Positions 1 through 64,000 of a DNA stretch of 64,000 nt are shown here, piece after piece. Every line of letters starts with the position of its first letter. Positions within the stretch are counted from its first letter, which is position 1. Both the position numbers and the translations under genes were made by a program. A model generated the notes under the pieces. The model was not told where the DNA came from and searched no databases. It saw only the letters and a list, made by a program, of their open reading frames with translations. This stretch comes from Thiohalobacter sp. IOR34 (GTDB taxonomy: Bacteria; Pseudomonadota; Gammaproteobacteria; Thiohalobacterales; Thiohalobacteraceae): the NCBI RefSeq assembly GCF_030406045.1, contig NZ_CP128988.1, positions 1,585,438-1,649,437 on the forward strand, in the 5' to 3' direction.

Positions 1-231
1 CCAGCCGATGTCCTCCGCCGCGGCCAGCAGCTCGGGATCGATGCCGCCCTGCTGGCGGAAGTAGTCCAGCGCCGGGTAATAGCCGAGCCGCTCGCGGCGC
101 ACATGGGCGCTGATCTGCTCGACCAGTTCCTCTCCGACCACATAGGGCGAGGCGGCCAGGTGGCGCTCGAAGGCCGCTTCCGGCAGGCGCAGCAGCAGGT
201 GCAGGGTGACGCTGTTCCAGTGCAGGGGCAC
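1..231 (-). CDS. Unrecognised protein, N-terminal part (runs off left edge)
   Basis: An open frame starts with GTG at 231, a few bases after the stop of the dsrS-like gene on the same strand, and continues past the window edge; 77 residues are visible (begins VPLHWNSVTLHLL). No signal peptide, membrane segment or familiar motif is visible. The tight spacing suggests cotranscription with the dsrS-like and Sel1 genes. The start is uncertain because the frame stays open upstream into the dsrS-like gene. Confidence 0.5.
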   Translation of the reverse strand, partial: MPLHWNSVTLHLLLRLPEAAFERHLAASPYVVGEELVEQISAHVRRERLGYYPALDYFRQQGGIDPELLAAAEDIGW

Positions 232-238
232 GGGGCGC

Positions 239-1387
239 TCAGCCGGCCGCCTGCAGCCGGCCGAGCTGCTCGAACAGGGGCTCGGTGACCGGCGCGATCT
301 TGCGCCGCATCAGGCTGCCGATGGCATCGGTGCGGGCGAAGATGGGCGTGACCAGCCGTTCGCTGACCGCAGCCAGGGCACAGAGGGCCTGCAGCTGGGG
401 CGCGAGTTCGGGCAGGGTCTCCTGCAGCTCGCGCAGAGCGTCGCCGCAGGGGTCGTCGTCCAGCCGTCCCGCCAGCCGCTGCTCCGCCTGTTCCAGAAGC
501 TGTTCCGGTTCCTGCGGCCAGGCGGCCGGGCAGGCCGAGTAGGCCGCGGCCAGGAAATACTGGCGGATGCTCTCCAGCAGTTCCACCACCACGTCCTGGT
601 TGTTGGGCTTGCGCAGCGCCCGGCGCACCGTTTCCAGAAAGGCCTGGCCCGGCGCATCCAGCACCCGGCCGAGCAGTCCGGCCACGGCGTTGCCGCCGGC
701 CGCCAGGGCCTGCAGGCGCTCGCCATGCGCCGGCCACAGCGGATGAGGCGCGGCCTCCAGCGGCAGTTCATCGGGGATGGCGCGCAGAAAACCGACGTAA
801 TAGGTGTTCTTGTGCCGGCCACGGACCCAGAGCCTGTCCCGCGCCCCCGCATCGATCAGCCCGGGTTGCAGCACCAGGCGGATACTGTCGATGATCGCCT
901 GGTGGCTCTCCTCGAAGGGCAGGAACTCGATCAGATACTCAGCCAGCACCGGCCCCATGGGGCCGGCCGCGATCGGCGCCTGCTGCAGCAGACGGCGGGC
1001 GTTGTCCGCGCAGGGCATGGCCCACCAGGCGCGGCGCGCCAGTTCGCTGTCGAGCCCGGGCGAATGCACCACCGCGACCACCGCTTCCGGCTCGCCGAGC
1101 AGCAGCAGTTTCTCCAGGCTCTCGCTGTTGCGTGCCTGGCCCATGCGTGTCCAGCGCTTGAGATACACCGGGTAGCCGCCGGGCGAACCCAGCACCTGGC
1201 TGGAGAACAGCTCGCGCACCCGTTTGAGATAGAGCTCGTCACGGCAGTTGGGGTTGAGGCGCACCACCGTCTCGCCCTGCGGCGACAGGCCGTAGACGGT
1301 CATCGAGGATTCGTCGATACGCACCGCGTGCAGTTCGTTGGCGAGCAGCACGTTGAGACGCAGCGCGTCTTCCGCGGTCAGATCCAT
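239..1387 (-). CDS. dsrS: DsrS-like sulfur-oxidation accessory protein
   Basis: Predicted soluble 382-aa protein starting MDLTAEDALRLNVLLANEL. Length, N-terminus and the segments NPNCRDE, VLGSPGGYPVYL and EFLPFEE look like DsrS, the cytoplasmic last-gene product of the Allochromatium vinosum dsr operon, whose exact biochemical role is unclear. I recognise it from memory of the family, not by search. ATG at 1387 is preferred over an upstream in-frame ATG at 1459 because the latter lies inside the Sel1 gene. Here the gene sits 10 kb from the main dsr operon, pointing away from it, behind a Sel1-repeat gene that ends 8 bp upstream. It has no signal peptide or membrane segment. Confidence 0.6.
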   Translation of the reverse strand: MDLTAEDALRLNVLLANELHAVRIDESSMTVYGLSPQGETVVRLNPNCRDELYLKRVRELFSSQVLGSPGGYPVYLKRWTRMGQARNSESLEKLLLLGEPEAVVAVVHSPGLDSELARRAWWAMPCADNARRLLQQAPIAAGPMGPVLAEYLIEFLPFEESHQAIIDSIRLVLQPGLIDAGARDRLWVRGRHKNTYYVGFLRAIPDELPLEAAPHPLWPAHGERLQALAAGGNAVAGLLGRVLDAPGQAFLETVRRALRKPNNQDVVVELLESIRQYFLAAAYSACPAAWPQEPEQLLEQAEQRLAGRLDDDPCGDALRELQETLPELAPQLQALCALAAVSERLVTPIFARTDAIGSLMRRKIAPVTEPLFEQLGRLQAAG

Positions 1388-1394
1388 GGCGCGC

Positions 1395-1826
1395 TCAGGC
1401 CGGGTCGAAACCGGCCAGCTTGTACAGGCGGCGGGCCTCGTCGAGATCCTGCTCCACACCGTTGCCCTGCTCGTACATCATCGCCAGGGTGGTCAGGGAA
1501 CCGGCCAGGCCCTGCTCCGCCGCCTTCCTGAACCACTTCACCGCCTCCGCGCCGTCCTGCTCGACACACTCGCCCTGCAGGTACATGAAGCCCAGCCCGT
1601 GCTGGGCCATGGCATAGCCCTGCTCGGCGGCGGCACGCATCCATTTCAGGGCCAGGGCCTCGTTGCGGGCCATGCCCAGGCCGTTCTGGTAGATGATCGC
1701 CAGGCGGTGCTGGGCCTCGGCGTTGCCGGCCTCGGCGAAGGGGCCGAGCATCTGTGCCGCCTGGGCGAAGTGCTTGGCCTCGAAGGCCGCTATGGCACTG
1801 CTGAACTGTACGTCGTCTTCTTGCAT
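1395..1826 (-). CDS. Sel1-repeat (tetratricopeptide-like) protein
   Basis: A 143-aa protein (MQEDDVQFSSAIAAFEAK) made almost wholly of three Sel1-type helical repeats of about 36 residues, with signatures such as AEAQHRLAIIYQNGLG, AMAQHGLGFMYLQGE and SLTTLAMMYEQGNG. Sel1 repeats form alpha-solenoid surfaces for protein-protein contact. No signal peptide is visible when ATG 1826 is used; an upstream ATG at 1862 is possible but adds a non-family leader. It is the first gene of a leftward unit with the dsrS-like gene and the edge gene, so it may scaffold a sulfur-oxidation partner (inference). Confidence 0.75.
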   Translation of the reverse strand: MQEDDVQFSSAIAAFEAKHFAQAAQMLGPFAEAGNAEAQHRLAIIYQNGLGMARNEALALKWMRAAAEQGYAMAQHGLGFMYLQGECVEQDGAEAVKWFRKAAEQGLAGSLTTLAMMYEQGNGVEQDLDEARRLYKLAGFDPA

Positions 1827-1897
1827 GGGGGTGCTGTCCTCTGCTGGGCGCCGCCCCGGCACCGGGCCGGACGGCGAAAAAACCTGGCGCTGCTCAA

Positions 1898-2144
1898 GCC
1901 CGGATATTGCACCAAGGATTCGATTCTCAGGGCGGAGCTGGCAAGGCAGCTTGGCCGATCACCTGCAGAAGCATAGCCGTAGCTATGGTTCAAGGGCGAT
2001 CGGCCAGGATGCGCAGCCAGATGCGTCCTGAAATCGAATAGGCACAAACCGTACCCCGCCACGAGGGCCTATTTGCGAGCCTCCTGGCCTTGTATACCAG
2101 CCTGCACTCCGATCATGCGGGCCGCCTTGGTGCAATATCCGGGC
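1898..2144. mobile_element. 247-bp MITE, family 1, copy A
   Basis: Ends are inverted repeats GCCCGGATATTGCACCAAGG and its complement. Two further 247-bp copies are at 4504-4750 and 40197-40443; this one is near-identical to the latter. The interior has a palindrome around the motif atagccgtagctatggtt but no coding frame of note. Flanks are AA on both sides where the other copies have TA, consistent with a TA-targeting (Tc1/mariner/IS630-like) mobiliser. No transposase with these ends is in the window. Confidence 0.85.
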
Positions 2145-2326
2145 AAGGGGGCAATAGTCTAGCGTATTGGTCGGGAAATACGTATAGCGTACCCCTGCGA
2201 CAAGCAGGGGAATGTCCGTTTTGGCAGGGATTGACCCCCTCTATGGGGATATACGGCCCGTCCGGCCGCAAGGGTATACTCGCGCATCGATTTCCTGTCA
2301 GCCCCCGACCGGGGTGCGGTACGAGC

Positions 2327-3451
2327 ATGAATGCATTCAGTGACAAAGACGCTGCCCTGCTGTTGCGCAGCTGCATCCAGAAGGTAGCCACCGGCCCTGA
2401 ATACAGCAAGGACCTGAGCTTCGACGAAGCCCGGGATGCCATGCGGATCATTCTCTCGGGCCAGGCCGATCCGGTGCAGACCGCCATCCTGTTCATCGCC
2501 CTGCGCATGAAGCGCGAGAGCGATGCGGAGAACCGCGGCGTCCTGCAGGCCATCCTCGATGCCCGCCACACCGCCACCGCCGAGGTCGACGAACTGGTCG
2601 ACATCGCCGACCCCTATGACGGCTACACCCGCGGCCTGCCCGTCTCGCCCTTCGTGCCGGCCCTGCTGGCGGCCTGCGGCGTGCCCGCGGTGTCCCACGG
2701 CCTGGACACGGTCGGGCCCAAGTACGGCATCACCCACCACAAGGTGCTGAAGGCCGCCGGGGTCGACGTGGATCTGAGCCCCGAGGCCGCCGCCGGCCGC
2801 ATCGCCGAGACCGACATCGGCTGGGCCTATGTCGATCAGCGCCACTACTGCCCGCCGCTGCACGACCTGGTGCCGCTGCGCCAGCGCATGGTCAAGCGCC
2901 AGGTGCTGACCACGGTCGAGGTGCTGAGCCGGCCGATCAGCGGCCGTAAGCGGACCCACCTCTACACCGGCTTCGTGCACAAGGCCTATCCGCCGATCTA
3001 TGCCTCACTGGCCCGCCATGCCGGTTTCGATTCCCTGCTGCTGGTGCGCGGCGTGGAGGGCGGCATCATCCCCTCGCTGCAGCAGCCGGCACGCATCGTC
3101 CATTATCACGACCGCGGCCCGGAAGAGGATTTCGAGAGCCAGCCGCAGACGCTCGGCATCGAGGCCGAGAACCGGGCCGTGCCGATCCCGGCCGACGCCC
3201 CCGCGGCTGCACAGCCGGGCGACGAGATCGCCACCGCCATCGACAGCGATGCCATGGCCGCCCTGGCCGCCGAATACGGCCGCGAGGCCCTGCGCGGCAA
3301 GCGCGGCGGCAGCTACGACGGCCTGGTCTATGCCGGGGCGCTGGTGCTGCATCATCTGGGCCGCTGCGACTCCCTGCCGGCCGCGGCGGAGACCGCGCGC
3401 AAGGCCCTGGACTCCGGGGCCGCGCTGGCGCATTTCGAGGCCGCCACCTGA
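2327..3451 (+). CDS. Anthranilate phosphoribosyltransferase-like (TrpD/TrpD2 family) protein
   Basis: A 374-aa protein from ATG 2327 (MNAFSDKDAALLLRSCIQKV). Residues ~10-70 look like the helical N-terminal domain of glycosyltransferase family 3 (EARDAMRIILSGQADPVQTAILFIALRMK). The middle (GVPAVSHGLDTVGPKYGITHHKVLKAAGVDV) aligns with the TrpD segment KHG..SVSSKSGSADVLEALGV. The glycine-rich PRPP loop (GTGGD) of true TrpD is replaced by DPYDGYTRG, so anthranilate activity is doubtful. The gene stands alone behind MITE copy A. An upstream in-frame extension to 2090 runs through the MITE and is not credible. Confidence 0.6.
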   Translation: MNAFSDKDAALLLRSCIQKVATGPEYSKDLSFDEARDAMRIILSGQADPVQTAILFIALRMKRESDAENRGVLQAILDARHTATAEVDELVDIADPYDGYTRGLPVSPFVPALLAACGVPAVSHGLDTVGPKYGITHHKVLKAAGVDVDLSPEAAAGRIAETDIGWAYVDQRHYCPPLHDLVPLRQRMVKRQVLTTVEVLSRPISGRKRTHLYTGFVHKAYPPIYASLARHAGFDSLLLVRGVEGGIIPSLQQPARIVHYHDRGPEEDFESQPQTLGIEAENRAVPIPADAPAAAQPGDEIATAIDSDAMAALAAEYGREALRGKRGGSYDGLVYAGALVLHHLGRCDSLPAAAETARKALDSGAALAHFEAAT

Positions 3452-3561
3452 TCCGCCCCGGACGCGAGCGGCGGAAAAGTTTGCCTGAGCGCCCGGAACT
3501 GATGGAAAATACGCCAAATTGGTTGAGTACCACTCGTTGCTAGCGAAGAGGAGAAGTAGAC

Positions 3562-3765
3562 ATGAACCCGCATCAGGATTACTACGACGCTGTTAAGAAG
3601 ATGGAAGAAGCCGGTGTTGATCCCGACTACATCATTGGTTGGCAGAGCGGCTACTGGCTCGACCCGGAGCGTGAAGAACAGCGTGTGACCGAGGCCTACG
3701 AAGCCGGTTACGAGAAGGGCAAGGCCAAGGACGCCAGCGGTTACGAAGCCTGGATCAAGAACTGA
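3562..3765 (+). CDS. Small acidic protein, unknown function
   Basis: 67 aa, starting MNPHQDYYDAVKKMEEAGVD, with a good ribosome site (gaggag) 8 bp upstream of ATG 3562 and a strong terminator directly after the stop, so it is very probably a real, monocistronic gene. It is rich in Asp, Glu, Tyr and Lys, has no cysteine and no membrane segment. Codon use is less GC-biased than its neighbours, as in highly expressed genes. Family not recognised. Confidence 0.7.
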   Translation: MNPHQDYYDAVKKMEEAGVDPDYIIGWQSGYWLDPEREEQRVTEAYEAGYEKGKAKDASGYEAWIKN

Positions 3766-3783
3766 TCCCGCCGCGCGACCCCA

Positions 3784-3812
3784 AAAAAAGCGGGCTGATG
3801 CCCGCTTTTTTT
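3784..3812. terminator. Bidirectional intrinsic terminator
   Basis: Stem AAAAAAGCGGGC / GCCCGCTTTTTT with a TGAT loop, flanked by an A-run and a T-run, between the convergent small gene ending at 3765 and the gene ending at 3833. Confidence 0.9.
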
Positions 3813-3832
3813 GTGCCTGATGCTGCGGCCTC

Positions 3833-4411
3833 TCAGCCGTCTGCCTCCCTGCCCTCGCTCGCCGGCAGCAGACTGTCCACCGCACGGCGCAGCGACTTCA
3901 TCGCCGCCGGCACCTCGATATCGATCATCTGCGTGGCGACCCACTGCCGCTGGCGCTCGCCCAGGGTGGCCGCCATCCGATCACCGAAATAGCGGGTCAT
4001 CTGGAAACTCGGCTCGAAGTCCGAGAAGGCAAACTCGGCATAACCGTCCATGCGCTCGTTGAGCCGTTCGATGAAGGGGCTGCGATGATCGCCGGGGCCG
4101 GCGAAGTCGCGCGCGTTGTCCTGCACATAGTCGGCGATCTTCCTGGCCAGGGCGGTGACGAACCGGGCGCGCTCCTCGTCGTCCATCCGCTCGTAGGCGA
4201 TCCGGTCGAGGACGTGGATCAGGAAGGCCATGATCTCCTTGATCACCTCCAGGCGGTGCAACTGGGTGTCGGTCTGAAAACCCTCGTTCTCCAGATTGAG
4301 CAGCATGTTCAGGCCGATGCGCCAGCTGTTGAAGGCCAGGGCGCCGGCCGTCTCCTGAATGGTGCGTTCCTTGTCCTTGAGATTCCAACGGGTCTTGAGT
4401 CGAACAGCCAT
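3833..4411 (-). CDS. Conserved hypothetical protein, mostly helical
   Basis: 192 aa from ATG 4411 (MAVRLKTRWNLKDKERTIQ). It looks soluble and all-alpha, with no signal peptide, no cysteine cluster and no recognised motif. It is convergent with the 67-aa gene and has MITE copy B just upstream (4504-4750), so its promoter probably lies between 4412 and 4503. I do not recognise the family; coding-like composition and a shared terminator support it as a real gene. Confidence 0.65.
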   Translation of the reverse strand: MAVRLKTRWNLKDKERTIQETAGALAFNSWRIGLNMLLNLENEGFQTDTQLHRLEVIKEIMAFLIHVLDRIAYERMDDEERARFVTALARKIADYVQDNARDFAGPGDHRSPFIERLNERMDGYAEFAFSDFEPSFQMTRYFGDRMAATLGERQRQWVATQMIDIEVPAAMKSLRRAVDSLLPASEGREADG

Positions 4412-4503
4412 GGCAGACAACCTTGTTTTTCAAACGGATAAAATCGAATTCGAGATTCTGTCTCAACAACGGGGGGACTCGCGGCCCTGCCCCGCGCGTG
4501 TTA

Positions 4504-4750
4504 GCCCGCATATTGCACGAAGGATTCGAGTTTCAGGGCGAATCTGGCCAAGCAGTTTGTTCGATCGCCCGCCGAAGCATAGCCATAGCTATGGTTCAAG
4601 GGCGATCGGGCAAAATGCGACGCCAGATTTGGCCTGAACTCGAATAGGCACAAACTGTAACAGGGAACAATTGCTCGCATAGGTGATCACTGCCTTGATA
4701 AATACCGGGAAAATTACGCTTTCAAGGCCGCCTTCGTGCAATATGCGGGC
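4504..4750. mobile_element. 247-bp MITE, family 1, copy B (diverged)
   Basis: Terminal inverted repeats GCCCGCATATTGCACGAAGG and complement, flanked by TA on both sides. It has the same length (247 bp), the same central tagccatagctatggttcaagg palindrome region and the same family of ends as copies A and C, but diverges from both in its right half, so it is an older or different subfamily member. Confidence 0.85.
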
Positions 4751-4809
4751 TAGAATCGATCCTGGATCGGCATAGTATACTAAATCACTAGGAAATAGGG
4801 AGCAGCCAG

Positions 4810-5877
4810 ATGCCCACCCCGAACAGCGCCGAGCAGCTTGCCGAACATGCCGAGTTGCGCGCCGCGGTGCAGCACAACTGCCACATCTCGGACGCCACCC
4901 ACGCCGGCAACTACACCCTCTGCGTCTATCTGATGAAGATGCGTGAATATTACCGCTGGGAGATGGGCTATGGCTATGCCGAGCGCCTCTCCGCCGAGGC
5001 CGTCGGCGACTGGCTGCATGCCCGCGAGGCGCTGTGGGAGGAACTGGAGGAGGAGTCATTCCGGCCGTTGCCGCTGGGTGAGCGGGAACTGGACCCCTTC
5101 GATGCCGATGCCGTCAACGCCCGGCTGCACGCCGCCGGCCTGGTCTATTCCGCCGGCATCGGCCTGCAGGGCAAGGCGCATTTCTTTCTCGGCCGGCTGG
5201 AACGGCAGGAACAACACCACGGCTTCACCCTGCTGGTCGCCGGCGACGAATACGCCCGCGACCTGACCGCGCCGCCGGCCATGTCACTCGGCAAGACCGT
5301 CTTCATCCGCCGCCAGTCGCTGCGGCGCATGATCTGGGAACGGGTCGAGGAATGGCGCTGGAACCGGCTCGACAACCCCATGGGGCGCGCCCTTGCCCAC
5401 TATGACTTCGAGGCCGATCCCGAAGGCTCGCTGACGCGAATGGCGGATCGGGAGGTCGACAGCCTGCTGCTGCACGAGATCGGCGAGGTCGAGGCCGGCC
5501 GCCGGCTCGGTCCGGGCTGGGAGGCTATGCTCGCCGACCTGCCGCCGTCACGCCTGGAGCTGCTGCTGCGCGCGGTACGCGACAATCTGGCCGATGCCCT
5601 GTCCACCCTCCCCGGCCTGCTCGACCACGGCCGGCCGGACAGCCTGCACTTCTATGTCGCCGGCCTCAGCAACCTGCGCAAGGCACTGGCCCCGACGCTG
5701 ATCGCCGCCTACCAGGACTGGCACGACAGCGGCCGCGACACGGCGCTGCGCGAGGCGGCCGAGGCCGGCCGCGAACACTGGCAGGGCGTCGCCGAGGCGG
5801 CATTGCAGGGCTACGCGGCCGCGGGTCACAAGGGCATCGCTGAAATCGAGGCCTTGATCGACCGCAGCACCCTGTAG
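4810..5877 (+). CDS. Sfum_1244-like conserved protein
   Basis: 355 aa from ATG 4810. The N-terminal segment HNCHISDATHAGNYTLC followed by VYLMKMREYYRWE is a strikingly conserved-looking stretch with His and Cys residues that could bind metal or haem (inference). It resembles proteins called Sfum_1244 family, of unknown function, seen in sulfur-metabolising and other anaerobic bacteria. No signal peptide or membrane segment is visible. A 2OG-Fe(II) oxygenase gene follows 34 bp downstream, so the two may be cotranscribed. Assignment is from memory and moderate. Confidence 0.5.
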   Translation: MPTPNSAEQLAEHAELRAAVQHNCHISDATHAGNYTLCVYLMKMREYYRWEMGYGYAERLSAEAVGDWLHAREALWEELEEESFRPLPLGERELDPFDADAVNARLHAAGLVYSAGIGLQGKAHFFLGRLERQEQHHGFTLLVAGDEYARDLTAPPAMSLGKTVFIRRQSLRRMIWERVEEWRWNRLDNPMGRALAHYDFEADPEGSLTRMADREVDSLLLHEIGEVEAGRRLGPGWEAMLADLPPSRLELLLRAVRDNLADALSTLPGLLDHGRPDSLHFYVAGLSNLRKALAPTLIAAYQDWHDSGRDTALREAAEAGREHWQGVAEAALQGYAAAGHKGIAEIEALIDRSTL

Positions 5878-5911
5878 CACAATCCCCGCTCCCCGATCGC
5901 GGCCCTTCCCC

Positions 5912-6520
5912 ATGTATCACGACAGCACCCAGCGCACACCGCTCCAGAGCATCCGCGAAGTCAGCCCCAACAGCTTCATCTTCGAGAAACCCGGTGCCCT
6001 CCCCGGCTTCCTGTGCCGCGATATGATCGCCCGCTTCGAGGCCAGCGAGGAGGAACAGTACGCCGGGCGCATCGGCCAGACCCGGCACCAGGACCAGCAG
6101 ATCAAGCGCACCACCGACCTGGTGGTCAGCGGCAAGCCGCACTGGCAGGACGTCGACCGCAACCTGTTCCGCTCGCTGGGCCTGGCGCTGAAGGAATTCC
6201 GCGAGGCCTTCCCCTACTTCAAGGGGCCATTCAAGGACATGGGCTACCAGATCCAGCGCTACCAGCCGGGCGAGTACTACCAGTGGCACATCGATGGCGG
6301 CAGCCACGAGTTCGCCCAGCGCCAGCTGGTGGCGCTCTGGTATCTGAACGACGTCCCGGGGCCGGGCGGCGAGACCGAGTTCCTGTTCCAGGAGGTCAAG
6401 GTGAGGCCCGAGGAAGGCAAGCTGGTGCTGTTCCCGCCCTTCTGGACCCACGAACACCGCGCCGTGAAGCTGGAACAAGGGGTGAAATACATCGCCACCA
6501 CCTGGGTGGTCTTCGCCTGA
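5912..6520 (+). CDS. 2OG-Fe(II) oxygenase (prolyl-4-hydroxylase-like fold)
   Basis: 202 aa. The iron-binding facial triad is visible as HID in QWHIDGG (residues ~127-131) and a distal His in WTHEHRAV (~187), followed by VKYIATTWVVF at the C-terminus, where the 2-oxoglutarate-binding basic residue sits. The double-stranded beta-helix core lies between (YQIQRYQPGEYY...LWYLND). These enzymes use Fe(II), O2 and 2-oxoglutarate to hydroxylate proteins or small molecules; the substrate cannot be read from sequence. It is probably in one unit with the Sfum_1244-like gene upstream. Confidence 0.8.
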   Translation: MYHDSTQRTPLQSIREVSPNSFIFEKPGALPGFLCRDMIARFEASEEEQYAGRIGQTRHQDQQIKRTTDLVVSGKPHWQDVDRNLFRSLGLALKEFREAFPYFKGPFKDMGYQIQRYQPGEYYQWHIDGGSHEFAQRQLVALWYLNDVPGPGGETEFLFQEVKVRPEEGKLVLFPPFWTHEHRAVKLEQGVKYIATTWVVFA

Positions 6521-6699
6521 GGCACTGTTGCGGCCGTCCGACCACTACTGAATCCCGGCTTCCGGCTCCCTCATCCCCCTTGCAATCATCCAGAGCGGCG
6601 GCACCCGCCGCATCGCGACCTGGCGATCGCTCCTACACCTTGATATCCCCTGCCCCCTTGGATTCTGGATTCTGAACTGGCTTCTGAATTCTGCACCCC

Positions 6700-7374
6700 T
6701 CACACTTCCGCCCACATGCGCACCAGGTTGGAATAGGCGTTGCTCACCAGGCGGGTCGAGTCCTTCTCCGGTGCCTCGTCGAGCAGGCTCTCCCGTGCCT
6801 GGGAGAGTTCGTAGAGCAGTTCGCGGCGGGCCGGATCGCGGATCATGCTCTGCGCCCAGGTCACCGCCACCAGGCGCTCGCCGCGGGTCACCTCGGCGAC
6901 ATGGTGGAGGCTGGAGGAGGGATAGACCACGGCATCGCCGGCCGGCAGCTTGACCTTGCGCTCGCCGAAGGCGGTGCGGATCACGATCTCGCCGCCGTCG
7001 TAGTCCTCCGCCTCGCTGAGGAAGATGGTGGTGGAGACGTCCGAACGGTAACGCTGGCCGGGCGGTCCCATCACCGGATCGTCGATATGGTCGCCATAGG
7101 TCATGCCCGGGCCGTACTTGGCATAGAAGGGCGAGGCGACGCGCAGCGGGAGGGCGGCACGCTGATATTCCGGATGATTCAGGAGGGCAATCATCACGAT
7201 GCCGTTGAGCTTGTTGTATAGTTCCTGGTCCTGGGCCATCTCCCGGTTGTTCTTGATCGGCTGCGCCTCCTTGCCGGCGGACAGCTTGCCGTCGACGAAG
7301 CGCGCCTCGGCAATCAGCCGGCGGACCGTCTGCAACTGCGCCTGGGACAACAACCCGGAAAGCGTGATCAACAT
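6700..7374 (-). CDS. PKHD-type Fe(II)-dependent hydroxylase (PiuC/YbiX family)
   Basis: 224 aa, a full-length PiuC/YbiX-type dioxygenase. Iron ligands are HID in YGDHIDDPV (~residues 96-98) and H in SLHHVAEV (~159), and the RLVAVTWAQSMIRD segment is typical of this family's end of the core, followed by the usual C-terminal helical tail. In other bacteria the family is linked to siderophore uptake, but no TonB receptor is adjacent here. It lies convergent to the oxygenase ending at 6520, leaving a 179-bp spacer that holds a degenerate REP hairpin (about 6611-6638) and short repeats of the type attctg. Confidence 0.85.
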   Translation of the reverse strand: MLITLSGLLSQAQLQTVRRLIAEARFVDGKLSAGKEAQPIKNNREMAQDQELYNKLNGIVMIALLNHPEYQRAALPLRVASPFYAKYGPGMTYGDHIDDPVMGPPGQRYRSDVSTTIFLSEAEDYDGGEIVIRTAFGERKVKLPAGDAVVYPSSSLHHVAEVTRGERLVAVTWAQSMIRDPARRELLYELSQARESLLDEAPEKDSTRLVSNAYSNLVRMWAEV

Positions 7375-7425
7375 GCCAGCAACTCCTGCAGGATCCTCGG
7401 ATCCCGTTCATCAATGGAGCCGACG

Positions 7426-7758
7426 ATGATACTGAATGTGTATGTCAACGACCAAACCCACCCTGTCGAGGTACCCGACGGCCTGCTCGACGAGGCCGAG
7501 GAATTCTTCACCCGCATGGACCGGGACATGGACCGTGGCTATCAGATGAGCCGCCGCTGGGTGGAGAATCCGGACCCGGTCCAGCGTTGCCAGATCGCCG
7601 CCGACAAGCTGCTGACGGCGCTGGAATGCGGCAACAGCAATCTCAGCGTGATGATGGCCGGCTATATCCTCAAGCGCATGCCGGGCGTGCGCGGCGTGCA
7701 CATGGATCTGGAGGGCAACATGCTGGAGCACGGCTTCGAGGTCGCCGGGCAACCCTGA
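7426..7758 (+). CDS. Conserved hypothetical protein
   Basis: 110 aa from ATG 7426, chosen over ATG 7414 because GGAG sits 6 bp upstream of 7426. Starts MILNVYVNDQTHPVEVPDGLL, an even mix of strand and helix, ending MDLEGNMLEHGFEV. It is divergent from the PiuC-like gene and ends before a REP hairpin and a bidirectional terminator shared with the 67-aa gene of the RspA/Cas6 cluster. No motif recognised. Confidence 0.65.
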   Translation: MILNVYVNDQTHPVEVPDGLLDEAEEFFTRMDRDMDRGYQMSRRWVENPDPVQRCQIAADKLLTALECGNSNLSVMMAGYILKRMPGVRGVHMDLEGNMLEHGFEVAGQP

Positions 7759-7821
7759 ACCGGTCCCGAAACGAAATCCGGCGCGCTACCGCCGCTGGCC
7801 ATGGCACAGAATTGACCACCC

Positions 7822-7846
7822 CATCGCGGCCGGGAGGCCGCTCCTG
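7822..7846. repeat. REP-type palindrome
   Basis: Single copy of the dispersed palindrome ATCGCGGCC(t/g)GGAGGCCGC followed by TCCT(a/g)C. Relatives occur at 37563, 45873-46738, 50036-50812, 52950, 53082 and 59903, always outside intact genes. Confidence 0.7.
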
Positions 7847-7883
7847 CTTTCGGTGCAGCGCGCCGCCCGTGGGAACGGCGCAC

Positions 7884-7913
7884 AAAAAAGGCCGCGCATT
7901 GCGCGGCCTTTTT
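7884..7913. terminator. Bidirectional intrinsic terminator
   Basis: AAAAAAGGCCGCGC / GCGCGGCCTTTTT stem with a 3-nt loop, between the convergent genes ending at 7758 and 7933. Confidence 0.9.
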
Positions 7914-7932
7914 CATCCGGATGGGATCGAAC

Positions 7933-8136
7933 TCAGCGCTCGGAACCCTTCTCGGCGTGCGCCAGGTCGACGACCTTCATGGCGATATCGCGGTATTCCT
8001 GACGGAAACCGTCCAGCGGGTGACCCGACTCGGGTGCATAGTAATCCTTGGGATCGACACCGTTCTGGTGCTCGTAATCCATGAACTTCTTCTGCATTTC
8101 CAGCATTTTCTTAATCAAGTCAGCCTTTTCGCTCAT
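7933..8136 (-). CDS. Small helical protein downstream of rspA
   Basis: 67 aa from ATG 8136 (MSEKADLIKKMLEMQKKFMD); an upstream ATG at 8154 overlaps the ribosome-site region and is less likely. A strongly amphipathic N-terminal helix is followed by the segment GVDPKDYYAPESGHPLDG. No cysteine. It is the last gene of the leftward TauD-Cas6-RspA group, about 107 bp after the rspA stop, and ends at a strong terminator. Less GC-biased codon use suggests good expression. Family not recognised. Confidence 0.65.
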   Translation of the reverse strand: MSEKADLIKKMLEMQKKFMDYEHQNGVDPKDYYAPESGHPLDGFRQEYRDIAMKVVDLAHAEKGSER

Positions 8137-8243
8137 CTTTCTCGCCTCCGGCACAGGTTGTGCCTCTGTGTCTGGTTAATCGGGCTGGGGCGCACTATAG
8201 CCCCTGAAAACCGGGGAGACCATATCCCCTTTGGGCGATGCCC

Positions 8244-8582
8244 TCAGTAACCGCCCTTGCGGGTGCTCTGCGAGAGGCCGGCGATCTTCCGGCCCTGCTT
8301 GCTGGGCATCAGCGGGAACAGCTGGTACATGTCCTTGCTGGTCGGCTTGGTGCCCCATTTCTTGGCCATGGCCTTGAGGATGGTGCGCTCGTTGGGCTCG
8401 TTGCCGCCGTTGTTGATGTGCTCGTCGCGCAGGTAGTGGATGACGTCCCAGTGCTGCTCGGTCAATTCGATGCCTTCCTGCTCGGCGATCAGCTTGGCAA
8501 CGTCCTCGTTCCAGTCGTTGTAGTCGACCAGATAGCCGTTCTCGGTGGTTTCGATGGTTTTGCCGTTTACTTCGATAGCCAT
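8244..8582 (-). CDS. rspA: RspA: DsrC/TusE-family protein lacking both C-terminal cysteines
   Basis: 112 aa from ATG 8582 (MAIEVNGKTIETTENGYLVD), the same length and fold signature as DsrC (ELTEQHWDVIHYLRDEHINN). The C-terminal arm ends KQGRKIAGLSQSTRKGGY, so both redox cysteines of DsrC (positions 98 and 109 in the window's own DsrC) are absent. Such proteins have been termed RspA and are thought to be regulatory or structural rather than sulfur-carrying (family knowledge). It sits between a Cas6-like gene and a small helical gene in a leftward cluster divergent from dsrA. It is one of three DsrC homologues here. Confidence 0.8.
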   Translation of the reverse strand: MAIEVNGKTIETTENGYLVDYNDWNEDVAKLIAEQEGIELTEQHWDVIHYLRDEHINNGGNEPNERTILKAMAKKWGTKPTSKDMYQLFPLMPSKQGRKIAGLSQSTRKGGY

Positions 8583-8698
8583 GATTCTCCCCATGAGGTC
8601 AGATCAAACCAACTGCAAAAATTTCGAAAGTCGCGGACTATACCCCGATCGGAGCGGTTTTGGAATGACATGGATCCGGCTGTCCCCGGCGCCCCGTC

Positions 8699-9385
8699 TC
8701 AGCTGTCCTTCACCGAGCTGATCCCCTTGTGGGGGATGAACAGGCCGCAGCCCAGCTTGCGCCCCGGACCGACCCCCTTTTGCTGCAGGCGCACCGCCCG
8801 CTCCGGCTCCAGGTCGGCGATCATCACGCTGCGGGTGTGCAGCACCCCCTCGGGGGTACGAAAGGCGTGCGAGCGGCCGGCCATCAGCTTGCGCACCGGG
8901 ATGTCCAGGGCACGCAGTGCCTCGACCACCCCGTACAGAAAGTCCTCCTCGGACTGTTCCGGATCGGTCACCACATAGCGCGAGAACAGCGGCGACAGGG
9001 TGCTCAGCAGCCGGACCGTGGCGCTGCCGACGCCAAGCGGATGGCCGGCGATGTCCAGGGTCATGCCTTCCAGGCGGCGCGCGTCCTCCAGCCGGGACTT
9101 GGGCAGACGCAGGGTCATGCGGGCCCGGCGCCGCGGCAGGTGCAGCAGCTCGTGCTCCACGTCCTCGGGCCGGAACCAGCCGTTGCCGGACTCGGCGCCG
9201 TGAATCAGATGCACCCCGGCATCCGGCTCCTCTTCCAGCCAGGGCAGCGCCGCCAGCAGCGCCGAGGACAGGGCATGGGCATGATCCAGCGGCAGGGTGC
9301 GGCAGTCGATGCGGAAGCTGAGATCGACGATGTCGTCCGGAACCTGGTAGGGGGTGTCGTCTTCGATATCCTCTTGCCAGAACAT
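8699..9385 (-). CDS. Stand-alone Cas6/Cmx6-like CRISPR RNA endoribonuclease family protein
   Basis: 228 aa from ATG 9385 (MFWQEDIEDDTPYQVPDD). The strand-helix pattern of a RAMP fold is clear: VDLSFRIDCRTLP at the start, RARMTLRLPKSRLEDARRLEG, IAGHPLGVGSATVRLL. The glycine-rich Cas6 signature GVGPGRKLGCGLFIPHKGI is at the C-terminus (~residues 201-219). This matches the Cas6/Cmx6 family of type I-MYXAN (Cas6 normally cuts CRISPR repeat RNA). Histidines near residues 36-38 and in GVHLIHGAE could serve catalysis. No CRISPR array or other cas gene is in the window. It lies in a tight leftward cluster: a 64-aa gene 19 bp upstream and rspA downstream. Confidence 0.75.
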   Translation of the reverse strand: MFWQEDIEDDTPYQVPDDIVDLSFRIDCRTLPLDHAHALSSALLAALPWLEEEPDAGVHLIHGAESGNGWFRPEDVEHELLHLPRRRARMTLRLPKSRLEDARRLEGMTLDIAGHPLGVGSATVRLLSTLSPLFSRYVVTDPEQSEEDFLYGVVEALRALDIPVRKLMAGRSHAFRTPEGVLHTRSVMIADLEPERAVRLQQKGVGPGRKLGCGLFIPHKGISSVKDS

Positions 9386-9404
9386 GGTGTTCACCTCGTG
9401 CGCT

Positions 9405-9599
9405 TCAACGTTTCGGTGCCTGCGCGAAGGCCGCCTCCAGGCGATCCTCCCAATCCGCCGGGGTGTCCGGGAACGGTGGCTTGACGTCCATCTGGAAGAA
9501 CAGCTCCCCCTGGGCGGCACGTTCCTGCACCTTGCGGCACAGGTCCTCGAAGGAGGCCAGATCGTGTTCCTGTAGCAGCACTTCGCTCAACCAAAGCAT
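9405..9599 (-). CDS. Small acidic protein between tauD-like and cas6-like genes
   Basis: 64 aa from ATG 9599 (MLWLSEVLLQEHDLASFEDL). Predicted helical N-terminal half, Pro/Asp-rich middle (KPPFPDTPADWED). Its start is 2 bp from the TauD-like stop codon and its stop is 19 bp before the Cas6-like start, so the three genes are almost certainly translated from one mRNA. A partner for either protein is plausible; no family recognised. Confidence 0.6.
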   Translation of the reverse strand: MLWLSEVLLQEHDLASFEDLCRKVQERAAQGELFFQMDVKPPFPDTPADWEDRLEAAFAQAPKR

Positions 9600-9600
9600 G

Positions 9601-10551
9601 TCATGTCTCTCCTGCCGGTAGGGATAGGTCGCGGATGCGGTCGTAGTAGCGGGCCCGGTACAGCAGCCGCTGCCGTTCCGGCGCGGCGCCGTCCTCGAAG
9701 GCGGTACGGCAATGCAGCACATTATTGCAGATCACGCCCTGCCCCGCCTTCAACCGCAGGCGGTAGATCCAGGGACTGCCCTCCGCCCACAGTGCCTGCA
9801 GCGCCTGGGCCGCGGCCCGGGTCAGCGGGTCGTCGCGCCACTGGATGTTGCGGGTCCGGGCGCTGTAGCGCATGTGAAGGCTGCCATCCTGCCGATCGAC
9901 GCTGAACACCGGTCCGCTGGCGGTGCCGCGCAACTGCCGGCCCTCCACCTCGTTGGGCGGAATGGTCATGGCATCCGGCCGCATCAGCGCCTCGATCAGG
10001 GCCGGATCCTGGTCGCGCAGGGCGATATAGGCCAGCTCGTGGTCGAGCAGGAGGCTCTCACCACCCTGCGCCGCCGGTCGCACGCAATGCAGGATGAAGG
10101 CGCGGATGCGCTGCCCGGGCGGATTGTAGTAGCCATCGGTGTGCCAGCTCAGGCGACGATTGGTGTAGGGGATGTAATGGCGCTTGCTGCCGTCCGCCGA
10201 TACCGCCAGTGCCGTGACCCCGTCGTCCTCTGCACACAGGTTGCCATCCAGCCGCTGCAATCCGAACTGCCGCCCCAGGGCCCGCAGCGCGGCACGGTCG
10301 ACCGCCCGCCCGCCCAGGTCGTAGACGGCCAGATTGGCGCGCCGGCAGCGGTCGAGGATCGCCGCACGCTCCGCCGCGGTCGGCGCCGCCGGGTCGCCGA
10401 GCGGCACGATCAGCTCCGCCAGCTCCGGGCGGGCCGCCAGCCTGGCATCGCGCCAGCGGCGGTAGGCCTCGGGGGCATCGAGCCGGAACGGGCTGTCGGC
10501 AGGAATGGCGGGATCGGGGACGGACATCTGGGCGGGCACGCGGTTTCTCAT
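9601..10551 (-). CDS. TauD/TfdA-family Fe(II)/2-oxoglutarate dioxygenase
   Basis: 316 aa from ATG 10551 (ATG 10527 also possible). The triad is visible: H and D in LSWHTDGYY (~residues 153-155), distal His in NNVLHCRTAFED (~284), and the 2OG-binding Arg in RLLYRARYYDR near the C-terminus. TauD/TfdA enzymes often cleave sulfonates or hydroxylate betaines; the substrate here is unknown, though placement beside dsr makes a sulfur compound tempting (inference). It heads the leftward cluster with the 64-aa, Cas6-like, RspA and 67-aa genes, and is divergent from dsrA across a 459-bp spacer. Confidence 0.8.
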   Translation of the reverse strand: MRNRVPAQMSVPDPAIPADSPFRLDAPEAYRRWRDARLAARPELAELIVPLGDPAAPTAAERAAILDRCRRANLAVYDLGGRAVDRAALRALGRQFGLQRLDGNLCAEDDGVTALAVSADGSKRHYIPYTNRRLSWHTDGYYNPPGQRIRAFILHCVRPAAQGGESLLLDHELAYIALRDQDPALIEALMRPDAMTIPPNEVEGRQLRGTASGPVFSVDRQDGSLHMRYSARTRNIQWRDDPLTRAAAQALQALWAEGSPWIYRLRLKAGQGVICNNVLHCRTAFEDGAAPERQRLLYRARYYDRIRDLSLPAGET

Positions 10552-11010
10552 CGGGCGCCCATTGTAGCCGCAGCGGCGCACCGCCCAACAGCGCATTTGC
10601 TGGTAGAATTGCCGGGCCGGGCCCGGCCTCTGGGCGCCTATTCCTTTAGTAAGGTACCCATACCGCCACATGAACAACAGCCTGTAACTATATAATAAAA
10701 AAATAATTCCCAGGGAGGTCGCGCGACAGATCCTGACAGCCCGCCGGTGGGCGCGGCAACAAAACGGCGATTGAAACGCTATCCCAAAAGGGGTAGGCTA
10801 CTTCGCCCTGAACACCCCATGGGTAGGGTATTCTCAACGCGATCAGCACCCTAGACTTGCCGACACAGAAAACAGGGACTCGTGCGTATCAACCGGCCCT
10901 GTTATCGTTCACGGCCGCAGCTGCGTGAACAGCGGGCCAGTTGATTTATCGACGGTCACCCGAAAGGTGGCCGTCTGCACAATCTGCCATTCCACATTGA
11001 GGAGACAAAC
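10552..11010. promoter_or_regulatory. Divergent control region between the TauD-Cas6-RspA cluster and the dsr operon
   Basis: This 459-bp spacer has lower GC in its centre, including tataataaaaaaataatt near 10690. Two direct repeats, GGGTAGGCTACTTC (10791-10804) and GGGTAGGGTATTCT (10821-10834), are exactly 30 bp apart. NarL-like heptamers (TACYYMT) occur at 10655-10661 and, inverted, at 10789-10795 and 10819-10825, the last two overlapping the repeats. A hairpin AACAGGG/CCCTGTT spans 10871-10903 in the likely dsrA leader. A GAGGAG ribosome site precedes dsrA. I could not assign -35/-10 boxes with confidence. Confidence 0.5.
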
Positions 11011-12267
11011 ATGGCTGACAAGCACCATGAAACTCCGATGCTCGACGAACTGGAAAACGGCCCCTGGCCGAGCTTCATTTCGGGCATCAAGCGTCTGCGT
11101 GACAACCACGAAAGCGAAAAGATTCGCGGTATGGCCAATTCCCTGCTTGGCCAGCTTGAGCACTCCTACGAAACCCGCAAGGGTTACTGGAAGGGCGGTA
11201 CGGTTTCCGTGTTCGGCTATGGCGGCGGCATCATCCCCCGCTTCTCCGAAGTCGGCCATGCCTTCCCCGAGTCCAAGGAATTCCACACCCTCCGCGTCCA
11301 GCCGCCACCGGCAAACTTCTACACCACCGACATGCTCCGCAAGCTGGGCGACAGCTGGGAGAAATACGGCTCCGGCCTGCAGACCTTCCACGGTCAGACC
11401 GGCAACATCATGTTCATCGGTACCGACACCGAGAACACCCAGCACTTCTTCGACGAGATCAACGACTACGGCTGGGACCTCGGCGGCGCCGGTCCCTGCG
11501 TGCGTACCGGCATGTCCTGCGTCGGTGCTGCCCGCTGTGAGATGTCCTGCTGCTCCGAGCACAACATCCACCGCGCACTGATGAACAACTTCACCGACGA
11601 CGTGCACCGTCCGGCCCTGCCCTACAAGTTCAAGTTCAAGATCTCGGGCTGCCCGAACGACTGCCAGAACTCCATCGAGCGTTCCGACTTCGCCGTCATC
11701 GGCACCTGGCGCGACGCCATGCAGATCGACCAGGACGAGGTCAAGAACTACGTCCAGACCAAGGGCCGCGAGTACATCCAGGAGAACGTCATCAGCCGTT
11801 GCCCGACCAACGCCATCGCGCTGAACGACGACGACACCATCACCGTCAAGGACCACGAGTGCGTGCGTTGCATGCACTGCCTGAACGTCATGCCGAAGGC
11901 CCTGCACCCCGGCAAGGACAGGGGCGTCACCATCCTCATCGGCGGCAAGCGCACCCTGAAGATCGGCGATCTGATGGGCACCGTGGTGGTTCCGTTCAAG
12001 AAGATGGAAACCGAGGAAGACTACGAGTCCCTGGTCGAGCTGGCCGAGGAGATCATCGACTTCTGGGCCGAGAACGGTCTCGAGCACGAGCGCTGCGGCG
12101 AGATGATCGAGCGTATCGGTCTGGTCAACTTCCTGGAAGGTATCGGCATCGACGTTGATCCGCACATGATCAGCACTCCGCGCCGCATCTCCTATGTCCG
12201 CATGGACGGCTGGGATGAAGAGGCCGAGAAGTGGTTCCAGCGCAAGGCCGAGGAAGCCGCCGGCTGA
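11011..12267 (+). CDS. dsrA: Reverse dissimilatory sulfite reductase, alpha subunit
   Basis: 418 aa. DsrA of the cytoplasmic alpha2beta2 siroheme enzyme that, in oxidisers, converts DsrC-bound or persulfidic sulfur to sulfite. Visible are the paired [4Fe-4S]-siroheme cysteine motifs (C-x5-C in SCVGAARCEMSC, then CPNDC, ~residues 170-218). The inserted ferredoxin domain follows (CPTNAI and CVRCMHCLNVMPKAL, ~266-298). Full length with a strong GAGGAG ribosome site. The first gene of dsrABEFHCMKLJOPNR. The oxidative type is inferred from the linked dsrEFH and dsrL. A 9-bp hairpin follows the stop. Confidence 0.98.
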   Translation: MADKHHETPMLDELENGPWPSFISGIKRLRDNHESEKIRGMANSLLGQLEHSYETRKGYWKGGTVSVFGYGGGIIPRFSEVGHAFPESKEFHTLRVQPPPANFYTTDMLRKLGDSWEKYGSGLQTFHGQTGNIMFIGTDTENTQHFFDEINDYGWDLGGAGPCVRTGMSCVGAARCEMSCCSEHNIHRALMNNFTDDVHRPALPYKFKFKISGCPNDCQNSIERSDFAVIGTWRDAMQIDQDEVKNYVQTKGREYIQENVISRCPTNAIALNDDDTITVKDHECVRCMHCLNVMPKALHPGKDRGVTILIGGKRTLKIGDLMGTVVVPFKKMETEEDYESLVELAEEIIDFWAENGLEHERCGEMIERIGLVNFLEGIGIDVDPHMISTPRRISYVRMDGWDEEAEKWFQRKAEEAAG

Positions 12268-12290
12268 TCACCCGGGATAGATAACGCGGT

Positions 12291-12312
12291 GAGGGGGGCT
12301 CTCGCCCCCCTC
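12291..12312 (+). promoter_or_regulatory. Intercistronic hairpin dsrA-dsrB
   Basis: GAGGGGGGC / GCCCCCCTC, 9-bp stem and 4-nt loop, 24 bp after the dsrA stop, without a T-run. Likely an mRNA-stabilising or processing element rather than a terminator. Confidence 0.7.
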
Positions 12313-12352
12313 TGCCGAAACCAGATTTGAAGAAAAAATTCAGGAGAAATCC

Positions 12353-13429
12353 ATGGCACTCGAAGACATGCGTCCGCCGATCGAATCCGGCTGCCCTGAC
12401 GGCTTCCAGTACATGCATCCGACCATGCGCCGCAACTACGGCCAGTGGAAGTATCATGAAGATCCGCGTCCCGGCGTGCTCAAGCACGTTGCCTACAGCG
12501 GCGACACCGTCTGGACCGTCAAGGTCGGCACCCAGCGTATCCTCGACATCTTCACCCTGCGCACCCTGTGCGACATCGGTGACAAGTATGCCGACGGCTA
12601 CATCCGCTTCACCATCCGTTCGAACCTGGAATACATCGTCGACGACGAGTCCAAGGTCGAGCCGCTGATCAAGGCGGTCGAGGATGCCGGCTTCGTGGTC
12701 GGCGGTACCCGCAACTCGGTCACCACCCTGTCCCACACCCAGGGCTGGCTGCACTGCGACATCCCCGGCACCGACGCCTCCGGCGTGGTGAAGTCCATGA
12801 TGGACGAGCTCATCGACGAGTTTAAGTCCTGGAACATGCCGAACCGCGTGCATATCACCACCTCCTGCTGCCAGATCAACTGCGGCGGCCAGGGTGATAT
12901 CGCCATCAACGTGCAGCACACCAAGCCGCCGAAGATCAACCACGACCTGGTCTCCAACGTCTGCGAGCGCCCCTCGGTGGTCGCGCGCTGCCCGGTCGCG
13001 GCCATTCGTCCGGCGATGGTCAACGGCAAGCCGTCCCTGGAAGTGGACGAGAAGAAGTGCATCTGCTGCGGCGCCTGCTTCCCGCCCTGCCCGCCGATGC
13101 AGATCAACGACGCCGAGCACACCAAGCTGGCCATCTGGGTCGGTGGCAACCACTCCAATGCCCGTGGCAAACCCACCTTCCAGAAGCTGGTCGCCTCCGG
13201 CATCCCCAACAATCCGCCACGCTGGCCGGAAGCCACGGCCATCGTCAAGCGCATCCTCAAGGCCTACAAGGAAGGCGCGAAGGATTGGGAGCGTATCAAC
13301 GACTGGATCGAGCGCATCGGCTGGCCGCGTTTCTTCGAGGTCACCAACCTGCCCTTCACCAAGTATCACATCGATAACTGGAAGGGTGCTCGCAACAGCC
13401 TGAACGCTTCGACCCACATCCGCTTCTGA
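12353..13429 (+). CDS. dsrB: Reverse dissimilatory sulfite reductase, beta subunit
   Basis: 358 aa with an AGGAGA ribosome site. DsrB carries the catalytic siroheme partner site of the DsrAB heterotetramer. Cysteines are seen in ITTSCCQINCGGQGD (~residues 163-172) and in the ferredoxin domain (CPVAAIRP; CICCGACFPPCPPM, ~210-246). The C-terminus (TKYHIDNWKGARNSLNASTHIRF) is typical of DsrB. It follows dsrA by 85 bp holding a hairpin, and is followed by another GC hairpin before dsrE. All expected domains are intact. Confidence 0.98.
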   Translation: MALEDMRPPIESGCPDGFQYMHPTMRRNYGQWKYHEDPRPGVLKHVAYSGDTVWTVKVGTQRILDIFTLRTLCDIGDKYADGYIRFTIRSNLEYIVDDESKVEPLIKAVEDAGFVVGGTRNSVTTLSHTQGWLHCDIPGTDASGVVKSMMDELIDEFKSWNMPNRVHITTSCCQINCGGQGDIAINVQHTKPPKINHDLVSNVCERPSVVARCPVAAIRPAMVNGKPSLEVDEKKCICCGACFPPCPPMQINDAEHTKLAIWVGGNHSNARGKPTFQKLVASGIPNNPPRWPEATAIVKRILKAYKEGAKDWERINDWIERIGWPRFFEVTNLPFTKYHIDNWKGARNSLNASTHIRF

Positions 13430-13468
13430 TCCGGATGTAGAAGGGACGGGCAGATCCTGAAACATGCT

Positions 13469-13493
13469 GCGGCCGGCGCACCGCGCCGGCCGC
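13469..13493 (+). promoter_or_regulatory. Intercistronic hairpin dsrB-dsrE
   Basis: GCGGCCGGCGC / GCGCCGGCCGC, 11-bp perfect stem with a 3-nt loop, extended by gaaac...gtttc on the outside. The run after it is only TTTC, so partial termination or 3'-end protection of dsrAB mRNA is likelier than full termination. Confidence 0.7.
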
Positions 13494-13548
13494 AAGTTTC
13501 AAGATCGGCCAGCACGACCATAGGCAAGATATTTAGGACAGAACCGGC

Positions 13549-13941
13549 ATGAAACTAGCGGTAATGGTGAATGAAGGCCCCTATCAGCATCAGTCGTCTG
13601 ATAGCGCATTGCAGTTCGTCAAGGCTGCGCTCGACAAGGGCCACGAGATCTTCCGCGTGTTCTTCTACCACGACGGCGTCAACAACGGCACCCGTTACGG
13701 CGTACCGCCGCAGGATGACCGCAACATCACCGTCCAGTGGAGCGAACTCGCTGAAAAACACAACATCGATCTGGTTGTATGCGTCGCTGCCGCCCAGCGT
13801 CGCGGCATCCTCGACGCCGACGAGGCGAAGCGGCACGGCAAGGACGGTGACAACATCGCTCCCGGCTTCCGCATCTCCGGCCTCGGTCAGCTCATCGAGG
13901 CAGGCATCCAGAGCGACCGTCTGGTCGTATTCGGTGACTAA
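13549..13941 (+). CDS. dsrE: Sulfurtransferase subunit DsrE
   Basis: 130 aa. Part of the cytoplasmic DsrE2F2H2 hexamer that passes persulfide sulfur to DsrC; related to E. coli TusD. The conserved active-site cysteine is at residue 78 (DLVVCVAAAQRRG), the position known to be essential in A. vinosum. Presence of dsrEFH next to dsrAB marks the oxidative pathway. dsrF follows 24 bp downstream. Confidence 0.97.
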   Translation: MKLAVMVNEGPYQHQSSDSALQFVKAALDKGHEIFRVFFYHDGVNNGTRYGVPPQDDRNITVQWSELAEKHNIDLVVCVAAAQRRGILDADEAKRHGKDGDNIAPGFRISGLGQLIEAGIQSDRLVVFGD

Positions 13942-13965
13942 TCGGCTACTGCAAGAAGGTTTTCA

Positions 13966-14385
13966 ATGATGGAAAACGAGGGCTCAATCAAAAAGTTCAT
14001 GTACGTGAACCGCAAGGCTCCGTACGGCACGATCTACGCGCTCGAGTCTCTCGAAGTTGTGCTGATCGGCGCAGCCTTTGATCAGGACGTCAGCCTGGTT
14101 TTCGTGGATGACGGCGTGTATCAGCTGCTCAAGGGTCAGGATACAACCGAGATTGGCATGAAGAATTTCTCCCCGATCTACAACGTCCTGGGCGACTACG
14201 ACATCAACAAGCTGTATGTCGAGAAGGAATCCCTGGAAGCCCGCGGCCTGACCCTGGACGACCTCCAGGAGATCATGTACGAGGACGAGGACGATGACTG
14301 GGCGGAGAAACCTTCTATCAGGTTGGTGTCCGCGGCAGAAATCGCCGATCTGATGGACGAGCAGGACGTCGTCCTCAGCTTCTAA
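13966..14385 (+). CDS. dsrF: Sulfurtransferase subunit DsrF
   Basis: 139 aa if the first of two consecutive ATGs is used (13966; 13969 equally possible). Contains KKFMYVNRKAPYGTIYALESLEVVLIGAAFDQDVSLVFVDDGVYQLLKGQ, with its conserved DsrF/TusC fold; it lacks a catalytic cysteine, as is usual, and is the structural middle member of the DsrEFH hexamer. The acidic C-terminal region (EDEDDDWAEK) is typical. Sits between dsrE and dsrH with ~20-bp gaps. Confidence 0.96.
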   Translation: MMENEGSIKKFMYVNRKAPYGTIYALESLEVVLIGAAFDQDVSLVFVDDGVYQLLKGQDTTEIGMKNFSPIYNVLGDYDINKLYVEKESLEARGLTLDDLQEIMYEDEDDDWAEKPSIRLVSAAEIADLMDEQDVVLSF

Positions 14386-14405
14386 CTGACTCGAGGTACA
14401 GAACC

Positions 14406-14714
14406 ATGGCGATGTTGCACACAGTCAACAAGTCACCTTTCGAAAACCGCAGCCTGGACTCCTGCATTGCCCATGCAAAGCCCGGCAGCAGCATCCTTCT
14501 CATCGAGGACGCCGTGGTCGGCGCCGTCGAGGGAACGGCGGTTTCCGGCAAGGTGAAAAGCGCAATCGAAGCTTGCAAGCTTTATGTACTTGGCCCGGAT
14601 CTCAAGGCCCGGGGCATCCCTGAAGACCGGCTGATCGACGGCGTCGGCGTCGTCGACTATGGCGGGTTCGTTGACCTGGTTACGGAAAACGACAACGTCC
14701 AGGCCTGGCTTTAG
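14406..14714 (+). CDS. dsrH: Sulfurtransferase subunit DsrH
   Basis: 102 aa. Third member of DsrEFH, homologous to TusB. The conserved cysteine is at residue 20 (SLDSCIAHAKPGSSILLIEDAV). It takes part in sulfur relay toward DsrC. A good ribosome site (CGAGG) precedes ATG 14406; dsrC begins 45 bp downstream. Confidence 0.97.
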   Translation: MAMLHTVNKSPFENRSLDSCIAHAKPGSSILLIEDAVVGAVEGTAVSGKVKSAIEACKLYVLGPDLKARGIPEDRLIDGVGVVDYGGFVDLVTENDNVQAWL

Positions 14715-14759
14715 GATCTATTCACTCTAGCTGGAACTCTTAACGAGGAGATCAAAGAG

Positions 14760-15092
14760 ATGAGCATCGAAGTAAACGGTAAGGTCCTGGAGACGGACGA
14801 GGAAGGCTACCTGGCAGACCTGAATCAGTGGGAGCCCGAAGTGGCCAACGTCATGGCCAAGCTCGACGACACCGAGCTGACCGACGCCCACTGGGAAGTG
14901 ATCAACTTCCTGCGTGAGTACTATGACGAGTACCAGATCGCCCCGGCGGTCCGCGTCCTGACCAAGGCCATCGGCAAGAAGCTGGGCAAGGACAAGGGCA
15001 ACAGCAAGTACCTCTACGAGCTGTTCCCCTACGGTCCTGCCAAGCAGGCGTGCAAGTACGCCGGTCTGCCGAAGCCGACCGGCTGCGTCTGA
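14760..15092 (+). CDS. dsrC: DsrC, sulfur carrier and DsrAB substrate protein
   Basis: 110 aa, MSIEVNGKVLETDEEGYLAD. Both redox-active C-terminal cysteines are present at residues 98 (QACKYAG) and 109 (penultimate, PTGCV), the hallmark of functional DsrC. In oxidisers DsrC receives sulfur from DsrEFH and presents it to DsrAB; its trisulfide or disulfide form is linked to DsrK of the membrane complex. A clear AACGAGGAGA ribosome site and a following 9-bp hairpin suggest high, separately stabilised expression. Compare the cysteine-free RspA (8244-8582) and the double-domain homologue (46996-47766). Confidence 0.98.
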   Translation: MSIEVNGKVLETDEEGYLADLNQWEPEVANVMAKLDDTELTDAHWEVINFLREYYDEYQIAPAVRVLTKAIGKKLGKDKGNSKYLYELFPYGPAKQACKYAGLPKPTGCV

Positions 15093-15105
15093 TCCAGACG
15101 TGCCC

Positions 15106-15127
15106 AAGGGGGGGTTATCCCCCCCTT
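15106..15127 (+). promoter_or_regulatory. Intercistronic hairpin dsrC-dsrM
   Basis: AAGGGGGGG / CCCCCCCTT, 9-bp stem with TTAT loop, 13 bp after the dsrC stop. No T-run. Likely protects the upstream dsrC message and lowers expression of the membrane-complex genes. Confidence 0.7.
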
Positions 15128-15158
15128 CCCCTATTCTGTTTTCAGTGAGGAGATGACA

Positions 15159-15887
15159 GTGTCGTTCGTAAGCGTTTTGTACACCGCGCTGTTTTATGCC
15201 GCAGGAATCATCTTCCTGGTTGGCGTGGGTCGCCGCATCTACATCTATGCCAAGACACCTGCCCCACTGAAGATCCCGACCACCCCGGCGCCGCTGACCC
15301 CCGCGGGCGTGGTCCTCAGGCTGTTCCGTGAAGTCGTCTTCTTCCACAGCCTGTTCCGGTCCAACAAGTGGATCTGGCTGTTCGGCTGGGTCTTCCACTT
15401 CGCGCTGCTGCTGGTGCTGCTGCGCCACCTGCGCTATTTCACCGAGCCGGTCTGGTGGTGGGTCACCCTGATCCAGCCCTTCGGCAAGTATGCCGGCTTC
15501 GCCATGGTCCTGGCCCTCGGCGGACTCTGGGCGCGGCGCATCCTGGTGGAGCGCATCCGCTACATCACCGGACCCTCCGATCACCTGATGCTGGCCCTGC
15601 TGGTGGGCATCGGCATCTCCGGGCTGAGCATGAAGTTCCTCAGCCACACCGACATCGTCGCCGTCAAGGCATTCTTCCTCGGCCTGCTGCGCTTCTCGCC
15701 CCAGGAACTGCCGATGGACCCGGCACTGCTGCTGCACCTGTTCCTGGTCGCCACGCTGATGATCGTCTTCCCCATCAGCAAGCTGCTGCACGCACCGGGA
15801 GTGTTCTTCAGCCCGACCCGCAACCAGGTGGACAACCCGCGGGAGAAGCGGCACCTGGCGGACTGGGCGGCGCAACTCGAAAAATGA
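15159..15887 (+). CDS. dsrM: DsrM, membrane cytochrome b subunit of DsrMKJOP
   Basis: 242 aa from GTG 15159; the ATG at 15153 directly abuts the GAGGAG ribosome site, which instead sits 6 bp before the GTG. NarI-like integral membrane protein with about five hydrophobic segments (for example ALFYAAGIIFLVGVG, WLFGWVFHFALLLVLL, LLHLFLVATLMIVF). Histidines in or near the membrane segments (FHFALLL, RHLRYF, LLHLFL, LLHAPG) fit two b haems. Exchanges electrons between quinone and DsrK in the membrane. dsrK follows within 50 bp. Confidence 0.95.
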   Translation: MSFVSVLYTALFYAAGIIFLVGVGRRIYIYAKTPAPLKIPTTPAPLTPAGVVLRLFREVVFFHSLFRSNKWIWLFGWVFHFALLLVLLRHLRYFTEPVWWWVTLIQPFGKYAGFAMVLALGGLWARRILVERIRYITGPSDHLMLALLVGIGISGLSMKFLSHTDIVAVKAFFLGLLRFSPQELPMDPALLLHLFLVATLMIVFPISKLLHAPGVFFSPTRNQVDNPREKRHLADWAAQLEK

Positions 15888-15935
15888 TCCAGCCGTTCAC
15901 TACCTACCTCGCGGCAGTAGACTAAGGAGCGAATC

Positions 15936-17453
15936 GTGGCTGATTTTGAAGTCCCGAAATTTAGAGAGATCCCCATCATCCCCAAGCTGAAAGAGGGGGC
16001 GATGGCTCACAGCCAGCCGTTTGTTGCCAAGGCGGAGTTTCAGGAACCGCTCGGGTATCCCGGCGAGCTGCTGGACAACTGGAAAGAGGTCGCCATCGAG
16101 AAGATGGGCGAGCTGCTCGGCAAGTACCGCTCCTTCCAGGTCTTTCTCGATGCCTGCGTGAAGTGCGGTGCCTGCACCGACAAGTGCCACTACTTCATCG
16201 GCACCCATGACCCGAAGAACATGCCGGTCGCGCGTCAGGACCTGCTGCGCAAGGTCTACCGGCGCTACTTCACCTTCGCCGGCAAGTACTTCCCCAAGCT
16301 GGTCGGAGCCGTGGACCTGACCGAGGAAGTGCTGGACGAGTGGTACAGCTATTTCCACCAGTGCTCGCAGTGCCGCCGCTGCTCGGTGTTCTGCCCCTAT
16401 GGCATCGACACCGCCGAGATCTCCATGGCCGCGCGCGAGATCATGGACGCCGTCGGCAAGGGCCAGAAGTACTGCAACGAGATCATCGGCAAGGTCTACA
16501 AGATCGGTAACAACCTCGGCCTGCCGGGCCCGGCCCTGGAAGACACCCTGGAAGGCCTGGAAGAGGACGTCGAGGACGATACCGGCGTCAAGGTCCGCTT
16601 CCCGCTCGACGAGAAGGGCGCCGAGATCCTGCTGGTCACTCCTTCCGCCGACTTCTTCGCCGAGCCGCACGTCGACGGCCTGATCGGCTACGGCAAGGTC
16701 TTCCATGAGGCCGGCGTCTCCTGGACGCTGAGTTCCTACGCCTCGGAGGCCGCCAACTTCGGCATGTTCATCGGTTCCTACGAGAACATGCGCAAGGTGG
16801 CCCTGCGCATCCGCAAGGCAGCCCAGGATCTGGGCGTCAAGCGCATCGTGTTCGGCGAGTGCGGCCATGCCTGGCGTGTGGCCTACAGCTTCCTCAACAC
16901 CCTGGCCGGGCCCTTCGACTTCCTCGACCCGCGCTACCCGGTGCCGCAGCACATCTGCGAGTTCACCTGGGAGCTGATCAAGGAAGGCAAGCTGAACCTC
17001 GACAAGTCGCGCAACGACGACATGGTGGTGACCTTCCACGACTCCTGCAACGTCGCCCGCGCCACGCGCATGGGTGACTTCCCGGGCGGCCAGTTCGTCA
17101 TCCCCCGCGAGGTCATCAAGGCAGCCTGCAACAACTTCTACGACATGGCCCCGGAGACCGTGCACGACAGCACCTTCTGCTGCGGCGGCGGCGGCGGCCT
17201 GCTGACCGACGACCTGATGGAGCTGCGCGTCAAGGGTGCCCTGCCGCGCATGGAAGCCCTGAAGAACGTCATCGACGAGTACGGCGTCACGCACATGGCC
17301 GCGATCTGCGCCATCTGCAAGAGCCAGTTCGCCAAGGTCATGCCCTACTACGGCTTCCGGCTCGACCAGATCGTGAGCGTCCACCAGCTGATCAGCAATG
17401 CCCTCATCCTCACCGGGCAGAAGAGCGACGAGGATGAAGACGACGAGGAATAA
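15936..17453 (+). CDS. dsrK: DsrK, HdrD-like iron-sulfur subunit
   Basis: 505 aa from GTG 15936 with AAGGAG upstream. Two classical [4Fe-4S] motifs (CVKCGACTDKC ~70-80; CSQCRRCSVFCPYG ~143-156) are followed by CCG-type cysteine segments (GECGHAWR ~308; SCNVARATR ~369; FCCGGGGG ~414). These build the catalytic cubane seen in heterodisulfide-reductase HdrD, thought to act on the DsrC disulfide or trisulfide. Cytoplasmic side of the DsrMKJOP complex. The C-terminal tail is very acidic (SDEDEDDEE). Confidence 0.97.
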   Translation: MADFEVPKFREIPIIPKLKEGAMAHSQPFVAKAEFQEPLGYPGELLDNWKEVAIEKMGELLGKYRSFQVFLDACVKCGACTDKCHYFIGTHDPKNMPVARQDLLRKVYRRYFTFAGKYFPKLVGAVDLTEEVLDEWYSYFHQCSQCRRCSVFCPYGIDTAEISMAAREIMDAVGKGQKYCNEIIGKVYKIGNNLGLPGPALEDTLEGLEEDVEDDTGVKVRFPLDEKGAEILLVTPSADFFAEPHVDGLIGYGKVFHEAGVSWTLSSYASEAANFGMFIGSYENMRKVALRIRKAAQDLGVKRIVFGECGHAWRVAYSFLNTLAGPFDFLDPRYPVPQHICEFTWELIKEGKLNLDKSRNDDMVVTFHDSCNVARATRMGDFPGGQFVIPREVIKAACNNFYDMAPETVHDSTFCCGGGGGLLTDDLMELRVKGALPRMEALKNVIDEYGVTHMAAICAICKSQFAKVMPYYGFRLDQIVSVHQLISNALILTGQKSDEDEDDEE

Positions 17454-17551
17454 GCACGACACAACGCCCTTAATTTTTGGATAGAACATCAAATAGAACT
17501 TGCTAGACAGAATCCGCCGCGGGCGGGTTTACCTAGACAGGAGAAACAGGC

Positions 17552-19507
17552 ATGGCAACTTCCCAAGACGAAATGAAACTGACCTTCCGCAAATTCAAGG
17601 ACGGTGAAAACAAGTGGTCGAGCATGCACGACAAGATCTTTGTCGCTGACACCTCCCACAAGTGCCCTGTTTACGTTCACCGTACCCCGCCCTGCCAGGG
17701 AAGCTGCCCCGCCGGTGAGGACATCCGCGGTTGGCTGCAGATCGTGCGCGGCATCGAGAAACCGGCACCGGGCGTGGAATGGCATGAGTACGCCTTCCGC
17801 CGTGCCACCGACGCCAACCCCTTCCCGGCCATGATGGGCCGGGTCTGCCCGGCACCCTGCGAGGATGGCTGCAACCGCAACGAGGTCGAGGAATTCGTCG
17901 GCATCAACTCCGTCGAGCAGTTCATCGGCGACACCGCCTTCGAGAACGGCTACAAGTTCGAGGCCCCGGCGCTGATCACCGACAAGAAGGTCGCCATCGT
18001 CGGTGGTGGCCCGGCCGGCATGTCCGCCGCCTATCACCTGCGTCGCCGCGGCATCGCCAGCGTGATCTTCGACGATCACGACAAGCTGGGCGGCATGATG
18101 CAGTACGGCATCCCCAACTACCGTATCCCGCGCTCCCACCTGGAGCACGAGATCAACCGCATCATCGAGATGGGTGACATCGAGGTGCGCACCAACACCC
18201 GCGTCGGCAAGGACGTGTCGGTGGAGGAACTGGAGAAGGAATTCGGCGCCATTCTCTGGGCCATCGGCTGCAAGACCGGTCGCGGCCTGTTCGTCGAGGG
18301 CTGGGACGAGACCCCGAACTGCGTCTCCGGTGTCGCCTACCTGGAAGCCTTCAACAAGGGCGACCTGAAGGTCACCGCGAAGAAGGTGGTCTGCGTCGGC
18401 GGTGGTGACACCTCGATCGACGTGGTCTCCGTGTCCCGCCGCATCGGCACCGTCGAGGATCTGGACCCCAGCCTGGCGCCGGAGAAGGTCGTCGCCGGCG
18501 AGGCCAAGCACGACGATGCGCTGGCCGCCAAGCGCGTGCCCTGCGAGGCCACCCTCACCGCGCTGTTCCCGCGCGAGGAGATGACCGCCACCGAGGAAGA
18601 GGTGCGTGACGCCCTGCACGAGGGCGTGACCATCCTCAACGAGGTGATGCCGGTTGCCTTGGTGCGCGACGAGAGCGGCCGCGCCACCGCCCTGCGCATG
18701 GCCAAGTGCGTGGTCAAGGACGGCCGTCCGGAACCCATCGAGGGTACCGAGTTCGACCTGGAGGCCGACCTGATCGTCTCCGCCATCGGTCAGGGCGGTG
18801 ACCTGACCGGTCTGGAGGACTTCGACAACGGCCGCGGGCTGATGGATTCCGACCAGTTCTACCAGGTGCCGAACAAGCCCGGCCACTTCGTCGCCGGCGA
18901 CATCGTGCGACCGCACCTGCTGACCACCGCCATCGGCCAGGGTTCGATCGCCGCCGAGAGCATCGAGCATTACCTGAAGAACGAGCAGCAGGTCAAGCGT
19001 CCGAAGGTCGACAAGCACCATTTCGACCTGCTGGCCAAGCTGAAGGAAGCCGGTCTGGCACCGATCGAGTTCCATGCCGAGGAACTGGGCGACCTGCGTG
19101 GCACCTCCGAGGGCGACTGGGCAGTCCACAACTTCGAGGACCGCGCCGCCCAGGAGATCATCACCACCGACCAGATGTTCCTCGGCCACTTCCAGTACAC
19201 CCCGCGCCACAAGCGTGCCGAGCATGGCCCGAGCGCCGAGGAAGTGCTGGGTCACTTCGAGGACCGCTACACCGGCCTGCCGGAGGACGAGGCCAAGGCC
19301 GAGGCCGACCGTTGCATGAGCTGCGGCCTGTGCTTCGAGTGCGACAACTGCGTGATCTACTGCCCGCAGGACGCCGTCTACCGTGTGCCGAAGGACAAGC
19401 GCACCACCGGCCGCTATGTCGCAACCGACTACACGCGCTGCATTGGCTGCCACATCTGTTCCGATGTCTGCCCCACCGGCTACATCGACATGGCAATGGG
19501 TGAATAA
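17552..19507 (+). CDS. dsrL: DsrL, NAD(P)H-linked iron-sulfur flavoprotein
   Basis: 651 aa. Resembles the small subunit of glutamate synthase: N-terminal cysteines (CPVYVHRTPPCQGSCPAGEDI and CPAPCEDGCNR), FAD-binding VAIVGGGPAGMSAAYHLRRRG (~149), and NAD(P)-binding VVCVGGGDTSIDVVSVSRRIG (~280). A C-terminal two-cluster ferredoxin domain follows (CMSCGLCFECDNCVIYCPQDAVYR; CIGCHICSDVCPTGYI, ~588-645). It is essential for sulfur oxidation in A. vinosum and is the proposed electron acceptor of DsrAB, passing electrons to NAD(P)+. Its presence supports an oxidative pathway. A 98-bp gap with a good ribosome site (AGGAGAAA) separates it from dsrK. Confidence 0.97.
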   Translation: MATSQDEMKLTFRKFKDGENKWSSMHDKIFVADTSHKCPVYVHRTPPCQGSCPAGEDIRGWLQIVRGIEKPAPGVEWHEYAFRRATDANPFPAMMGRVCPAPCEDGCNRNEVEEFVGINSVEQFIGDTAFENGYKFEAPALITDKKVAIVGGGPAGMSAAYHLRRRGIASVIFDDHDKLGGMMQYGIPNYRIPRSHLEHEINRIIEMGDIEVRTNTRVGKDVSVEELEKEFGAILWAIGCKTGRGLFVEGWDETPNCVSGVAYLEAFNKGDLKVTAKKVVCVGGGDTSIDVVSVSRRIGTVEDLDPSLAPEKVVAGEAKHDDALAAKRVPCEATLTALFPREEMTATEEEVRDALHEGVTILNEVMPVALVRDESGRATALRMAKCVVKDGRPEPIEGTEFDLEADLIVSAIGQGGDLTGLEDFDNGRGLMDSDQFYQVPNKPGHFVAGDIVRPHLLTTAIGQGSIAAESIEHYLKNEQQVKRPKVDKHHFDLLAKLKEAGLAPIEFHAEELGDLRGTSEGDWAVHNFEDRAAQEIITTDQMFLGHFQYTPRHKRAEHGPSAEEVLGHFEDRYTGLPEDEAKAEADRCMSCGLCFECDNCVIYCPQDAVYRVPKDKRTTGRYVATDYTRCIGCHICSDVCPTGYIDMAMGE

Positions 19508-19528
19508 GCAGGTCGTTTGGGAGTTATC

Positions 19529-19963
19529 ATGACTCGATTGCTGCAAAGCTTGCATGCCCTCCTGCTGGCAGCGGGACTGGCCCTGGCCAGTCTCCCGCTG
19601 CTCGCGCAGGCAGAGGTTCCCCTGCCCCAGGTGCCCGAGGCCAAGGCCCGGGTGAGCGACGCCCAGGGCTGCGTGGCGCCGACGGCAGAGATGCGCAAGA
19701 ACCATATGAAGTACCTTCTGAAGCACCGTGACGAGGCGCTGCGCGAGGGCATCCGCACCAAGCGCTTCAGTCTCGAGCAGTGCATCAACTGCCATGTGCC
19801 GGAAGCCGACTCGGCCGAGGCGGTGCACGTCGACAGCGAGAAGCACTTCTGCAAGAGCTGCCACAGCTATGCAGCCGTGACCATCGACTGCTTCGAATGC
19901 CATCGCGACACGCCGACGCCGAAGCACACCGGATTCCACGCAGTAGAGGGACAGTTGCAATGA
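19529..19963 (+). CDS. dsrJ: DsrJ, periplasmic triheme cytochrome c
   Basis: 144 aa from ATG 19529 (GGGAG 6 bp upstream). An uncleaved-type signal sequence (residues 5-27, LQSLHALLLAAGLALASLPLLAQ) precedes three CxxCH haem motifs: CINCH (~86), CKSCH (~109) and CFECH (~122). Cys48 (DAQGCVAP) matches the conserved cysteine that serves as unusual distal haem ligand in A. vinosum DsrJ. Periplasmic electron-transfer subunit of DsrMKJOP. Its TGA overlaps the ATG of dsrO (ATGA), implying translational coupling. Confidence 0.97.
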   Translation: MTRLLQSLHALLLAAGLALASLPLLAQAEVPLPQVPEAKARVSDAQGCVAPTAEMRKNHMKYLLKHRDEALREGIRTKRFSLEQCINCHVPEADSAEAVHVDSEKHFCKSCHSYAAVTIDCFECHRDTPTPKHTGFHAVEGQLQ

Positions 19964-20730
19964 GCAGCACAACTGACACCAATACCTCCCGGCGCCGCTT
20001 TCTCGGTACCGCCGCGGGCGCAGCCGGTGTGGCCGTTGCCCCCGGGGTGTTCCTGACCACCGTGGCCCAAGCCCGCCCCGCCGAGCAGCCGGCATCCAGC
20101 GAAAACCGCTGGGGCATGCTGATCGACACCAACAAGTGCGCCTCCGGCTGCGACGCCTGCGTCAGCGGCTGCCAGAAGGAGAACGGCTGGGGTGGCCCGA
20201 ACAGCAACGAGAAGCATTCCTCCGAGCTGCAGAAGGCCCAGTGGATCCGCAAGGTCGACATCCGCGACAAGCAGACCGGCTTCAGCCGCTCGCTGCCGAT
20301 GATGTGCCAGCACTGCGAGTTCCCGCCCTGCGTGGACGTCTGCCCTACCGGCGCCTCGATGAAGCGTGCCGACGGCATCGTGCTGGTCGACCGCCACATC
20401 TGCATTGGCTGCCGCTACTGCATGATGGCCTGCCCCTACAAGGCGCGCTCCTTCATTCACGAGGAGCTGCATGACCAGCTGCCCACCGCCCCGCGTGGCA
20501 AGGGCACGGTGGAGAGCTGCACCCTCTGCGTGCATCGCGTCGACCGTGATGGCGGCAACGCCGTACCGGCCTGCGCCGAGGCCTGTGCCGCCGCTGGTCA
20601 CGACGCCTTCGTCTTCGGCGACCTGAACGATCCGAACAGCCGGATCTCCCAGGAACTGGCCAAGCATGGCGGCACCCAGATCCGCGCCGATCTCGGCCTC
20701 AACGTGGGTATCCGCTACCGCGGCATCTGA
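19960..20730 (+). CDS. dsrO: DsrO, periplasmic ferredoxin-like subunit with Tat signal
   Basis: 256 aa. A twin-arginine leader (SRRRFLGTAAGAAGVAVAPG) is at residues 10-29. Cysteine clusters for several [4Fe-4S] centres follow: CASGCDACVSGC, CQHCEFPPCVDVCP, CIGCRYCMMACP and CTLCVHR...PACAEAC. Located on the periplasmic face of DsrMKJOP, it passes electrons between DsrJ and the quinone-reactive DsrP. Start overlaps dsrJ; dsrP starts 44 bp later. Confidence 0.97.
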   Translation: MSSTTDTNTSRRRFLGTAAGAAGVAVAPGVFLTTVAQARPAEQPASSENRWGMLIDTNKCASGCDACVSGCQKENGWGGPNSNEKHSSELQKAQWIRKVDIRDKQTGFSRSLPMMCQHCEFPPCVDVCPTGASMKRADGIVLVDRHICIGCRYCMMACPYKARSFIHEELHDQLPTAPRGKGTVESCTLCVHRVDRDGGNAVPACAEACAAAGHDAFVFGDLNDPNSRISQELAKHGGTQIRADLGLNVGIRYRGI

Positions 20731-20774
20731 GACCCCATTGCATTCAACCGTTTGACGACAACGAGCCCGTGGCA

Positions 20775-21998
20775 ATGAAACAGAAAATACATTTTCGTGA
20801 AGTCACCAACAACGGCATCGGCTACTACGGTCTCCTCGGGCTGCTCGGGCTGATCATCGCCCTGGGCCTAGGCGCCGCTTATTACATGGAACACAACGGT
20901 CACTGGGTGACCGGCATGAACAACCAGGTGGTGTGGGGCACGCCGCACGTGTTCGCCGTGTTCCTGATCGTGGCGGCCTCCGGGGCGCTGAACATCGCCT
21001 CCATCGGTTCGGTCTTCGGCAAGGTCCCCTACAAGCCGCTGGGGCGCCTCTCCGGCCTGCTCGCCATCGCCCTGCTGGTCGGCGGCCTGGCCGTGCTGGT
21101 GCTCGATCTGGGCCGCCCCGACCGGCTGATCGTCGCCATGACCCATTACAACTTCAAGTCGATCTTCGCCTGGAACATCTTCCTCTACACGGGCTTCATG
21201 GCCATCGTCGCCGTCTACCTGTGGATGATGATGGACCCGACCAAGACCGCCTACTCCAAGCCGGCCGGCCTCGCCGCCTTCCTCTGGCGACTGGCCCTGA
21301 CCACCGGTACCGGCTCCATCTTCGGCTTCCTGGTCGCGCGCCAGGCCTACGATGCCGCCATCTATGCCCCGATGTTCATCGTCATGTCCTTCTCCTTCGG
21401 CCTGGCGATCTACCTCCTGGTGCTGATGGCCGCCATGAAGTGGACCGGCCGCGAGCTGGGCGACGTGATCCTGTACCGGATGAAGAACCTGCTCGGCGTG
21501 TTCATCGCCGGCGTGCTGTTCTTCGTCGTCGTCTATCACCTGACCAACCTGTACGCCACCGAGCACCACGGCTGGGAGCGCTTCATCCTGCTCGACGGCG
21601 GCGTCTACACCAAGCTGTTCTGGATCGGCCAGGTCCTGCTCGGCAGCCTGGTGCCGCTGGCCATGGTCTATCACCCGACGCTGGGCAAGTCGCGCAGCGC
21701 CATCGCCTGGGCCTGCGGCCTGGTGATCCTCGGCGGCATCGCCCAGATCTACACCATCATCATCGGCGGTCAGGCCTATCCGCTGGTGCTGTTCCCCGGC
21801 ATGGAGGTCAGCAGCAGCTTCAGCGATGGCATCGTCAACGCCTATTCGCCGTCCCTGCCCGAGGTAGTGCTCGGCATCGGCGGCATCGCCATCGCCCTGG
21901 CCGCGGTGGTGGTCGGGGTCAAGGTGCTGCGCTTCCTGCCCGAGACACTGGAAGACCGCGTGGTCGATCCGCACCACGCCGGCGAGAAGGCGCACTGA
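20775..21998 (+). CDS. dsrP: DsrP, NrfD/PsrC-like quinone-interacting membrane subunit
   Basis: 407 aa from ATG 20775 (an in-frame GTG at 20769 has poorer ribosome-site spacing). About ten transmembrane segments, e.g. YYGLLGLLGLIIALGLGAAYY, VFAVFLIVAASGALNIASI, IFAWNIFLYTGFMAIVAVYL, of the NrfD family. It lacks haem motifs and probably binds quinone, forming the second membrane anchor of DsrMKJOP with DsrO. A strong terminator-like hairpin lies between it and dsrN. Confidence 0.96.
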   Translation: MKQKIHFREVTNNGIGYYGLLGLLGLIIALGLGAAYYMEHNGHWVTGMNNQVVWGTPHVFAVFLIVAASGALNIASIGSVFGKVPYKPLGRLSGLLAIALLVGGLAVLVLDLGRPDRLIVAMTHYNFKSIFAWNIFLYTGFMAIVAVYLWMMMDPTKTAYSKPAGLAAFLWRLALTTGTGSIFGFLVARQAYDAAIYAPMFIVMSFSFGLAIYLLVLMAAMKWTGRELGDVILYRMKNLLGVFIAGVLFFVVVYHLTNLYATEHHGWERFILLDGGVYTKLFWIGQVLLGSLVPLAMVYHPTLGKSRSAIAWACGLVILGGIAQIYTIIIGGQAYPLVLFPGMEVSSSFSDGIVNAYSPSLPEVVLGIGGIAIALAAVVVGVKVLRFLPETLEDRVVDPHHAGEKAH

Positions 21999-22030
21999 GC
22001 CTCCGCCAGCCACCCCGGCATGACCCGCAG

Positions 22031-22063
22031 CGCGCGGCCATGAGACTCATGGCCGCGCGTTTT
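22031..22063 (+). terminator. Terminator-like hairpin between dsrP and dsrN
   Basis: Perfect 14-bp inverted repeat CGCGCGGCCATGAG / CTCATGGCCGCGCG, followed by TTTT. This is the only dsr-internal hairpin with a T-run, so transcription of dsrN, dsrR and the genes behind may be reduced or have its own promoter. Confidence 0.75.
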
Positions 22064-22082
22064 CCATCCTGAGGTCCGTGCC

Positions 22083-23501
22083 ATGTCCCGCCTGCTGATC
22101 GCCGCCGCGCACAAGTCCTCCGGCAAGACCACCCTGAGCATCGGCCTCTGCGCCGCCCTGCACGCCCGTGGCCAGCGGGTGCAGGCCTTCAAGAAGGGCC
22201 CGGACTACATCGACCCGATGTGGCTGGGACGCGCCAGCGGCCAGCCCTGCTACAACCTCGACTTCTACACCCAGGGACGGGAAGAGATCCTCGCCAGCGT
22301 CGCGCGCCGCGCAGCGCAGGCGGACATCACCCTGATCGAGGCCAACAAGGGACTCTATGACGGGATGGCCCTGGACGGCAGTGACAGCAATGCCGCCCTT
22401 GCCCGGCTGCTGGAGACCCCTGTGGTGCTGGTCATCGACACCCGCGGCATGACCCGCGGCATCGCCCCGCTGCTGCTCGGCTACCAGGGCTTCGACCCCA
22501 GGCTGAGACTCGCCGGCGTGATTCTCAACCAGGTCGGGGGAGCCCGCCACGAGGGCAAGCTGCGCGAGGCCGTCGAGCACTACACCGACTTGCGCGTGTT
22601 GGGCGCCGTGCGCCGCGACGCGCGGCTGAACATCGACGAGCGCCACCTCGGCCTGATCCCCAGCAACGAGGCCGACCAGGCCGACCGGGTGGTGAGGGAG
22701 ATCGGCGAGATCATCGGCGCGCAGGTCGAGCTGGAGGCGCTCGGCGAGATCGCCGCCAGCGCCCCAGCCCTGCCGGCGCCCGCGCCCCAGGAGGCGCAAG
22801 CCGGCAGATCCGGCGCACCGCTGCGCATCGCCATCGCCCGTGACGCCGCCTTCGGCTTCTACTACCCGGACGACCTCGAGGCCCTGGAGCGCGGCGGTGC
22901 CGAACTGCTGCCCTTCGACACCCTGAGCGACAGCCAACTGCCGGAGGCCATCGACGGCCTGTTCATCGGCGGCGGCTTCCCCGAGAGCCGCCTGTCCGAG
23001 CTGGAGGCCAATGTCGCGCTGCGCCAGGCCATTCGCCAGGCCATCGAGGCCGGACTGCCCACCTATGCCGAGTGCGGTGGCCTGATGTATCTGGCGCGCA
23101 GCATCCGCTGGCAGGAACGCCGGGCGGCCATGGTCGGGGTCATCCCCGGCGATATCCTCATGTGCGAGCGGCCGCAGGGCCGCGGCTACATCCGCATCCG
23201 CGAGACCGCGGCCGCCCCCTGGCCACGCGAGCCGGGGGCCCCGGCCGAGATCGCCGCCCATGAATTCCACTACTCGCGGCTGGAAAACCTGGCCCCCGGC
23301 GGGAACTTCGCCTACGAGGTGCTGCGCGGCAGCGGTATCGACGGACGCCACGACGGCTATATCCGCCACAACCTGCTGGCCTGCTACGCCCATCTGCGCG
23401 ACACCGCCGGCTGCCACTGGACCCGGCGCTTCCTGGCCTTCGTCCGTCAGTGCAATTTCCGCAACAAACGCACGGCAGACGCCGGCGCGCGGCTGACGTA
23501 A
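22083..23501 (+). CDS. dsrN: DsrN, cobyrinate a,c-diamide synthase-like siroheme amidase
   Basis: 472 aa. N-terminal P-loop of the CobB/DsrN family (HKSSGKTTLSIGLCAALHARG, ~10-30) and a C-terminal class-I glutamine amidotransferase-like domain with the nucleophile region YAECGGLMYLARSI (~323). Known role: glutamine-dependent amidation of siroheme to siroheme-amide for DsrAB. It overlaps functionally with CysG (38668-40101), which makes siroheme. A strong hairpin upstream separates it from dsrP. Confidence 0.95.
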   Translation: MSRLLIAAAHKSSGKTTLSIGLCAALHARGQRVQAFKKGPDYIDPMWLGRASGQPCYNLDFYTQGREEILASVARRAAQADITLIEANKGLYDGMALDGSDSNAALARLLETPVVLVIDTRGMTRGIAPLLLGYQGFDPRLRLAGVILNQVGGARHEGKLREAVEHYTDLRVLGAVRRDARLNIDERHLGLIPSNEADQADRVVREIGEIIGAQVELEALGEIAASAPALPAPAPQEAQAGRSGAPLRIAIARDAAFGFYYPDDLEALERGGAELLPFDTLSDSQLPEAIDGLFIGGGFPESRLSELEANVALRQAIRQAIEAGLPTYAECGGLMYLARSIRWQERRAAMVGVIPGDILMCERPQGRGYIRIRETAAAPWPREPGAPAEIAAHEFHYSRLENLAPGGNFAYEVLRGSGIDGRHDGYIRHNLLACYAHLRDTAGCHWTRRFLAFVRQCNFRNKRTADAGARLT

Positions 23502-23539
23502 AATAATGTTTTTTCCCAACCCAACCGGTTATAGCGCCT

Positions 23540-23863
23540 ATGATCACCGTCACCCCAGAAGCCGCCAAGCAGATCCGCGAGTCCGCCCGCCAGAACCGCA
23601 TGGAGGGCATGCCGCTGCGCGTCGCCGCCCAACGCAATGCCGATGGCAGCATCCACTACGGCATGGGCTTCGACGACGTCGGCCGCGAGGACGACCAGCG
23701 GTTCAACTCCGAGGGCATCGAGCTGGTGGTTGCGCCGCCGAGCCTGCCACTGCTGGAAGGCACCACCATCGACTACGTCGAGCTGGAGCCGGGCAGTTTC
23801 GAATTCATCTTCATCAACCCGAACGACCCCAATTGCCAACCGCCGGCCGAGGCGGACGAATAA
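23540..23863 (+). CDS. dsrR: DsrR, A-type iron-sulfur carrier-like protein without the cluster cysteines
   Basis: 107 aa, MITVTPEAAKQIRESARQNR, with the IscA/ErpA fold (FIFINPNDPNCQPP at the end). The three cluster-binding cysteines of true A-type carriers are missing; only one C-terminal Cys is left. That is characteristic of DsrR, which in A. vinosum affects dsr expression after transcription. Usually dsrS follows; here a two-component system follows instead and dsrS is elsewhere. Confidence 0.92.
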   Translation: MITVTPEAAKQIRESARQNRMEGMPLRVAAQRNADGSIHYGMGFDDVGREDDQRFNSEGIELVVAPPSLPLLEGTTIDYVELEPGSFEFIFINPNDPNCQPPAEADE

Positions 23864-23937
23864 CCCCCGGTGAGCCCCGGGCCCGATAGTGCTATAGTGC
23901 GCAGCCTGTCCTTCGACCACAGGGGATACAGCAGCTC

Positions 23938-25557
23938 GTGAAGCCCATGACGGTTCAGCCGGCCACCACAGAGCAGAGCAACAGCGCCCCGGCCCAGCAG
24001 CCGGACGCTCGGCCGACCCTCTCCTGCCGTCTCCTCCTGTTCGGGCTTGCCTTGCTGATCCTGCTGCTCGGCGCCCTGCCCTTCCTGCCCTTCCTGCCCG
24101 AGCTGCCGCCTGCCGCCACGGCGCTGCTGGCCAGCCTCGCCCTGCTGCTGCTCGCCCTGCTCGCCCGGCGCATCCAGGGCGAACTCGGCCAACCGCTGGA
24201 GCAGATCCGCGGCTGGGCACGGCAGATGCTCGACGGCCGACTGGCGAATCGCCTGCCGACCGACACCGGCAGCGAGTTCGCCGAGCTGGCCGGGGCGCTC
24301 AACCAGATCAGCGACCGCATGCAGGCGCTGGCCCTGGACATGGAAAACCAGGTCCGCAAGCAGACCGCACACATCCAGAACAAGACCCGCTCCCTGGAAG
24401 TGCTCTACGACGTGGCCGCCAGCATCAACAGCTCGCGAGACCTCGATGATCTGCTGACCCGCTTCCTGCACACCCTGAAGGACGTGGTCCATGCCCGCGC
24501 CGCCACCGTGCGCCTGCTCGGCGAGGACAACCAGATGCGGCTGGTGGCCAGCCTCGGCCTCAGCGAGGACGTGGTGGAAAAGGAGCAGCAGCTACCCTCC
24601 GAACGCTGCCTCTGCGGCAAGGTCGCCAACCAGGGCACCATCCAGACCTATCCCGACCTGAAGGTCTGCGACCGGCTGACCGGCACTGCCTTCTTCAAGG
24701 ACGAGGACATCGAGATGGTCGCCGTACCGCTGCAGTACCGCGGTCGCACCCTCGGTGTCTACAACCTGTTCGTGGAACGCCGCTACCGCATCGACAACGC
24801 CGACGAGCAGGAACTGCTGATCAGCATCGGCCGCCACCTGGGCATGGCCATCGAAAAGGCCAGTGTCGACGAAGAGGCCAACCGGCTGTCGATCATCGAG
24901 GAGCGCACCCGCATCGCCCACGAACTGCACGACTCCCTGGCACAGACCCTGGCCAGCTTGCGCTTTCAGGTGCGGGTGCTCGACGAAACCCTGCACCAGG
25001 GCGACGAATCGGCGCTCTGGGCCGAGCTGGAGCGCATCGAGAACAGCCTGGACGAGGCCTACACCGAGCTGCGCGGCCTGATCGACCACTTCCGGGCACC
25101 GATCGACCGGCGCGGCCTGGTCCCGGCAGTGGAGAAGCTGGTCCAGCGATTCCGCAACGAATCCGACGCCCAGATCTTCCTGCAGCAGGAATGGGGTCAG
25201 CGCGAGCTGCCGGAGGACGTGGAGATCCAGGTGGTGCGGATCATCCAGGAGGCGCTGGCCAATGTGCGCAAGCACAGCAAGGCACATACCGTGCGCGTGC
25301 TGATGCGCGGCACCGAGGACGGTCGTTACAGCGTGCTCATCGAGGACGACGGCGTCGGCATCAGCGGCCAGCAGAAGCCGGGCGCGCCGGGTGAGCACGT
25401 CGGCCTGTCGATCATGGAGGAACGGGCGCGGCGCATCGGCGGCGAACTGCGCTTCGAGAGCGAGGCCGGCGAAGGCACCCGCATCCACCTCAGCTTCCGC
25501 ACGCCACAGGCCAGGCCGAACGAGATCCACATCCCTATCCGTCAGGTCGAATCATGA
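23938..25557 (+). CDS. NarX-like sensor histidine kinase with minimal periplasmic part
   Basis: 539 aa from GTG 23938 (ATG 23947 possible). Two adjacent membrane segments (~31-52 and ~58-76) leave almost no periplasmic loop, so the nitrate-binding domain of NarX is absent. A HAMP linker (~77-130) and a GAF domain (~165-300) with RCLCGKVA and VCDRL cysteines follow. Then come the HisKA_3 box EERTRIAHELHDSLAQTLA (~322-340, phospho-His in HELHD) and an HATPase_c domain (ALANVRKHSKA; EDDGVGIS). Its stop overlaps the start of the response regulator. It likely senses an internal signal, maybe through the GAF cysteines (inference), and sits directly behind dsrR. Confidence 0.85.
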   Translation: MKPMTVQPATTEQSNSAPAQQPDARPTLSCRLLLFGLALLILLLGALPFLPFLPELPPAATALLASLALLLLALLARRIQGELGQPLEQIRGWARQMLDGRLANRLPTDTGSEFAELAGALNQISDRMQALALDMENQVRKQTAHIQNKTRSLEVLYDVAASINSSRDLDDLLTRFLHTLKDVVHARAATVRLLGEDNQMRLVASLGLSEDVVEKEQQLPSERCLCGKVANQGTIQTYPDLKVCDRLTGTAFFKDEDIEMVAVPLQYRGRTLGVYNLFVERRYRIDNADEQELLISIGRHLGMAIEKASVDEEANRLSIIEERTRIAHELHDSLAQTLASLRFQVRVLDETLHQGDESALWAELERIENSLDEAYTELRGLIDHFRAPIDRRGLVPAVEKLVQRFRNESDAQIFLQQEWGQRELPEDVEIQVVRIIQEALANVRKHSKAHTVRVLMRGTEDGRYSVLIEDDGVGISGQQKPGAPGEHVGLSIMEERARRIGGELRFESEAGEGTRIHLSFRTPQARPNEIHIPIRQVES

Positions 25558-26228
25558 GCCTGCGCATCATCCTCATCGATGACCACACCCTGTTCCGGGT
25601 CGGCCTGCAAGGGCTGCTGGCCCATCGCGGCATAGAGGTGGTGGCCGCGGTCGGCGACGGCCAGGAAGGCATCCGCCTGGCCGAGGAACTGCAGCCAGAC
25701 GTGGTGCTGCTGGACATGCGCATGCCCGGCATGGACGGCCTCGGGGTGCTGCGCCAGCTGCGCAAGAGCGGGCTGGAGATGCCCATCGCCATGCTCACCA
25801 CCAGCAGCAACGAGCAGGACCTGGTCGAATCGCTGCGCAGCGGTGCCCAGGGCTACCTGATCAAGGACATGCAGCCCGACGACCTGGTGGTGGCGCTGCG
25901 CGACATCGTCGCCGGCAAGACGGTGGTGGCACCGGACCTCGCCCCGGTGCTGGCCAAGGTGGTCCAGGGAGAAGGCATCACACCCCGCGACCCCAGCCCC
26001 TTCTCCAAGCTGACGCCACGCGAAAACGAGATCCTCGGCCTGCTCGCCGAGGGTCAGAGCAACAAGGCCATCGCCCGCAACCTGGGCATCTCCGACGGCA
26101 CCGTCAAGCTGCACGTCAAGGGCATACTGCGCAAGCTCGGCGTCCACTCGCGCGTCGAGGCCGCAGTCATCGCCGTCGAACAGGGACTGCGCTCCAACCG
26201 CGTCGACAGCTCCCGCAATTCAGACTGA
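25554..26228 (+). CDS. NarL/FixJ-family response regulator
   Basis: 224 aa. Receiver domain (~1-120: IDDHTLFRVGL, phospho-Asp in VVLLDMRMPGMDG, Lys in LIKDMQP) and a LuxR-type helix-turn-helix (~155-215: LTPRENEILGLLAEGQSNKAIARNL). ATG overlaps the kinase stop (ATGA). Best regarded as the cognate partner of the NarX-like kinase. NarL-type heptamers upstream of dsrA make it a candidate dsr regulator, untested. Confidence 0.92.
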   Translation: MSLRIILIDDHTLFRVGLQGLLAHRGIEVVAAVGDGQEGIRLAEELQPDVVLLDMRMPGMDGLGVLRQLRKSGLEMPIAMLTTSSNEQDLVESLRSGAQGYLIKDMQPDDLVVALRDIVAGKTVVAPDLAPVLAKVVQGEGITPRDPSPFSKLTPRENEILGLLAEGQSNKAIARNLGISDGTVKLHVKGILRKLGVHSRVEAAVIAVEQGLRSNRVDSSRNSD

Positions 26229-26247
26229 AACCGGAGTCCGACCCCGC

Positions 26248-26718
26248 ATGAAACGATTCGTCGATCTCGTCGAGGCCTGCCTGCCACACATCCAGGAAGT
26301 CTTCCCCTGGGACATGGAGGAACTGCTGGAACAGAAACCCGATGTGCTGCTGGTGGACACCCGCGAACCCTATGAATTCGAACCCATGCACATCGAGGGC
26401 TCGATCAATGTGCCTCGCGGCATCCTGGAAAGCGCCTGTGACTGGGGCTATGACGAGACCGTGCCCGAGCTGGCCGCGGCCCGGGAACGGCCGGTGGTGG
26501 TCATCTGCCGCTCCGGCAACCGCAGCGCCCTGGCCGCCTACGTCATGCAGCAGATGGGCTACCAGCAAGTCTATTCACTGAAAACCGGCCTGCGCGGCTG
26601 GAACGACTTCGAGCTGCCACTGGTCGACAAGGACGGGCAACCCGTGGACATCGACGAGGCCGAGGAATTCTTCAGCCCCGAGATCCGCCCGGAACAACAT
26701 GGACCGCAGGGCGCTTAG
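26248..26718 (+). CDS. Single-domain rhodanese-like sulfurtransferase
   Basis: 156 aa, cytoplasmic (no signal peptide). A rhodanese domain spans ~25-125, with LLVDTREPYEFEPMHIEGSINVP and the active-site loop VVVICRSGNRSALAA, whose Cys would carry the persulfide. N-terminal ~28 residues and an acidic C-terminal tail flank it. It starts 20 bp after the response regulator and is the last gene before the mobile-element region. A sulfur donor toward TusA/DsrE-type carriers is plausible from context but not shown. Confidence 0.88.
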   Translation: MKRFVDLVEACLPHIQEVFPWDMEELLEQKPDVLLVDTREPYEFEPMHIEGSINVPRGILESACDWGYDETVPELAAARERPVVVICRSGNRSALAAYVMQQMGYQQVYSLKTGLRGWNDFELPLVDKDGQPVDIDEAEEFFSPEIRPEQHGPQGA

Positions 26719-26739
26719 CCCCTCCGGAATGGCCTTCTT

Positions 26740-26953
26740 CAGGGCGTTGTCACCGGCTGATCAGTGATCAGCGTCAGAAACGTCTTCCCTCCGAAGGCCT
26801 GGCCCTCGTCGGCCTCGTATTCCTTGACCCACCGTCTGAGCATGTTGGCATTGACAGGCTCCGGGCCGCTTCCGCCTTACTGCAACCGTGTTCCGTGACC
26901 AGCCGGATGGCATCCAGCTTGAATTCTTTCGTATATCGTTTTCTCGTTGTCAT
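26740..26953 (-). pseudogene. Remnant of an IS3-family orfA
   Basis: Reading left from ATG 26953 gives MTTRKRYTKEFKLDAIRLV and then EHGCSKAEAARSLS, a typical IS3 OrfA helix-turn-helix start. A frame break follows after ~35 residues; the continuation in another frame reads NMLRRWVKEYEADEGQAF. It is a different, older element from the IS3 that begins at 26987, and it forms that element's left flank. Confidence 0.8.
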
Positions 26954-27036
26954 CTCTCACCCCAGTTTCAGGGATTATCCCTTAACTGAACCGCCCCGGG
27001 TTTACCGGAGACTCTATTTCTTGAGAGGATAGAGTC

Positions 27037-28052
<1,016 letters not shown>

Positions 28053-28120
28053 ACGACGCCCTACCTGCCTGAAGCTGTTTTCTGCAAGCTCCGCCATTTC
28101 AAACATGGCGGAGCAAGAAG

Positions 28121-28456
28121 ATGGATCGAGTTGAAGAGAACGAGCTGACGGAGCGTCAGCGCTACTGGCTGGAACAGGTCCGTGCCTGTGAGGCCTCGGG
28201 AAAGACGGTTGCCGAGTATGCGGCGGAACAGGGTTTCTCCGCCTCGGCGATGTACGCCGGGAAGCAGACGCTGATTCGCAAGGGGGTTCTGCCGCGCACA
28301 CCGCCAAGCCGGTTCCAGCGGGTGCAGATAGCCCCGATCCCGGCCGGTGACGACTGGCGTATCCAGTTACCGAACGGTGTGTCGGTGGCGTTCTCTGGCG
28401 AGGTGGACAGCGCTGCCCTGGCGATCGTCCTGAACACGGCGGCCACGCTCAGATGA
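28121..28456 (+). CDS. tnpA: IS66 accessory protein TnpA
   Basis: 111 aa, MDRVEENELTERQRYWLEQV, small IS66 OrfA with a helix-turn-helix-like segment (YAAEQGFSASAMYAGKQTL). Needed with TnpB for efficient transposition in studied IS66 elements. Overlaps tnpB by 4 bp. Confidence 0.9.
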   Translation: MDRVEENELTERQRYWLEQVRACEASGKTVAEYAAEQGFSASAMYAGKQTLIRKGVLPRTPPSRFQRVQIAPIPAGDDWRIQLPNGVSVAFSGEVDSAALAIVLNTAATLR

Positions 28457-28812
28457 TGCGGCCCTCGAACGACCTGCCCGTTGTGTACCTGTGCCGGGAC
28501 GTGGTCGACTTCCGCAAGGGGATCAACGGTCTGGCGGTGCTGGTAGAAGAGGTCCTGGCGCTGGATCCGTTCTCCGAGCAGCTGTTCGTGTTCTGCAACC
28601 GGCGGCGGGACAAGGTCAAGATCCTGTACTGGGAACGCAACGGCTTCTGCCTGTGGCACAAGCGCCTGGAGCGGGACCGCTTCAAGTGGCCGCGCAAGGT
28701 GGATGCGGAGGTCATCACGCTGACCGGCCAGCAACTGAACTGGCTGCTGGACGGTTACGATGTCATGCGCCTCCAGCCGCATGAACGGTTGCACTATCGC
28801 AGTGTTTTGTAG
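28453..28812 (+). CDS. tnpB: IS66 accessory protein TnpB (Orf2)
   Basis: 119 aa with the hallmark IS66 Orf2 segments VYLCRDVVDFRKGINGLAVLVE, LFVFCNRRRDKVKILYWERNGFCLWHKRLE and FKWPR. Full length. ATG overlaps the tnpA stop. Confidence 0.95.
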   Translation: MMRPSNDLPVVYLCRDVVDFRKGINGLAVLVEEVLALDPFSEQLFVFCNRRRDKVKILYWERNGFCLWHKRLERDRFKWPRKVDAEVITLTGQQLNWLLDGYDVMRLQPHERLHYRSVL

Positions 28813-28847
28813 CGTATTTTACCGGTCATTGTCGTATAATGGAGTGC

Positions 28848-30392
28848 ATGCCGATTGCACTGGATCAGCTGCCGGATGACGTCGAAGCCCTCAAGGCACT
28901 GGTCGCCGACCAGCTCAGCCGCAACGAACAACTCACCACGGAGAACCAGCGCTACAAGGCGCAGGTACTCACCCTCACCGAACAACTGAACCTCGCACTG
29001 GCCCGGCGCTATGCGGCCAGCAGCGAAAAACTCTCGCCCGACCAGATCCGGCTGTTCGACGAAGCCGAGGTTGAGGCCGAGGCTGCGGAGTCTGATGAAG
29101 ACGCCGTCGTCGCGGTCCCCGCACACACCCGCAGGAAGCGCGGTCGCAAGCCATTACCCGACACACTGCCTCGTATCGAGGTGGTCCACGAGTTACCGGA
29201 GCCGGACCGGTTCTGCCCGCGCGATGGTGCCCGGCTGGCCGAGATCGGCGAGGTGAGTTCCGAACAGCTGGATATCGTCCCGGCGAAGATCCGTGTGATC
29301 CGGCACATCCGCAAGCAGTACGCCTGCACCTGCGGCCAGTGCATCAAGACCGCACCGCTGCCGCCCCAGCCGATCCCCAAAAGCCTGGCCTCACCGGGCC
29401 TGCTGGCGCACATCACGGTCTCGAAGTACCAGGATGCGCTGCCGCTGTACCGGCAGGCGACGATCCTGAACCGGATCGGGGTGGATCTGCCCCGGGCGAC
29501 GCTGGCAAACTGGATGATCCAGGCCGGAGCGCTCGTCCAGCCGGTGATCAACCTGCTGCGAGACCGGTTGCTGGCCTATGACATCGTGCAGATGGACGAG
29601 ACGCCGGTGCAGGTGCTGAAGGCACCGGGCAAGACCGCCCGGTCGAAGTCCTACCTGTGGGTGCAGCGTGGCGGGCCACCGGAGCAACGGGTGGTGCTGT
29701 ACGACTACGACCCGAGCCGGAGCCAGACGGTGCCGAAGCGCCTGCTGGAGGGCTTTACGGGCTATCTGCAAACGGATGGCTATGATGGATACAATGCTGT
29801 TGTGGCGGCCCATGGCCTGACGCACGTGGGCTGCATGGCGCATGCACGGCGCAAGTTCCACGAGGCGGTGCAGGCGCAGGGCAAGGGCAAGCACAAAAAC
29901 CGCAAAGGCGGCCATGCCCATCGGGGTCTGGCGCTGATCCAGAAGCTGTACCGGGTAGAAAAGCAGGCGCGCACGCTCGAACCGAAAGACCGCCATGCGC
30001 ATCGGCAGCGCCACGCCAAACCCCTGCTCGAAACCCTGCGGACCTGGCTGGACGAGGTCCTGCCACAGGTACCGCCGGCCACGGCCACCGGAAAGGCGCT
30101 GAACTACCTGAACAACGAATGGCCCAAGCTAGTTCGCTACCTGGAGGACGGCCGCCTGGAGATCGACAACAACGGGGCGGAGAATGCCATCCGGCCATTC
30201 GTGGTTGGACGCAAGAACTGGCTGTTCAGCACATCCGTAAAAGGCGTGAAAGCCAGCGCCAACCTGTACTCGTTGATCGAGACGGCCAAAGCGAACGGGC
30301 TGGAGCCTTATGCCTACTTGCGGCGGGTGTTCAGCGAACTGCCCCGGGCCAATACCATTGAAGCCATCGAGGCGCTGCTGCCCGGCGCCTGA
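28848..30392 (+). CDS. tnpC: IS66 transposase TnpC
   Basis: 514 aa from ATG 28848 (GGAG just upstream; ATG 28839 possible). N-terminal coiled coil (~15-60), zinc-finger-like segment (CPRDGARLAEI; YACTCGQC), and a DDE core with DETPVQVL, LQTDGYDGY and the C-terminal LEIDNNGAENAIRPFVVGRKNWLF holding the catalytic Glu. Complete and apparently functional. The 210 bp from its stop to the element end hold no gene. Confidence 0.95.
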   Translation: MPIALDQLPDDVEALKALVADQLSRNEQLTTENQRYKAQVLTLTEQLNLALARRYAASSEKLSPDQIRLFDEAEVEAEAAESDEDAVVAVPAHTRRKRGRKPLPDTLPRIEVVHELPEPDRFCPRDGARLAEIGEVSSEQLDIVPAKIRVIRHIRKQYACTCGQCIKTAPLPPQPIPKSLASPGLLAHITVSKYQDALPLYRQATILNRIGVDLPRATLANWMIQAGALVQPVINLLRDRLLAYDIVQMDETPVQVLKAPGKTARSKSYLWVQRGGPPEQRVVLYDYDPSRSQTVPKRLLEGFTGYLQTDGYDGYNAVVAAHGLTHVGCMAHARRKFHEAVQAQGKGKHKNRKGGHAHRGLALIQKLYRVEKQARTLEPKDRHAHRQRHAKPLLETLRTWLDEVLPQVPPATATGKALNYLNNEWPKLVRYLEDGRLEIDNNGAENAIRPFVVGRKNWLFSTSVKGVKASANLYSLIETAKANGLEPYAYLRRVFSELPRANTIEAIEALLPGA

Positions 30393-30610
30393 GACGGCAG
30401 GACCGTGGCCGCCTCCCTGCAGCCACGGCCATTGGATACCTCGGGCGCCTACAGCACCTTCACATCGACGCTCCCTGTCGCGATCCCGGCATCCCTGCCG
30501 AGGCTCAATGTAACACGCCCGTCTCGTCCTGCAAGCCCTGGACCCCACCCCCAAATGTCACTTGGCACCACAGCGCAAGGGCGTCGGTCATTTTGCGCTT
30601 ACACTCATAC

Positions 30611-30829
30611 GACAACGCTTTGGCGGAAACGATCAATGGCCTGTACAAGGCCGAGGTTATCTACCGGCGGGGTCCCTGGAAGAACATGGAGGCGGTCGAG
30701 TACGCGACCCTGGAGTGGGTGGACTGGTTCAACCACCGGCGGCTGCTGGAGCCGATCGGCAATGTACCACCGGCGGAGTTGGAAACGGCGTATTATCGCC
30801 ACCAGCAAGAGTCGGCCAAGGCGGCCTGA
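30611..30829 (+). pseudogene. IS3-family transposase OrfB, 3' part
   Basis: Continues the interrupted orfB: DNALAETINGLYKAEVIYRR, then WVDWFNHRRLLEPIGNVPPAE, the standard end of IS3 integrase domains including the third catalytic acidic residue. A new ATG at 30593 lies in IS66 DNA and is not meaningful. Stop at 30829, 39 bp before the IS3 right end. Confidence 0.93.
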
Positions 30830-30868
30830 CTCAAACAAAATAGTCTCCGGAATATCCGGGGCGGTTCA

Positions 30869-30969
30869 GAGCCGGTAAGTGACAATTTATTGATAAGCTC
30901 CCTAGCCCATCTCTGCTGGGCTTTGGAATTTTTCTCATAATCTTCTGCATTCCAGGTATATGTGCTCAT
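30869..30969 (-). pseudogene. Integron cassette 3: N-terminal fragment of a SAM-dependent methyltransferase
   Basis: From ATG 30969 leftward: MSTYTWNAEDYEKNSKAQQR, then WARELINKLSLTG, at which point the IS3 element begins. This reads like the start of class I methyltransferases just before the DIGCGDG motif (from memory of the family). It lies 12 bp after the attC at 30982-31047, same strand as the other cassettes, so it is cassette 3 of the array, truncated by the IS3 and associated deletion. Confidence 0.65.
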
Positions 30970-30981
30970 GATTCTCTTATC

Positions 30982-31047
30982 GCATAACGCCCGCCTTGAG
31001 GCGCAGCCTGCGTAGCAGGCTGTCGACTCTCGAAGGCGTTGTTATGC
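30982..31047 (-). repeat. attC recombination site 2 (66 bp)
   Basis: On the minus strand it reads GCATAACAACGCCTT ... AAGGCGGGCGTTATGC: R'' box GCATAAC, R' box GTTATGC, with internal complementary arms and a central hairpin (CAGCCTGC/GCAGGCTG). Box positions match integron attC architecture, with one deviation from GTTRRRY. The stop codon of the RHH/RAMA gene overlaps the R'' box, as is common for cassettes. Confidence 0.8.
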
Positions 31048-31521
31048 GCTCTTCTTCTTCATTCCAGCCTTCATGTATTCATCCCACAGTTCACTGACGC
31101 TGCGCCCATCCTGTGTATGCCAAAACTTCGGCCCTCGATAAGCGTCGCTTTGGTAACCCTGCTGCTGCATGAGCTTCTTGGTTAGAGCAGACATAGAATA
31201 AAACTGGCCCTTGTACTCGAGCTGATTTCCTCGAAGCATCGCCTCAATACCCGGTAGTCTATTGCCCTGGTAATCGTGCAAATAGAGTTTTTGGCCTTCC
31301 CGTAAGCTGCCCACGGCTATTAGGTCTCTCACATTGGTTTTTGGAGCCTTCCCTTGTGCACGTTTCATTTGCCGCTGTGGTGGCCGAGGGGGCTGGGTTT
31401 TGGCCGCTGAAAGATTTAGAAGCCTCCTAAGCACTTGATTTGGCGTGTCTCCAAACCCGGTTACCCTCTGCTCTAGGGCTTTGTAGACTTCTTCATCGAC
31501 TTGAATAGTATGTGTGTGCAT
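31042..31521 (-). CDS. Integron cassette 2: ribbon-helix-helix (SeqA-N-like) plus RAMA-domain DNA-binding protein
   Basis: 159 aa. Residues ~4-38 (HTIQVDEEVYKALEQRVTGF, then DTPNQVLRRLLNLS) look like the ribbon-helix-helix dimerisation domain of SeqA. After a basic linker (~45-68) the C-terminal ~80 residues (LYLHDYQGNRLPG..., YKGQFYSMSALTKKLMQQQG, GPKFWHTQDGRSVSELWDEY) resemble the RAMA domain found with restriction-modification and modified-DNA readers. A role in DNA recognition or defence is an inference. Lower GC than the chromosome. Its own promoter may lie in the AT-rich 31525-31610. Flanked by two attC sites. Confidence 0.7.
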   Translation of the reverse strand: MHTHTIQVDEEVYKALEQRVTGFGDTPNQVLRRLLNLSAAKTQPPRPPQRQMKRAQGKAPKTNVRDLIAVGSLREGQKLYLHDYQGNRLPGIEAMLRGNQLEYKGQFYSMSALTKKLMQQQGYQSDAYRGPKFWHTQDGRSVSELWDEYMKAGMKKKSA

Positions 31522-31621
31522 ATCCGCCTCTCCTTCTAATATCCTTGGATTAAGGTTAAGGATAGCACGGAAAATCCTTGTGTCAAGGATAAGGATAAGT
31601 TTCTGCTACGTCTTCATCGGC

Positions 31622-31699
31622 GCATAACGGTTCACATAAGCGGCGCGCGGCACGCGCGTCCGAGTGAGCGACGCGAACGACTTGATGTGGTTGTTAGGT
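31622..31699 (-). repeat. attC recombination site 1 (78 bp)
   Basis: On the minus strand: R'' ACCTAAC (exact RYYYAAC) followed by AACCACATCAAG, a central palindrome, CTTATGTGAACC, and R' GTTATGC. Arms CACATCAAG/CTTATGTG are partly complementary. It sits 3 bp behind the stop of the nuclease-like cassette gene and ~100 bp before the RHH/RAMA gene. Confidence 0.82.
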
Positions 31700-32039
31700 G
31701 TTCAATCAATACCATTTATCTCAATATCTCCGTTAATGGAAACAAACATAATTGAAATCTTTGTTCTTGACTTAGCGAGACTTGGCAGCCGCTCCCAAAG
31801 CCCTCGATACTGAGGCAGGTCTGGCAACGCTATTGAATACCGTGCATCCGGGTCATCCATTCTCTGTAATGTTTCACCCAGAATACCTATGAAATAGTTA
31901 ACCCGCATCGGTTGCCTTGAACCTGGACCTTTTACCTCAATTACCCACCTTTCGTTTCCTCTCGTCGCATCAACATCTATTCCACGGGTTTTCCCCCATG
32001 CAACGGTTGTCTGCCACCCATCTTTTGACAGCCAGTCTA

Positions 32040-32438
32040 CTAGGGCGTGTTAACACTAATCAGTGCGTCGACAATCAGTGCGAAATGAATGAAGAAGATG
32101 AAAACGCAATCCAGTTTGTCGAATCGCGAGAAGATCCGGCGAAAACCCTTCAGCCGACGAAACAGCCGTTCGACCTCGTTGCGTTTCTTGTACATCTCTT
32201 TGTCATATTCCCACACGCTCAGCCGATTGTTTTTGGGCGGGACGACAGGAAGCATTTCAAGTTCCAATACCAACTGGCGCGTTTCATCGCCTTCGTAGGC
32301 TTTGTCCATAATGACATGCGTCCCCTCCCATCCTTTATTTTCAAGGGTTTTCAGCAGCTTTCTTCCCTCCGGCGCATCACCTGCCTGACCAGGAGAAAGC
32401 GAGAACGTCACGGCTGTTCTGGCGTCAGCCGCAACCAT
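32040..32438 (-). CDS. IS5-family transposase, frame 2
   Basis: C-terminal DDE part: VIMDKAYEGDETRQ (second Asp), KKRNEVERLFRRLKGFRRIF (catalytic Glu region), IHFALIVDALISVNTP. Its stop codon TAG is formed by the last base-pairs of the element plus the flanking target TA. Expressed by -1 frameshift from frame 1. Confidence 0.88.
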   Translation of the reverse strand: MVAADARTAVTFSLSPGQAGDAPEGRKLLKTLENKGWEGTHVIMDKAYEGDETRQLVLELEMLPVVPPKNNRLSVWEYDKEMYKKRNEVERLFRRLKGFRRIFSRFDKLDCVFIFFIHFALIVDALISVNTP

Positions 32439-32850
32439 GTGAATTTTGGTTGTCCAGCCCGCGCGCGATTTACCAATCGATTGTGGACCGTTTTTTTTAA
32501 TGCGCCCGTTCCATCAGGATGCACTTTGACAGCTGTGCTATCGAGCGATACATGATCCACCTGAATGTTGATGACATCGTTTTCCTGCAGTGCGGCGAAC
32601 ACATGATCCAGGACGCCTTTCTTGGCCCACCGGTTGGCGCGCGTGTAAATCGTATGCCAATTGCCGAACTTTTTCGGTAATCCTCGCCATTTGCAGCCGT
32701 GTTCCGCGACATACAAAATGGCATTGAGTACCTGTAAATTGGATATGGAAACGTTACCCCGCTGTTTTGGCAGTAACTTTTCGATGACTTTGAATTCTGC
32801 TGATGTAATTTTCATGGATGTAGTATATCAGCATTAGTGTTAACACGCCC
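32043..32850 (-). mobile_element. IS5-family insertion sequence (IS427-like, two-frame transposase)
   Basis: 808 bp with perfect 18-bp ends GGGCGTGTTAACACTAAT and complement, flanked by TA on both sides (or CTAG if the ends are counted one base shorter). Two overlapping transposase frames on the minus strand. Inserted in the nuclease-like cassette gene. Confidence 0.93.
32408..32815 (-). CDS. IS5-family transposase, frame 1
   Basis: 135 aa, MKITSAEFKVIEKLLPKQRG, with GLPKKFGNWHTIYTRANRWAKKG and the first catalytic Asp in VSLDSTAVKVHPDGTG. It goes out of frame at an A8 run (T8 on the plus strand near 32490); a -1 shift there continues KKNGPQSIGKSRAGWTTKIH into frame 2, typical of IS427-group programmed frameshifting. 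Confidence 0.9.
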   Translation of the reverse strand: MKITSAEFKVIEKLLPKQRGNVSISNLQVLNAILYVAEHGCKWRGLPKKFGNWHTIYTRANRWAKKGVLDHVFAALQENDVINIQVDHVSLDSTAVKVHPDGTGALKKTVHNRLVNRARAGQPKFTWLRLTPEQP

Positions 32851-33189
32851 TAGAACCTGCTTGATTTCATCCTCGGAAAAGCCCTCGACATCGTGGTTTT
32901 TTATTGGTTCCACTCGGTTAGGAAATGGATTACCCGATACCGATTCTTCTCGGTATTTGATTCCGGCAGAGTCTCTAACTCGATTGATTATTTTCGTACC
33001 TCTACAATTCGGACAAAGATCCTTAGAGCGCACCAGAAGATTATCCTCTGCCATTGATCGGCAGGCGATATTTATCGTTTGGCGAGGATTGATCTTTGTC
33101 TCAGAAGACAAGCAGTCATCGCACATCGGGCCATGCTTATTCAATGAATCCAGAATGCGATCTTTGTTTGTCATCGTATTTACACCTAA

Positions 33190-34380
33190 GGAAGGTCTGA
33201 TCTATTCATGCTGAGAGCAAGATTTTGATGCATTTCTCGTTGAATCAGGAAATCGGGCTACGAATGCGCGTTATTCGGTGCTGTCAGGCCCGATATTGCG
33301 CTGATTGTTCCGATATTCTGGTCTCCCGGCGGATTTCAGGCACACAAACCCTACGTCAGGCACGCCAGTCGCCTTCGCGCCATGTACAAATTGACCAGCC
33401 CACAAGCCACGAACAACCAGTTGGCGTTCTTGTCCAGACCCCGGTAACGGACCTTGTTGAAGCCAAACACGCGCTTGAGGATCAGAAAAGGATGTTCAAC
33501 CTTGGCACGAACCCTCGATTTGGTACGATTCTTCGCACGTTCTGCGTCCGTCAGGGATCGGTGGCGGCTGCCCTTCTTCTGGGTAAAGTCCTTGGCCTTC
33601 GGCGCATGCTTGCGGATCACCTCGCTTTGTCCGGTGTAGGCCGAATCCCCCCAGACACGGGTCTCCCCGCCATGCAGCATGTCCGGAAGCAACTGGCTGT
33701 CATGCACATTGGCCGCCGTGGCGGCCACCGAATGGATCAGTTTGGTCCGGCTGTCCACGCCAATGTGCGCCTTCATCCCAAAGTACCACTGGTTGCCCTT
33801 CTTCGTCTGGTGCATCTCCGGGTCCCGCTTCCCGTCCTTGTTCTTGGTCGAACTCGGCGCACTGATGATGGTGGCATCCACAATGGTGCCAGTGGCGACC
33901 TTGAGACCGTTCTCCTGAAGGTACTCGGCAATCAGCGCAAACAACCGGTCCCCCAAATTATGGCGCTCCAGCAGGTGCCGGAACTTGCAGATCGTCGTCT
34001 CGTCCGGCGCCGGCTCCCGACCCAGGTCGATGCCCACGAACCGGCGCATCGCCCGAGAATCATACAGCGCTTCCTCCACCGCCGGGTCCGACAGGTTGAA
34101 CCAGTGTTGCAGGAAGTGGATACGCAGCATGCGCTCGACACCCACGGGCGGCCGACCCCGGCCTTCACCCTTGGGATAAAATGGCTCAATTACCGCCGAC
34201 AGTTCCGCCCAGGGAATAATCCGATCCATTTCATCGAGAAACTGTTCCCGGCGGGTCGGCTTGCGATACTTCTCGAAACCTTCTTCGGCAAGAGTCTGTT
34301 GGCGCATTCCGAAGCTCCGTCGTAGGGGGTCAATGGATGGGGCATATTATGGACGAATCAGTTAATAAATCAGAGGTTCC
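33190..34380 (-). mobile_element. IS5-family (IS5 subgroup) insertion sequence on the attI/cassette junction
   Basis: 1191 bp; ends GGAAGGTCTGATCTATT and GGAACCTCTGATTTATT (as inverted repeats), with an exact 4-bp target duplication CTAA (33186-33189 and 34381-34384), the usual IS5 target type. It is inserted within the ACCTAAC core that joins attI to the first cassette. Confidence 0.95.
33351..34307 (-). CDS. IS5-family transposase
   Basis: 318 aa, full length. DDE residues in VDATIISAPSSTKNKDG, VWGDSAYTGQSE and AKVEHPFLILKRVFGFNKVRYRG. The N-terminal domain includes EFLDEMDRIIPW-type and MLRIHFLQHWFNLSDPAVEEALYDS segments typical of the IS5 subgroup. No disruption seen. Confidence 0.95.
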   Translation of the reverse strand: MRQQTLAEEGFEKYRKPTRREQFLDEMDRIIPWAELSAVIEPFYPKGEGRGRPPVGVERMLRIHFLQHWFNLSDPAVEEALYDSRAMRRFVGIDLGREPAPDETTICKFRHLLERHNLGDRLFALIAEYLQENGLKVATGTIVDATIISAPSSTKNKDGKRDPEMHQTKKGNQWYFGMKAHIGVDSRTKLIHSVAATAANVHDSQLLPDMLHGGETRVWGDSAYTGQSEVIRKHAPKAKDFTQKKGSRHRSLTDAERAKNRTKSRVRAKVEHPFLILKRVFGFNKVRYRGLDKNANWLFVACGLVNLYMARRRLACLT

Positions 34381-34463
34381 CTAACTATTATTGAGCCTTG
34401 CATAAATAGTGAACATTATTCTGTTTTCGTTGTCTATGGAATCGGGTATGTTGGGAGGATTCC

Positions 34464-34952
34464 ATGGACAGCAAGACGCAATGCAAAGAGCTGGAGAAGC
34501 GGCGACTGCGGGCCGGCCGCCTTCTCTTGAAAGGCGTCCCCCAGGCGGAAGTGGCGCGACGCGTGGGAGTAGCCCGATCAACGGTCTGCGGGTGGGCCCG
34601 GCGCCTGGAACAAGGCGGATTGGATGCGCTGCGGTCGACAGGTCTGCGCGGCCGTCCGGGTTCGCTGGACAAGGCCGACCTGCGTGAGCTGAAGCGGATC
34701 CTGTTGAAAGGCGCGCTGGCCAGCGGGTTTGCCACCGAGGTCTGGACCCTGGGGCGTGTGCGGAAGGTGCTGGACGAGCAGTTCGGGGTGCAGCTGTCAG
34801 AGTCGCAGGTCTCCCGCGTGCTGGGGCGCATGGGGTTCAGCTGCCAGCGGCCGGCCCGGCGCGCCTTGCAGCGCGATGAGCGTGCGGTGCGGGAGTGGAA
34901 GACCAAGCGCTGGCCGGCACTAAAAAAAACGCTGCAAAAGAGGGGCGTGTGA
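34464..34952 (+). CDS. IS630-family transposase, frame 1
   Basis: 162 aa, MDSKTQCKELEKRRLRAGRL, paired helix-turn-helix DNA-binding region (VPQAEVARRVGVARSTVCGW; LSESQVSRVLGRMGFSCQRP). Leaves frame at the A8 run at 34922-34929; a -1 shift there enters the catalytic frame. Confidence 0.9.
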   Translation: MDSKTQCKELEKRRLRAGRLLLKGVPQAEVARRVGVARSTVCGWARRLEQGGLDALRSTGLRGRPGSLDKADLRELKRILLKGALASGFATEVWTLGRVRKVLDEQFGVQLSESQVSRVLGRMGFSCQRPARRALQRDERAVREWKTKRWPALKKTLQKRGV

Positions 34953-35467
34953 TCGTGTTTGTCGATGAATCGGGTCTGTCGGAACGGCCCACACTGGTGC
35001 GCACCTGGGCACCGAAGGGACAGACGCCTGTCATCCAGTACAGCTTCACCTGGAAGCAGCTGTCGGTGATCGCCGGGGTCAGCTTCTGGCGTTTCTACTT
35101 TCGTCTGTTCCCCGGTACGATCCGTGCCCCCCAGTGCATCGAGTTCCTCAAGGCACTCAAGCGCCAGATCGGCAGGAAGCTGCTGATCATCTGGGATGGC
35201 CTGCAGGTCCACAAGAGCCGCCTGGTCCGTCAGTATGTCGAGGATTGCAATGGGCAGATTCAGATCGAGTTCCTGCCGGCCTATTCGCCGGAGCTCAACC
35301 CGGTTGAATATCTGTTCGGGCATCTCAAACCGCATGAGCTGGGTAACTTCTGTCCCAGGGACATCGGTGAATTGAGTGACTATGCCCGGCGCAGGCTCCG
35401 TTCCATGCAGCGACGCCAGAAGACACTGGTGACCGCGTTCTGGAAACAGGCCGAGCTTCCTTTGTGA
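34895..35467 (+). CDS. IS630-family transposase, frame 2 (DDE domain)
   Basis: Catalytic half: VIVFVDESGLSERPT (first Asp), LLIIWDGLQVHKSRLV (second Asp) and LPAYSPELNPVEYLFGHLKPHE (Glu). The ATG at 34895 is probably not used; translation likely arrives by -1 frameshift from frame 1, giving ~340 aa overall. Confidence 0.9.
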   Translation: MEDQALAGTKKNAAKEGRVIVFVDESGLSERPTLVRTWAPKGQTPVIQYSFTWKQLSVIAGVSFWRFYFRLFPGTIRAPQCIEFLKALKRQIGRKLLIIWDGLQVHKSRLVRQYVEDCNGQIQIEFLPAYSPELNPVEYLFGHLKPHELGNFCPRDIGELSDYARRRLRSMQRRQKTLVTAFWKQAELPL

Positions 35468-35496
35468 TGTGTTCATCATTTATGCAAGGCTCAATA

Positions 35497-35636
35497 GTAG
35501 ACGACTCTCGCCGTATATCAAGAAACGCACGGCGATCGCCGCATTAATGGCCAGTACTGGGTAATAGACGGCGACTGCCGCCTATCACGGTTTCCAGGGA
35601 CTCGCCATCTTCACTTATCTATTTGATGCTTTTATA
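35497..35636. other. attI-side remnant between IS630 and IS4
   Basis: 140 bp, no coding frame. Contains repeated short motifs of the type gtatatc, acggcgatcgccg and gacggcgactgccgcc. Together with 36979-37200 it is the original spacer between the first cassette and intI, so it should hold attI accessory sites and any cassette promoter Pc; I cannot pick these out reliably. Confidence 0.5.
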
Positions 35637-36969
35637 CACTAGTGTCCGGAAAAACCGTTCTTCTTTGTCGCTAACTCATTGTTAATACGAGAGTAATATG
35701 CCATTTTCGCCTGTCACCGACTTGAACTGGCCATTGGGCCAAGGGCACGCTTTAGCCCGGTATCCCGGGTCGGAGCGGTCAAGTCATGTACACCGGCAAA
35801 CTCGTGTTCGCACAGGCGATGGATCATCTGCCTTTGCACACCCTTCGGCGCTGCATCCAGCGCTACAACGGCAACCGCCACGTAAAACGCTTCAGCTGCC
35901 AGGATCAGTACCGGTGCATGGCCTTCGCACAACTCACCTACCGGGAGAGCCTGCGCGATATAGAGGCCTGCCTCAATGCCCAAAGCAACAAGCTCTACCA
36001 CATGGGTATTCGCTCTCGCGTAGCCCGCAGTACCCTGGCCGAGGCCAACGAAAAACGCGACTGGCGGATCTACGCAGACTTTGCCCAGTCGCTGATCCAA
36101 ATCGCACGACGGCTTTATGCCGACGAGGAACTCGGGCTCGAACTCGACAACACGGTCTACGCGCTCGACGCCACCACCATCGACCTTTGCCTGTCGGTCT
36201 TTCCCTGGGCTCGCTTCCGGCGAACCAGGGCGGCTGTCAAGCTGCATACCCTGCTCGATCTACGAGGCAATATCCCCTCGTTTATCCATATCTCCGATGG
36301 AAAACTCCACGATGTCAACGTGTTCGACCTGCTATTGCCAGAGCCCGGAGCCTTCTACGTCATGGACCGCGGCTATACAGACTTCGAGCGTCTCCATCAG
36401 CTCCACCATGCGTCGGCTTTTTTCGTCATTCGCGCCAAGTCCAACCTGAAATTCCGTCGGATCTACTCTCATCCCGTGGACAAGAACTCCGGCCTGCGTT
36501 GCGACCAAACCGTAGCGCTGACCGGGTTCTATACCGCCCAGTACTATCCCGACCGACTACGCCGGATCAAATATTACGATGCCGAGACCGACAAGCGGTT
36601 GGTCTTTCTGACCAACAACTTCAGCATTCCGGCGATCACCATCACCGAGCTTTATCGCTATCGCTGGCAGGTGGAGCTGTTCTTCAAATGGATCAAACAG
36701 CACCTGCGAATCAAGTCGTTTTTCGGTACCTCGGAGAATGCCGTCAAGACTCAGGTCTGGATCGCCGTCTCCGTCTATGTGCTGGTCGCCATCATCAAGA
36801 AGCGTCTCAATATCCAGGCCAGCCTCTACTCGATACTACAGATTCTGAGTGTGACCGCTTTCGAAACAACATCAATAGATCAACTACTTACAAGATGCGA
36901 CCAAGCAATAAGCGATGCAAATTTCAGTAACCAGTTGAATCTATTTGACTAATATTCCGGACACTAGTG
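35637..36969 (+). mobile_element. IS4-family insertion sequence
   Basis: 1333 bp, inverted ends CACTAGTGTCCGGAA and complement, with a 9-bp target duplication GCTTTTATA (35628-35636 and 36970-36978). One intact transposase gene. Inserted in the attI-intI spacer. Confidence 0.93.
35786..36952 (+). CDS. IS4-family transposase
   Basis: 388 aa from ATG 35786. N-terminal DUF4372-like region (DHLPLHTLRRCIQRYNGNRH), DDE core with YALDATTIDLCLSVFPWARF, FYVMDRGYTDFERLH and the YREK-type signature LYRYRWQVELFFKWIKQHLRIKSFFG. Complete. Confidence 0.95.
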   Translation: MYTGKLVFAQAMDHLPLHTLRRCIQRYNGNRHVKRFSCQDQYRCMAFAQLTYRESLRDIEACLNAQSNKLYHMGIRSRVARSTLAEANEKRDWRIYADFAQSLIQIARRLYADEELGLELDNTVYALDATTIDLCLSVFPWARFRRTRAAVKLHTLLDLRGNIPSFIHISDGKLHDVNVFDLLLPEPGAFYVMDRGYTDFERLHQLHHASAFFVIRAKSNLKFRRIYSHPVDKNSGLRCDQTVALTGFYTAQYYPDRLRRIKYYDAETDKRLVFLTNNFSIPAITITELYRYRWQVELFFKWIKQHLRIKSFFGTSENAVKTQVWIAVSVYVLVAIIKKRLNIQASLYSILQILSVTAFETTSIDQLLTRCDQAISDANFSNQLNLFD

Positions 36970-37200
36970 GCTTTTATATAAAAACCACCGATCTTGCAAG
37001 CCTCCGGGTTGAGCGGCGCATGCGGTGATATCCGCTTTTCCGGAAATAATGCGGCTGGCGCCGTATATCCATCTGCTTCGCCCTGTTTTATGCGGCGCAC
37101 TAACTCGGTGAAAAATATGGATATATATGCTTGTGCCGTGCTATCTGGACAGATATCACGGCGTATTCTGTGAAATGCCTCTGTTGATATCTACCATATA

Positions 37201-37216
37201 CTGTATAAAATAACAG
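37201..37216 (+). promoter_or_regulatory. LexA (SOS) box upstream of intI
   Basis: CTGTATAAAATAACAG, a full match to the gammaproteobacterial LexA consensus CTGT-N8-ACAG (extended TACTGT...ACAGTG), 29 bp before the intI ATG at 37246. LexA control of integron integrases is established in class 1 and Vibrio integrons; it also supports the identification of the following gene as intI. Confidence 0.85.
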
Positions 37217-37245
37217 TGTTTGTTGTTTCAGGGAGGAAACAGCCG

Positions 37246-37563
37246 ATGACGGGGGTTCGCCTTCTCGATCAGGTGCGGAATACCATCCGCGCGCTTCATT
37301 ACAGCCGCAAGACGGAACAGGCGTATTGTTATTGGATACGCCACTACATCCGTTTTCATCACTACCGGCATCCGATCTCGATGTGCAATAGGGATGTCGC
37401 CCGCTTTCTTTCCCACCTTGCACTTGAACGGCGGCTTTCGGTGACGAGTCAGCATCAGGCCTTCAATGCCCTGGTCTTTCTCTATGCCGAGGTGTTGGGG
37501 AAGCCTTTGGGGAAGGGTGATGGGTGGGTCAGGGAAAGGTGCAGCGTGTTGGGGCACGGGTAA
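37246..37563 (+). pseudogene. intI: Truncated integron integrase (N-terminal third)
   Basis: ATG 37246 follows GGGAGG by 9 bp. The fragment reads MTGVRLLDQVRNTIRALHYS, RKTEQAYCYWIRHYIRFHHYRHP, then VTSQHQAFNALVFLYAEVLGKPLG: the SAM-like core-binding domain of IntI tyrosine recombinases, ~95 residues. Homology ends near 37545, where a REP palindrome begins, and the catalytic domain (R-H-R-Y) and the IntI-specific patch are absent. It points away from the cassettes, which are on the opposite strand, exactly as in integrons. The enzyme must be non-functional. Confidence 0.88.
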
Positions 37564-37588
37564 TCGCGGCCTGGTGGCCGCTCCTACG
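37563..37588. repeat. REP-type palindrome at the intI breakpoint
   Basis: AATCGCGGCCTGGTGGCCGC followed by TCCTAC, one copy of the dispersed REP family, located exactly where the integrase homology stops. The remaining 37589-37725 holds a related degenerate half (atcgcggtgtggccgccgctcctgc near 37670) and no gene. Confidence 0.7.
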
Positions 37589-37725
37589 GGTGCGCTGTCT
37601 CTGCGGCGTGGAAGGCGACGGGGTGCGGGATCGAAGTGACCGGCGGGCCTTGGTCGTCGCGGTTTTTTATCGCGGTGTGGCCGCCGCTCCTGCGGGGGTG
37701 CAGAAGCGGCGGGGACCCGGGTGGA

Positions 37726-38184
37726 TCAGTTCTGAATCTTCCAGCTACCGTCCGGCTGGCGGCAGGCGGTGCCGTAGGCGGTTTCCTTGCGGCCACCGAT
37801 CACGGCGTCGATGGTGTATTCGCGGCAGGGCCCCTCGGCCGTTTCATAGGTCCGGGTCGGCACCACGGTGTACTGGTTGCCGGTATCCGGGTTCCGCCAG
37901 CTTGATGGCACGCCGGTGCGCACATTTTCCAGCGTCTGGGCGGTCTTCAGCCGGTCGGTCTCATCCATGGAACGGCCAATGGAACCACCGATGGCGGCCC
38001 CGGCCAGGGTGCCGGCAATGATGGCCACGGTACGGCCGTGACCCTTGCCCACCTGGGAACCCAGCACACCACCGAGCACACCGCCGATGATCATGCCGGC
38101 CTGTTCGTTACTGCCCTGGTAGCCGGCGCAGCCGCTCACGGCCACGCTGGCGGCCAGTACTGCACTTGTCATCAGTCTCTTCAT
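37726..38184 (-). CDS. Glycine-zipper lipoprotein (17-kDa surface antigen-like)
   Basis: 152 aa from ATG 38184. Lipoprotein signal with lipobox VSGC (MKRLMTSAVLAASVAVSGC), a glycine-zipper 2TM segment (~28-75: AGMIIGGVLGGVLGSQVGKG, IIAGTLAGAAIGGSIG) and a conserved C-terminal region with PCREY and ACRQPDGSWKI. Such proteins sit in the outer membrane or its inner leaflet. Convergent with the integron debris. Not linked to sulfur genes. Confidence 0.85.
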   Translation of the reverse strand: MKRLMTSAVLAASVAVSGCAGYQGSNEQAGMIIGGVLGGVLGSQVGKGHGRTVAIIAGTLAGAAIGGSIGRSMDETDRLKTAQTLENVRTGVPSSWRNPDTGNQYTVVPTRTYETAEGPCREYTIDAVIGGRKETAYGTACRQPDGSWKIQN

Positions 38185-38304
38185 GTCCTTGCCCTCGCTG
38201 TGCTGAACATGGGGTTCCATGTAACGGCAAGGCTAGGCAATCCGCGGGCGCCCTGCAACGACCGACATCAAGGAATGGCGCAATAACCGCGCGACGGTGC
38301 GGTA

Positions 38305-38661
38305 TCAGACGTAGTGCTTGTGGTAGCTGCGGCGGGTGCCGGCGCGCTGCACGATGACACCGACGATGACCTCCAGCCCCGGGATCTCGATGGTCTCGTA
38401 GCTGCTGCGCATCGGCTTGAGGTAGTAGCGGTCTTCCTGGATCAGCAACTGGCGGAAGATGAAGTTGTCTTCCTCGTGCCGCGCCAGCACGAAACAGCCG
38501 TTCTGGATGATCCCGCCCGGGTCGATGATGATGATGCAGCCCTTGGCAAACTCCGGTTCCATGCTGTCGTCCAGCACCTGCAGGGCAAACAGTTCCTCCT
38601 CGGCGCAGGCGCCGCCGCCCTCGATCTTGGGGATCTCGAACTCGGGGTTGTCTTCGCTCAT
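38305..38661 (-). CDS. LexA-like S24 domain protein lacking the catalytic lysine
   Basis: 118 aa, ends near the cysG start (6 bp spacing). The S24 peptidase fold is visible: LQVLDDSMEPEFAKGCIIIIDPG (Ser nucleophile region, ~30-52) and the strand where the catalytic Lys is expected, which here reads NFIFRQLLIQ, i.e. Arg-Gln in place of Lys-Arg. No helix-turn-helix domain is present, so it is not a LexA repressor. Possibly a non-cleaving sensor or protein-binding domain. Downstream of cysG on the same strand. Confidence 0.7.
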   Translation of the reverse strand: MSEDNPEFEIPKIEGGGACAEEELFALQVLDDSMEPEFAKGCIIIIDPGGIIQNGCFVLARHEEDNFIFRQLLIQEDRYYLKPMRSSYETIEIPGLEVIVGVIVQRAGTRRSYHKHYV

Positions 38662-38667
38662 ATGTTC

Positions 38668-40101
38668 CTACTCTCCTGCAGGACTGTTGCTTCGGAACAC
38701 GGTGCCCGGCACGTGTTCCTGCGGATGATACCAGTCCAGCTTGTCGTGCAGCTGCACCACTTCGCCGACGATGGTCAGTGTCGGGGCGCGGACTCCGGCC
38801 TCCTCGACCAGTCGCGGCAGACTGCCGACGGTGCCGACCAGTACCCGCTGGTTGGGGGTGGTGCCCTGCTCGACCAGCGCCGCCGGCATGTCCGGTGACA
38901 CTCCGTGGCGGATCAGCTGCTCGCTGATCACACTGATGCCGGTCAGTCCCATATAGAACACCACGGTCTGCCGCGGCTGGGCCAGCGCCGGCCAGTTCAG
39001 GTCCAGGCTACCGTCCTTGAGATGGCCGGTGACGAAGGTGCAGGACTGGGCATAATCACGGTGGGTCAACGGGATACCGGAATAGCTGGCGCAACCGGCC
39101 GCGGCGGTGATCCCCGGCACCACCTGGAAAGGGATGCCCTCCTGAGCCAGGGTCTCGATCTCCTCACCGCCGCGGCCGAAGATGAAGGGGTCGCCGCCCT
39201 TGAGGCGCAGCACCCGCTTGCCCTGTTTGGCGAAGTCGACCAGCAGCTGGTTGATGCCCTCTTGGGGCACGGCGTGGTTGTCCTTCTCCTTGCCGACGTA
39301 GTAACGCTCGGCGTCGCGCCGGGTCATGTCGAGGATCGGCTGCGACACCAGCCGGTCGTAAACCACCACGTCGGCCTGCTGCATCAGGCGCACGGCGCGA
39401 AAGGTCAGCAGGTCGGGGTCGCCGGGTCCGGCACCGACCAGATAGACCTCGCCGGTCTCGCTCGCGCCGTGGCCCGCCGCCAGCGCCGCCTCCAGCGCCT
39501 CGCGGGCCTCGGCGTCGCGGCCGGCGAAGACCATCTCGCTCACCGGACCCTGCAGCAGGTCCTCCCAGAAGCGGCGCCGCTGTGCCTCGTCCGGCAGCCG
39601 CTCCTTGGCCGCCTCGCGGTAATCCTCGGCCAACTGGGCAAGGCGCCCGTAGGCCGAGGGGATCAGACTCTCCAGCCGGCTGCGCAGCTGCCGAGCCAGC
39701 ACCGGCGACGTGCCGCCGCTGGAAACGGCGATCATCACTGGCGACCGGTCGAGAATGGAGGGCATGATGAAGCTGCACAGCGCCGGATCGTCGACCACGT
39801 TGACCGGGATACCGCGTGCCTGGGCCAGCCGCGACACCTCGGCATTGATGTCCCGGTCGTCGGTGGCGGCGATCACCAGGCGCATGCCGTCGAGATCTCC
39901 TGCCTCGAAGGTCCGCGCCCGGTGCTCGATCTCGCCGCGCGCCGCACGCTCGGCCAGGGTGGCACCGAGCTCGGGGGCCACCACCCGCACCCGGCCACCG
40001 GCGCGGCTCAGCAGGCCGGCCTTGCGGGCGGCCACGGCACCGCCACCGACCACCAGGCAGGGTTGATCCTTGAGGGTGAAGAATACGGGCAGGAAATCCA
40101 T
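38668..40101 (-). CDS. cysG: Siroheme synthase (trifunctional CysG)
   Basis: 477 aa. N-terminal precorrin-2 dehydrogenase/sirohydrochlorin ferrochelatase ([53 protein letters not shown]) and C-terminal SAM uroporphyrinogen-III methyltransferase ([35 protein letters not shown]). Makes siroheme from uroporphyrinogen III. In this genome siroheme is needed for DsrAB, with DsrN amidating it. Full length, MITE copy C lies 95 bp upstream. Confidence 0.97.
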
Positions 40102-40196
40102 GCAATCGACTTCGTGTTGCTTGCGGGTAGCGGGTCAGTGGACCACAGCCGGCCGGAGAGGGAAATACCCTTTACGTGATAGCCGGGTGACAGCTA

Positions 40197-40443
40197 GCCC
40201 GGATATTGCACCAAGGATTCGATTCTCAGGGCGGAGCTGGCAAAGCAGGTTGGTCGATCACCCGCAGAAGCATAGCCGTAGCTAGGGTTCAAGGGCGATC
40301 GGCCAGGATGCGCAGCCAGATGCGTCCTGAGATCGAATAGGCACAAAGTGTACCCCGCCACGAGGGCCTATTTGCGAGCCTCCTGGCCTCGTATACCAGC
40401 CTGCACTCCGATCATGCGGGCCGCCTTGGTGCAATATCCGGGC
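40197..40443. mobile_element. 247-bp MITE, family 1, copy C
   Basis: Almost identical to copy A (1898-2144) over the full 247 bp. Ends GCCCGGATATTGCACCAAGG and complement, flanked by TA on both sides. Lies upstream of cysG. Confidence 0.9.
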
Positions 40444-40517
40444 TAGAGAACAGCGCGCAACTATAGATGGCTAGACCTTGTTTTTCAATATATTTTCCGC
40501 GGACCCGCGGGGGGATT

Positions 40518-41171
40518 TCAGGGGAAGGAACGGCTCAGGCTGCCCATCAGGCGCAGGTCCGAGTTCTCGCTGGTGCCGGGCAGACCGCGTTCCACCAGGC
40601 GCAGGTCGAGGCCGAATCCGCGCACCCGGGTGCGGGCGCCGATGCTGAAATCCGGCAGCAGCTCGCCAACCTGCCCCGGCTGATGGCGCTGTCCCATGCG
40701 CAGCGACAGCGACAAGCGGTCGGTGACGGCGCCCTCCCAGCCGGCCTCATAGTACAGCGACCGGCCGGCCAGGTTCTCGGCATCGTCCAGGTACCAGAGC
40801 CGGCCGCTCAGGGAACCGTAGTTCACGGCCAGGAAATAGTCGTGGTAATTCACCGGCCTGACCTGGCTGACGCGGGACACGGCAACCCCGGCGTCCAGCG
40901 ACCAGCGCGCGTCGAGGCGGCGGCTGAGGCCGGCGGCAAAGTTCGACTCACGCGGCTGGATGGCAAAGAGATCCAGTGCCGCACCACGGCGCGTATCGCC
41001 GGGACCCAGGCGGAAAGCCGGTTGGGCGATGGCCGGGGCCGCCCAGAGGGCCGTCGTCGCCCCACCCTCCCCGGCCTGGACCGAGGCGCAGGCCAGACAG
41101 AGCACGGCGACGGCGAGCGACCGGTGCAGGCAATCTGTGCGACGGCGGATGGTCTGGATCACGGGCCTCAC
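40518..41171 (-). CDS. Probable outer-membrane beta-barrel protein (TIGR02001-like)
   Basis: 217 aa from GTG 41171. Signal peptide (LAVAVLCLACASVQA, ~19-33). Alternating hydrophobic strands follow (NFAAGLSRRLDARWSLDAGVAVSR, YHDYFLAVNYGSLSGRLWYLDD, RSLYYEAGWEGAVTDRLSLSLRMG) and a C-terminal Phe-Pro end, all fitting a small periplasm-exported beta-barrel. Resembles the TIGR02001 family of unknown function. No operon partners. Confidence 0.65.
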   Translation of the reverse strand: MRPVIQTIRRRTDCLHRSLAVAVLCLACASVQAGEGGATTALWAAPAIAQPAFRLGPGDTRRGAALDLFAIQPRESNFAAGLSRRLDARWSLDAGVAVSRVSQVRPVNYHDYFLAVNYGSLSGRLWYLDDAENLAGRSLYYEAGWEGAVTDRLSLSLRMGQRHQPGQVGELLPDFSIGARTRVRGFGLDLRLVERGLPGTSENSDLRLMGSLSRSFP

Positions 41172-41255
41172 TCGGATGAAAGAGGGGTCAGGGACGTTTA
41201 TTCACATCCTAGTCCTCCGGCCAGCCGGCTGGCAAGCAGGACATGCCCACCGCCC

Positions 41256-43898
41256 TCATGACTCCAGGCTTTTTGATGCAATTTCATAGACATCAGTCGA
41301 TATTGAAGATTCTGCAAGAATCTTTTCCAGCTCCGCCCGCATGCCCTTTGCCCGCCCGGCGTCGTAGCGCCGCCATTGGGTAAAGGCCGTGACCAGCCGC
41401 GCGGCCACCTGGGGATTGATGGCATCCAGGCGCCGCACCTGCTCGCCAATGAAGGCGTAGCCGGCGCCGTCCGCGCGATGGAAATGGACCGGGTTGGCCG
41501 CGGCAAAGCTGCGCAGCAGGGCATAGACCTTGTTCGGGTTGGTCAGGCTGAAGGCCGGGTGGCGGCTCAGCGCCTGCACCCGCTCCAGGGTGTCCGCCCG
41601 GCGCGAGGTGGCCTGCAGGCTGAACCACTTGTCGACCACCAGCGCCTCGTCCCGCCACTTCTCGTAGAAGGCCGCCAGCGCCGGCTCCGCGGCCGGGCTG
41701 TCGCTGTCGACCAGCGCCGTCAGGGCCGCGAGCACGTCGGTCATGTTGCCGGCCTGGTGGAACTGGCGCTCGGCCAGTGCATACACCACCGGCGTCTCCA
41801 GCTCCAGCAGATACCCCAGACAGAGGTTGCGCAGGCTGCGTCGTCCCACCGACTGTGGATCGATGCGGTAGGGGGCATCGTCGGTGTGCGCCCGGTAGTA
41901 CGTCAGCAGCTTGTCCTGCAGCGCCTTGGCGATCTGTCGCCGCAGCTCGCGGCGCGCCCGGTGCAGGGCATCCGGATCGATGACCGTCATGAATTCGGAC
42001 AGGTAGGTCTCGGACGGCAGGTTCAGCGCCAGGGCGCGGAAGGCAGGATCGGCCCGGGCATCGTCCAGCAGGCGCGCGAAAGCCTCGATCAGCAGATCCG
42101 GCTCCGCCTCCTCACCGCCCGCCGCGGCCAGCAGCAGCCGGCGGGCGAGGATCTGCCCCGCCTCCCAGCGGGCGAAGTCGTCGCTGTCGTGAGCCAGCAG
42201 AAAGGCCAGTTCCTCGTCGCTGTAGTCGATGTGCAGACGCACCGGCGCCGAGAAGCCGCGTAGCAGGGAGGGCACCGGCTCCGCGTCGATGTCCTCGAAC
42301 ACGAACGACTGCTCTGCCTCGCGTAGCTCCAGCACCCGCGAGTCGCCGACCGCTGCGCCCTCCCCTGCCAGGCGCAGCGGCAGCGCGCGCCCCCCGTCGT
42401 CCAGCAGCGCCATGGCCAGGGGGATGTGGAAGGGCTGCTTGGCCGGCTGCCCCGGGGTCGGCGGGCAGCTCTGCCGGATGTGCAGCCTGTAGCGGCGGGC
42501 GACGGGGTCGAAGTGGCGCTCGACCTGCAGCTCCGGCGTGCCGGCCTGGCTGTACCAGCGCCGGAACTGGGTGAAGTCGACACCGTTGGCGTCCTCCAGG
42601 GCGCGCACGAAGTCGTCGGTGGTCACCGCCTGGCCATCGTGGCGCTCGAAGTACAGGTCGCAGCCGCGGCGAAAGCCCTCGGCACCGAGCAGGGTGTGCA
42701 GCATGCGTACCACCTCCGCGCCCTTGTTGTAGACGGTGGTGGTGTAGAAGTTGTTGATCTCGACATAGGACTCGGGGCGCACCGGATGGGCCATGGGCCC
42801 GGCATCCTCGCGGAACTGGTGATTGCGCAGCAGGTTGACGTCCTCGATGCGCTGCACGCCGGGCGAATAGCTGTCGGCGCTGAACGACTGATCGCGGAAC
42901 ACCGTGAAGCCTTCCTTGAGACTGAGCTGGAACCAGTCGCGGCAGGTCACCCGGTTGCCGGACCAGTTGTGGAAGTACTCGTGGCCGATCACGCCCTCGA
43001 TCTGCTGGTAATCACGGTCGGTGGCGGTGTCCGGCCGGGCCAGCACGTAGCGGGAGTTGAAGATGTTCAGCCCCTTGTTCTCCATCGCCCCCATGTTGAA
43101 GTCGTCGACGGCGACGATCATGTAGCGGTCCAGGTCGTACTCGCGGCCGTAGTTCAACTCGTCCCAGCGCATGGCCTTCTTCAGCGAGGCCATGGCATGG
43201 CCGCACTGGTCGATATTGTGCGCCTGCACGTAGAGATAGAGCGCCACCTCGCGGCCGGAGGCGGTGACGAAGCTGTCCTCGATACAGGCCAGATCGCCGG
43301 CCACCAGGGCAAACAGGTAGCTGGGCTTGGGGAAGGGGTCCTCCCAGCGCACCCAGTGGCGGCCGTCCTCGGTCTCGCCCTCGGCGACCAGATTGCCGTT
43401 GGAGAGCAGCACCGGATAGCGTTCGGCGTCGGCCACCAGGGTGGTGCTGTAGCGGGCCAGTACGTCCGGCCGATCCGGAAAATAGGTGATGCGGCGAAAG
43501 CCCTCGGCCTCGCATTGGGTGCAGAAGTTGCCGCTGGAGCGGTACAGGCCGGACAGCTCGGTGTTGTCCTGAGGGCGCAGCGCGGTTTCGATGCACAGCT
43601 CGAACCGCGCCGGCACGGCATCGATCTCCAGCCGGTCGTCGAACAGCCGGTAGCCGTCCGCCGCCAGCGGCACACCGTCCAGCGCCAGCCCGCGCAGCTC
43701 CAGGGCCTCGCCGTCCAGCAGCAGGGTGTCCGTCCGTTCCGCATCGGGATTGCGCCGCATCGACAACAGTGCCCGAACCCGGGTCTCGGCCTCGTCCAGC
43801 TCGAAGCGCAGGTCGATGGCATCGACCAGAAAGGCCGGAGGCCGGTAATCGCGCAGGTGAATGGTCTTGGGCCGCTGCTCGGCCTTGTTCCGTGTCAT
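41256..43898 (-). CDS. pepN: Aminopeptidase N (M1 metallopeptidase)
   Basis: 880 aa from ATG 43898 (MTRNKAEQRPKTIHLRDYRP). Exopeptidase motif GAMEN (~263) and the zinc site HEYFHNWSGN with the third ligand Glu in LSLKEGFTVFRD (~298-330). The four-domain E. coli PepN-type architecture is full length, with the large helical C-terminal domain ending ISTDVYEIASKSLES. Cytoplasmic peptide turnover. Divergent from the TPP-enzyme gene across ~195 bp. Confidence 0.96.
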   Translation of the reverse strand: MTRNKAEQRPKTIHLRDYRPPAFLVDAIDLRFELDEAETRVRALLSMRRNPDAERTDTLLLDGEALELRGLALDGVPLAADGYRLFDDRLEIDAVPARFELCIETALRPQDNTELSGLYRSSGNFCTQCEAEGFRRITYFPDRPDVLARYSTTLVADAERYPVLLSNGNLVAEGETEDGRHWVRWEDPFPKPSYLFALVAGDLACIEDSFVTASGREVALYLYVQAHNIDQCGHAMASLKKAMRWDELNYGREYDLDRYMIVAVDDFNMGAMENKGLNIFNSRYVLARPDTATDRDYQQIEGVIGHEYFHNWSGNRVTCRDWFQLSLKEGFTVFRDQSFSADSYSPGVQRIEDVNLLRNHQFREDAGPMAHPVRPESYVEINNFYTTTVYNKGAEVVRMLHTLLGAEGFRRGCDLYFERHDGQAVTTDDFVRALEDANGVDFTQFRRWYSQAGTPELQVERHFDPVARRYRLHIRQSCPPTPGQPAKQPFHIPLAMALLDDGGRALPLRLAGEGAAVGDSRVLELREAEQSFVFEDIDAEPVPSLLRGFSAPVRLHIDYSDEELAFLLAHDSDDFARWEAGQILARRLLLAAAGGEEAEPDLLIEAFARLLDDARADPAFRALALNLPSETYLSEFMTVIDPDALHRARRELRRQIAKALQDKLLTYYRAHTDDAPYRIDPQSVGRRSLRNLCLGYLLELETPVVYALAERQFHQAGNMTDVLAALTALVDSDSPAAEPALAAFYEKWRDEALVVDKWFSLQATSRRADTLERVQALSRHPAFSLTNPNKVYALLRSFAAANPVHFHRADGAGYAFIGEQVRRLDAINPQVAARLVTAFTQWRRYDAGRAKGMRAELEKILAESSISTDVYEIASKSLES

Positions 43899-44092
43899 AG
43901 GCAGTCCCGGGGGGAAAAGGGTGTCTCCAGCGATCTGAGAAGTATATCTCAATGCATGCGGGTCAAGTGCAGTGCCGGAATGTCGATAAGCATTATATAG
44001 CCGACCCGTGCCTTGCGGCTAAGCGTAGAGGCCGGCAGACGTGGACAGCAGACAGCGGACACAGAACCATGCCACAGCAGACAGGACAGACC

Positions 44093-45799
44093 ATGATGGG
44101 TGAACTGCAAGCCAGCGCCGACCAGGTGCGCCCCACCGAGCAGAAGGCCTCGGATCTCTTCGTGCGCTGCCTGGAAGCCGAGGGTGTGACCCACATCTTC
44201 GGTGTGCCCGGTGAGGAAAACGCCGACCTGATGATGTCGCTGATGGACAGCACCATCGAATTCGTGCTCTGCCGCCACGAACAGGCGGCGGCCTTCATCG
44301 CTGACGTCTACGGGCGGATCACCGGCAAGGCCGGGGTCTGCCTCGCCACCCTGGGGCCTGGTGCCACCAACCTGGTCACCGGGCTGGCCGACGCCAACAT
44401 GGACCGGGCGCCCATCGTCGCCATTGTCGGCCAGGGCTCGACCCGCCGCCTGCACAAGGAAAGCCACCAGAACATGGACAGCATCGGCATGATGAAACCG
44501 ATCACCAAATGGGCGCAGTCGGTGGTCGACGAATCCACCATCCCCGAGGTGGTGCGCAAGGCGTTCAAGATCGCCGAGGCGGAGAAGCCCGGTGTTGCCG
44601 TCATCGAGCTGCCGGAGGACGTCGCCAAGCAGACCGTTACCGGCCGGCCGATGCACGTCTACAAGACACGCCGCCCCGGTGCCGACTACAAGGCCATCGC
44701 CCAGGCGGTGGACATCATTACCCGCGCCCGGCGGCCGCTGATCCTCGCCGGCAACGGCGCGGTGCGCAAGCGCGCCGCCAAGCAACTGCGCCGGCTGGCG
44801 CAGAAGACCGGCATCCCGGTGGTCAACACCTTCATGGGCAAGGGCTCGATGCCCATGGACGACAAGCATTCGCTGTTCACCATGGGCCTGCAGGGCAAGG
44901 ACCACATCAACCATGCGCTGGACGACGTGGACGTGGTGATCACCGTCGGCTACGACCTGGTGGAATACAGCCCCAGCTTCTGGAATGCGAACCTGGACAA
45001 GGCCATCGTGCACATCGATTTCCTGCCGGCCGAGGTGGACATGCACTACACAGTGGCCGTGGACGTGGTCGGCGACATCGCCGACGCGCTGTGGCAGATC
45101 AACATGGAACTGGAACGCAACCACGCCGGCGACCTGCCGCTGCAGGACATCGACCGCTGGCTCAAGCTGCGCCAGACCATCCTCGACGACTTCGCCATGG
45201 ACAAGGACGACGGCTCGTTCCCCATGAAGCCGCAGAAGATCCTCTGGGACGTGCGCGAGTTCCTCGGTCCCGAGGACTACCTGCTGTCCGACGTCGGTGC
45301 CCACAAGATGTGGATCTCCCGCTACTACCAGTGCCAGACACCCAACACCTGCCTGATCTCCAACGGCTTCTGCTCGATGGGCTTTGCCCTGCCGGGCGCG
45401 ATCGGCGCCAAGATGGCCAGCCCGGAACGGCGGGTGCTCGCCATCTGCGGCGATGGCGGCTTCCTGATGAACGTGCAGGACCTCGAGACCGCGGTGCGCC
45501 TCGGCCTGAATGTGGTCTACATGGTCTGGGAAGACGGGGAATACGGCCTGATCAAGTGGAAGCAGCAGAACCAGTTCAACGGCCGCCATTGCCGGCTCGA
45601 TTTCGGCAACCCCGACTGGGGGAAACTGGCCGAGGCCTTCGGCATGTGGGGCCGCCGGCTGAACGCCGCCGAGGAACTGCTGCCGACCCTGGAAGAGGCC
45701 TTCCGCCAGCCCGGTCCGGCGCTGATCGCCGTGCCGGTCGATTACGCGGAGAACATGAAGCTCACCGAGCGGCTGGGCAAGATCGAGTGCGCCCTATAG
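44093..45799 (+). CDS. Acetolactate synthase-like TPP-dependent enzyme (AlsS type)
   Basis: 568 aa from ATG 44093 (AGGA 7 bp upstream; earlier in-frame ATGs at 44069 and 43952 lie in poor context). N-terminal pyrimidine domain with catalytic Glu in VLCRHEQAAAFIADVYGRITG, central FAD/regulatory-type domain, and the C-terminal TPP motif GDGGFLMNVQDLETA...EYGLIKWKQ. The sequence resembles single-subunit catabolic acetolactate synthases rather than IlvB; no small subunit gene is adjacent. Forms acetolactate from two pyruvates if the call is right. Confidence 0.85.
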   Translation: MMGELQASADQVRPTEQKASDLFVRCLEAEGVTHIFGVPGEENADLMMSLMDSTIEFVLCRHEQAAAFIADVYGRITGKAGVCLATLGPGATNLVTGLADANMDRAPIVAIVGQGSTRRLHKESHQNMDSIGMMKPITKWAQSVVDESTIPEVVRKAFKIAEAEKPGVAVIELPEDVAKQTVTGRPMHVYKTRRPGADYKAIAQAVDIITRARRPLILAGNGAVRKRAAKQLRRLAQKTGIPVVNTFMGKGSMPMDDKHSLFTMGLQGKDHINHALDDVDVVITVGYDLVEYSPSFWNANLDKAIVHIDFLPAEVDMHYTVAVDVVGDIADALWQINMELERNHAGDLPLQDIDRWLKLRQTILDDFAMDKDDGSFPMKPQKILWDVREFLGPEDYLLSDVGAHKMWISRYYQCQTPNTCLISNGFCSMGFALPGAIGAKMASPERRVLAICGDGGFLMNVQDLETAVRLGLNVVYMVWEDGEYGLIKWKQQNQFNGRHCRLDFGNPDWGKLAEAFGMWGRRLNAAEELLPTLEEAFRQPGPALIAVPVDYAENMKLTERLGKIECAL

Positions 45800-45872
45800 A
45801 AACTGTCGCCAGGGGCAGCGCGGCCTGGCAAAACGGCCAACAGGAGCAATCACCAGATCGCGATGGCCGCTA

Positions 45873-46738
45873 GCCCGGGTATTGCACCAAGGCGGACGAT
45901 ATGAATGGGGTTCGATCTGTAATCCAAGGATGCCATGGCCATCAAAGGCCCTCCGGGCGGGTTACGTTTGCGTCTCGATCGCGGCCTGGAGGGACCGCTC
46001 CTACGGCAACACATTGTGCCGCCATGCCCCGTAGGAGCGGCCTCCAGGCCGCGATTGGGGGATCCACGGCGGGCAATGCCCGGAGTCGACCGAACAGGCT
46101 CAAAGCCGGGTTCCGAGTTCCCGACCCATTTGCCAGCCTGCACGCCGATCATGCGGACCGGCTTGAATGAGGTTCGAGCTGTAATCCAAGGATGCCATGG
46201 CCATCAAAGGCCCTCCGGGCGGGTTACGTTTGCGCCTCGATCGCGGCCTGGAGACCGCTCCTACGGCAACACATCGTGCCGCCATGCCCCGTAGGAGCGG
46301 CCTCCAGGCCGCGATTGGGGGGGATCCACGGCGGGCAATGCCCGGAGTCGACCGAACAGGCACAAAGCCGGGTTACGAGTTCCCGACCCATTTGCCAGCC
46401 TGCACGCCGATCATGCGGACCGGCTTGGTGCAACAGCTAGCCCGGATATTGCACCAAGGCGGCCGGCATGAATGGGGTTCGAGCTGTAATCCAAGGACGC
46501 CAATGGCCATCAAAGGCTCTTACAGTTTGCGCCTCGATCGCGGCCTGGAGACCGCCCCTACGGCAACACATCGTGCCGCCATGCCCCGTAGGGGCGGCCT
46601 CCAGGCCGCGATTGGGGGGGTCCACGGCGGGCAATGCCCGGAGTCGACCGAACAGGCACAAAGCCGGGTTACGAGTTCCCGACTCATTTGCCAGCCTGCA
46701 CGCCGATCAAGCGGACCGGCTTGGTGCAATATCCGGGC
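45873..46738. repeat. Composite of three ~280-bp repeat units with MITE-like ends and REP palindromes
   Basis: Bounded by GCCCGGGTATTGCACCAAGG and its complement (as in the 247-bp MITEs) with TA on both sides. Three near-identical units begin near 45873, 46165 and 46440. The third is complete with both ends and TA flanks (46440-46738, 299 bp). Each unit carries an inverted pair of REP palindromes (atcgcggcctggag... and ...ctccaggccgcgat). Open frames across it are an artefact of the repeats. No gene lies here. Confidence 0.85.
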
Positions 46739-46740
46739 TA

Positions 46741-46903
46741 GCAGCCTGTCGGACTTAGGCGATCGTAGCGAGCAGGGTGGGAGAACGAGAACGAATCTTC
46801 ATGATTTCGAGGCGCATAGTGGGCACTACGCAACGAGAAATCAGGGAGATTCGGGCCGCTCTCCCACCCGCGCAGTAGATCAGTCCTGAGTCCGACAGGC
46901 TGC
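46741..46903. mobile_element. 163-bp hairpin MITE, family 2
   Basis: Ends GCAGCCTGTCGGACTTAGG and (complement of the right end) GCAGCCTGTCGGACTCAGG, with TA on both sides; the left TA is shared with the composite at 45873-46738. Most of the element folds on itself (gggtgggag.../...ctcccaccc; tgatttcg.../...cgagaaatca). No coding capacity. A different family from the 247-bp MITEs. Confidence 0.85.
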
Positions 46904-46944
46904 TAGGCTGCACCGGTCCCCTGATCATCGACTCTCAAAAACAA

Positions 46945-46971
46945 AAGGCCCTCCCGTAACGGGAGGGCCTT
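46945..46971. terminator. Intrinsic terminator after the tandem DsrC gene
   Basis: AAGGCCCTCCCG / CGGGAGGGCCTT with 3-nt loop; on the minus strand it is followed by TTGTTTTTG, fitting the leftward gene ending at 46996. Confidence 0.85.
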
Positions 46972-46995
46972 CTGCGATTCCAGGCTGATGCGTGA

Positions 46996-47766
46996 TCAGC
47001 CGTCGATGCAGCCCTGCGGCTCCGGCAGGCCGGCGATGCGCGAACCCTGGCGCGACGGCCCCTTCGGGAACAAACCGTAGAGGAAATCGCGGCTGGCGTA
47101 TTCTTCCCCCACCTCCTCGGCCATATGCTTCATGAGGATCTTGACCATCGGGGTGATGCCGTACTCGAAGTAGAAATCACGCAGGAAGTTGATCACCGTC
47201 CAGTGTGCCTCGGTCAGCTCGATGCCCTCGCGCTGGGCCAGGAACCCGGCCAGGCGCTCGTTCCAGCCGGCCTGGCGCACCAGATTGCCGGTGGGGGTCA
47301 GCTCGAAGCGCCGCCCCTCGAACTCGATGGCCTCGGGCTGGCCGGCCGAGAAACTGCTCTGGGGACGCCTGGTGGCATAGGTCTCCCGTTCCAGCTCCGC
47401 ATCCAGGTGCGATTCAGGAATCCCGGCGATCCGCGTGCCCTGCACCAGGACATTGTTCGGGAAGAGCGCATCCAGCCGCGCATCGTTGGCCAGCGATTCA
47501 TGGCCGGCGGCGCGCAGCGCCCGCTTGAGCAGCTTGCGCGGTGGAGCGATGTTGTACTCGGCGTAATACTCACGCATCTGGTTGATGACCACCCAGTGAT
47601 CCTCACCCAGGGTGATGCCCGTTCGCCCGGCCAGGGCCTCGGCCACCGCCGGACTCCAGTCAGCCAGATTCGCCAGCCGCCCGCCCGGCAGCAATTCGAT
47701 GGTCTTCCCCCCTACATCAAGCGCTTCATCGGTCGCCAACGCTACTACATTGCTTGCTTGTGACAT
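46996..47766 (-). CDS. Double-domain DsrC/TusE-family protein
   Basis: 256 aa made of two DsrC-like domains in one chain. Domain 1 (~16-120: IELLPGGRLANLADW, ITLGEDHWVVINQMREYYAEYNI, FPNNVLVQGTRIAGIP) has no cysteine. Domain 2 (~145-256: IEFEGRRFELTPTGNLVRQA, IELTEAHWTVINFLRDFYFEYGI, GLFPKGPSRQGSRIAGLPEP) ends GCIDG. Its Cys253 aligns with the penultimate DsrC cysteine, while the partner cysteine 11 residues earlier is Ser242. One-cysteine arms are typical of TusE. The gene occupies the area (near serS) where pseudomonads keep tusE. A terminator follows; transcribed divergently from the gene at 47997. Confidence 0.9.
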   Translation of the reverse strand: MSQASNVVALATDEALDVGGKTIELLPGGRLANLADWSPAVAEALAGRTGITLGEDHWVVINQMREYYAEYNIAPPRKLLKRALRAAGHESLANDARLDALFPNNVLVQGTRIAGIPESHLDAELERETYATRRPQSSFSAGQPEAIEFEGRRFELTPTGNLVRQAGWNERLAGFLAQREGIELTEAHWTVINFLRDFYFEYGITPMVKILMKHMAEEVGEEYASRDFLYGLFPKGPSRQGSRIAGLPEPQGCIDG

Positions 47767-47996
47767 TTGTTCTCACTCCAGAAAAGCAGTCGTCAATAGC
47801 CCGGTTTCACCCGTCCTCCGGCACCGTTCCACGGCTGGGCGCGCAACAGGCCGGTCTGTTGATAGATAGCGGACTGCGCGACGACAACTTAAGCCCTGTC
47901 CGCAGTAATGGATTTACCTCCGCCGCAGACGCCGGGGACAGCCCGCCCGCGGCATGCTAGGATGCGCGCCAGAGACGGCAGGAGACAGCCAAGACG

Positions 47997-48683
47997 ATGA
48001 AATTCAATGACAAACCAGGCGCACATGAACGCCATCTGCGACGCCGCATGGGCAACCCCCTGTTCCCCGAATCCCGCCGCGAGATCACCGAGGCGGAGTG
48101 GACCACCGCGGTACGCCGCGACCGCCAGGAACAGGCGGCCTTCATGGAAAGCTTCCGCGACATCGTGCAGCGCGCCATCGACCTCGATGCCCAGGCCGAA
48201 AGCGAGCAGATCCTCGCCCTCAAGGAGGACCTCGACCGCTGCTACGAGGAATGCGCCGGCCTCGGCGGCGACCAGGGCAAGGTCAAGGAAGGGATCCGCA
48301 CCCTGATCGGCACCATCATGCGCGCCGTGCGCGTGGGAGCGGAGAACGATCCCCTGGCGCGACAGAAGCTGGACGAGGAGGACATGGCCCGCGAGCTGCA
48401 TTTCCGGCTGCTGGAACAGCCGCTGGTCGCCGATCTGCTGCGCCCGGAACCGGTCATCGAGGAGAACGAGCTGGTGGCCAGCCTGCTCTCCGCTGGCAGC
48501 GAGGAGCTGGGCGCCGTGCTCGAGCTGTTCTCGCCGGAGCAGCTGGCGGTGATCCACCAGGAGGCCCGGCAGCTGATCACCACCCTCCCCGCGGCGCATC
48601 CGCTCACCGCCCAGGCCCGGGAGAACCTGTCCAGCCTGGAGACACGCAGCATGCAGCAAGCCGGGGCGGGCACCGTCAACTGA
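47997..48683 (+). CDS. Conserved protein of unknown function
   Basis: 228 aa, MKFNDKPGAHERHLRRRMGN. Predicted soluble and almost all alpha-helical, charged (RQEQAAFMESFRDIVQRAID, EQILALKEDLDRCYEECAGL). Two closely spaced Cys (CYEEC) at ~81-85 are the only obvious potential metal or redox residues. Divergent from the double DsrC gene (231-bp spacer), and upstream of the diguanylate cyclase. Family not recognised. Confidence 0.7.
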   Translation: MKFNDKPGAHERHLRRRMGNPLFPESRREITEAEWTTAVRRDRQEQAAFMESFRDIVQRAIDLDAQAESEQILALKEDLDRCYEECAGLGGDQGKVKEGIRTLIGTIMRAVRVGAENDPLARQKLDEEDMARELHFRLLEQPLVADLLRPEPVIEENELVASLLSAGSEELGAVLELFSPEQLAVIHQEARQLITTLPAAHPLTAQARENLSSLETRSMQQAGAGTVN

Positions 48684-48770
48684 GCCCGGCTTGCGGGCCC
48701 GGAGGCTTTTCGCTAGGGTGCATCGGCTAGGGAGGCCCGGAGTGGCCCAAGGTTTCAGGGGTGCAGTTCA

Positions 48771-49889
48771 ATGGGGGATCAGACACGGCGCAGGAGCGAC
48801 CGGCGCCGGCACAGGGACCGGCGCGCACCGGGCGATCGCCGCGCCGCCTGGGACGAAGCCACCCACATGCGCTACCCCGGCTGGCAGGAGCAGGTGGTCC
48901 AGTTCCTCACCCGTTACCTGTTCGTCACCCTCGGCGTGCTCTATTTCAACTTCACCAGCGGCATCCAGCCCGCCTGGCTGACCCCGGCCCAGCTCAATCT
49001 GGCCTACGCCCTCTACTTCCTGATCAACACCGCCAATTTCATCCATGCCAGCGGCAAGCACATCTGCCCCACCCGCTTCCGCTTCGCCATGTGGGTCGAC
49101 ATCGCCATCACCGGCATCTCGGTGCTGAATGACCCCTATGACATACCGCCCTCGCTGCTGGTGTTCATCATGGTGGTGCTCGGCAACGGCATGCGCTATG
49201 GCCTGCGGCTGTTCGGCGAGGCGCTGGTCGGCAGCTTTGCCGCGGTGATGCTGGTCTTCACCCTGCGCTACCTGAACGCCGACAACCCGATCACCCCGGG
49301 CATGCTCTTCCTCAACCTGTTCGGCGGCATCATCCTGGTCTATGCCTACATCCTCATGGGACGTATCGAGGAATCCCACCGCCAGCTCGAACACAAGAGC
49401 AAGATCGACACCCTCACCGGCCTGACCAACCGGCGCGGCCTGCTGGAGATCACCAGCCAGCTGTTCGAACGCCTGCAGCGGGACAACATGAAGTTCGTGG
49501 TCATGTTCGCCGACCTGGACAAGTTCAAGGCCATCAACGACACCTACGGGCACGCAGTGGGGGACGAGGTGCTGAAGGCCTTCGCCGGCATCCTCCAGGG
49601 CACGGTGCGCGACAGCGACATCGCGGCCCGCATCGGCGGCGACGAGTTCGTGCTCATCCTCCACGACACCAGCCTGGACGAAGCGGAAAATGCGGCACGG
49701 CGCATCCAGCAGCAGGTCGCGGCGGACACCCGCCAGGGCGGACTGAACTACAGCGTCACCATCGGCCTGGGCGAGGCACCGACCCACGGCAGCGACTTCG
49801 ATGCCCTGCTGCACCATGTCGACAAGGCCATGTACCGTTCCAAGAGCGCGCTGCGTGGCGGCGAGCCGATGGAAAGCGAAAGCGGCTGA
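48771..49889 (+). CDS. Membrane diguanylate cyclase (GGDEF)
   Basis: 372 aa if ATG 48771 is used; a start at 48867 (MRYPGWQEQ) is also possible. Residues ~40-200 hold about five membrane segments (e.g. LFVTLGVLYFNFTSGI, MLFLNLFGGIILVYAYILMG). The GGDEF domain (~215-365) has IDTLTGLTNRRGLLE, the intact active site RIGGDEFVLIL and an inhibitory RxxD (RDSD) five residues before it. Predicted to make cyclic di-GMP in response to an unknown membrane signal. Confidence 0.9.
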   Translation: MGDQTRRRSDRRRHRDRRAPGDRRAAWDEATHMRYPGWQEQVVQFLTRYLFVTLGVLYFNFTSGIQPAWLTPAQLNLAYALYFLINTANFIHASGKHICPTRFRFAMWVDIAITGISVLNDPYDIPPSLLVFIMVVLGNGMRYGLRLFGEALVGSFAAVMLVFTLRYLNADNPITPGMLFLNLFGGIILVYAYILMGRIEESHRQLEHKSKIDTLTGLTNRRGLLEITSQLFERLQRDNMKFVVMFADLDKFKAINDTYGHAVGDEVLKAFAGILQGTVRDSDIAARIGGDEFVLILHDTSLDEAENAARRIQQQVAADTRQGGLNYSVTIGLGEAPTHGSDFDALLHHVDKAMYRSKSALRGGEPMESESG

Positions 49890-49901
49890 GGCGGAGCGGG
49901 C

Positions 49902-50036
49902 ATGGACTGCGAACTCGGCATCCTGCGCCATGCCAAATCCGACTGGAGCCAGGCGCTGGCCGACCGGGAGCGCCCGCTCAATGACCGCGGCCGGCACGGC
50001 GCACGGCGCGTCGGGCGCTGGCAGGCAGACAACCCC
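49902..50036 (+). pseudogene. Truncated SixA-like phosphohistidine phosphatase
   Basis: ATG 49902, MDCELGILRHAKSDWSQALA, then DRERPLNDRGRHGARRVGRW: the start of SixA-type histidine phosphatases including the catalytic LRHAK. Similarity ends after ~44 residues where a REP palindrome and the ~100-bp tandem array begin; the rest (~110 residues) is missing. The open frame continues through the repeats to 50321, but that extension is repeat-encoded. Confidence 0.8.
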
Positions 50037-50812
50037 GATCGCGGCCTGGAGGCCGCTCCTACAACAGATCGGTCGCCATCCCATCGCGTAGGAGCGGCGT
50101 CCACGCCGCGATTGCCTCGTGACGGCCGCCGCATCCGCGCAGCTACGCATCACGCACCATCGCCAGATCGGTCGCCATGCCCATCGCGTAGGAGCGGCGT
50201 CCACGCCGCGATTGCCCCGTGGCGGCCACCGGATCCGCGCAGGTGCGCATCACGCACCATCGCCAGATCGGTCGCCATCCCATCGCGTAGGAGCGGCGTC
50301 CACGCCGCGATTGCCTCGTGACGGCCGCCGCATCCGCGCAGCTACGCATCACGCACCATCGCCAGATCGGTCGCCATGCCCATCGCGTAGGAGCGGCGTC
50401 CACGCCGCGATTGCCCCGTGGCGGCCACCGGATCCGCGCAGGTGCGCATCACGCACCATCGCCAGATCGGTCGCCATCCCATCGCGTAGGAGCGGCGTCC
50501 ACGCCGCGATTGCCCCCTGGCGGCCACCGGATCCGCGCAGCTACGCATCACGCACCATCGCCAGATCGGTCGCCATACCCATCGCGTAGGAGCGGCGTCC
50601 ACGCCGCGATTGCCCCGTGGCGGCCACCGCATCCGCGCAGCTACGCATCCGCGCGCCATCGCCAGATCGCGCCGCCATGCCCATCGCGTAGGAGCGGCGT
50701 CCACGCCGCGATTGCCTCGTGACGGCCACCGCATCCGCGCAGGTGCGCATTCACGCACCATCGCCAGATCGCGCCGCCATACCCCATCGTAGGAGCGGCG
50801 TCCACGCCGCGA
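50036..50812. repeat. Tandem array: eight copies of a ~100-bp unit with a REP-like palindrome
   Basis: A first palindrome (50036-50060) is followed by eight copies of CGTAGGAGCGGCGTCCACGC followed by CGCGATTGCC at about 50085, 50185, 50285, 50385, 50484, 50584, 50685 and 50787, i.e. a 99-102-bp period. Spacers are of two alternating types (cctcgtgacggccgccg...cagctacgc and ccccgtggcggccaccgg...caggtgcgc). Copies 1-2 and 3-4 thus form a ~199-bp higher-order duplication. The array lies between the broken sixA-like gene and the serS stop. Confidence 0.92.
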
Positions 50813-52444
<1,632 letters not shown>

Positions 52445-52448
<4 letters not shown>

Positions 52449-52816
52449 AGCTGCCTCCCGGCCAGTACCCCCAGTGCCGCCGCGCCGACGCAGAGCAGCA
52501 CGCTGAGCAGCACGTTGCCCAGCGCCTTCAACGTCTCACCGGACTCCACCAGGTTGAGGGTCTCGATGGAAAAGGTGGAAAAGGTGGTGAAGGCGCCGAG
52601 CAGGCCGATCAGCCAGAAGGCACGCAGCGCCGGCCCCGTGTCGAGCCGCTCGATCAGCAGTACGAAGAGGATACCCATCAGCAGACTGCCGAGCACGTTC
52701 ACCGCCAGGGTGCCATAGGGAAAGCCGCGTCCCGCCAGGGCATAGACGCCATTGGACATGCCGTAGCGCAGCAGCGCACCGATCGCACCGCCGGCAGCGA
52801 TGGCCAGCCATTGCAT
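52445..52816 (-). CDS. crcB: Fluoride ion channel CrcB/Fluc
   Basis: 123 aa with four membrane helices. Family signatures GGAIGALLRYGMSN (~8-21), YGTLAVNVLGSLLMG (~36-50) and LLGAFTTFSTFSIETLNL (~72-90). Acts as a dual-topology dimer exporting fluoride. I looked for a fluoride (crcB) riboswitch in 52817-52950 and saw none. Confidence 0.95.
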
Positions 52817-53169
52817 CAGCGCCGCACCTCGCGCCCGGTCTCTCCCCTGCCCCCTTTCATCATGGGCGCCAATGGTACAACAGCGGCCGTCCTGGTGGGA
52901 GCGCAGCGGATCGCCGCCGGGAGACCGCTGCTAGTCCCCATCGGCCGCCATGCCACGTAGGGGCGACGTCCACGCCGCGATTGCCCTCAGCGGCCGGGAT
53001 TCACCCATGGGCTGCGCATCACGCACCATGATCCGCTGTCGCGGCACGATGGCAGGTTGCTGCCTGCCCCCGATCGCGGCCGGGAGGCCGCTCCTACGCT
53101 GGAGCACGCAGCGCGCCCCATGGCCTGGCGGACGGCGATCGGACCGCGATCTTCACCCCGGTCCGCGAC
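52817..53169. other. Gene-free spacer with REP palindromes
   Basis: 353 bp between crcB and rarA. Holds a REP relative GTAGGGGCGACGTCCACGCC followed by GCGATTGCC (52958-52986, same type as the tandem array), a second REP GATCGCGGCCGGGAGGCCGC followed by TCCTAC (53082-53097 and preceding bases) and copies of the array-like phrase gcatcacgcaccat. No gene seen. Confidence 0.65.
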
Positions 53170-54498
53170 TCACTGCTTCTTCGCCGCCTGGCGCGCCGCG
53201 CGGTCCAGGGCACGCAGGTGGTCCAGCTTCTCGGCGATCTTCTTCTCCAGGCCGCGCGGCACCGGCTGGTAGTAGCGGGTCCCGGCCATCTCCTCGGGAA
53301 AATAGTTCTCGCCGGCGGCATAGCCCTCGGGTTCGTCATGGGCATAGCGGTAGCGTTTGCCGTAGCCCAGTTCCTTCATCAGCCGGGTCGGGGCATTGCG
53401 CAGGTGCAGGGGCACCTCCAGCGATCCCTGCGCCCGGGCATCCTTCATCGCCGCCTTGAAGGCCATGTAGACGGCATTGCTCTTGGCGGCGCAGGCCAGA
53501 TAGACCACGGCCTGGGCCAGGGCCAGCTCGCCCTCGGGACTGCCCAGGCGTTCCTGCACATCCCAGGCCTGCATGCACAGGGTAAGGGCCCGTGGATCGG
53601 CCAGACCGATGTCCTCGGAGGCCATGCGCACGATGCGCCTCGCCAGGTACAGCGGATCGCAGCCGCCATCGAGCATGCGCGCCAGCCAGTACAGGGCGGC
53701 ATCGGGCGCCGAGCCGCGCACCGCCTTGTGCAGCGCCGAGATCTGGTCGTAGAAGGCCTCGCCGCCCTTGTCGAAACGCCGCAGGCCACCAGCCAGCACC
53801 TCGTTGAGCACCGCTTCCTGGATCTGCAGCCGACCGTCCACCTCCTCGGCGAGATCGGCGGCGATCTCCAGCAGGTTGAGGGCGCGGCGGGCATCGCCGT
53901 CGGCGGCCTCGGCCAGCCGGTCGCGCAGCGCCGTCTCCATGCAGATGTCCCGCGCCCCGAGACCACGTTCCGCATCGGCCAGTGCCTGATCGACGATGGT
54001 CCGCAGCGCGGCCTTGTCGAGGCGTTTCAGCACATAGGTGCGGGCCCGCGACAGCAGGGCGTTGTTCAGCTCGAAGGACGGGTTCTCGGTGGTGGCGCCG
54101 ACGAAGATCAGGGTGCCGTCCTCGACGTGCGGCAGGAAGGCGTCCTGCTGGGCCTTGTTGAAGCGGTGCACCTCGTCGACGAAGAGGATGGTCAGCCGGC
54201 CACGTGCCTCGCGCAGCAGACGCGCCTGCTCCACCGCCTGGCGGATGTCCTTGACCCCGGCCAGCACCGCCGACAGGGTGATGAATTCCGCCCCTGCGGT
54301 CCTGGCCAGCAGCCGCGCCAGGGTGGTCTTGCCGGTGCCCGGCGGCCCCCAGAACAGCATGGAGTGCAGACGACCGCTCTCGATGGCCAGGCGCAGCGGC
54401 TTGCCGGGGCCGAGCAGGTGCTGCTGACCGGTGAACTCCTCCAGGCTGCGCGGCCGCATGCGGTCGGCCAGGGGGCGGTAGGCTTCGCTCTGCGACAT
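53170..54498 (-). CDS. rarA: Replication-associated recombination protein A (RarA/MgsA AAA+ ATPase)
   Basis: 442 aa from ATG 54498 ([20 protein letters not shown]). Walker [18 protein letters not shown] (~50), Walker [16 protein letters not shown] (~105), sensor region [19 protein letters not shown]. Clamp-loader-like ATPase acting at stalled replication forks. Downstream of lolA on the same strand, 14 bp apart: ftsK-lolA-rarA, a conserved arrangement. Confidence 0.96.
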
Positions 54499-54512
54499 GA
54501 CGGATGGGCGTG

Positions 54513-55133
54513 TCATTCGCCGATGACGTCGACACCGGGCGGTGGCTGGAAGCGGAACAGGGCGTCGTCCAGCGGAGGGTTGCGCTCGGGGTCGAGGAAA
54601 CGGATCTCCGTCACCTGGCCGAAGCCGTCGACCAGCGTCATGCCGCTCAGCATGTCGCCCTCGAAGTCGAGGCGGATGCGTTCGAACTGCCGCTCCTCGC
54701 TGCGCGGCCGCAGCTCATAGCGGGTCTGCTTCCCCGCCACGGCCAGCCGCCGCACCTCGAACAACCGGCGCGGATTGCGGCCGTCGCTGAGCAGCACCGC
54801 CGGGGTGCCGTCCAGGGCCTCGCGCTGTGGCCGCACCGTGACCTGTTCCAGGTCGGCGTCATAGCTCCAGAGGCGTTCGCCGTCACCGAGGATCAACTGC
54901 TGGTAGGGCTGCTCGTAGTCCCAGCGGAAACGGCCCGGGCGCTTGATCGCAACCCGTCCCGCAGCCTGCTGCAGGATCTCGCCATAGGCGTCGCGCTGGG
55001 TCTGTTCGAAGCCCGCCCGGTAGGCCTGCAGGCCATCGAAGAAACGGTCGAAAGGCCCGTTCTCCGTCGCGGCAAGCGGCTGCGCCAGACCAGCCAGCAG
55101 CGCGAACAGCAGGATGAATGTCCGTGTCGGCAT
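54513..55133 (-). CDS. lolA: Outer-membrane lipoprotein carrier protein LolA
   Basis: 206 aa from ATG 55133, which overlaps the ftsK stop (TGATG). Signal peptide [20 protein letters not shown] (cleavage after AA). Mature part [41 protein letters not shown] and [20 protein letters not shown] fits LolA. Shuttles lipoproteins across the periplasm to LolB. A longer open frame upstream is only antisense-phase read-through of ftsK. Confidence 0.96.
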
Positions 55134-57445
55134 CAGGCCTCCGGCGGCGGCGGCGCGGTCACCTCGCGGCTGCCGTTGGGTTGCAGGGGACCGACGATAC
55201 CCGCGGCCTCCATGGCCTCGATCATCCGCGCCGCCCGGTTGTAGCCGATCTTCAGCCGCCGCTGCACCCCGGAGATGGAGGCGCGGCGGCTCTCGGTGAC
55301 GATGCGCACCGCCTGGTCGTAGAGCGGATCGGCCTCCATGTCCTCGCCGCCCAGCGGCGCCTCGCCCGGCAGCTCGCTGCCGGATACCCCGCCCTGGGTG
55401 ATCTCCTCCAGGTAGTCCGGCTCGCCGCTGCCCTTGAGGTGGTTGACCACCTTGTGCACCTCGCTGTCCGAGACGTAGGCGCCGTGGACGCGCATCGGCA
55501 GGCCGGTGCCCGGTGGCAGATAGAGCATGTCGCCGTGGCCGAGCAGCTGCTCCGCACCGCCCTGGTCGAGGATGGTCCGCGAGTCGACCTTGCTCGACAC
55601 CTGGAAGGCGATGCGGGTCGGGATGTTGGCCTTGATCAGGCCGGTGATGACATCCACCGACGGCCGCTGGGTGGCGAGGATCAGGTGCACACCGGCGGCG
55701 CGTGCCTTCTGCGCCAGACGGGCGATCAGCTCCTCGACCTTCTTGCCGACCACCATCATCAGGTCGGCCAGCTCGTCGATGATGACCACGATGAAGGGCA
55801 ACGGCTCCAGGGTCGGCGCCGGCGCCTCCGGATCGAGCTGCTCCTCCGGCTTGTACAGCGGGTCGGGGATGGGCTCGCCGGCGTCGATCGCCTCCTGCAC
55901 CTTGCGGTTGTAGCCGCCGATGTTGCGCACCCCCAGCGCCGCCATCAACTGGTAGCGGCGCTCCATCTCCGCCACGCACCAGCGCAGGGCATTGGCCGCC
56001 TCCTTCATGTCGGTGACCACCGGGGTGAGCAGATGGGGGATGCCCTCGTAGATCGACAGCTCCAGCATCTTGGGGTCGATCATGATCAGCCGCACGTCCC
56101 TGGGCAGGGTCTTGTAGAGCAGGCTGAGGATCATGGCGTTGATGGCCACCGACTTGCCGGAACCGGTGGTGCCGGCCACCAGCAGGTGCGGCATGCGCGC
56201 CAGGTCGGCGCACACCGGCAGGCCGCTGATGTCCTTGCCCAGCGCCAGGGTCAAGGGCGATGCGCTCTTCTCGTAGTCCTTGGAGCGGATGATCTCTGAC
56301 AGGGCGACGATCTCTCGATGCTCGTTGGGGATCTCCAGACCGACCACCGACTTGCCGGGGATGATCTCCACCACCCGCACGCTGATCGCCGACAGGGCGC
56401 GCGCCAGGTCCTTGGCCAGGTTGCTGATCTGGCTGACCTTGACGCCGGTGCCCGGCTGCAGCTCGAAGCGGGTGATCACCGGCCCCGGCAACACGGCCAC
56501 CACCTCCACCTCGATACCGAAGTCGGCCAGCTTCATCTCCACCAGCCGGGACATGGCCTGCAGGGCCTCCTCCGAGTAGCCGCCCTCCGCCTGACGCGGC
56601 GGGTCGAGCAGCATCAGCGGCGGCAGCTCGGTATCCGGCGGCGGGTCGAACAGCGGCACCTGGCGCTCCTTGGCTTCACGCTCGCCCGGCTCGACCGCCT
56701 TGATCACCGGCTCGATCCTCGGCGGCTTGCGCTTCTCGGCCTTCTTCTTCTCGACCTTCACCGTCGCCTCCCGCTCGCGGCGCAGGCGGCGGCTGGCCAG
56801 CTCGTCGCGCAAGCGGTCGAGGCGGTCGCCCAGCCAGTCGACGAGTTCCAGGGTCAGACGCCCGGTATGGTCCATCAGCGCCAGCCAGGAGAGGCCGGTG
56901 AACAGGGTCACGCCGGCCAGGAACAGGGCGAGCAGGAACAGGGTGGCGCCGACGAAGCTGAAGGCCGAGACCAGTCCCTCTCCAATCAGGTCACCGAGGA
57001 TGCCGCCGGGAGACAAGGGCAGACTGCCGGGCGCCATGCCGAAGTGCAGGCTGGCCAGGCCGCAGCCGGCGCCGACGGTGAGCAGGAAACCGAACCAGCG
57101 CAGCCCCAGGGTGCGGTAATCGATGTCCCCGGCCTCGGTACGGCCGCGGAACACCAGCCAGCCGCTGTAGCCGACCATCACCGGAAACAGGTAGGCCAGG
57201 TAGCCGATGAGGTAGAGGGAGACGTCGGCGAACCAGGCGCCGACCCGGCCGCCGACATTGCCGATGCGCTCCACCGGACCGCTCTGCGACCAGCCGGGAT
57301 CGGCCGCATCGTAGCTGGCCAGTGAGACCAGCAGGTAGGCGGCCACCGCCAGCAGCACGATCAGTGCGCCCTCGCGTACCCCGCGGCCGACATGATGGGT
57401 CAGGGGCGACGCCTTGCGGTTCTTGCGTTTCTTTGCCTGGGCCAA
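55133..57445 (-). CDS. ftsK: DNA translocase FtsK
   Basis: 770 aa from TTG 57445 ([20 protein letters not shown]), chosen because it matches the usual FtsK start; an ATG at 57508 ([16 protein letters not shown]) would add a hydrophobic leader derived from repeat-like DNA. Four N-terminal membrane helices (~25-180), basic linker, motor with Walker [19 protein letters not shown] (~425) and Walker [15 protein letters not shown], and the C-terminal gamma winged-helix ([20 protein letters not shown]). Coordinates chromosome segregation with division. Confidence 0.96.
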
Positions 57446-57766
57446 TGTTGAGATTCTTTGCCAAGTATTGGTGGTAACCAAATAAATGAACAGGATAAAT
57501 TCATCCATCACGGAACGCAATTCCATATAGCCACGGAACACACGGAAGGCGCGGTCAATCAGGTTCGATCGCCGTCGCACTTCATCGCGGCCTGGTGGCT
57601 GATCCTGCCCTGGATGGCAGCGCCCGGCAGGCGCGATCACCAGATCGCGAAGCGTTCACAGAAGCCACCTCTGCACCAGGCAAGACCTTTCAAGCCCTCC
57701 GTGTTTTCCGTGTTTTCCGTGTTTTCCGTGGCCATGGCTCTTTTTCACGAGCCTGGCGAGCCCCCC
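57446..57766. other. Gene-free spacer with dispersed and tandem short repeats
   Basis: Between ftsK and ald. Contains ccacggaacacacggaaggc (about 57532-57551), a degenerate REP at ~57583, and a tandem tccgtgtttt motif, three copies at 57700-57729, then ccgtggccatgg. The 'cacggaa' repeats are reverse complements of each other, so they could pair. The ftsK promoter should lie at the left end; no box assigned. Confidence 0.6.
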
Positions 57767-59893
<2,127 letters not shown>

Positions 59894-59902
59894 CCCGCCG
59901 GG

Positions 59903-59972
59903 GATCGCGGCCTGGAGGCCGCTCCTACCAGGGTGCCGCCATGCCCCGTAGGAGCGGCCTCCAGGCCGCGAT
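59903..59972. repeat. Inverted pair of REP palindromes (BIME-like)
   Basis: GATCGCGGCCTGGAGGCCGC plus TCCTAC, then 20 bp later the reverse complement GTAGGAGCGGCCTCCAGGCC plus GCGAT. Lies 10 bp after the trxB stop and may protect the trxB mRNA 3' end. Same family as the units inside 45873-46738. Confidence 0.85.
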
Positions 59973-60055
59973 TGGCGGCCCTCTTTCCCCAGCTTTGCAG
60001 CCCGCCGCCCGCTGACCGACAATAGGGGTTTCGGATCCCTGTCGACCGACGCGCC

Positions 60056-60790
60056 ATGCACCCGAACCGCACCGCACCCTACTGGATCGACCCCGCCGCC
60101 CCCGGGACAGGCTTCCCCCCCGTAGAGGCGGCCCTGCGCGAGCCGGACGGCCTGCTGGCCCTGGGCGGCGACCTGTCGCCGTCGCGCCTGCTCGACGCCT
60201 ACCGGCGCGGCATCTTCCCCTGGTACGAGGCCGACCAGCCGATCCTCTGGTGGAGCCCGGACCCGCGCATGGTGCTGTTCCCGGAACGGCTGCGGGTTTC
60301 ACGCAGCCTGCGCAAGTCGCTGCGCAACAAGGGCTTCGAGGTGACCCTGGACCGGGACTTCGCCGCGGTGATCCACGCCTGCGCCGAACCCCGGGCCTAT
60401 GAACGAGGCACCTGGCTCAGCCCGGCGATGCGCCACGCCTATCTGCAGCTGTTCCGCCTGGGTCATGCCCACAGCGCCGAGGCCTGGCTCGACGGCGAGC
60501 TGGTCGGCGGTCTCTACGGCGTAGCCATCGGCCGGGTATTCTACGGCGAGTCGATGTTCAGCCGGGTCCGGGATGCCTCCAAGGTGGCCTTCGTCCGGCT
60601 GGTCCGGCAACTGCAGGCCTGGGGCTTCGGCCTGATCGACTGCCAGGTGCATACCGACCATCTCGCCAGCCTGGGTGCGGCCCCCATCCCGCGGGCCGAG
60701 TTCATCCACCTGCTGCAACAGCTCTGTCCGGCCCCTGCCCCCGCCGCCAGCCCCTGGCGCCTGGAACTGCCGGGCAGCGACGTCGCCTGA
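60056..60790 (+). CDS. aat: Leucyl/phenylalanyl-tRNA-protein transferase
   Basis: 244 aa. Family segments [79 protein letters not shown]. Adds Leu or Phe to N-terminal Lys/Arg of proteins for ClpS/ClpAP degradation (N-degron). Full length. Confidence 0.96.
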
Positions 60791-60799
60791 CGTCCTGCC

Positions 60800-63742
60800 T
60801 CAGGAAACCTCGACCAGCAAGCGATTGACCTCGGCCAGCAGCAGGGTAGCGGGCACCGGCTTGGCCAGGTAGGCGCGGATGCCGATCTTCTGCACCTCGG
60901 CCTCGTCCAGATATTCGCTGTAGCCGGTGCAGAGGATGATGGGGATCTCCGGCCGCAGCGCGAGGATTCTCCCCGCAAGCTCGGCACCGGTCAGCCCCGG
61001 CATGGTCTGATCGGTGATCACCAGATCGAAGCCCCGGGGGTCGGCGCTGAAGGTCTCCAGGGCCTGCCGGCCGTCGGCGCAGGTCACCGCCTGGTAACCA
61101 TGGCTTTCCAGCAGCTCGGCCATGAAGCCGGCCACCGATCCCTCGTCGTCGACGATCAGTATCCGTCCGCCCGCATCCGGCGCCGGCTCCTGCTGGCCTT
61201 CCCCCCCTTCTCCGTCGCCCGCCTCCTTGGCTGCCGGCAGCAATACCCGGAACAGGGCGCCCTCCCCGGGCGCGGTCTCGACGATGATGTGTCCGCCGTG
61301 TTCGTGGACGATGCCGTGGACCATGGACAGGCCCATGCCGGTCCCCTTGCCCACGTCCTTGGTGGTATAGAAAGGATCGAACATGGAATCCACGACCTCG
61401 GGCTTGATCCCCGGGCCCGTGTCACCGATCCGCAGTTCCACGTAATCGCCGGCCACCACGGCATGGCAGGAAGCACAGACGGCATCCGACTCCCGGGTTC
61501 GCCGCAGGGTGATGGCGAGCCGGCCCTTGCCCTGCATGGCATCACGCGCGTTGATGCAGAGATTCATGATGATCTGGTGCATCTGCACGGGACCGATACG
61601 CACCTGCGGTACGTCGCTGCCGATTTCGATCTGCACCTCGATGCTGGACGGCAGGGTGGAGCCCAGAAGCTTCACCGCCTCCTTGACCATGGGTGCCAGA
61701 TTCAGGGGGCTGGCATCATTGGCCCCGCTGCGGCTGAAGGCCAGCATCTGGGCGATCAGGTCCCGGGCCCGCTCCCCGGCGCGGTAGACCTCGGCCAGGT
61801 ATTCGGCGAGCTTGCCTTCGCCATCGGGCGCAAAGCGTTCCAGGGCCAGACCGGTATAGCCCATGATCGAGGCCAGGATGTTGTTGAAGTCATGGGCGAT
61901 GCCGCCGGTTAGCTGACCGATGGCCTCCATCTTCTGCGCCTGCTGCAACTGACGCTGCAACTGGTCGCGTTCCCGGTGCGATTGCAGGGCCTTGATGCCG
62001 AACTGCAGATCATCGGCCAGCTCCTGCAGCAGTATCTGTTCCTCCCCGTCGAAGGCATTGTCCGAGGCCGCATAGATGTTCAGCACGCCCCACACCCGCT
62101 CACCATCGACCAGCGGCAGGGCAATCGAGGAGGCGTAGCCCTGGCGCCGGGCCGCCTCGCGCCAGGGGGCGTAGAGCGGATCCTCGCCGGTATCCCTGAC
62201 CACCTGACGACGGCCGCTGCGAATCGCCCGGCCACTCGGACCGCGGCCACGCTCGGAATCGTCCCAGCGGATGTCCAGCGAACGGAGATACGCCGGGTCG
62301 ACGCCATGCCAGGCTACCGGCCTGACCTCCTTCGCGCCATTCTGTTCCGCCATGCCGACCCAGGCCATGCGGTAACCACCGACCTCGACGATGATGCGGC
62401 AGATCTCGGCGAACAGCTCCTCCTCGCTGTTGGCCCTCACCAGGACCTGGTTGGCCTCGCTCAGCACCCGCAGCGCCCGGTTGAGGCGTCGCAGGGAACG
62501 CTCGGTATGACGGCGTTCAGTGATGTCGTGCTTGATGGCGATGAAGTGGCTGATGTCACCGCGCTCGTCCCGCACCGGGGTGATGGTCTCCTCCTCTACG
62601 TACAACCGCCCATCCTTGCGCCGGTTGACCACTTCACCACACCAGACCTTGCCACCGAGAATGGTGTGCCACAGGTCTTCGAAGACCGTCCGGTCATGTA
62701 TCCCGGAGTTGAGGAGACGCGGATTCCTGCCGACCGCCTCGTCACGGCCGTAGCCGGTCAGGCGGGTGAAGGCCTGGTTGACCCACTGGATGACGCCCTG
62801 CCGGTCGGTGATGATGATGGCATTGGCTGCCGCCTCCAGCGCCGAGGCCTGAAGGCGCAGTGTCTCCTGAGCCTGACTCATGGCATCCAGGGTGCGACGC
62901 AGGGTCCGGGTAGTGCTGTTGAGACGGAACAGCAGCCACATGAGGTAGAGGATCAGCAACAGGGAGGCGACATAGAGCACCATCCGATAGATGCGCGCCT
63001 GCTGCTGCTGGCGGTCGTGATATTGGCTGTAGGCGCCATAGAGCGCGTCGATGCGCCTGTCGACGGGCAGACTGAGGAGGTGGCGAACGGTTTCGTCCAG
63101 GGCCGACTTCTTGTCCAGCAGCAGGGTGGCGTGGGCGAACAGGTTGGATACTTCCGCCTGCAGCGTCGGCGTCAGACGTGACTGTTCGCGACGCAAGCCG
63201 TCGAGGATGGCGGCCACCCTGTCACGCTCAGCGCTGTCGCCACTTAGCAGGAAGATCAGCATGTGTTCCAGCAGGCCATCGAGGCGTTGCCGGATCATCG
63301 GCGCCTGATCACGGACGAGCTGCTTGAGCCGCATGCCGGCGCCAGGGAAGTAGTGCGCCGAATTCTTGAACAGCGCCTCCAGCGACATGAAGTCTCCGAT
63401 CGCCTGCCGCTTGCTGCGTATCGTCTGTTCCAGGGCAGTCAGATTGACGCCGATGCCCTGCTCCGTCTTGCCGATGTCAAGCAGCAGCCCATGGAGCTCT
63501 CCCAGCGTGGCGGTGAGCGCCTTGAGCCGCCCGTTCATGCCGTCATAGTGGTTGACCAGCCCGTAGCGGACCTGCAGCATCTCCTGATCGAGATCGGTAT
63601 TGAGTTGCTTGAGGCTGGCAACCGCGGCCTCGATGGCCTTGTAGTGCTCGCGATCGACGCTCTGGGTCTTGAGATAGACGAAGGTGAGAAACAGCAGCAG
63701 CAGACCACCCAGCGACAGGGGAAGAAACAGGGCCCGCCTCAT
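60800..63742 (-). CDS. Hybrid sensor histidine kinase (DAHL-like, PAS, GAF, HK, REC)
   Basis: 980 aa. TM1 (~7-24), a long helical periplasmic domain (~25-250) with LDQEMLQVRYGLVNHYDGMN, resembling DAHL domains, TM2 (~253-275), PAS (~300-410), GAF (~435-590). HisKA EAIGQLTGGIAHDFNNILAS and HATPase_c (N box LCINARDAM; GKGTGMGLSMV) follow, then a C-terminal receiver (ILIVDDEGSV, phospho-Asp in LVITDQTMPG, Lys in YLAKPV). The HATPase domain has an odd CASCH motif in ESDAVCASCHAVVAGDYVEL. ATG overlaps the stop of the upstream cytochrome c peroxidase gene. Confidence 0.9.
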   Translation of the reverse strand: MRRALFLPLSLGGLLLLFLTFVYLKTQSVDREHYKAIEAAVASLKQLNTDLDQEMLQVRYGLVNHYDGMNGRLKALTATLGELHGLLLDIGKTEQGIGVNLTALEQTIRSKRQAIGDFMSLEALFKNSAHYFPGAGMRLKQLVRDQAPMIRQRLDGLLEHMLIFLLSGDSAERDRVAAILDGLRREQSRLTPTLQAEVSNLFAHATLLLDKKSALDETVRHLLSLPVDRRIDALYGAYSQYHDRQQQQARIYRMVLYVASLLLILYLMWLLFRLNSTTRTLRRTLDAMSQAQETLRLQASALEAAANAIIITDRQGVIQWVNQAFTRLTGYGRDEAVGRNPRLLNSGIHDRTVFEDLWHTILGGKVWCGEVVNRRKDGRLYVEEETITPVRDERGDISHFIAIKHDITERRHTERSLRRLNRALRVLSEANQVLVRANSEEELFAEICRIIVEVGGYRMAWVGMAEQNGAKEVRPVAWHGVDPAYLRSLDIRWDDSERGRGPSGRAIRSGRRQVVRDTGEDPLYAPWREAARRQGYASSIALPLVDGERVWGVLNIYAASDNAFDGEEQILLQELADDLQFGIKALQSHRERDQLQRQLQQAQKMEAIGQLTGGIAHDFNNILASIMGYTGLALERFAPDGEGKLAEYLAEVYRAGERARDLIAQMLAFSRSGANDASPLNLAPMVKEAVKLLGSTLPSSIEVQIEIGSDVPQVRIGPVQMHQIIMNLCINARDAMQGKGRLAITLRRTRESDAVCASCHAVVAGDYVELRIGDTGPGIKPEVVDSMFDPFYTTKDVGKGTGMGLSMVHGIVHEHGGHIIVETAPGEGALFRVLLPAAKEAGDGEGGEGQQEPAPDAGGRILIVDDEGSVAGFMAELLESHGYQAVTCADGRQALETFSADPRGFDLVITDQTMPGLTGAELAGRILALRPEIPIILCTGYSEYLDEAEVQKIGIRAYLAKPVPATLLLAEVNRLLVEVS

Positions 63743-64000
63743 CGCCGTTTCCCGTCGAGGGGACGTCCCTCATAGCTGCCGGTCAGGGTCTTGAGGAAGG
63801 CCAGGATGCGTGACAGATCGCGCTCGGGAATGATCCGCCCCAGCTGATAGCGGGCGACGAGGCGCACCGCCTGTTTCAGATCAGTGACCGAGCCATCGTG
63901 AAAATAGGGCGCGGTAACCGCCACGTTGCGCAGCGAGGGCACCCGGAACACGTGGCGATCCTGCTCTCGACCGGTCAGGGTGAAGCGCCCCAGGTCGGCG
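63739..64000 (-). CDS. Di-heme cytochrome c peroxidase family protein, C-terminal part (runs off right edge)
   Basis: 87 residues of the C-terminus are visible: GRFTLTGREQDRHVFRVPSL, RNVAVTAPYFHDGSVTDLKQ and AVRLVARYQLG. The VPSLRNVA.TAPYFHDG block is the hallmark of CcpA/MauG-type di-heme peroxidases. CxxCH haem motifs would lie upstream outside the window. Its TGA overlaps the ATG of the hybrid kinase, suggesting the kinase and the periplasmic peroxidase work in one pathway. Confidence 0.88.
   Translation of the reverse strand, partial: ADLGRFTLTGREQDRHVFRVPSLRNVAVTAPYFHDGSVTDLKQAVRLVARYQLGRIIPERDLSRILAFLKTLTGSYEGRPLDGKRR

Follow-up and report, generated by a model that had tools for sequence, protein, structure and literature searches.

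In the window (the whole stretch of DNA that was analysed, 64 kb), a series of genes on the minus strand diverges from a dsr operon on the plus strand. Nearest to dsrA, the series begins with a gene for a TauD/TfdA-type dioxygenase (9601..10551; PF02668, 84.8 bits) and continues with the gene of a 64-aa protein conserved among related genomes (sml64, 9405..9599). The third gene is a 228-aa ORF with an ATG start (window:8699-9385), whose product is Cas6/Cmx6-like by TIGR02807, PF09559 and its structural model, and which we call Cas6L. It is followed by a DsrC-family gene whose product has no cysteine (8244..8582; TIGR03342, 100.1 bits against a cut-off of 53.5), and further downstream by a conserved 67-aa gene (7933..8136) that is found in 46 of 83 loci and whose product has no match in NCBIfam, Pfam or PADLOC. 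The gaps along this series, in the same order, are 1, 19, 116 and 107 bases. The dsr operon opens with dsrA (11011..12267; TIGR02064, 632.7 bits), followed at 12353..15092 on the same strand by ORFs that we take to be dsrB, dsrE, dsrF, dsrH and dsrC, and whose order recurs in related loci. An earlier interpretation of this DNA (hereafter the sequence-only reading) had placed the Cas6-like gene between the 64-aa gene and the DsrC-family gene, divergent from dsrA, and this gene order is borne out.

The interval between the 67-aa gene and the next gene holds a GC-rich inverted repeat with flanking runs of A and T (window 7884-7917), probably a two-way terminator judging from its letters. Sub-threshold matches to Rfam leaders also fall at this place.

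Homology, predicted fold and conserved residues

In profile searches, Cas6L exceeds the cut-offs of both TIGR02807 (cas6_cmx6; 8.4e-35, 120.5 bits, cut-off 98.85) and the Pfam family Cas6 (PF09559; 6.6e-60, 202.8 bits, cut-off 26.7), and six PADLOC models match it at 1.2e-59 to 1e-16 (three for Cas6, and one each for Cas6a, Cas6b and Cas6b2). The AlphaFold2 model, computed from an input alignment of 57 proteins (mean pLDDT 91.7, pTM 0.87), presents the double ferredoxin-like fold of Cas6. Its top match among solved structures is 8fcj_B (Foldseek E 1.5e-16), with 198 residues aligned by VIA-align at Z 24.4 and rmsd 2.2, and five other Cas6/RAMP entries, including ones from Pyrococcus, align at Z 14.7-17.0. 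This relation to Cas6 is far beyond chance, and Cas6L is a true homologue. The sequence-only reading had described a 228-aa Cas6-like protein with a glycine-rich motif, a description that the TIGR02807, PF09559 and PADLOC matches and the predicted fold uphold, and the HMM search that it proposed as a check returned a Cas6 relation rather than none.

The glycine-rich motif quoted there (GVGPGRKLGCGLFIPHKG) lies near the C-terminus, and G204, G206, G212 and G214 within it are conserved in our alignments. In Cas6 enzymes, a histidine of the first helix is catalytic. We take His35 of Cas6L, which stands at the start of helix 1 in the alignments (codon at 9281..9283, minus strand), to be the putative counterpart of this residue. 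It is retained in 54 of the 55 dsr-type proteins aligned, the sole exception being an Asn in L055 (from G067), despite a mean pairwise identity of only 46% for Cas6L (40 loci), and in 13 of 13 proteins when six dsr-type sequences are aligned with seven from cyanobacterial plasmids. R87, R93 and G214 are invariant in 57/57 dsr-type proteins. Most of these also share a C-terminal PHK and a conserved SGNGW loop, the latter missing from three more distant proteins of the same class; this loop and a conserved N-terminal Trp/Glu are low-confidence parts of the model. An Asn of 8fcj_B sits opposite His35 in the phmmer alignment, which counts against cleavage, and, according to an extract of PMC4041471, the catalytic histidine is absent from some Cas6 enzymes.

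Genomic independence from CRISPR and linkage with dsr

A scan of the window for arrays (three or more spaced exact 20-mers) returned none, and all Cas1 and Cas10 matches of the genome fall outside the window; the earlier statement that these 64 kb hold no array and no other cas gene stands for arrays and, among cas genes, for these two. The check for an array elsewhere in the genome, also proposed there, had a positive outcome. About 248 kb from Cas6L, the genome carries a III-B CRISPR system (L062:4522-9700 and L123) with 54 repeat copies in two arrays, encoding Cas10, Cmr3, Cmr6, a weak Cmr1, CARF proteins and Cas1. This system has a dedicated Cas6 of another family (344.5 bits) and should therefore not need Cas6L, which is the single PF09559 gene of the genome. 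Between the two arrays lies a 363-aa ORF (L062:5643-6734), possibly an insertion element. Right after Cas1, a second, diverged Cas1-like protein is encoded (L062:10751-11563), which scores 33 bits to a model described as 'diverged variant, second in the loci'.

We extended the comparison to 144 genomes, comprising 11 of the window's family (itself included) and one from each of 133 other families of the class. Cas6L is present in 55 of them, always in single copy. Cas1 was detected in 24/55 genomes with Cas6L and 28/89 without, and there is no association (p 0.16). A genome-wide count of three marker genes (Cas1, Cas3 over the cut-off, and Cas10 at E <= 0.001) came up empty in 23 of the 55 genomes with Cas6L; 20 of these 23 are at least 90% complete and seven are single-contig assemblies. 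When the three markers are pooled, they are slightly commoner with Cas6L (32/55 versus 33/89, p 0.016), which speaks weakly against a non-CRISPR reading; some proteins with other cyclase domains may have passed as Cas10 at this permissive threshold. Of 157 loci, two contain array-like repeats, defined as a 20-mer present at least three times: L079, with 3 copies, and L178, with 4 at a contig end about 3 kb from Cas6L. Cas6L is independent of CRISPR markers and of its host's own CRISPR system, and in the window it does not lie with an array, Cas1 or Cas10. Sequence and predicted fold place it in the Cas6 superfamily, and by context the defining feature of a CRISPR-associated Cas6 is missing.

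The association with dsr is strong. In the same 144 genomes, dsrA scores above its curated cut-off in 56, or 58 when the fragments in G043 and G089 are counted as positive. With these included, dsrA accompanies Cas6L in 52 of 55 genomes, and conversely Cas6L is present in 52 of the 58 with dsrA (Fisher p 1.6e-28, a value that is only descriptive because the genomes compared are relatives); with both fragments left out, the figures are 51/55 and 51/56. The three genomes with Cas6L and no dsrA match (G077, G103, G136) have contigs that stop 0.8 to 2.2 kb past Cas6L, on the side where dsrA is expected. Among the six with dsrA and no Cas6L (G009, G010, G080, G089, G120, G132), four are less than 82% complete, and the contig of G132 stops about 200 bases past its 64-aa gene; G120, at 94% completeness and with its dsr cluster entire, seems genuinely to lack Cas6L.

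Cas6L lies within 6 kb of dsrA on the same contig in 41 of the 55 genomes, with a median gap of 1699 bases; in 11 it does not, and the remaining three are those with no dsrA match. Four of the 11 separations (G001, G097, G100, G108) look like assembly breaks at contig ends, and G011 has two contigs that each carry a 64-aa gene and a TauD gene. In the other six (G019, G042, G052, G067, G107, G119) Cas6L looks truly apart from dsr, in one case at a distance of 41 kb on the same chromosome. That the two genes co-occur in these six genomes although apart argues against mere hitchhiking.

The series of DsrC-family gene, Cas6L, 64-aa gene and TauD gene facing dsrA recurs across related loci. Cas6L was found in 54 of 75 loci read, with a DsrC-family gene near it in 43 of the 54. 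At least 572 stretches of a one-genome-per-species collection encode relatives of Cas6L; among the best 80 of these together with three loci of the phylum sample described below (83 loci, often on short fragments, the 80 partly overlapping the 144-genome sample), the 64-aa gene is present in 76, the DsrC-family gene in 68 (7 of them in opposite orientation), the TauD gene in 66 and dsrA in 53. The named carriers among the matches listed are mostly gammaproteobacterial and include Thiohalobacter thiocyanaticus, Thiogranum, Thiohalomonas denitrificans, Candidatus Venteria, Parabeggiatoa, Marithrix and Thioploca. One Cas6L-dsr locus (L157) is assigned to a MAG named 'Halobacteria archaeon', which wrong labelling or a mixed bin would explain better than a copy in an archaeon. 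A second dsrAB, without dsrEFH, is present in three genomes, with no Cas6L on the stretch read (L114, L115, L116). The homologues lie beside dsr and not beside arrays; the opposite outcome, homologues that are always next to CRISPR arrays, is what the sequence-only reading had named as counting against it.

The taxonomic limits of Cas6L were drawn from 299 genomes sampled evenly across the window's phylum (Pseudomonadota). PF09559 is found in four, and all four loci, one of which is that of the window, carry dsrA and a DsrC-family gene. Among the 51 genomes of this sample with dsrA above the cut-off, PF09559 is present in all four that belong to the window's class (Gammaproteobacteria) and in none of the 47 of other classes, so Cas6L is not needed for Dsr as such. 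Out of these 47, 16 loci were read, and dsrE, F or H is present in just six of the 16 (L212-L216, L218). Many of the other-class genomes may therefore carry another kind of dsrAB, and may not be sulfur oxidizers of the same kind as the Cas6L carriers.

A tree of the family separates 57 dsr-type proteins from seven of cyanobacterial plasmids at 100/98 support. As this tree is unrooted, with a bootstrap that has not settled and a long-branch warning where the two groups join, we drop the direction of evolution (from CRISPR to dsr or the reverse) from our conclusions. Distances between Cas6L proteins correlate with those between the DsrA proteins of the same loci (r 0.54, 40 loci, with 0 of 2000 permutations as high), which fits shared descent.

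Neighbouring proteins, dsr hairpins and the control region

The DsrC-family neighbour (P0003), which is presumably of the RspA type, contains no Cys and hence does not have the C-terminal cysteines of DsrC. All 43 of the DsrC-family homologues found near Cas6L end in KGGY, and 36 of the 43 are without any Cys. With such a terminus, this protein has no C-terminal cysteine for carrying sulfur, and a regulatory or docking role is plausible.

The 64-aa protein is encoded in 48 of the 144 genomes, 47 of which have Cas6L. It has no match in NCBIfam, Pfam or PADLOC, and its model (pLDDT 88) has none in the PDB at E <= 0.001. L212, L214, L215 and L216, dsr loci from other classes, weaken the case for a dedicated partner of Cas6L: in all four, the TauD and 64-aa genes adjoin dsrA and there is no Cas6L. 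Cas6L may thus have joined a TauD/64-aa/dsr arrangement that was already in place. In L214-L216, the position of Cas6L is taken by a gene of 71 to 116 aa (none is listed in L212), followed by a long ORF that seems to resemble siroheme synthase.

The hairpins of the dsr message, which the sequence-only reading had put forward as a possible target, find no support in this role. A hairpin between dsrC and dsrM (15106..15127, plus strand; counted in these gaps when at least seven consecutive bases pair) is found in 36/38 loci with Cas6L and in 19/20 without Cas6L on the same fragment. Ten of these 20 belong to genomes in which the search did not find Cas6L (L104-L108, L212-L216), and nine of the ten have the hairpin. 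With these counts, and with a sequence that differs from species to species, we reject it as a specific target. Overall, a dsrC-dsrM hairpin of varying sequence occurs in 55 of the 58 loci folded, and is possibly a partial terminator or a stabiliser of the dsrC message.

The gap between dsrA and dsrB contains a hairpin in 33/42 loci with Cas6L and 23/35 without. Its folds are stronger with Cas6L (median -27.5 versus -14.0 kcal/mol; median z -2.6 versus -0.8 against mononucleotide shuffles), a comparison in which the group without Cas6L includes distant dsrAB-only loci. This difference leans towards a target in the dsr hairpins; the dsrA-dsrB hairpin is also present in 9 of the 10 loci just listed. 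We found no conserved RNA element in the dsrA leaders or Cas6L-RspA gaps examined, and the seven Rfam matches in window 4000-26000 are all under their gathering scores.

A short block like GCACAACCTGCCAT precedes dsrA in several members of the window's family. The intergenic region between the two facing operons contains a palindrome (TATCCCAAAAGGGGTA, 10780..10795) that is a candidate shared operator. In 40 of 100 unique upstream regions of 500 bases, the palindrome TAYCCCNNNNGGGRTA lies 134-294 bases ahead of dsrA; in the whole window, at one mismatch, it occurs twice, where 0.25 occurrences are expected. We propose it as a candidate site of a shared dsr regulator, and, since it lies in the region between the operons, both may respond to the same regulator.

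Function and comparison with known systems

Cas6L appears to be inherited with the sulfur-oxidation genes and unconnected with CRISPR, and therefore probably handles RNA of that pathway. The most economical reading, we infer, is that it works as a Cas6-type protein and handles RNA on behalf of the sulfur oxidation genes. With moderate confidence, we see in Cas6L a Cas6-family protein outside CRISPR that is a stable part of the reverse-Dsr set of Gammaproteobacteria and acts on one or several RNAs of sulfur metabolism. The sequence-only reading had suggested recruitment to cut a cellular RNA; the non-CRISPR and dsr-tied setting, the usual proximity of a DsrC-family gene and the retained histidine fit a cellular job, but not the choice of a dsr hairpin as the substrate. 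Such a protein would keep the chemistry of Cas6, a metal-independent cut at one site of a small structured RNA by means of His35. It would be made together with the dsr genes from the shared divergent control region and would act on one or more sulfur-metabolism RNAs, most likely resulting in a post-transcriptional adjustment of dsr expression, possibly under the control of the cysteine-free DsrC-like neighbour. A bolder version, which we offer tentatively, is that early in the class a CRISPR-type endoribonuclease became a dedicated RNA processor of the sulfur regulon, with a non-CRISPR substrate and under a cysteine-free DsrC paralogue, and is now widespread and misnamed as CRISPR.

The Cas6 fold and the basic residues R87 and R93, invariant in all 57 proteins, would also suit an RNA-binding regulator whose cleavage was lost or never used, and which would bind a leader or small RNA and control the translation or stability of the dsr message. 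The nearest solved relative, with its Asn opposite His35, indicates that family members without this histidine exist; yet His35 is kept in 54/55 proteins in spite of the low overall identity, and we consider this regulator unlikely. Improbable in our view is a role in which the Cas6 fold no longer touches RNA and the protein serves the sulfur pathway as a structural component or scaffold, for instance as a partner of the DsrC-like protein. Such a role would account for the DsrC-family neighbour in 68/83 loci with its constant KGGY tail (43/43), and for the conserved N-terminal Trp/Glu and SGNGW loop, low-confidence in the model as partner-binding segments often are, but not for the fact that the histidine and the glycine-rich motif of Cas6 are conserved. 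We give hardly any credence to an ordinary CRISPR Cas6 that would act in trans on distant arrays and lie beside dsr by accident. TIGR02807 is labelled as a CRISPR equivalog, the genome does contain a III-B system with its 54 repeat copies, and the pooled markers are slightly commoner with Cas6L; however, that III-B system has its own Cas6, Cas1 shows no association and all three marker genes are missing from 23/55 genomes, the co-occurrence with dsrA is strong, and array-like repeats are confined to 2/157 loci.

A working Cas6-type protein in the sulfur regulon would place a member of this family in an apparent metabolic role, tied to a globally important pathway, and Cas6L with its His35 provides a named gene and residue for asking whether RNA controls sulfur oxidation. 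The NCBIfam name 'type I-MYXAN Cas6/Cmx6' can wrongly imply CRISPR in sulfur oxidizers, because all four PF09559 matches in the 299 genomes of the phylum are of the dsr-linked type. We found no report of a link between Cas6 and dsr in the titles and abstract beginnings listed by searches of open-access literature. Extracts of PMC5944118, PMC5728499, PMC10952691, PMC8889020, PMC8616872, PMC11406059, PMC3368242 and PMC10212523 were also considered; in the four sulfur-oxidizer papers among these, the single mention of Cas6 is in a CRISPR passage or gene list.

Several known systems share features with this locus. The neighbour of Cas6L belongs to the same DsrC/TusE family (TIGR03342) as the DsrC and RspA proteins, and is without C-terminal cysteines, unlike sulfur-carrying DsrC. 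A precedent for a Cas6 cutting non-CRISPR RNA is Cas6-3 of Sulfolobus solfataricus, which, as reported in an extract of PMC4041471, acts on ncRNA60, not a CRISPR repeat; according to the same extract it cuts CRISPR repeats too, whereas Cas6L has no CRISPR link. The closest solved fold, that of the Cas6 of a type I-B CRISPR-associated transposon (PDB 8fcj, Z 24.4), belongs, going by the title of the entry, to a Cascade complex and has Asn opposite His35, in both respects unlike Cas6L. The Cas6/Cmx6 proteins of I-MYXAN CRISPR, represented by seven cyanobacterial plasmid copies, are of the same family by HMM and have in common with Cas6L an Asp-His pair at helix 1 and the glycine-rich C-terminal motif. 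They are 24-28% identical to the dsr-type proteins, most of which differ from them by the extra SGNGW loop and the C-terminal PHK, and in six of the seven records cas3 is the next gene (no cas neighbour is listed for the seventh), whereas the neighbours of Cas6L are linked to dsr.
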